From a virus, in IMG/VR virus record IMGVR_UViG_3300006920_000231, positions 1 through 24,784 of that record: a stretch of DNA of 24,784 bases; one strand, 5' to 3'. Made by a program: the position numbers and the translations under genes. Numbering within the stretch: the first letter of the stretch is position 1; each line of letters opens with the position of its first letter. This document shows positions 1 through 24,784 of this stretch, piece after piece. The notes under the pieces are model-generated. The model was not told the DNA's origin. It saw only the letters and a list, made by a program, of their open reading frames with translations, and did not search any database.

Positions 1-53
1 AAAACCCACAACCTCCAGAAATACTGGAGCCAGAACTAAAGGTGATTAAATAA
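1..53 (+). CDS. C-terminal end of an upstream gene (partial)
   Basis: The frame that ends in TAA at 51-53 reads as a proline- and glutamate-rich tail, NPQPPEILEPELKVIK, from base 3. The other two frames stop earlier (37-39 and 47-49) and give less protein-like text. The TAA shares its last A with the ATG of the next gene (TAATG), the same coupling seen repeatedly in this genome, which supports a real gene end. Position just before a small conserved virion-region protein suggests a tail or fibre protein, but nothing in 16 residues proves that. Confidence 0.55.
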   Translation, partial: NPQPPEILEPELKVIK

Positions 54-418
54 TGGCACACTACGCTCAAGTAAATTCAGATAACATTGTTGTTCAAGTC
101 TTAGTGATGGACAATGACATGGAGACAAATGACGGTGAACAGGCGTGTATCGATTGGTTGCAAGCTAATGTTCACAAAGATGATTGGGTAAAAACTAGCT
201 ACAATAATAACATCCGCAAGCAGTACGCTGGAATTGGTTTTACCTATGACTCTACTAAGGACAAATTTATTTCTCCACAGCCTTTTGCTTCATGGGCATT
301 AGACTCCAATGATGATTGGCAACCACCTGTCGCACACCCAGACGATGACAAAATGTATCTTTGGGATGAAGATGTATATCAGGCCGACAATTCTAAGGGT
401 TGGGTTGAAGTAGAGTAA
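53..418 (+). CDS. conserved marine-phage protein, probably virion-associated
   Basis: This 121-aa protein matches, from memory, a short family common in marine phages. It begins MAHYAQVNSDNIVVQVLVMD. It carries a central block with RKQYAGIGFTYD (residues about 56-67), then FISPQPFASW (about 73-82) and an acidic, tryptophan-rich end. In relatives the same order appears: a beta-rich N-terminus, an AGIGYTYD-like loop, a P-x-P-F-x-S-W motif and a W-containing tail. Members are usually hypothetical and often sit among tail-fibre genes. There is no signal peptide or membrane segment, and no catalytic motif. The start is the ATG overlapping the previous stop, with AAGGTGA upstream as ribosome site. 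Its role is unknown; an accessory tail component is the best guess from context. Confidence 0.7.
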   Translation: MAHYAQVNSDNIVVQVLVMDNDMETNDGEQACIDWLQANVHKDDWVKTSYNNNIRKQYAGIGFTYDSTKDKFISPQPFASWALDSNDDWQPPVAHPDDDKMYLWDEDVYQADNSKGWVEVE

Positions 419-423
419 GCCAA

Positions 424-777
424 GTGGAAATAGATGCAAAGTTAATAATAACCGTAGGCGGTATGCTAATCTCTATAGTATCTGCAGCCGCTATAGTTAA
501 ACAAAAATTAAGCACCGTAATTGAACAGCTTGAAAAAATATCGCGTGATTACGAAGATAGGCTTAGAGATCTAGATAAACGTACAGATAGACAAGAAAAT
601 TTAATAGATTTAAACGCACAAAAAACACACGTTCTTTCAGGAATTATGTCTCCTGAACGATTAGAACGAAACAATAGAGAGTTAGAACGTATACTTGTTA
701 TGGTTACAAACAATGATGATAGACTGTCTAAGATAGAAAAAATGCATAACGGTAAACACCCACAGGTAGAAAATTAA
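424..777 (+). CDS. membrane-anchored coiled-coil protein, possible inner-membrane spanin
   Basis: This 117-aa protein has one hydrophobic segment at about residues 7-25 (LIITVGGMLISIVSAAAIV), followed by a long charged, heptad-rich helix (about 27-105) and a short polar end. That plan fits an Rz-type inner-membrane spanin subunit. The next gene, starting directly after its stop codon, encodes a lipoprotein, as expected of an outer-membrane partner. Against this, the flanking charges (KQK after the helix) do not clearly predict a periplasmic C-terminus, and the holin is far away at 12022. The start is GTG at 424; the first internal ATG (463) would cut the hydrophobic segment in half, so GTG is preferred. 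It could instead be a small tail or membrane protein of another kind. Confidence 0.6.
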   Translation: MEIDAKLIITVGGMLISIVSAAAIVKQKLSTVIEQLEKISRDYEDRLRDLDKRTDRQENLIDLNAQKTHVLSGIMSPERLERNNRELERILVMVTNNDDRLSKIEKMHNGKHPQVEN

Positions 778-1194
778 ATGATTAAAAAGTTTTTTATAGT
801 TTTAACAATTATTGTGTTGACTTCTTCTGTTGCATCGTGTAAAACAACAGAGGATAAGTTTCTTGCAGGTGAAATTATACAGGTAGAAGAAGTATGCAAG
901 ACACTTGATACACAGCTTAAAATATATAATGCTTATAAAAAAAGCTCTGAATTTGGTCAAACAATATACCATAAATTCATATATCAACAAGATTGTTTTT
1001 TATTACAAACACCAGTTTTAGCAAAGAAGTTAAAGCTAGAGTTTACTGGTGACTTTGATGATAAATTTAAAATAGAAATATGGCAAATAGTCTTCTCAGA
1101 AAATATCAAAGAAGGTGAAAAACTAGAGTATTTCTATGTGGCACATGCAGTAGAATTATCTACTGGTGAAAAAATTAAAGATTTAAGCGTGTAG
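778..1194 (+). CDS. lipoprotein, possible outer-membrane partner of the preceding gene
   Basis: The 138-aa product starts with a classic lipoprotein signal: MIKK, a hydrophobic stretch (residues 5-18) and a lipobox VASC with the acylated cysteine at residue 21. The +2 residue is Lys, so there is no Asp avoidance signal and outer-membrane sorting is expected. The mature part is about 118 aa, mixed alpha/beta in appearance, with Cys33 and Cys66 but no catalytic motif I recognise. It is not proline-rich, unlike many o-spanins. Its ATG follows directly on the TAA of the coiled-coil membrane gene, so the two are probably co-translated. Spanin partner is an inference from the pairing; a superinfection-related lipoprotein is an alternative. 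Confidence 0.6.
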   Translation: MIKKFFIVLTIIVLTSSVASCKTTEDKFLAGEIIQVEEVCKTLDTQLKIYNAYKKSSEFGQTIYHKFIYQQDCFLLQTPVLAKKLKLEFTGDFDDKFKIEIWQIVFSENIKEGEKLEYFYVAHAVELSTGEKIKDLSV

Positions 1195-1210
1195 TATAAG
1201 GTGATTCAGA

Positions 1211-2728
1211 ATGGCAGATGAAGCAATCCAAAACATACCAGATAGCACTAGGGAACTTACAACAGAAGAAGCTTTTAAACCTGTAAGAGATATTATGGGT
1301 GAACAAGCAACAGGTGTTGTAGATCTGGGTGAAGGTGAATTTAAACCTGTAGATCAATCAGTTCAATCTGATGAATTACTTTCTACAAGTAACACTACTT
1401 TAGATCCTACTTCTCAAAACATTGCAGACAGTCAAACAATAACAGCACAAGATGTTACTGTTCCTACTGCAAAAGCTAATTTAGGACAGATAGAATCTAT
1501 TGATAGAAATTTAACTAATATGCCCACTGATGTTCAGGGTGAGCAAATAAGTTTTAACACAAACACTGTTATAGATACCTCTCAAGTAGTTGACGAGAGA
1601 ACAAAACAACAGATGATTGAAAGAGGTTCTCTTGCCGAAGCAAAAACACAAGAACTAGCATTACAAGCTACCACGCAGTTTCAGTTAGAATCTTTATACG
1701 CATCGTTAGAAGAAGGTAAACCACTTCCAGGTTGGGCTTCTAAGAATGTTAAGAAGGTACAAGACATTATGAACGCAAGAGGTCTTGGGGCTTCGAGTGT
1801 CGCAGCGGCAGCTATGGTTACGGCTATTTCTGAAAGTGCTTTACCTATTGCAGTGCAAGACGCTAATAAGTATGCAACCATACAACTACAAAATCTTAAC
1901 AATCAACAGCAAACAGCTTTATCAAACGCTGCTACAATAGCTTCTCTCGATAAACAAAATTTAAATAATCGTATGCAAGCTGCACAACAAAACGCTCAAA
2001 CATTTTTAGCTATCGATACTAAGAACGCTGATTTTCAACAACAAGCTAATCTTATAAGCTACGAAGCTCGTAAGCAAGCATTGTTTACTGATACAGCTGC
2101 TGAAAATGCACGATTAAATATAAACGCTAAAACTGAAACTGAAGTAGACAGGTTTTATGATTCACTATCAGTAAGTACAACACAAGCTAATGCTAACAGA
2201 CAGGCTGCAATGAATCAGTTCAACGAAGATCAGGCAAACTCTATAAATAAATATAACGCTAAACTAGCTGATAGTAGAGATCAATTTAATGCTACAATGA
2301 CTTCAGCTATTGAACAGTCAAACGCATTATGGAGAAGAACACTTAATACTGCAAATACTGCAGAACAAAACAGTGCTAACAGAGCTAATGCTGCGGCTGT
2401 TTTAGGTATATCTACTTCTGCTTTAGATACAGTTTGGCAAGAATATAGAGATGAAGTATCTTTTGCTTTTACAGCAACAGAAAACAGCCTTCAAAGAAAT
2501 CAACAATTAGCCTTAACAGCTATTGCTAATCAGTTTGCAACGGAGATGTTTGAAGCACAAGTAGATGCTGACTCTCAAAAAGCAGTAGGAACATTTATAG
2601 GTGGTCTGTTAGAAAAAGCATTCGTAGGCGTAACAAATGGTTTAACAAGTCTTAATTCTGGAGTAGATGATCAATTAGAAAGTGATTTTACTGGAAATTT
2701 ATTAACGCCAGAGTTTGAAGATTTTTAG
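1211..2728 (+). CDS. large Ala/Gln/Asn-rich virion structural protein
   Basis: This 505-aa protein resembles, from memory, a structural protein family widespread in marine phages. The first ~130 residues are acidic, Thr-rich and low in complexity. Then comes the block PLPGWASKNVKKVQDIMNAR (about 173-192) followed by GLGASSVAAAA. A long alpha-helical region follows, dense in Q, N and A, with recurring NLNN and QQQ units. The segment SNALWRRTLNTANTAEQN and a later FTATENSLQRNQQLA are also characteristic. Near the C-terminus a Gly/Val/Phe-rich amphipathic stretch (about 457-480) could touch membrane. No enzyme motif is visible. It probably forms part of the internal or tail assembly of the particle. 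The ATG at 1211 has AAGGTGA just upstream. Confidence 0.7.
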   Translation: MADEAIQNIPDSTRELTTEEAFKPVRDIMGEQATGVVDLGEGEFKPVDQSVQSDELLSTSNTTLDPTSQNIADSQTITAQDVTVPTAKANLGQIESIDRNLTNMPTDVQGEQISFNTNTVIDTSQVVDERTKQQMIERGSLAEAKTQELALQATTQFQLESLYASLEEGKPLPGWASKNVKKVQDIMNARGLGASSVAAAAMVTAISESALPIAVQDANKYATIQLQNLNNQQQTALSNAATIASLDKQNLNNRMQAAQQNAQTFLAIDTKNADFQQQANLISYEARKQALFTDTAAENARLNINAKTETEVDRFYDSLSVSTTQANANRQAAMNQFNEDQANSINKYNAKLADSRDQFNATMTSAIEQSNALWRRTLNTANTAEQNSANRANAAAVLGISTSALDTVWQEYRDEVSFAFTATENSLQRNQQLALTAIANQFATEMFEAQVDADSQKAVGTFIGGLLEKAFVGVTNGLTSLNSGVDDQLESDFTGNLLTPEFEDF

Positions 2729-2748
2729 TAAATAGGAGTAAATAAATA

Positions 2749-3156
2749 ATGTTTGATCAACTTTTAAGCTTGGGAGTAAAAACTGTTTCGTCCCTTTTTG
2801 GTGGAAAAGGCACTAGTGGTGGAGGAAGTAACCAAGCCAGTGCAGCAGAAGTAGCTTCTTTAGCTAAAATAGGTTTTGCAAATGAAAGACAAGTTGCAAT
2901 GCAAGCATCAAGGGATGCAATAAATCTTACAAATAAAAGAGTAAGAAACCCACAAGAAGGTTCAGCAAAAGATGCAAAGTATAAACAACAAATGGCTCAA
3001 CTTATAAAAGGTATTCAAGACACTAGAGTAAGAGAAGCCATAATACAACAAGCACAAAGACAAGGTCTTATAGATCACCCAAAAATACAAAAAGCTATGT
3101 ACGATATGGAAAATGAAAAAACAAGAATTAAACCTCAAGAGATAGGCACAGCGTAA
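2749..3156 (+). CDS. small structural-region protein of unknown function
   Basis: The product is 135 aa with a hydrophobic-amphipathic N-terminus (MFDQLLSLGVKTVSSLFGG), a glycine/serine linker (about 20-27) and a long basic, Gln-rich helical part. The N-terminal plan, amphipathic helix then GGK-rich linker, is common in small podovirus internal virion proteins, but I do not recognise the family. A strong AGGAG ribosome site lies 9 bases before the ATG. The stop codon overlaps the next start (TAATG), so it is translated with the following acidic gene. Both sit immediately before the two giant proteins and may be minor internal or chaperone-like components. Confidence 0.65.
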   Translation: MFDQLLSLGVKTVSSLFGGKGTSGGGSNQASAAEVASLAKIGFANERQVAMQASRDAINLTNKRVRNPQEGSAKDAKYKQQMAQLIKGIQDTRVREAIIQQAQRQGLIDHPKIQKAMYDMENEKTRIKPQEIGTA

Positions 3157-3707
3157 TGGTTAAAAAAACTCACGATTCCTCTGCTATAGATATACTTGCA
3201 AGACCTATTCCTGGGCAGTCGTTAACTGATGCACCGAAAAGCAGACCTTATGAAAAGCCACCTCAAATAACATCTCCTACAGATGCTTTTAAGGTTGTTA
3301 CTGAATCTCTTGAAGAACCTTCAGCGCACAAAGATATTGTTGAATTGTTAGATGTAGGTATATCTGCAGAAACATTAGCTTCTTCCGTTACTTTAAAAAT
3401 GTTTTCTGAAGGTGTGTTTACTCCAGACATTGCTGAAATAATCAAACCACCATTGACAGCTTTTATTACAGAGGTAGGAATAGAAGCTGGAGTAGAAGAT
3501 ATTAATGTTGTTAATGATCTTCCAGATAAAGAAAGAACACCGTCAGATAATATTGAAATGATGGCTAACTTAAATCCTGATAAACTTACAAGACAGGCTA
3601 CACAATTAAACGAAGAAGAAGAAATAGATGAAGCTCTCTTAGGGTTGGAAATACCAGAAGATGAAGAGCCGTCAAGAGAAAGCTTTTTAGATATGGAGGT
3701 ACAATAA
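3156..3707 (+). CDS. acidic protein of unknown function in the virion cluster
   Basis: This 183-aa protein is strongly acidic, especially at the C-terminus, where runs such as EEEEIDEALLGLEIPEDEEP occur. There is a proline-rich N-terminal third. A central part (about 70-125) looks folded and helical, with hydrophobic residues at regular spacing. I recognise no domain. Its ATG is coupled to the stop of the preceding gene, and its stop is one base before the ATG of the 1118-aa protein. Small acidic proteins beside ejection proteins can be assembly factors, but that is only an inference. The open frame antisense to it (3263-3721) is judged a shadow. Confidence 0.65.
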   Translation: MVKKTHDSSAIDILARPIPGQSLTDAPKSRPYEKPPQITSPTDAFKVVTESLEEPSAHKDIVELLDVGISAETLASSVTLKMFSEGVFTPDIAEIIKPPLTAFITEVGIEAGVEDINVVNDLPDKERTPSDNIEMMANLNPDKLTRQATQLNEEEEIDEALLGLEIPEDEEPSRESFLDMEVQ

Positions 3708-3708
3708 C

Positions 3709-6700
3709 ATGGTTGGACCATTAATAGCTGGTATTGCTACAGGTTTCGCACAAGCAAGTCAAAGAAGAGAAGCATCTAACGCTAGAGCTGCTGAATTACT
3801 AGCTAAACAACAAGAAGCTCAAAAAGACAGGAATCTTAGGATTGAATTATCTGAAGCTGATATTATAAATAGAACAGAAATTAATCAACAAAATATAGCT
3901 TCTAGAAAAGAAATTTCTAAAAATGAACTTAAAGTTAGAACAGACGAAATAAAAGATCGACAAAAACAAGCTGAAGAGAGACAACTTGCTATCATAGGCA
4001 ACGAAGCTTTAAAAACGATTAGAAAGTTGGCTCAAAATACTTCAGGCGGTAAAGTTAATGTTAATACATTTAGCGCAAAACAAATAGAGGGTTTAAAGAG
4101 TATAGGTGTTAATCCTGATACAAATGGTTTTCTTGTTTTTAAACAAGAACGCGAAGCAAATTTACAAGAAAAAGACGACAACCAATCTTTAAAAACGAAA
4201 GAAGCTCTTATAAAAGGCTTTATTCATCCTGATCTTGTTGGTAAGCATGTTTTTGAAAGAATATTAAAAGACAAAGGTATGAAAATTACTCCTACAAATA
4301 TTGCAAATGTAAAAAGTAATTTACTAATAAAATATAAAAAAGATAATGATTTACGAAAAATTGTAGAGATGAAAAAAGCTGATCCAACTGCAGAATCTTA
4401 CACTGATAAAACTGGTAATCTTAGCTTTTATAAACCACCAAAGTTAAATAATCCTAACAATATACCTGAACTTGCTAATATAGGTGCAATGGACGCTAAA
4501 GACAGATCTCGTATACTTAACAATCCAAACAATTCTACAGGACTTTTATATTCTAATTTATTAAAATATGAAACAGCTATTAAAAACGCTGGTAAGGATG
4601 GTAAAACAGAATTAAAAAAACAATTACAAAATAAAGCAAAACAACTATTATCAGATTCATATTCAAATTTTAAAAACAGTATGGCTAAATCAGGAAATAT
4701 TTTTAAAATTGAAAATAATAATGGAAATACATCAATTTTTGAACTTAATGATACAGTTTCTGCGAATTTGCCAAATTTAACAAAATTGTTTACGAATGTT
4801 GATCAGAACAACACGCTTACAAATAATAATGCTTCAGTACCGCCAACTAAAAGTATGGAAGATAAAGTTAAGCATGTTGCAAACATAACAGGTTTGTCTC
4901 TAGAACAAGCAAAACTTAAATTAAAAAACGGTGATTTAACAGTAAAGAAATACGATCCTGATGGGCTTGTTGTAGATAGTGGAGACTCAAGACCCCCACA
5001 AACTACAGTTGATCCTAATGAAAAACCAAAACCACTAATTACTGTGACTACAGTTAACAATGAAAATCAAGTTAAAATAGAACCTCTTCCAGACGATATG
5101 ATACTTACTGAAGAAGGACCTTTTTCTGAAACACAAATAGAAACATATACAGATGAAAAGGGTAATGAAGAAGTTGTTGCTATGTTTCCTACTCCTAAAT
5201 TAATGAATACACGCAAGCTAGACAATATTATGTATTATGATGATGCAGTAAATGTTTTTGGTTTAGAATATTTTAACAATAAACCTCCTAAACAATTAGA
5301 AGAATACAATAAGATGAAACCTTTGTATCCTTTAATAACAAGAACAATAACTAATCCAGAAGATTCTGAAAATTATAATAAGTTAGCAAGTTTAATTCCT
5401 GCTGTTTTTAATTTAAAAAATAAAGACGGAAAAATTAATTCTAATGATGTAAATAGTGCTATAGAACTTTTATCTCAAAAACAAATACTGGACAAATATA
5501 AAGGTAAAGCTAGCACTCAAATTATAAACGGTAAAGTTGTAACAATCCGACCTCAGTTACAAAAAGTTTCTTTAAGTGAAATGAATAAAACAGGCAGTGC
5601 TTATAATAAAATCAGAATGAAACTAAGGGATATAGATGATAAGCAAATAGAAGTACGTAGCATGTCTGAAAGATATGCAAATAATACTCGTTCTTTAGGA
5701 GCTATTGATCTTATTTTAAACCAAATTAAAGATATAGAAGACGGTAACTCTGGAAAAATAGCTGTATTTAAAACTATGTTGGATGAACTTATTGCTGATC
5801 CTAACATAGCTTCAAATACAGAATTTGCAAAATCTTTAGGAGCTACTTTACAGACTATTTCTGAAAAAGGATATGAAACTCAAACAGATGCAGCAAGTTT
5901 AGGTACTTTAATTGTTCAAAAAACACAAGATTTCTTTAAAGCTTTTGGACTAATATCTGGCAAATTACAGGCTCAACTTAGTAGTGCTAAAGCTTCAATA
6001 GGTACTTTTGAGTCAGAGTTTGATAAGGCTAATGATGGAATAACAACATCCAGATTAAAAGAAACTGAACGTTATGTAGCAGAAAAAGTAAAATTATATG
6101 ATTCTAAAATAAAAACAGCAAACGAAGCAGCTCAAAAAGCTAAAGAGGTAGGGAACTATAAAGAAGTTCTTAAACAACAAGCTATTGCTCATCAACAGTA
6201 TCTTCTTGCTAAAAATGATATGACTAAAGTTACGTTGACATATACTTTTGCAGGTATGGTTCAAGGAGAGTCAGGAGGTAGAGCTATATCCAACGAAGAC
6301 TTTGCAATTTTATACAGAGCTTTATGGGGTGGTGCTGGTGGAAATACTGCAAGAGGTTCTTTTGATTCTTTAAATGAAGTACTACGAGATATAGAAATAA
6401 GAAATACTATTGCTTTAAAAAATGTAGAATTAAAAGAGAGCGTATCTATCAACAGAGAAATGGTAAAAGTAAGTAGAGCGTTAATGAAACGTAAATACGC
6501 TGAACTATACGAAGAGTCTAAAAGTTTTAGTTTATTACGAGAATCTGGAATATCTACAGAAACACCACTTGAACAACAAAATAATAATATGAGTGACAAA
6601 TTACCGAATATTATTAATAAAATAAATGGTGACAGAACAAGTGGCGATCAAGGTCTTTCCGATGAATCTATAAAAAGGGAAGGTAAAAAATTTAATATAA

Positions 6701-7065
6701 TGTTTGCAAACATTCAAAATAAATTTCCAAACAGAATAGTAAAAGAAGTTTCTGGACAAGGTAATCAAATAATAAGATACGGAGTTAAATTTGAAGATCT
6801 TGGTCCTGAACAACAAAAAGATGTTTTTAAAAAAACAGCGAAACTTATAGTCAGTACAATTTATAAAAATAATGCATTAAATAATAGTGTTTTTAATATG
6901 TTTAAAAAATATGAATTTAATAATGTTAATTTAGCAGATACTTTAGTAGCTTTTAAACAAGGTACGTATAGAACATCTCCCAATAAAGATAAATATGAAG
7001 CATTATTAACAAATGTTATTTCACATATTTATAATACAAAACCAATACCTCCAGTAAAAAATTAA
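3709..7065 (+). CDS. giant internal virion (ejection-type) protein, 1118 aa
   Basis: The first of two giant genes. It opens with a short hydrophobic helix (MVGPLIAGIATGFAQAS) and then a very charged coiled-coil region to about residue 110. The middle is Lys/Asn-rich and polar with no enzyme motif. A distinctive block lies at residues 845-875: YTFAGMVQGESGGRAIS, then NEDF and ALWGGAGG. This resembles a conserved segment in large marine-phage internal proteins. Length, helical content, lack of signal peptide and position before an even larger protein fit a T7 gp15-like ejection protein by role, although I see no clear sequence match to T7. GGAGG precedes the ATG. Alternatives are a tail tube or tape-measure-like protein. 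Confidence 0.7.
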   Translation: MVGPLIAGIATGFAQASQRREASNARAAELLAKQQEAQKDRNLRIELSEADIINRTEINQQNIASRKEISKNELKVRTDEIKDRQKQAEERQLAIIGNEALKTIRKLAQNTSGGKVNVNTFSAKQIEGLKSIGVNPDTNGFLVFKQEREANLQEKDDNQSLKTKEALIKGFIHPDLVGKHVFERILKDKGMKITPTNIANVKSNLLIKYKKDNDLRKIVEMKKADPTAESYTDKTGNLSFYKPPKLNNPNNIPELANIGAMDAKDRSRILNNPNNSTGLLYSNLLKYETAIKNAGKDGKTELKKQLQNKAKQLLSDSYSNFKNSMAKSGNIFKIENNNGNTSIFELNDTVSANLPNLTKLFTNVDQNNTLTNNNASVPPTKSMEDKVKHVANITGLSLEQAKLKLKNGDLTVKKYDPDGLVVDSGDSRPPQTTVDPNEKPKPLITVTTVNNENQVKIEPLPDDMILTEEGPFSETQIETYTDEKGNEEVVAMFPTPKLMNTRKLDNIMYYDDAVNVFGLEYFNNKPPKQLEEYNKMKPLYPLITRTITNPEDSENYNKLASLIPAVFNLKNKDGKINSNDVNSAIELLSQKQILDKYKGKASTQIINGKVVTIRPQLQKVSLSEMNKTGSAYNKIRMKLRDIDDKQIEVRSMSERYANNTRSLGAIDLILNQIKDIEDGNSGKIAVFKTMLDELIADPNIASNTEFAKSLGATLQTISEKGYETQTDAASLGTLIVQKTQDFFKAFGLISGKLQAQLSSAKASIGTFESEFDKANDGITTSRLKETERYVAEKVKLYDSKIKTANEAAQKAKEVGNYKEVLKQQAIAHQQYLLAKNDMTKVTLTYTFAGMVQGESGGRAISNEDFAILYRALWGGAGGNTARGSFDSLNEVLRDIEIRNTIALKNVELKESVSINREMVKVSRALMKRKYAELYEESKSFSLLRESGISTETPLEQQNNNMSDKLPNIINKINGDRTSGDQGLSDESIKREGKKFNIMFANIQNKFPNRIVKEVSGQGNQIIRYGVKFEDLGPEQQKDVFKKTAKLIVSTIYKNNALNNSVFNMFKKYEFNNVNLADTLVAFKQGTYRTSPNKDKYEALLTNVISHIYNTKPIPPVKN

Positions 7066-7077
7066 TAGGATATACTA

Positions 7078-10000
7078 ATGGGTAAAAATTTTACACCTTT
7101 CGATAAAGCTATTAAAGAAACAGATGCTTTTAAATATATAAGTGATCTTTTTGCAGAAGACGAAGAAGATAAGAAAAAAACTTCTGCTAAATTAGATCAA
7201 CTGGTAAAGGAAGAAGAAGATAAAAATAAAATTCTTCCTGAAAATAAATTTAAAGACGAAATGGATAGCCTTCAAGGTATAACTTATTTTGAGCTACCTA
7301 ATGGAAGACTAGCTACCAACAGTTCCGACCCTGAAGATAAAAAGAAGATTGAAGAACTAAACACAGACTCTGATATTATGTCTAGGGTAATAGCAAGACA
7401 AGAACGAGAAGAACCTGTAGAAACTCAACAATCTGCAGGAGATTTAGGCGATGCAATTCTAGATCTTGATGTTGAAAAAATGTTATTGGGGCCTAGTCCT
7501 TTAGATACAGACAAAACAGTAAGTACTCCAGAAAGATTAATTAGAAAAACATCTGAAGAAATAGGAGAAATGTCTACGGCTGTTGTTGCAGGAGGAATAA
7601 AAGCAGCAGTTATGTTTCCTCAATTAGCCCAAGGAGTTAACAAATATATACTAGGTACTGGTGAACAACTAGGAAGAGGATTAGGTGGTTTACTAGGTTT
7701 TGGTGAAGGAATGGTAGACTACGATAAACTGTCTATGGCTAATACTGGATCTAAAAATATCGCTGAAGCAGCTGAAAAGTTTGAAAAGAGTGCTATGATT
7801 TCGTTAGGAGCTAATGATCTTAATATTACTAACAAAATACTTATGTATGTTACAGACTTTGCGGTTCCGTTAAACGCACCTAAAAAATTAGCTAAATTTT
7901 ATGAAATAGCTGGTGATGTTGCTACAGATATTCGTAAAAGTATAAAAAGTTACGACAAGGAAGGTAATTTAATTGAATCAGGTTTTATGACTACACCTAG
8001 AAGTCTTCCAAGTCTTACAGAGTTAAGAGAAATAAAAGAATTAAAAAATGCTCCTGATGCTAAAAAGTATGCGGAAATAAACGAAAGAATATTAAACGAC
8101 AGAGCTAAATTACTGAATGAAGGTTTAGAAAATATAAACTCTTTTGACAAAGGAGTAGGTAAAGGACTACAAGCATTAAAAAGAGCTATAAGTGGTGAAA
8201 AAACTAGAAAATCAGGAATGGCTGCTTCTTATCAAACGATTGGTGGTAAAACAAGATTAGTCAGTACACCTATAATTGAAAACATAGACACAACCGTAAA
8301 AGGTTACGAGCAAAGAGCTTTACAAGAAACAATGGGTAAATTAATGCAGGGTCAGTCTGTTATAAGTGCTGGTGCTATTGCAGGTACATGGGATTCTTAT
8401 TTCGAAGGAACAGAGTATCAAGATTTATCATATTTAATGGCCCTTACGTCTGTAGTTGCTAATCCTACAACAACAATGAAATTATTAGACGTAACCATGA
8501 ATGCAGTTTTTGCAGGAAAATTAGGTTTGCAAAATTTTAAAGTTCCTTTTGTTTCTTTTAAACAAAGAAATGAGTTAGGATCAGAAATTGATGTTCCGTT
8601 AACATTGCCTTCACTTCTTGACGGTATGGGAAGGGCTGTTTCAAATATAACAGCAAAAGAAGGAAAACAAATTAATTATATGGAAAGCACATACGCTAAA
8701 AGAGTAAGAGCAATGGCTATGGGTGTTCCGTTTTATAAATTATTTGATGTTAACTCAACTACAAAAAGAGAAGAATTAAATGGATTAACAGATTTAGAAG
8801 CTCTTACTACTTTTAGTAAAAAAGAATTTAAAGCTTTAGAAAAATTTTCAGATGATGTTTTAAAATTTTTACCTAAAGAATACTTAGATAGTTATTCTCT
8901 TATGGTTAAAAAAGGAACAGACTTAATATCTAAAATACAAAATTCTAAATATGGTGACAAAACAGCAGAATTTAATATAGCTCTAGAACAAATGGTTGCT
9001 GGTATTCGTTTAAATGCTTTTTCAGGTATATTAAACGAAGCGCATAAAACAAAAGGTGTTGATTTAGGAAGTGCTGGAAATATTTTAAATCTATTTAGAA
9101 CACAGCAACAAGAACTACAAGATCAGGTTGGTTATATAAAATCAGCTATGGAACAAATTGTAGGAGGTTTAGGAAAAACTGACAAAGATTTTATGGAGTT
9201 AAAAATAGGTGCTGATAAAATTATGGCTAAACTACAGTCTAATGTAAATAATTTTAAGTCAAGCATAGAAATACTATCAAAAGAATCTAATAGTATATCA
9301 GGACTACAAAGAAGTTTAGATGTGCGTAAATTAAAAAATGATCCTAAAGATCCTGATAATAGTTTTAATCATTCAGAAAAATTTGGTAATGCAGACACTA
9401 GAAAAGAATTTGGAGAAGGAGTTTTTGAACGAGTTGAAGGCGCATACAAACAAGCTGAAGAGGTTAAAACTGCAAAGTTTGATAAGTTAGAAGCAAGATT
9501 AGAAGGCACTGAATTAAACGCAAACGACTATATTAAAGGATTAGAAAAATTAAAAAATGAAGATATACAAAATTTTGGAAGTATAGAAAACATACTTAAA
9601 AACCCATCTAAGTATAGGGCTTTTGGCAGGTTTTCTCCAAAACAAGAGACTATTAGTTATAAAAACGATATTGATCAGTTTATAGCGTTTACTAGATATA
9701 AAGGATTACAAGATTTAAATGAAGAAAGTTTACTTGGAAAAATAGACGATATAATAGATGACTACTCTATAGGTCTTACGTTAAGAACAAATAATGAGTT
9801 TCCACATTCAAAGGATAACGGATCTTTTGATCTTGCAGGTACAAGAGCAAACTATGAAGAATATGCTGAAAGTATTGGAATGGCAAAAGAAGATTATTTA
9901 AGAGTTCTTCTTTCTAATATGCAGAACAACAGAAAACCAGACTTTTTAGATTTATTTACGCACAAAGCTAATGCTTCTGACATGCATACAATACGTAAAA

Positions 10001-12012
10001 ATCATACATCGTGGTCTTGGAAAAACAGAGGTACTCCAGCATCAACATCTGTATATAATTTAACTAAAAATTTAGACGAAACATTTGAACAACACAATAT
10101 TCCTGAACTTGCTGAAGCCAATAAACAATACACTGAATTTAAACAAGATTGGCATGAATCTTTTATCGGTAAAAAATTATTAAGAGAAATAGAAGAACTA
10201 GATACATCATCTACTATTGATGTAGCAAATACTGAAGATTTATTAATACCTTTTATAAAAGCAAAAAATTCTAAAACGTCTAAAGAATTATTAAATAAGT
10301 TATTTGGTAAATATACAGATGAAAATAATAACATTATAAATAGAACCGATTTAGAAGCTAAAATAGCTCAAGACTTAGACGATACGTTTATGGATCAAGT
10401 TGTATCTAATAATCTACTAAGTGGTAAAAGCACAGAAAATAGTTTAAAAAAGATACAAGATTTAAGGGCAAACAACCTAATAAGCGAAAAGAATTTTAAA
10501 CTAGCAGAAAAATATATAGATTTACATAGAGATATATCTAAATATTCTGTTGATGCCAGTTTAGAAAAAGCTAAAAGAAATATAGATAGTAGTCTTAAAA
10601 GAGTTACAGACGATCAAATGAACACCATAAAAAAATCTATTGGTGCTGAAGTTGAAAAGATAAAAGATTCAGATAGTCTTATTGAATTTTTAATTCCTAG
10701 AAGCGGTGCAAGTACGTATGCAAGAGAAGCTGTGTCTGTTACAGGTGAAAGCAGAGCATTACAAAAAGAATTAGAAGAAGTAGCTGAAAAAAACATTGAG
10801 TATATAAGACAGTTTGGTGTTAAGTCTGACATAACACTACAAGATATTACAAAAAGTTTTGAAGATACTTTTGAAACTAAAAATTTAGAAATGATAACAG
10901 GAAACAGATTTGATGTTTTTATGAAAGAAGTTTACGGCATTCCAAAAGGAAGTAGGATTGACGATTTAGATAATCTTTCAGACAGTAAGAAAAATTCTTT
11001 AAAAACACAAGTAAAAGATTTAAGAGATATTATTGTTAGTACTATAATTAGACGTTCTACTGAAATAGAAAGCACAAGAAAAGCTAATTTAGATTTAGTT
11101 AAGCAAGAAAGAACAACATCAATGAAACTTGCTGACAATCTTAGTAAAAATTTATTAAACGAAGGAGCTTTAAAGGGACCTTCAGGTTTTGAGTTAAACA
11201 CAGATTTTAATATTGCTGAGTTAGGATCTAACTATAAAAATATAGAACAACAACTAAAACAGTTAGATAACATGTTAGGTTCGAATAGAGATACTTTTAC
11301 AGAAGATCTTCAAGTATTTTTTGATGCCCTTGTAGCTGTAAAGGGTAAAGTTCCTGACACGTTAGCTGATTCAGATCTGTCAAGCGTACCTAAAGGACTG
11401 ACGTATGCGGCAGCACTATCTAGGGTTTATTCTGGTATGAGGGGAGTAGTTAGTTGGAGATACCTTGCAACAGAACAAATAATACGGGAACAACAAAGAG
11501 CTAAACATTTAATGTTTCATAAAATTCTTAGTGATCCTGATTTTGTTAATGATTTATCTTTAATTGTAAATAAAAAAGACCTGCAAAGCAATAAAACATT
11601 TGTTAAAAAAGTTAAAGACATAATGCTTGGGCCATCTTTTGCAAGAGCAGTTGTGTATGATCCAGATAGTGAGGATCAAACAAAATACGATCCTACAGAC
11701 AATGAAATTGTAAATTATTTACGATCTTTCTTCGATCTTAGAGATATACAGGAAGACGGTATACCAGTTCCATTTACAGATATGGCAATACCTGTTCCGT
11801 TATTAAACGAGCCAAAAGCAATAACAGAAGGTGATTTAGAGTTTTCTGTTTTATCTGAATCACCTCTAGAATCTATAGAAGGGGTTCCTTTTGGTGGAGT
11901 AAGAACAACAAAAACTCCGTCAGTATTTGATAGTATTGATTTTAACAGTATTGACGATATAGAAGAAGGAAAAATAAAAAGTAAAGGTGTATTTGATGAT
12001 ATTCAATTTTAG
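7078..12012 (+). CDS. giant internal virion (ejection-type) protein, 1644 aa
   Basis: This is the largest gene, 4.9 kb. The N-terminal ~100 residues are acidic and low in complexity. A region at about 160-212 is membrane-like, with a glycine-rich block GTGEQLGRGLGGLLGFGEGM (193-212). Another hydrophobic stretch with AGAIAGTWDSYF lies near 430-442, followed by a further hydrophobic part to about 490. The rest is long charged helix with no lytic transglycosylase, peptidase or polymerase motif that I can find. The C-terminus is acidic and repeats F-D-S/D-I patterns (SVFDSIDFNSIDD, GVFDDIQF). Size, helices and hydrophobic patches fit a T7 gp16-like channel or ejection protein. The gene starts 12 bases after the previous stop, with AGGAT upstream. 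Confidence 0.7.
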   Translation: MGKNFTPFDKAIKETDAFKYISDLFAEDEEDKKKTSAKLDQLVKEEEDKNKILPENKFKDEMDSLQGITYFELPNGRLATNSSDPEDKKKIEELNTDSDIMSRVIARQEREEPVETQQSAGDLGDAILDLDVEKMLLGPSPLDTDKTVSTPERLIRKTSEEIGEMSTAVVAGGIKAAVMFPQLAQGVNKYILGTGEQLGRGLGGLLGFGEGMVDYDKLSMANTGSKNIAEAAEKFEKSAMISLGANDLNITNKILMYVTDFAVPLNAPKKLAKFYEIAGDVATDIRKSIKSYDKEGNLIESGFMTTPRSLPSLTELREIKELKNAPDAKKYAEINERILNDRAKLLNEGLENINSFDKGVGKGLQALKRAISGEKTRKSGMAASYQTIGGKTRLVSTPIIENIDTTVKGYEQRALQETMGKLMQGQSVISAGAIAGTWDSYFEGTEYQDLSYLMALTSVVANPTTTMKLLDVTMNAVFAGKLGLQNFKVPFVSFKQRNELGSEIDVPLTLPSLLDGMGRAVSNITAKEGKQINYMESTYAKRVRAMAMGVPFYKLFDVNSTTKREELNGLTDLEALTTFSKKEFKALEKFSDDVLKFLPKEYLDSYSLMVKKGTDLISKIQNSKYGDKTAEFNIALEQMVAGIRLNAFSGILNEAHKTKGVDLGSAGNILNLFRTQQQELQDQVGYIKSAMEQIVGGLGKTDKDFMELKIGADKIMAKLQSNVNNFKSSIEILSKESNSISGLQRSLDVRKLKNDPKDPDNSFNHSEKFGNADTRKEFGEGVFERVEGAYKQAEEVKTAKFDKLEARLEGTELNANDYIKGLEKLKNEDIQNFGSIENILKNPSKYRAFGRFSPKQETISYKNDIDQFIAFTRYKGLQDLNEESLLGKIDDIIDDYSIGLTLRTNNEFPHSKDNGSFDLAGTRANYEEYAESIGMAKEDYLRVLLSNMQNNRKPDFLDLFTHKANASDMHTIRKNHTSWSWKNRGTPASTSVYNLTKNLDETFEQHNIPELAEANKQYTEFKQDWHESFIGKKLLREIEELDTSSTIDVANTEDLLIPFIKAKNSKTSKELLNKLFGKYTDENNNIINRTDLEAKIAQDLDDTFMDQVVSNNLLSGKSTENSLKKIQDLRANNLISEKNFKLAEKYIDLHRDISKYSVDASLEKAKRNIDSSLKRVTDDQMNTIKKSIGAEVEKIKDSDSLIEFLIPRSGASTYAREAVSVTGESRALQKELEEVAEKNIEYIRQFGVKSDITLQDITKSFEDTFETKNLEMITGNRFDVFMKEVYGIPKGSRIDDLDNLSDSKKNSLKTQVKDLRDIIVSTIIRRSTEIESTRKANLDLVKQERTTSMKLADNLSKNLLNEGALKGPSGFELNTDFNIAELGSNYKNIEQQLKQLDNMLGSNRDTFTEDLQVFFDALVAVKGKVPDTLADSDLSSVPKGLTYAAALSRVYSGMRGVVSWRYLATEQIIREQQRAKHLMFHKILSDPDFVNDLSLIVNKKDLQSNKTFVKKVKDIMLGPSFARAVVYDPDSEDQTKYDPTDNEIVNYLRSFFDLRDIQEDGIPVPFTDMAIPVPLLNEPKAITEGDLEFSVLSESPLESIEGVPFGGVRTTKTPSVFDSIDFNSIDDIEEGKIKSKGVFDDIQF

Positions 12013-12021
12013 GAAAAACAC

Positions 12022-12435
12022 ATGATAGGAATACTTAGTTCACTACTACCAGTTGCAACTAAAATAATTGATAGGGTTGTACCTGATAAGAATGCTGCAC
12101 AAAAAGCAAAACTTTCTATGGAGAAAGAGTTAACAACTGCATTCAACAAAGCTAATCTCGCACAAATAGAAACAAATAAAATACAAGCTGCTCACCCTAG
12201 TATTTTTGTAAGTGGTGCTAGACCAGCTATTATGTGGATATGTGCTTTTGGATTAGGTTGGCAATTTGTGTTTCAACCAGTAGCTATATGGGGGATGGCT
12301 GTTGCAGGATTAGACTTAACACTTCCTATTATAGAAACAGAAGGTCTTATGTCGTTAACTCTTGCATTGTTAGGTTTAGGTGGGATGCGTAGCTTTGAAA
12401 AATCTAAAGGTGTCCAAAGGAATAACATGAAATGA
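12022..12435 (+). CDS. holin of the three-segment GTA type
   Basis: The 137-aa protein matches the family described as holin of three membrane segments for gene-transfer-agent release. It has an amphipathic N-terminus, a charged linker (20-57), then the motif GARPAIMWICAFGLGWQF (65-82) with a following hydrophobic segment. The C-terminal segment LLGLGGMRSFEKSKG (116-130) is the other family signature. Proteins of this family are proposed to permeabilise the inner membrane for particle release and are typical of alphaproteobacteria and their phages. No endolysin gene is recognisable beside it. The stop codon overlaps the next start as ATGA. A ribosome site AGGAAAA precedes the ATG. Confidence 0.85.
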   Translation: MIGILSSLLPVATKIIDRVVPDKNAAQKAKLSMEKELTTAFNKANLAQIETNKIQAAHPSIFVSGARPAIMWICAFGLGWQFVFQPVAIWGMAVAGLDLTLPIIETEGLMSLTLALLGLGGMRSFEKSKGVQRNNMK

Positions 12436-12800
12436 AAAATAAACCTTATCCAAAAGGAAGTGTTAGAGATCCAAAAATAATAAAAAGAGGTAAGGTAGGT
12501 AAAAAAACAAAATTTATAACAAAAGCAAACAGACCTGTATATGTGACTAAAAGCGGAGAAAATGTTTCTGAAAAGGGAGCTACAATACCTATTGCAGTTG
12601 ATACAACTACAGGAGAACAAGTTTGGCTTAACGCACCTAGTATTTATGAAGGATATAGTCACACAGAAGACGAAATTATAAACAGGTTTCAAAAAAATTT
12701 AATACCTAGAAATGAAATATCATTTCATGGCTCTGCAAAAAAAGGAAAAATTGCTTCTAAAAAAAGAAGTAGTTCTTTAAGAAATAACATGAGAAAATAG
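12432..12800 (+). CDS. small basic protein of unknown function downstream of the holin
   Basis: This 122-aa protein has Lys-rich ends and a more ordered centre. The core carries a GEQVWLNAPSIYEGY motif (about 62-76), then TEDEIINRF. A similar short pattern (N-x-P-S/T-I-x-x-G, followed by an acidic helix) occurs, as I recall it, near the ends of several phage proteins, but its function is not known to me. There is no signal peptide, membrane helix or catalytic signature, so endolysin is unlikely. It overlaps the holin stop by 4 bases (ATGA) and is the last gene of the rightward arm. Its TAG touches the stop codon of the opposing operon. Confidence 0.6.
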   Translation: MKNKPYPKGSVRDPKIIKRGKVGKKTKFITKANRPVYVTKSGENVSEKGATIPIAVDTTTGEQVWLNAPSIYEGYSHTEDEIINRFQKNLIPRNEISFHGSAKKGKIASKKRSSSLRNNMRK

Positions 12801-13043
12801 TTAAAGTAACTTGGCTATATCTTCTTGATACTTATCTGTTAGTTGCTTCAAACGTTTCATAAAACCATAAATAAGTTCTGTATTCTCGTACTCAGGTAAC
12901 TTAGAATCCATTGCTTTCTTAAACTCATCAGCGGTAACATGGTCATAAATTAATTCCAAGTTACCGTATTTTTTTAGATGTACACTAACACAAGATAATA
13001 CTATATCTTCTATACCTTTGTGTGTTTCTTTTTTTACATTCAT
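12801..13043 (-). CDS. 80-aa protein at the end of the replication operon
   Basis: The gene reads MNVKKETHKGIEDIVLSC and continues as a helical, charged protein rich in Lys, Glu and Leu. An open frame extends upstream to 13076, but the ATG at 13043 overlaps the RNR stop as ATGA, the coupling used throughout this genome, so that start is chosen. I do not recognise the family. It is the last gene of the leftward operon. Its stop codon (reverse complement of 12801-12803) abuts the stop of the opposing + strand gene. Confidence 0.6.
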   Translation of the reverse strand: MNVKKETHKGIEDIVLSCVSVHLKKYGNLELIYDHVTADEFKKAMDSKLPEYENTELIYGFMKRLKQLTDKYQEDIAKLL

Positions 13044-14956
13044 ATATCCACAACTTCGCACACTCCAGCACTGCAAGCAAGTTCTTGAGAAGCTTTAGTG
13101 TTGTCCTCTTCTTCGTATTCATCAAACTTTTTCCAATCAATAAACTCAGGCATTTCAGAGGATAGTTTCTTGTACTCTTCTTTCGTACTGTCTTGGTACG
13201 GTGCTTGCCTGTAACTGTGGTCAGAAAAAGGCAGGAAGCTGATGCCACTCAAACTGTCAAAATTAGAGTAGCACCAGTTCCCTACCTCAATCCATTCATG
13301 CTCTTTAACACTCACCGTAATAGAAGGTTTATGTTCACACCAATGGTCACTAAAACGTTTCCATACGTGTAGTTGCTCCAGAGCCTTCATATCAGTCCTA
13401 CATATTGCAGCTTCAGGTGATTTGAAAGGAAAGGAAAAAACCACCGTATTGCTAGGACTGTTAAAGTCAGGTTCATTTGGAATGCCTTGATCCATGAGGA
13501 AAGCTGATAACGGATCTTTAACATCCCCACGCACAGTTCTGACGTAGTACGGAGCGTGTCGAGCATGAATACCACTAGAAGCGTCAGTTAGCTGGCTGAC
13601 AGTTCCAGATGGTTTAACACAAGTTGTAGCCGTTGACTGAGGGATGCCAAGGAGACTCGACCACTTCTTGTTAGTTTCTACAACTGTATCGCGTAGTAGT
13701 TGTAGTGTCTTTTCGGCATTGGACGCATGTAACACAGCACAGTCCATTATGCCTGTCAAAGATACGCCAAGTAACCGTTCTTCTTCGGTATTGTTCTTCC
13801 AGCGTGTTCTAAGATATTTAAAATCTGTAAGTGTAGCTTGTATTGTACCAAGTATAGAAGCAAGTTCTGCTTTCTTACGTAAGGTTTGTAAGGTGTCGTT
13901 TGATCTACACACAACTTCAGACAGATTACAAAATTGATTGGGACGCAATATTATTTCACTGCAAGGGTTTGTTCCAAAGTCAGGATGCGCCTCTCTTCTC
14001 CCGTTACTGGTAGCTTTGTTCTGAGATGCTACTCTGTTAAATATACCACGTTCACCAGACTTGCTTTCATAAAGTGCAAGCCACTCCTTCATAAACGAAG
14101 CTGTGTCAGGAGTTTCCGTATATGCCACAGAGTTATTTGCCAAAGCTCTATGAGGATACATATGCCACCAATCGCCAGATTTAGCAGAACGCATACGATC
14201 ATCAGTAAGATTACTGAGAGACAAAAGAGCAGAACGCCTGACACCTCCAACAACCACGACTTCGCCAGTTTTACACACAATGTCGTGACATTCGATAGAA
14301 GAGAGCTTGCGTCCTTTAGCATTTTTAAACACTCCTATCGTAAAGTTAAACAGGTCTTTCAACGGTTCAGGACCTGATGCTCTACCGCCAAACGTTTTTA
14401 ATCTTTCTCCTGCAGATCTAACTTTAGAGTAGTCTAACTTAGGCACACGATTAGTATACAAGAAACCTATAAGATCTTTAAAGCTTCTAGCCCAACCTTC
14501 CTTAGAGTCAGCAACACTGATAACGTCTTCCGTATCTTCGAACGGTTGATCAGGTATTGTTGGTAGGTTGTTAATGTATTGTCTTTCTACAGAAAAACCT
14601 ACTCCTGTTCCGTTCATAAGAATATATAATATTTCGTCAAAAGACTTAGGGTTATCTATAGGAACATAAGAACAGTTGTAACCAGCTACGTTTTCTCTTT
14701 TTAATGCTGGACCTGCAGTCATAAGAGAACGCATTGAAGGCATTACCTCTAGACCTAGTATAGATTTCTTCAGTAGTTTTATTTGATCGTGATTGCTTAT
14801 GTCCTTGTCTGTTGTGTATTTAACATGTTCAATCATAAAGTCTAGAAACCTTGTTACTGTTTCGTTCCAAGTTTCCCTACGATTTTCTTCTTCAAGCCAT
14901 CTAGCATATCTGCTTTTGTGTATAAACTTTTGATAATCTGTTGGCAAATCAATCAT
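13040..14956 (-). CDS. class II (adenosylcobalamin-dependent) ribonucleotide reductase, monomeric type
   Basis: This 638-aa enzyme should reduce ribonucleotides to deoxyribonucleotides for phage DNA synthesis. It matches the monomeric, Lactobacillus leichmannii-like triphosphate reductase class. Visible are YNCSY with redox Cys95, the thiyl-radical loop GTNPCSEI with Asn330, Cys332 and Glu334, and the second redox cysteine Cys343 (QFCNLSE), exactly 11 residues after Cys332 as in that family. The C-terminal shuttle pair is Cys628-x4-Cys633 (ACSAGVCEVV), as expected for this class. No small-subunit (radical-generating) gene is nearby, consistent with B12 dependence. It is shorter than the ~740-aa bacterial enzyme. 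It overlaps the genes on both sides and lies downstream of a DUF3310 gene. Confidence 0.92.
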   Translation of the reverse strand: MIDLPTDYQKFIHKSRYARWLEEENRRETWNETVTRFLDFMIEHVKYTTDKDISNHDQIKLLKKSILGLEVMPSMRSLMTAGPALKRENVAGYNCSYVPIDNPKSFDEILYILMNGTGVGFSVERQYINNLPTIPDQPFEDTEDVISVADSKEGWARSFKDLIGFLYTNRVPKLDYSKVRSAGERLKTFGGRASGPEPLKDLFNFTIGVFKNAKGRKLSSIECHDIVCKTGEVVVVGGVRRSALLSLSNLTDDRMRSAKSGDWWHMYPHRALANNSVAYTETPDTASFMKEWLALYESKSGERGIFNRVASQNKATSNGRREAHPDFGTNPCSEIILRPNQFCNLSEVVCRSNDTLQTLRKKAELASILGTIQATLTDFKYLRTRWKNNTEEERLLGVSLTGIMDCAVLHASNAEKTLQLLRDTVVETNKKWSSLLGIPQSTATTCVKPSGTVSQLTDASSGIHARHAPYYVRTVRGDVKDPLSAFLMDQGIPNEPDFNSPSNTVVFSFPFKSPEAAICRTDMKALEQLHVWKRFSDHWCEHKPSITVSVKEHEWIEVGNWCYSNFDSLSGISFLPFSDHSYRQAPYQDSTKEEYKKLSSEMPEFIDWKKFDEYEEEDNTKASQELACSAGVCEVVDI

Positions 14957-15206
14957 CTACTTTTTCCTTTAACTTTTCTAAATACCATAACGCCTTACCT
15001 AAATCTTCTTTTGGGTTTCCCTTGTGTTTATATCTTATAACATACTTTAAAGCGTTTCCTTTTAAATAACCAAGAAACTCTATCTTAGTCATAGACATTT
15101 CTATCAGATCAATAGCCTCAACGTCAAGCATATTATAATGTGACGGGTTGTTTACTGGATCTTCGTCTTCTTTCTTTTTCTCAATCTTTGTTGCTTCCAC
15201 CATCAT
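14949..15206 (-). CDS. DUF3310 protein (T7 gp1.7-related nucleotide kinase family)
   Basis: The protein carries the DUF3310 signature: NPSHY near the N-terminus, then ID-x-I-E, and the strongly conserved helix YLKGNALKYVIRYKHKGN followed by EDLGKALWYLEKL. The T7 member gp1.7 is a nucleotide kinase, so a role in nucleotide supply beside RNR is reasonable, though many DUF3310 proteins are untested. A longer frame begins at a TTG (15218). The sequence GAGGATAAGG just upstream of two ATGs fits a ribosome site, so the ATG at 15206 (85 aa) is preferred; 15203 is nearly as good. It overlaps the RNR start by 8 bases. Confidence 0.8.
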   Translation of the reverse strand: MMVEATKIEKKKEDEDPVNNPSHYNMLDVEAIDLIEMSMTKIEFLGYLKGNALKYVIRYKHKGNPKEDLGKALWYLEKLKEKVDD

Positions 15207-15591
15207 CCTTATCCTCAAAAGAAAATGTTAAAGTTACGTTATCCTTTTCTTCTTCTTCGCTGTTATTTCTGTAACTATCTAGTGATACTACCTTTTGACT
15301 TTTTTCAATCTCTTCATTTTCATCCCTAATAGAAGCGATACCTATATCCATAACATGTTCTGTCTCTTTACTGATTAACTCCGTAAGACCCTTACCAAGT
15401 ATCTGACAAACGTTAGCTTCGCCATCTTCTCTATTAGTCGTTGTGTCCAAACAAAACATAGAAAAAACATTATCACCCATATCCTCATTAAGTTCCAAAA
15501 CCATATACACTCTGTTAGGCTTGAGAAGATCCTTCTCCGCTTCTAACATTTCGTGAAATTTATCTTCATCCATATCGGTCACTTTAGCCAT
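15181..15591 (-). CDS. acidic protein of unknown function
   Basis: This 136-aa product is very acidic. The first ~85 residues look like a small folded domain, with beta-like stretches such as NRVYMVLELNED and NVFSMFCLDTTTN. The C-terminal third is low-complexity and Glu/Asp-rich (NSEEEEKDN). I do not recognise the family. It overlaps endonuclease I upstream by 13 bases and the DUF3310 gene downstream. An acidic tail next to DNA enzymes could mimic DNA or bind a basic partner, but nothing shows this directly. Confidence 0.65.
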   Translation of the reverse strand: MAKVTDMDEDKFHEMLEAEKDLLKPNRVYMVLELNEDMGDNVFSMFCLDTTTNREDGEANVCQILGKGLTELISKETEHVMDIGIASIRDENEEIEKSQKVVSLDSYRNNSEEEEKDNVTLTFSFEDKDDGGSNKD

Positions 15592-15938
15592 GCTCTAGGT
15601 ATTTCTCCTTCGGCATATTTAAACCCATGTTTGTTACACCAATCACCATAATTGTTTTTCGATCCTTTGTAAAGCTTATTTTTACAATTTTGAAAAATAA
15701 AACGTATGTCAATGTCTGGATGTTGTTCCTTGATTAACAAATGTTTTGACCTATCTGGTGATGTGAATAAACCCTTAGTTTCTATAAATATGCCATAGTC
15801 CTGTAAATAGAAGTCTGGGTTGTATGTTCTTATTTTAGGTACGTATTGTATTTTAGTTTTTTCATACTCGTACTTAATCTTATTGTCTCTAAGAAACCTA
15901 GCAAAGTTACTTTCAAAGTTTGATCTAAATCTGTTCAA
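15579..15938 (-). CDS. T7-type endonuclease I (Holliday junction resolvase)
   Basis: The 119-aa protein aligns well with T7 gp3, the endonuclease that resolves branched DNA and helps degrade host DNA. The matching blocks are FRSNFES, TYNPDFYL, IFIETKGL, KHLLIKEQHPDIDIRFIF and KLYKGSKNNYGDWCNKHG. The four catalytic positions of T7 (Glu20, Asp55, Glu65, Lys67) correspond here to Glu9, Asp42, Glu53 and Lys55. The Asp-Glu spacing is one residue longer than in T7. The start appears to be TTG at 15938, overlapping the upstream stop as TTGA, with AGGA upstream. No ATG exists in frame before the catalytic core. The T7 basic C-terminal tail is missing, making this shorter than the 149-aa T7 enzyme. 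Confidence 0.93.
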   Translation of the reverse strand: MNRFRSNFESNFARFLRDNKIKYEYEKTKIQYVPKIRTYNPDFYLQDYGIFIETKGLFTSPDRSKHLLIKEQHPDIDIRFIFQNCKNKLYKGSKNNYGDWCNKHGFKYAEGEIPRAWLK

Positions 15939-16357
15939 CGGTCTAATCCTAATGGTGTAGGACTATATCTAGCACTAAAACGTAGCATTGTAAAGTTTAA
16001 AAACTCAGATACTTTGTTGGAGTTTTCTCTTATCTTTTCAACACTGAACTCATCGTGATCAAAAGACTCTCTACACATTACGGCAACCACTGTAGGATTT
16101 AATGCTCGTACTACTTTGTCGTAAGATTTTGTAAATTCACTTTTAAATATTTCCATTTCAGAATCTTTCCAAAAAGAACCTACATCAGTACCGCCATGTT
16201 TTTTAAGTATTATTGGAAGAGAATTAGGAAGGTGTCTGAACCTGTCGTTAACATCAGGACTACCTACTTGTTTACGATGGTCAGCGTATATAAACAATAC
16301 GTTTTTATTTTCTATTAGATCAGCCGACATTAGTTTAAACATAGAAATTATTGGCAT
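15935..16357 (-). CDS. conserved phage protein with a degenerate GDN/NAxGIxTK-like motif
   Basis: The 140-aa protein has a core LFIYADHRKQVGS (about 21-33), then FRHLPNSLPIILKKHGG (about 40-56) and SFWKDSE (about 61-67). This order resembles a phage and bacterial family whose members read vFiFGDN...R..pNaiGIpTK..P...F.tD. Here the glycine of GDN is Ala and the Asn is His (ADH), and the TK motif is KK, so it is a divergent member if it is one. Its function is unknown to me. It is coupled to the primase-helicase by TAATG and to endonuclease I by a 4-base overlap, which suggests a role in DNA processing or replication. Confidence 0.55.
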   Translation of the reverse strand: MPIISMFKLMSADLIENKNVLFIYADHRKQVGSPDVNDRFRHLPNSLPIILKKHGGTDVGSFWKDSEMEIFKSEFTKSYDKVVRALNPTVVAVMCRESFDHDEFSVEKIRENSNKVSEFLNFTMLRFSARYSPTPLGLDR

Positions 16358-17982
16358 TAATCGTCTACCTCTTCTTCTAGCTCTAGGTCACGTTCTCTCA
16401 TACGTCCGTCTTGAAAGTCATAGAACATTTTAGAACAAAGACCAGTAAGACCTGTAAACCTATTCTTAATAACGCGAACGTATGTTGTGTGCCTTTCTAT
16501 CTCGTCATCAGCTTGTCCGTTACGTTCCAATCCGATAACAATGTCAGACAGTTGACCAATACTTGCAGATCCTCTGAGATCAGAAAGAGAAGTGCTTAGA
16601 CCCTCCTCATGCGACCCTTGCATTGGCCTACGTAAATGAGACACAGTAATTAAACATATGTTAAGTTCTTGTACAAGCGTTCTAAGCTTAGTCATACACT
16701 CATCAATAGTTTTACGCTCATCAAATGTATGTTCTTGTGAGCTTACAAGTATGCTGATATGATCTAGTATTATATACTTACACTTTGCAGCTTTAACAAA
16801 GTATCTTATTCGTGAAAGAATGTTGTCGATGCTGTTAGATCCAAAGTGATCAAAGAAAAAGTATCGTCCCGAACCAATAGTATCGTCATACGCTTTCTTG
16901 TATTCTTCGTCTGTATATTCTGTAGACGGTAAGTGTAGTTGTTTACCTATCCACAAACTCATCATTGACTCTGCAGTGGTTCTAACATTCTCCTCCATAA
17001 ACATCATACCAATATTATCTTCAGTCTGTTCGAATATATGTTCTATGATCTCACGCAGAAAACTACTTTTACCTATGCCTGTTCCAGCACAAACTGTAAT
17101 AAGTTCTCCCATACGTATGCCGTATGTCATTCTATTTATACCGTCAAAAGGATATGTAACTTCAGTCTTTGCAGGACCTTCTTTTAGTTTATCCCAAAGA
17201 TCTGTTCCTGCTATGATACCGTCAGGCGTATACCTGTCTGCGTTCCACCACAGCTTCACAAAATCATCGCTTTTATTTTCTATAAGGTAATCGTTAGCAT
17301 CTTTAAGCTTGAGTGTTACTACTTTAGCTTTAGGTGCTAAGAGTTCAGCTACTTGCTTTGCAGCCTTCCTTCCAGGTCTGTCGCTGTCAAAGCATACAAC
17401 GATAGTGTCGTAACTCATAAGAAACTCAAAAGATTTCTGTACATCGTTTATAGCACTAGATGCTCCGTTCTTAATAGATACGACAGGCCACTTAGAGTCC
17501 ATCATTTGATAGGCTGCAAGAGCGTCAAGTTCTCCTTCGCACAACGTTATGTACTTACCGCCTTTTCTACAGTTGTTTTGATTAAACAGTACAGTACTTT
17601 CCCAATCACCTGTGGTCATAAAACATTTTTGTTCGTTAGCATAATACTTAATCTTATTAGCTATCCATTCGTTGTCTTCATTGTAATATGGGAAGTATTG
17701 TTTAAAACCATCAGAACCTACAGTAACGTTAAAGTCCTCACACGTTTGCTGTGTTATGTTGCGATTAGGTATACTCACAGATTTACCTTTTTCCAACAAA
17801 CTTGGTTTAACACCTATATGTCGCATAGGTTGTTCCTCTTCTTCGTCATCTTCTAACAACTCATCAACAGGAGGGTGATAAGTGTCGCAAGAAAAACATT
17901 TAGTGCTTCCATCGTTGTTAACTGCAAGCGCATTACTGCTTCCGCAATCTGCACATGGTTGATGCGTCTTTTGATATTCCAT
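16357..17982 (-). CDS. T7 gp4-type primase-helicase
   Basis: This 541-aa protein primes and unwinds DNA at the phage fork. The N-terminal zinc finger has Cys10-x2-Cys13 and Cys29-x2-Cys32, so it is the full-length primase form. A TOPRIM fold follows, with CEGELDAL (Glu149) and the acidic pair in VVCFDSDRPG (Asp199, Asp201). The helicase domain has Walker A CAGTGIGKS (298-306, Lys305), an EEN motif at 330-332, Walker B YIILDH (Asp407), a TVSHLRRP motif and LSDLRGSASIGQLSD. The C-terminus is acidic (ELEEEVDD), as in T7 gp4, where the tail contacts the polymerase. A ribosome site AAAGGGA precedes the ATG. The stop overlaps the 140-aa gene. Confidence 0.95.
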   Translation of the reverse strand: MEYQKTHQPCADCGSSNALAVNNDGSTKCFSCDTYHPPVDELLEDDEEEEQPMRHIGVKPSLLEKGKSVSIPNRNITQQTCEDFNVTVGSDGFKQYFPYYNEDNEWIANKIKYYANEQKCFMTTGDWESTVLFNQNNCRKGGKYITLCEGELDALAAYQMMDSKWPVVSIKNGASSAINDVQKSFEFLMSYDTIVVCFDSDRPGRKAAKQVAELLAPKAKVVTLKLKDANDYLIENKSDDFVKLWWNADRYTPDGIIAGTDLWDKLKEGPAKTEVTYPFDGINRMTYGIRMGELITVCAGTGIGKSSFLREIIEHIFEQTEDNIGMMFMEENVRTTAESMMSLWIGKQLHLPSTEYTDEEYKKAYDDTIGSGRYFFFDHFGSNSIDNILSRIRYFVKAAKCKYIILDHISILVSSQEHTFDERKTIDECMTKLRTLVQELNICLITVSHLRRPMQGSHEEGLSTSLSDLRGSASIGQLSDIVIGLERNGQADDEIERHTTYVRVIKNRFTGLTGLCSKMFYDFQDGRMRERDLELEEEVDD

Positions 17983-17986
17983 TGTA

Positions 17987-18232
17987 TTATCCCTTTACTA
18001 ATTCTGATACAATTCCGTTTGTAAATATAGATAAAGCCACACTGTTTACAACAATTAAAGCTCTATCGTTCCACACTATAGAGACATACAGCCATCCAAG
18101 TAATCCTACAAAGTGTACATATAGATTATAAGGGAAGATGTTTTGGCTTGTCAAGATCATACCAAGCATCAGCACTATAGACGATGCCCACTTAACGTAC
18201 CAAGTTAAATCTCTTTCCTTTTGCTCTGTCAT
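17987..18232 (-). CDS. small multi-pass membrane protein (DUF6552-like)
   Basis: The 81-aa product has three likely membrane segments: about residues 15-29 (WASSIVLMLGMILT), 36-53 (LYVHFVGLLGWLYVSIVW) and 58-77 (ALIVVNSVALSIFTNGIV). The central block NLYVHFVGLLGWL followed by WNDRALIVVN resembles a small family annotated DUF6552, found in marine bacteria and phages; this assignment is from memory. Function is unknown. It sits inside the replication operon between a nuclease and the primase-helicase, coupled to the nuclease by TAATG and 4 bases before the helicase start. A membrane tether or exclusion factor is conceivable, but neither is shown by the sequence. Confidence 0.7.
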   Translation of the reverse strand: MTEQKERDLTWYVKWASSIVLMLGMILTSQNIFPYNLYVHFVGLLGWLYVSIVWNDRALIVVNSVALSIFTNGIVSELVKG

Positions 18233-19086
18233 TACACTATGAGTTCCTCAACTTTCGGCTCTTTTTCTACATGTGTAAAATATTCTTTACCTTGTGCGTA
18301 AAGAAATACTCTTAAACCATCCCCATCGTTTGCGTCTTTCCAACAATCAAACTTATACTCGCAGAAGACGCAGTTCTTATCGATAACGCGATTACCTGAC
18401 GAACCTTGTGGTTTATCATCATAACATCTTTCTGGGGCATCTTTATCTTTTACAAGTTTCTTTAAATGTTTAACCCTATCCTCTACATCTATCATGGTTA
18501 GTTCGTCAATCTCTGTAAGAACCATGTCAGCGTTGCTTTTATCATACGCCCAAAAATAGCCGTTATCTCCTCCTTCTGCTTGAACGTAACCACTTAACTG
18601 AGCTATGTACCCAAAAGGATCTTCGTGTATAAGGTTATTCTCTTTAAATTTTTTAAATCCAAAACTGGAAGCAGACTTAACATCTACTAGGACATCGTCT
18701 ATCTTGCAATCTATATGTCCTTTTATTCCTCCGACCACGACTTCTTTCTGTCGGTCTGTTACTCTATGTCCAGCTTCTTGCGCCAACAATAAAAGAAAAG
18801 ACTCTACAAGATTACCAAAGAAAAATCTTAGTTTGTCTTGTCCCGACAACTCTTCTCTTTTAAGATCGCTGTTAAATTCGTACCAAAGCTTACGATCTTT
18901 TCTTCCAATAGAAGACATACGTAATCTTGGACTACCATCTCGTTTTTCTCCAGATAAGAATATACCTATATCCTCACGTAAAGCGTTGAAAAATTCTTTT
19001 AAATGTTTCTCATCAACACCTTGTTTTTTACCTTCCATAAGAAGATTGTGTATGTCTGGTATTAATGTTTCAATGCTTTTTTTCAT
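18232..19086 (-). CDS. Cas4/RecB-like PD-(D/E)XK nuclease with four-cysteine cluster
   Basis: The 284-aa protein has the ordered motifs of this nuclease class: GNLVESF (Glu95), IKGHIDCKID with His124 and Asp126, VLVDVKSAS with Asp135 and Lys137, and the YIAQLSGY glutamine (Gln163). Cysteines at 221, 239, 242 and 248 fit a Cas4/AddB-like iron-sulfur arrangement: one upstream Cys, then C-x2-C-x5-C. Phage members are thought to act as DNA exonucleases in host DNA breakdown or recombination, replacing T7 gp6. Its position in the replication operon agrees. The upstream 108 bp lack a strong ribosome site; only GAAAGA, inside a small hairpin, precedes the ATG. Confidence 0.85.
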   Translation of the reverse strand: MKKSIETLIPDIHNLLMEGKKQGVDEKHLKEFFNALREDIGIFLSGEKRDGSPRLRMSSIGRKDRKLWYEFNSDLKREELSGQDKLRFFFGNLVESFLLLLAQEAGHRVTDRQKEVVVGGIKGHIDCKIDDVLVDVKSASSFGFKKFKENNLIHEDPFGYIAQLSGYVQAEGGDNGYFWAYDKSNADMVLTEIDELTMIDVEDRVKHLKKLVKDKDAPERCYDDKPQGSSGNRVIDKNCVFCEYKFDCWKDANDGDGLRVFLYAQGKEYFTHVEKEPKVEELIV

Positions 19087-19095
19087 TATAATATA

Positions 19096-19110
19096 TCTTT
19101 CGTTGAAAGA
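19096..19110 (-). other. small stem-loop immediately upstream of the nuclease start
   Basis: A perfect 6-bp stem with a 3-base loop (TCTTTC, AAC, GAAAGA in the - strand RNA) ends 9 bases before the ATG at 19086. The 3' arm GAAAGA is the only purine-rich candidate ribosome site for that gene, so the fold would hide it. This is seen directly; effect on translation is inferred. Confidence 0.5.
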
Positions 19111-19146
19111 AAAGTTATGCTAGTAGCCCCGTCCCTCGCTCTAGCA
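19105..19146 (-). terminator. candidate terminator or processing hairpin between SSB and nuclease
   Basis: In the - strand RNA, TGCTAG pairs with CTAGCA (118-123 with 141-146). An inner AGC pairs with GCT across one bulged base, with a GC-rich loop. The hairpin is followed by TAACTTTTCTTTC, a pyrimidine- and T-rich stretch. This is terminator-like but not a clean U tract, so partial termination or RNA processing is also possible. It lies in one of the two longest gaps of the window. Confidence 0.45.
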
Positions 19147-19148
19147 CC

Positions 19149-19161
19149 GATAGCTCCTATC
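19149..19161 (-). other. additional stem-loop in the SSB-nuclease gap
   Basis: GATAG and CTATC form a 5-bp stem around a 3-base loop, just upstream of the larger hairpin in transcript order. The surrounding - strand sequence is G-rich (GTAGGTAGGGGTAGTGG), clearly unlike the AT-rich coding background. Together with its two neighbours it makes the gap a multi-hairpin RNA region. I recognise no named riboswitch or RNA family. Confidence 0.4.
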
Positions 19162-19194
19162 CACTACCCCTACCTACTTTTACGAAATGAAGAT

Positions 19195-19635
19195 TTAAAG
19201 TTCTTCGTCTTCGACATCAAACGGAATGTCATCTAGCTCTTCAGGTTCTAATACATCGCCACCTGCACCTGCATAGGCTTCCAGTTGCAATACCATTACA
19301 GAGTTAAGGTTAGCACTCTTACCTGATTTGCCTTTAAACGTCCAATCAAAAGGGTTGATGGACACTTTAATCTTAGAACCATTACCGATAAGCACAGTTC
19401 CATCCATAGGTGTTCCAAGATTATCTACTACCTTCGGTCTGTACTTACTAGCTTTTGCTGTAATATACATACCTTGGTCTTCTTTATTGCCTTCGCCCTT
19501 CTTAACTGAAAGACCTACTTTCTCCAGCGTCTTGATTGTTTCCTTGTCAAGATTGCATATATCAACTTGATACTTTCCCGACATTTCATTTACATCAAAA
19601 ACTGAAGCCCACTTCGCTGTTCCACGTACTATCAT
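19195..19635 (-). CDS. phage single-stranded DNA-binding protein
   Basis: The 146-aa protein resembles phage SSBs that play the part of T7 gp2.5. Conserved blocks include MIVRGTAKWASVF, SGKYQVDICNLD, GMYITAKASKYRPKVVD, VLIGNGSKIKVSINPF and a terminal ELDDIPFDVEDEEL. The acidic tail is the usual handle for polymerase and helicase partners, though it ends in Leu and not in the Phe of T7 gp2.5. It would coat single-stranded DNA at the fork. A strong AGGAG lies 7 bases before the ATG, the best ribosome site in this operon, fitting high expression. Stem-loops lie on both sides of the gene. Confidence 0.85.
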   Translation of the reverse strand: MIVRGTAKWASVFDVNEMSGKYQVDICNLDKETIKTLEKVGLSVKKGEGNKEDQGMYITAKASKYRPKVVDNLGTPMDGTVLIGNGSKIKVSINPFDWTFKGKSGKSANLNSVMVLQLEAYAGAGGDVLEPEELDDIPFDVEDEEL

Positions 19636-19667
19636 AGATTTTCTCCTATTATCTATTTTTAAGGTTT

Positions 19668-19685
19668 AAGCAGTCTACACTGCTT
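19668..19685 (-). other. stem-loop spanning the nuclease stop codon, upstream of SSB
   Basis: AAGCAGT and ACTGCTT form a perfect 7-bp stem around a 4-base loop (GTAG in the - strand RNA). The TAG stop codon of the 176-aa gene lies in the loop. The downstream sequence is A-rich with no U tract, so it is not a standard terminator. An RNA-processing or stabilising hairpin ahead of SSB is the likelier reading. Confidence 0.5.
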
Positions 19686-20205
19686 GTTTTACGCTGTCAA
19701 CATCTTTTTTCCAATGAAGAATATTGTCAACGTTTTCGATGATGTCACTCATCAAAACTTTACTGATTACATCTTTCCTACCGTTTCGTTGTATACACTT
19801 ATAGATTGCATCGGTAGAATTTTTAACAAAAAAAGGTGCAACTGCTTTCTCGCAGAATTTTGCTAGACCTACTCTGGGTATTAAAACAAAATCATCTTCT
19901 CTCTCAAAAGCTATTTTGTCAGCTTCACCATATAGCCAACCATTTCTTCCTTGAACGTTATGAAACTCTATCCACACCAACTCATCGTTGTAAGAAGAAT
20001 CAGATCTTGTTGACTTCTTACGAGCTTTTACATCTACTGTAAAACAATCTATACCTTTAGAGTGCTGTAAGTAAAAGTCTATGTGTTTAGCCATGTTGTC
20101 GTAATTGGAAGATTGCGTAACTTCATATCCACTATCTATTGCCAACTCTTCAAACCTGTCTTCTGCTTTTTTACCATGTTTTTCTTCTAGTGCGTACTTG
20201 CCCAT
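19675..20205 (-). CDS. putative PD-(D/E)XK-type nuclease of unknown role
   Basis: The 176-aa product begins MGKYALEEKHGKKAEDRFEE, a helix with glutamates, as in many small restriction-like nucleases. It has KHIDFYL (Asp43) followed by FTVDVKARKK (Asp58, Lys60), the spaced D and D-x-K pattern of PD-(D/E)XK enzymes. Next come ELVWIEFHNVQGRNGWLYG and a KIAFERED region common in phage homologues. I infer a DNA nuclease; the exact substrate is unknown, and the fold match is from motifs only. It overlaps the polymerase end by 19 bases, so it is translated with it. Its stop codon lies in the loop of a stem-loop. Confidence 0.65.
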   Translation of the reverse strand: MGKYALEEKHGKKAEDRFEELAIDSGYEVTQSSNYDNMAKHIDFYLQHSKGIDCFTVDVKARKKSTRSDSSYNDELVWIEFHNVQGRNGWLYGEADKIAFEREDDFVLIPRVGLAKFCEKAVAPFFVKNSTDAIYKCIQRNGRKDVISKVLMSDIIENVDNILHWKKDVDSVKQAV

Positions 20206-21914
20206 GTCTTACCTACTTTCGCGTCTGCGTTAAGTTCTAATCTTACATTAAGAATTTTTCCAGTTTCTTGCATCATTTTGTCAGCACCTAAAACGATTTC
20301 ATCTACATCGCTGTTAGCTACCTCGTACTGTAATTCGTCATGTATAGTGTTCACAAGATTAGCATCTAACTTGTTAGCCTTAATATAACGGTGCATACAT
20401 ATGCTCCATTGTTTACAAACTATTGCTCCAGCACCTTGTAATAAAGTATTCAAAGATGCATGTTGATGTCTTATAAATATTCTTCTACCATCTAGCCCCC
20501 TTACGTTGCCTTTTTCGCACACACGTTGTACCTTGTTAATTAATCTGTTTAGAGATGGCATGTTATACAGGAATTGTTTTTTAAGCTGTGCGCCATCTCT
20601 TGCTGTACCGTTTACTACAGTACCTAGTTTCTCTGCTCCAGCACCATATAAGAATGCATATATAAAAGTCTTAGCTTGCGCTCTTGTAGTAAGACCTGCA
20701 GCTTCTTGATTTGCAGTATGTGGATCACCATGTAACACAATGTCAATGTATTCTGGATCATTCATATAGTGTGCTAACATCCTAAGTTCAAGACCTTTAG
20801 CATCCATACCTACTAAACTATAATTGTCAGTGTCACCTACAGTAAAACATTCTCTGCACTGAACGCCATAAGGTTTTTCAGATGATACGACATTCGCCAT
20901 GTTGGGATCAGCGTGTGTCATGCGACCTGTTACCGCACCCATTGTAAAGACCTTACCATGTATGCGATTGTCAGCTTCACAAAACTTCAGCCATCCCTCT
21001 ACAGTCTTCCAACGTGACTCCAACATCTTCCACTCTGCAAGTTTCTTTGCTGACGCTGGAGCATTGTCAGATATTGTTTCAAGATTACGTTCACATATTT
21101 TAGGGGAGCCTTTAGGCGTAAACAATACAGGCTTCCAACCACAAGAGTTCAATCTCTCAATAATCTGTTTCGGGCTTCCTAGATTAAAAGGTTCGTACTT
21201 AAACAATGAGAAGCTACCGCCTACAACATTACAAGCATTGTCAATATCTCTGAGACCAACACTAGATAACGTACCGTCCTTTTTGATCTTAGGTGTTACC
21301 TCTCTAATAAGTTTAGCTTTAGGTTTAAACTCAAGCTTAATCTCCTGTTCTATAGATTTAGCTCTAGTGTATGTCTCCTGATACAGTTTGCTTGCTTTGT
21401 CAGTATCTAAATAGAAACCATGTTCCTTCTGCTTGTTTATTACATGTGCAATGTTATGCTCTAAGTCTATAGATTCTCTAGAGAAACTCCTACCTTCTTG
21501 TTTTAAATGTATGTATAGTTTTTCTGTAAGCTTTACGTCCTGTTTACAATACTCAATCATATTGTCAGACAATCCTTCAAAATTGTCAAACGATAACTTA
21601 TAGAACGCAAGACGTTTACCCCAAGAACCTAACGAATGTCCACCCTCTCTTTCTGGATTGAATAGACGCGACATAATAAGAGTGTCACGTATCTGTGGTA
21701 GTTTTATACCAGTGCGCCACAGTCTGTTAAGAACTGGTATATCGAACTCTATGCCATTGTGTGTTACTAGTATATCGTCTTGTGTTATAAACGATAGATG
21801 TTCTGGTTTAGTTGCAACAACCCATTCATCATGGTTTAATGTTTTAACACAAACACACCAGATAACCTTTGCGTCAAGGCTATCTGTCTCTATATCGAGA
21901 ATGTATGTTGTCAT
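20187..21914 (-). CDS. family A DNA polymerase, T7 gp5-like
   Basis: With the ATG at 21914 the enzyme is 575 aa. The proofreading domain shows Exo I YILDIETDSL (Asp7, Glu9), Exo II THNGIEFDIP (Asp58) and Exo III EYCKQD (Tyr122, Asp126). The polymerase motifs are A, VGMDAKGLELR (Asp371); B, RAQAKTFIYAFLYGAG (Lys415, Tyr419, Tyr423); and C, TIHDELQYE (525-527). Tyr419 aligns with position 762 of E. coli Pol I, the T7-like state. It is shorter than T7 gp5 (704 aa) and shows no obvious thioredoxin-binding insertion. An open frame extends to 21938, but the ATG at 21914 overlaps the methyltransferase stop (TGATG) and has AAAGGAA upstream. Confidence 0.95.
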   Translation of the reverse strand: MTTYILDIETDSLDAKVIWCVCVKTLNHDEWVVATKPEHLSFITQDDILVTHNGIEFDIPVLNRLWRTGIKLPQIRDTLIMSRLFNPEREGGHSLGSWGKRLAFYKLSFDNFEGLSDNMIEYCKQDVKLTEKLYIHLKQEGRSFSRESIDLEHNIAHVINKQKEHGFYLDTDKASKLYQETYTRAKSIEQEIKLEFKPKAKLIREVTPKIKKDGTLSSVGLRDIDNACNVVGGSFSLFKYEPFNLGSPKQIIERLNSCGWKPVLFTPKGSPKICERNLETISDNAPASAKKLAEWKMLESRWKTVEGWLKFCEADNRIHGKVFTMGAVTGRMTHADPNMANVVSSEKPYGVQCRECFTVGDTDNYSLVGMDAKGLELRMLAHYMNDPEYIDIVLHGDPHTANQEAAGLTTRAQAKTFIYAFLYGAGAEKLGTVVNGTARDGAQLKKQFLYNMPSLNRLINKVQRVCEKGNVRGLDGRRIFIRHQHASLNTLLQGAGAIVCKQWSICMHRYIKANKLDANLVNTIHDELQYEVANSDVDEIVLGADKMMQETGKILNVRLELNADAKVGKTWASTH

Positions 21915-22471
21915 CAATCTTTCCTTTGTGCTACGCATATTGTGTCATTGTGTATACCGCCATGAGTTACTAACATAATCTCTTCGTAAGTAAAACCTTT
22001 TTTTCCAACACCCATACTATTCCATCCAAAAGACAAAACAATACCTCCTGTTTTAACTAATGGTCTAATACGATCTTTCAGCTTAGTATAGAATGTAGAT
22101 TGAGTATCTTGTTGCGTTGCTTTAATACCAACCTCAGTAAAACATTCACTAATCTGTCTAACACTGTATGGTGGATCATATATAACAACATCTGCTTTAA
22201 TGTTACTTTCTAATAAGTGATCTAAGAAGTCTTCTGCCTTCATATGAAATTGAGCAGACGTATTAGGATTAAGATCGTTCGTTATTGTTCCTAGTTTACA
22301 ATTTCTTGCAAACGGATCAACAACAGCAAGACTTCCAGCCGTCCTATAATCAAAATCATGGTAATCTTCACCACAAACTGATTTTATCCAATCCTCCATA
22401 AACAATCTAATTGGTTTTATTTCTGAACATGCTTTGTTAGGCATTGCGAATGTTTGGCTGAAGTTCGTCAT
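21914..22471 (-). CDS. DNA adenine methyltransferase-like protein (DPPY type)
   Basis: The 185-aa protein is a SAM-dependent methyltransferase, probably acting on adenine N6 in DNA. It has the SAM-binding motif VDPFARN (51-57) and the catalytic DPPY (99-102) in VVIYDPPYSVRQ. A late strand, GGIVLSFGWNSMGVGKK, is typical of phage adenine methyltransferases. No restriction endonuclease partner is visible, so it is an orphan enzyme. It is the first gene of the leftward operon, about 48 bases from the predicted transcription start, with AAAGGG before the ATG. The target sequence cannot be read from the protein. It overlaps the polymerase start as TGATG. Confidence 0.85.
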   Translation of the reverse strand: MTNFSQTFAMPNKACSEIKPIRLFMEDWIKSVCGEDYHDFDYRTAGSLAVVDPFARNCKLGTITNDLNPNTSAQFHMKAEDFLDHLLESNIKADVVIYDPPYSVRQISECFTEVGIKATQQDTQSTFYTKLKDRIRPLVKTGGIVLSFGWNSMGVGKKGFTYEEIMLVTHGGIHNDTICVAQRKD

Positions 22472-22504
22472 ATTTTCCCTTTCAAAATAATTAATATTAT
22501 GTAG

Positions 22505-22533
22505 TTGACATCCAAATTGTTATTCTTTATAGT
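22505..22533 (+). promoter_or_regulatory. sigma70-type promoter, rightward
   Basis: A perfect -35 box TTGACA (22505-22510), a 17-base spacer and a -10 box TATAGT (22528-22533) lie upstream of the + strand gene at 22582. Transcription would start near 22540. Both boxes and the spacing are close to ideal for a housekeeping bacterial sigma factor, so host RNA polymerase can read it early in infection. Confidence 0.75.
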
Positions 22534-22555
22534 TGCTTTGAATTTGTGTTGTCAA
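22526..22555 (-). promoter_or_regulatory. sigma70-type promoter, leftward
   Basis: On the - strand a perfect TTGACA (reverse complement of 22550-22555) is followed after 18 bases by TATAAA (reverse complement of 22526-22531). Predicted start is near 22519, driving the methyltransferase and the whole replication operon. Its -10 shares bases with the -10 of the rightward promoter. Confidence 0.7.
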
Positions 22556-22581
22556 GCATTTTTATTTGAAAAGGAAAAATA

Positions 22582-22842
22582 ATGTCAGATTTTAAAAAAT
22601 TATTTGTAGGCCATGTCGGTAATCGTTTCTTTAGCGTCAAGTTTAAAAAGCAAAACGGTGCTGATAGAATACTAACAGGCCGTTTAGGTGTAACAAAACA
22701 TCTTAAAGGTGGTTCTAGATCCGCAACAAACGACAAGTATCTCATTGTATGGGAATCAGCAACAAAAGGTTATCGGTACGTTAACATCGATACGTTGCAG
22801 TGGATAAAATGTCGTGGTATAAAAATGGATGTAGCAGTATGA
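22582..22842 (+). CDS. WYL_2-like / SH3 beta-barrel phage protein
   Basis: The 86-aa protein fits a phage family of small SH3-like beta barrels (WYL_2, formerly DUF2693). Typical blocks are RFFSVKFKKQNGADR, LTGRLGVTKHLKGGSRS, KYLIVWESATKGYRYVNIDT and a closing W-I-x-C. Relatives share the RLGV-x-KHLKGG and KYLIV signatures. Related WYL folds bind nucleic acid or nucleotide ligands, so a regulatory or nucleic-acid-binding role is plausible but unproven. It is the first gene of the rightward early cluster, with AAGGAA 6-7 bases before the ATG and a predicted leader of about 42 bases. Its stop overlaps the next start (ATGA). Confidence 0.75.
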   Translation: MSDFKKLFVGHVGNRFFSVKFKKQNGADRILTGRLGVTKHLKGGSRSATNDKYLIVWESATKGYRYVNIDTLQWIKCRGIKMDVAV

Positions 22843-23336
22843 ACATATTTTATTTATCAGATTGTCCAGAACAATCGGCAAAAGATCATTGTGATAAACA
22901 CGTTGTCAAGATGATATTAGAGACCGCTCAGTTACTATCTACAGCACATCGTGTGTTAGATGGTGACGAGTTTGCAGATACTGGAGGTCTGTATAAGACA
23001 GTGCATAAAAATCATCCATCTGCTAAGTGGGTTAGAGCGTCAGGAACTAACTACAAATGGGCTTTAAATTTGTTTAGGTATTTAAATAAAGAGTACGTAA
23101 GACGGTATAAGAAAACACATAAGTCTTTTACGTTAATGCAGATGCTTGCTGTATTACCACGCAACATACCTTTTGCTAGGTTTGTAGAGCCTCCGCAGTG
23201 TATGCCAGATCATTACAAACACGACAATACTATAACAGCATATCGTAACTACTACAAAGGTGATAAGCGTAGGTTTGCAAAGTGGTCTTACAGTGATAAA
23301 CCCTCTTGGTGGACGGAGTTAAGCTATGACTATTAG
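22839..23336 (+). CDS. conserved phage protein of unknown function with CDKHVVKM motif
   Basis: The ATG at 22839 overlaps the previous stop as ATGA, giving 165 aa; an upstream ATG at 22800 in the same frame is rejected for that reason. The family is common in marine phages. Signatures are MNIFYLSDCP, HCDKHVVKMILETAQLL (17-33), STAHRVLDG, HKNHPSAKWVRAS (56-68), PPQCMPDHYK (118-127) and AYRNYYKGDKRRFAKW. Several Cys and His (Cys18, His21, His37, His56, His59) are invariant in my memory of relatives and may bind metal or form an active site. I do not know its activity. Confidence 0.7.
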   Translation: MNIFYLSDCPEQSAKDHCDKHVVKMILETAQLLSTAHRVLDGDEFADTGGLYKTVHKNHPSAKWVRASGTNYKWALNLFRYLNKEYVRRYKKTHKSFTLMQMLAVLPRNIPFARFVEPPQCMPDHYKHDNTITAYRNYYKGDKRRFAKWSYSDKPSWWTELSYDY

Positions 23337-23637
23337 TAAAAAATCAGTACGACCTTATAACGAAGAAGCCTGTATACAATCACATAAGGCTGTTCTAGAC
23401 GCAATACGAGATCTTACACGAAAACATCCAAAAGATACTCAAATCATCTTGCATGGGGCTTTACACGCTGTATTCAGCGAAATTTTAGTAGAGTCTCCCT
23501 CTGGTATGCATACAGTCAGCTTTATCTTGAACCAGCTATCTAATATGATGGACGAAGCTATCGTTACCAGCGAACAAGAACTACAAGACGAGTTGTTAGA
23601 TGAAGCTTTAGACGATGACGAGGAGACAATGCACTGA
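23326..23637 (+). CDS. small acidic helical protein of unknown function
   Basis: The 103-aa product has a basic N-terminus, a helical centre with HGALHAVFSEILVESPSG (about 43-60) and a very acidic C-terminal third (ELLDEALDDDEETMH). No domain is recognised. It overlaps the preceding gene by 11 bases and shares one base with the SET-domain gene (TGATG), so it belongs to the same translationally coupled cluster. Acidic small early proteins can act as inhibitors of host enzymes, but this is only a possibility. Confidence 0.6.
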   Translation: MTISKKSVRPYNEEACIQSHKAVLDAIRDLTRKHPKDTQIILHGALHAVFSEILVESPSGMHTVSFILNQLSNMMDEAIVTSEQELQDELLDEALDDDEETMH

Positions 23638-23948
23638 TGACTTACACGCCCTTACCAGACAACGTTACAATAAAGAAAAGCAAAATACATGGTCTAGGTT
23701 TATTTGCAAAAAACAATATACCCAAAGACACAAAATTAGGGTTAACACATATATTTATAGGTGAAGAGATAGTAAGAACACCTCTTGGTGGTTTTTATAA
23801 CCACAGTGATGACCCTAATTGCTCAACGTATTATCCGCTTGATGACCTATTTCTTGTAACAGATAGACTTTGTTTAAGAACCATCAAAGACATACAAAAA
23901 GGTGAGGAGATAACAGTTAAGTACACTCTTTACAGTGTAGATGTATAA
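23637..23948 (+). CDS. small SET-domain protein, putative protein lysine methyltransferase
   Basis: The 103-aa protein carries the three SET-domain signatures in order. VTIKKSKIHGLGLFAKNNI (10-28) gives the SAM-side G-x-G loop (Gly19, Gly21). FYNHSDDPNC (53-62) is the N-H-S-x-x-P-N SAM-binding knot (Asn55, His56). IQKGEEITVKYT (86-97) ends in the expected catalytic-region tyrosine (Tyr96). It is shorter than the usual ~130-aa core because the insert between knots is minimal, but nothing essential seems missing. SET enzymes methylate lysines on proteins, here perhaps a host or virion protein. It overlaps the Mom-like gene by 8 bases. Confidence 0.85.
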   Translation: MTYTPLPDNVTIKKSKIHGLGLFAKNNIPKDTKLGLTHIFIGEEIVRTPLGGFYNHSDDPNCSTYYPLDDLFLVTDRLCLRTIKDIQKGEEITVKYTLYSVDV

Positions 23949-24498
23949 CGTTAGACAGATAGAACGTAAGGATGCATTAGATAGAATATTACACGTTCAC
24001 TACTTACATCGCGTACCTTCTATAAGTTTTACCTTTGGTTTGTTTTTACACGAAGATCTTGTCGGCACTATTACCTATGGATCACCAGCATCAGGACCTT
24101 TGTGTAGAGGAGTATGTGGTGAAGAGTTTAAAAATAAAGTGTTAGAACTCAATAGGTTAGTGCTTGATAACAACATAAAGAACGAAGCTTCCATGTTAAT
24201 AGCTGGATCTTTGAAGTTGTTACCTCAACCTAGAATAGTTGTATCCTATGCAGATACAGCGCAAGATCATAAGGGTATTGTCTATCAAGCTACTAACTGG
24301 TTGTATACTGGTTGCACTAAAGCAAGAACAGACATGAGAGCTAAAGGCGGTAAACATCCTAGACACCATGCTGGAGACAGAACTGACAGAGTGTTTAGAA
24401 GTAGTAAGCATCGTTATGTTACATTTGTAGGTAACAAGAAAGAACGTAAGACTTTAAGAAAACATTTAAACTATGGTGTAATGGAGTACCCTAAATAA
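23941..24498 (+). CDS. Mom-like adenine-modification protein (GNAT fold)
   Basis: This 185-aa protein resembles the family named after phage Mu Mom, which turns adenine in DNA into a methylcarbamoyl form and thereby blocks many restriction enzymes. Signatures are HYLHRVPSISFTFGLF (20-35), GTITYGSPASGPLCRGVCG (42-60), LELNRLVLD (68-76) and the hallmark VSYADTAQDHKGIVYQATNW (101-120) followed by LYTG. A KHRYV motif (156-160) and basic C-terminus follow. This is a broad family and most phage members are untested, so the exact modification is inferred. The start is the ATG overlapping the SET gene. Its stop shares a base with the next gene (TAATG). Confidence 0.8.
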   Translation: MYNVRQIERKDALDRILHVHYLHRVPSISFTFGLFLHEDLVGTITYGSPASGPLCRGVCGEEFKNKVLELNRLVLDNNIKNEASMLIAGSLKLLPQPRIVVSYADTAQDHKGIVYQATNWLYTGCTKARTDMRAKGGKHPRHHAGDRTDRVFRSSKHRYVTFVGNKKERKTLRKHLNYGVMEYPK

Positions 24499-24665
24499 TG
24501 GCTGATGGATGGAATACGTGGACTTGTACTAATTGTGGTTGTGTACATTGGGATGACTTAAAACCTATTTCGTGTATTATGTGCAACCACGATGAGTTTG
24601 TAGAGAACCCAGATCAATACTACGAAACTAAAAAGGAAAAAAATGCCAAGAAGAATGACATGTAA
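24498..24665 (+). CDS. 55-aa zinc-ribbon protein
   Basis: A short frame begins at the ATG overlapping the Mom-like stop (TAATG). It reads MADGWNTWTCTNCGCVHWDD and then CIMC before a polar, Lys-rich tail. Cys10-x2-Cys13 and Cys26-x2-Cys29 form a classic four-cysteine zinc ribbon. Such small ribbons bind zinc and often contact nucleic acid or RNA polymerase. The spacing, coupling and cysteine pattern make it a real gene despite its length. Its end overlaps the next start by 23 bases. Confidence 0.75.
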   Translation: MADGWNTWTCTNCGCVHWDDLKPISCIMCNHDEFVENPDQYYETKKEKNAKKNDM

Positions 24666-24768
24666 ACTTTGTAGTATAAGATTATATTACAAGAAAAACA
24701 AACCCAACAAACCTAAAGTAATGCCTTGCAATGTGAAGAGTTGTCCGTATGAAATTGTCAGCCCTTAA
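24643..24768 (+). CDS. 41-aa cysteine-motif protein
   Basis: The frame reads MPRRMTCKLCSIRLYYKKNK and ends with CNVKSC and SP. It has Cys7-x2-Cys10 and Cys29-x4-Cys34, a plausible small zinc finger, in a very basic protein. AAGGAA lies 6 bases before the ATG, giving a good ribosome site. It overlaps the zinc-ribbon gene and is translated in another frame. The product could bind nucleic acid; this is inferred from charge and cysteines only. Confidence 0.6.
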   Translation: MPRRMTCKLCSIRLYYKKNKPNKPKVMPCNVKSCPYEIVSP

Positions 24769-24784
24769 AACAAAATTGTCAGCC
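24752..24784 (+). repeat. 12-bp direct repeat at the window edge
   Basis: AAATTGTCAGCC occurs at 24752-24763 and again at 24773-24784, a 21-base period. The second copy ends exactly at the last base of the window, so more copies could follow. The first copy overlaps the end of the 41-aa gene. The function is unknown; an iteron, operator or start of a tandem array are possibilities. Confidence 0.6.

Follow-up and report, generated by a model that had tools for sequence, protein, structure and literature searches.

A probable sigma70-type bidirectional promoter, conserved between the replication operon and a small-gene cluster in a group of uncultured phages

Between the replication operon and a divergent cluster of small genes in an uncultured phage, we have analyzed a site (22505-22555) that we regard, with a probability of roughly 0.8, as a real and conserved bidirectional promoter of the sigma70 type, bound by host RNA polymerase in one orientation at a time and setting the ratio between the two transcription units. 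The window, i.e., the whole stretch of 24,784 nucleotides that was analyzed, is a 24.8-kb IMG/VR virus record with a GC content of 35% and is probably a fragment. According to the proposed mechanism, a single AT-rich -10 region would be read on both strands, with a consensus -35 box on either side. Host RNA polymerase would bind in one of the two orientations, clear the promoter and free the site for the next binding event. Both the replication operon to the left and the small-gene cluster to the right would in this way be fed from a single site, and the ratio in which initiation is split would depend on the spacers, the two -10 boxes and the A-tract of the leftward promoter, behind its -35 box. 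The elements of the site and the flanking genes are given below, with starts and leaders predicted from the sequence.

22505-22510 (+): rightward -35 box TTGACA, exact match, toward the small-gene cluster
22528-22533 (+): rightward -10 box TATAGT, 17-bp spacer
22550-22555 (-): leftward -35 box TTGACA (TGTCAA on the + strand), exact match, toward the replication operon
22526-22531 (-): leftward -10 box TATAAA, 18-bp spacer, without T at -7
22559-22563 (-): A-tract (TTTTT on the + strand), upstream of the leftward -35 box
22540-22581 (+): 42-nt leader from the predicted rightward start at 22540, with ribosome-binding site AAAAGGAA, followed by ATG at 22582
22472-22519 (-): 48-nt leader from the predicted leftward start at 22519, with ribosome-binding site GAAAGGGAAA, followed by ATG at 22471
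22582-22842 (+): e86, first rightward gene, WYL_2/Sm-like small protein of 86 amino acids (phrog_2267)
22800-24665 (+): rest of the rightward cluster, encoding a Pyr_excise-domain protein, a protein without assigned function, a SET-domain protein, a Mom-like protein and a small protein
21914-22471 (-): first leftward gene, DNA-methyltransferase-like (phrog_11619), beside the site in some relatives and replaced in others
13040-21938 (-): replication operon, encoding PolA, a 176-amino-acid ORF, SSB (gp2.5-like), a Cas4-type exonuclease, a primase-helicase and a class II-like (B12-type) ribonucleotide reductase

The pair lies exactly where an earlier note on this DNA had placed it: two promoters face apart, their -10 boxes have four bases in common on opposite strands (22528-22531), and both are kept in relatives. 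If transcription starts near the predicted positions, 22540 (+) and 22519 (-), bases +11 to +16 of the rightward RNA coincide with the leftward -35 box and bases +10 to +15 of the leftward RNA with the rightward one, so each -35 box indeed falls within the region first transcribed from the opposite promoter, as had been claimed. The label 'near-consensus' is apt for the -35 boxes, which both match at 6/6 positions, but flatters the leftward side, where TATAAA is devoid of the important T at -7. Likewise, the reported TTGACA inverted repeat is present, but it is merely the two -35 boxes: its arms end at the hexamers and their separation differs between phage groups. All boxes were scored against the sigma70 consensus, which may differ from that of the host itself. 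An A-tract behind a -35 box occupies the position of a proximal UP element. The A-tract at 22559-22563 is thus a putative UP element, which would help the weaker leftward side.

The gene layout agrees with promoters that face the replication operon on one side and the small-gene cluster on the other. The start codons of the two divergent blocks are 110 bp apart, and both leaders carry a ribosome-binding site. Within the rightward cluster, the SET-domain protein is small (23637-23948; PF00856, E 1e-12) and is followed by the Mom-like DNA-modification protein (23941-24498; PF25680). The replication operon has a perfect 12/12 promoter of its own at 18154-18125 (-), inside ORF 17987-18232 and directed at the primase-helicase gene; of the loci retrieved, L002, which is nearly identical, is the only one that shares it. 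Three other loci (L011, L012 and L020) have different 12/12 promoters just before the ssb gene.

Conservation is a stronger argument against a chance origin of the site than the shuffle statistics given further below. Relatives were collected by a DNA-polymerase search of viral contigs (80 loci), and the loci that span the region and have a 71-80% identical DNA polymerase were taken as the close clade. In these close relatives an e86 homologue is divergent to the replication genes, with the site in the gap between them. The sequences form eight groups: A (window and L002), B (L003-L007), C (L009-L010), D (L011-L013), E (L015-L016), F (L018, L019 and L021), G (L020) and H (L022). All eight have TTGACA at 6/6 on both strands together with overlapping -10 boxes. 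Both promoters are thus conserved across related genomes, a check suggested in the earlier note, for which retention of only one of the two would have spoken against the idea. With one representative per group (n = 8), the invariant columns comprise both TTGACA hexamers, the TA of the rightward -10 box, the leftward AAAA and otherwise just two single T columns, while mean pairwise identity in the 17-bp spacer is 37%. The first two bases of the rightward -10 box, TA, stand at exactly N17 in 8/8 groups, and the mean match of this box (4.33/6) is highest at spacer 17 among spacers of 5-39. In every group the AAAA precedes the leftward TTGACA, at columns -8 to -5. Groups E and H have palindromic -10 boxes (CTTATAAG and ACTTTAAAGT, respectively), so that the same hexamer is read in both directions. 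The gene to the left of the site varies by phage (methyltransferase, the polymerase itself or unrelated small ORFs); the site thus outlives its neighbours. Near DNA matches of the site were absent from cultured phages.

The geometry of the site is flexible within limits. Registers were counted by scripts anchored on the -35 boxes; a MAFFT alignment including the sister clade misplaced the -10 region. Taking each start at 7 bp after its -10 box, the implied distance between start sites is 21 bp in groups A, B, C, E and G and 23 bp in D, F and H. The register of the leftward -10 box shifts between groups, the overlap with the rightward -10 box being always kept. In the sister clade (polymerase 62-65% identical) the site again lies between e86 and the replication block and its -10 region is shared; the -35 box on the e86 side is TTGACA or TTGACC, and the one on the polymerase side is a weaker but conserved TTGCAT or TTGCAA. 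Here, the implied distance is 18 bp in five loci (L024, L027, L028, L032 and L033) and 21 bp in two (L030 and L031). For bacteria, 18 bp is the commonest start-site distance and 10 and 23 bp are common as well (PMC10268837, PMC12825309). Since the overlap persists while the register changes, bidirectionality appears to be kept through a change in geometry. TATA is its own reverse complement, and a shared -10 box is therefore by itself weak evidence for a second direction. When the arms were fixed and the interior was shuffled, the joint -10 score was unusual in four groups (A, B, C and E; P 0.004-0.04), borderline in two (G and H; P 0.06) and no better than shuffled in the other two (D and F; P 0.24 and 0.30). 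The T at -7 is missing from the leftward -10 box in the window and in most groups, which, together with the scores of D and F, indicates that the case for the leftward promoter is made mainly by its -35 box and the A-tract. The leftward -10 box without its final T is a real weakness of that side. A simple promoter scanner missed the leftward promoter of the window because it demands a T at the last -10 position. A rival leftward candidate, ATAACA-16-CATAAT at 22523, was rejected, being absent from the aligned gaps of the relatives.

The site is likely used by a host sigma70-type RNA polymerase, since a single-subunit RNA polymerase (PF00940) gave no match in the window and the long relatives, most records being fragments, while a T7 control was positive. 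Phages of the T7 type have T7-like replication genes in common with the phages described here; the latter differ in their sigma70-like site and in the lack of a T7-type polymerase in the window and the long relatives. Between the site and the polymerase gene, some relatives carry repeats like ACCAGTTATACCTCACTGTAGG that resemble T7-type promoters (L018 at 5932 and 5973, L019, L014, L021 and L022), 41 bp apart where two occur. T7-type transcription, which these repeats brought to mind, was discarded on the same PF00940 result. Among cultured phages, the closest replication proteins come from Pelagibacter phages HTVC103P, HTVC104P and HTVC115P, with 40-46% identity, a likeness that is a lead only as to the host. 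In these phages the polymerase neighbourhood is not divergent at the corresponding place, and a 1644-amino-acid protein of the phage studied here had no match among cultured phages. A survey (PMC8528129) has described uncultured groups, with a GC content of 32-44%, that are related to phages of the HTVC103P type.

This promoter type is already described in bacteria, and the phage case is a strong, conserved example of it rather than a new kind of switch. The bacterial bidirectional promoters of Warman, Grainger and colleagues have the same shared, partly self-complementary -10 region on opposite strands (PMC12825309, PMC10268837). Polymerase binds them in either orientation and one binding event excludes the other (PMC12825309). 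By analogy with this work, two polymerases would be sterically excluded from occupying the phage site together, as the earlier note had supposed, and binding at the site would be mutually exclusive. The implied distances in the phages (18, 21 and 23 bp, from the -10 positions) fall within the start-site range of the E. coli promoters studied (10-23 bp), and as in bacteria the site lies between divergent genes, such that both RNAs would be mRNAs. What differs is strength. The five E. coli bidirectional promoters tested had a basal activity too low for competition; improving one -35 box raised transcription in its own direction in 4/5 of them and strongly reduced the other, and activation of one direction represses the other (PMC12825309). 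Competition thus arose only after one -35 box was improved or one direction activated, whereas both phage -35 boxes are perfect consensus sequences and are conserved across phages. With two consensus -35 boxes, competition between the directions is expected, and by this analogy the phage site may be one of true competition. Mutual exclusion without feedback would yield a time-shared split, i.e., a ratio and not a stable choice, and a ratio-setting splitter is more likely than a switch.

The same architecture may occur elsewhere. In a collection-wide pattern search for the geometry TTGACA-17-TATA-17/18-TGTCAA against a displaced control, sites in divergent gaps made up 10/77 with the true geometry and 4/101 with the control among the matches listed, once four members of this phage family had been removed (Fisher P 0.046), an excess that is only suggestive. 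Other viral contigs with this geometry in a divergent gap (L098, L101, L104, L106, L109, L114, L138, L152, L153 and L157, among the matches listed) may be further, unrelated examples of such a strong two-way promoter.

Several other readings of the site were weighed. Chance near-consensus sites in AT-rich DNA are the least probable of them and can practically be set aside. A GC content of 35% does favour such sites, and in 60 dinucleotide shuffles of the window single promoters (-35 box 6/6, -10 box at least 5/6) appeared at 0.65 per shuffled window versus three in the real one, so that neither promoter is remarkable singly; a loose version of the overlapping pair even appears about once per shuffle. 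Yet the strict pair (both -35 boxes 6/6, both -10 boxes at least 4/6 and overlapping) was found in 0/60 shuffles, and the site is retained in all groups. It is also very improbable that TTGACA...TGTCAA serves a dimeric regulator as operator and resembles a promoter only incidentally: both arms are invariant, as such an operator would have it, but they stop at the -35 hexamer, and the overall length of the repeat varies among the groups (48, 50 or 51 bp) while the -10 spacers stay at about 17-18. The possibility that the rightward promoter alone is real, with the downstream TGTCAA and T-tract kept as part of the e86 mRNA leader or as a protein-binding site, is somewhat less so but still improbable. 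The rightward -10 box is conserved better than the leftward one, and the rightward RNA would contain TGTCAA and the T-tract among its first 25 bases. Against this, TGTCAA is an exact -35 box placed 16-18 bp from a -10-like hexamer of the opposite strand in every group, and the replication operon showed no other conserved promoter ahead of it. A fixed leader signal also fails to explain why the sister clade has a different conserved hexamer (TTGCAT or TTGCAA) at about 15-16 bp from the shared -10 region.

The earlier note went further in suggesting that the site decides between the operons as an intrinsic switch; this part was not borne out, as there is no sign of feedback and no HTH_3-type repressor in the nine records searched. 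For a switch, some factor would have to act unequally on the two directions, as in plasmid system pLS20 (PMC4207663); the candidate is e86. A regulated switch, in which a phage protein, most plausibly e86, shifts the orientation of the polymerase during infection and one operon is expressed first and then the other, is in our view unlikely, if less so than the readings above. It draws on the position of e86 as first gene to the right of the site in the relatives, on its closeness to a WYL/Sm-like fold found in transcription regulators, on the repression of one direction by activation of the other in E. coli (PMC12825309) and on the Pc/Pr promoters of pLS20, a known case of a regulated switch built on divergent promoters that overlap (PMC4207663). 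Opposed to it are the missing HTH_3 repressor and the properties of e86, which has no recognised DNA-binding domain, a Pfam match below the cut-off and fold matches all at E > 0.04. Moreover, no operator-like conserved element beyond the -35 and -10 boxes and the A-tract was detected at the site among the eight groups, where lineage-specific operators are possible. In pLS20, divergent promoters likewise lie at one place and are not occupied together by polymerase, but that system needs RcoLS20, promoters of very unequal strength and DNA looping (PMC4207663), whereas the phage site has no more than a candidate regulator and no conserved operator among the eight groups.

A switch between lysis and lysogeny was rejected, with an HTH_3 protein in 0/9 records and an integrase in only 1/9. 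In phage lambda, PR and PRM do not share a -10 box and the CI and Cro operators decide between them. These are likewise divergent promoters at a phage regulatory node (contrasted in PMC4207663), from which the present site differs by the same lack of an HTH_3 repressor and the rarity of the integrase.

As a small Sm/WYL_2-like protein, e86 could be a regulator. The copy in the window scores 22.8 bits against PF10902 (WYL_2), under the cut-off of 26.7, and 10/16 members of its family match at E<=0.01 (best E 1.5e-5). The older name of this Pfam family is presumably DUF2693. DUF2693 has been placed in the WYL superfamily (PMC4012209). The predicted structure of e86 is an Sm-like barrel (pLDDT 82), with Rof, PafBC, Hfq, BrxR and DriD among the weak best fold matches of the model. 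In four loci (L018, L019, L021 and L022) the e86 frame runs without a stop into a lipobox-like segment (LMVVTLAACSPGQ), giving an ORF of 187-213 amino acids that is possibly an odd fusion of the Sm/WYL_2-like domain and a lipoprotein-like tail.

A second promoter hub was observed in long relatives, outside the window and about 4-6.5 kb beyond the e86 side (G006 44372/44412, G012 29059/29071 and G009 49947/49968; L093, L089 and L096). It consists of a back-to-back pair of perfect 12/12 sigma70 promoters, each with a 16-bp spacer, that do not share a -10 box. One is directed toward a terminase-small-subunit-like gene; the other reads into a stretch of about 500 nt that lacks clear ORFs and is conserved in parts (TAGTGGCCCATGCG...CCGCAC) among the three relatives. 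This stretch had no match in Rfam and is a candidate non-coding RNA or packaging/origin signal.

In summary, we have described what is likely an entry point of the host polymerase in one group of uncultured marine phages. Bidirectional promoters are reportedly common in bacteria, and in the five E. coli examples tested activity was too low for the two directions to compete; the phage site thus offers a natural and strong test case for polymerase competition. Its bidirectionality has been kept through changes of register (18, 21 and 23 bp) and of neighbouring genes, which suggests selection for bidirectionality as such. We consider it unlikely that polymerase competition at this strong two-way promoter, biased by e86, itself first sets and then shifts the ratio of replication to small-gene expression. 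If true, however, this would be a switch that acts via the orientation of the polymerase and not via a classical repressor.
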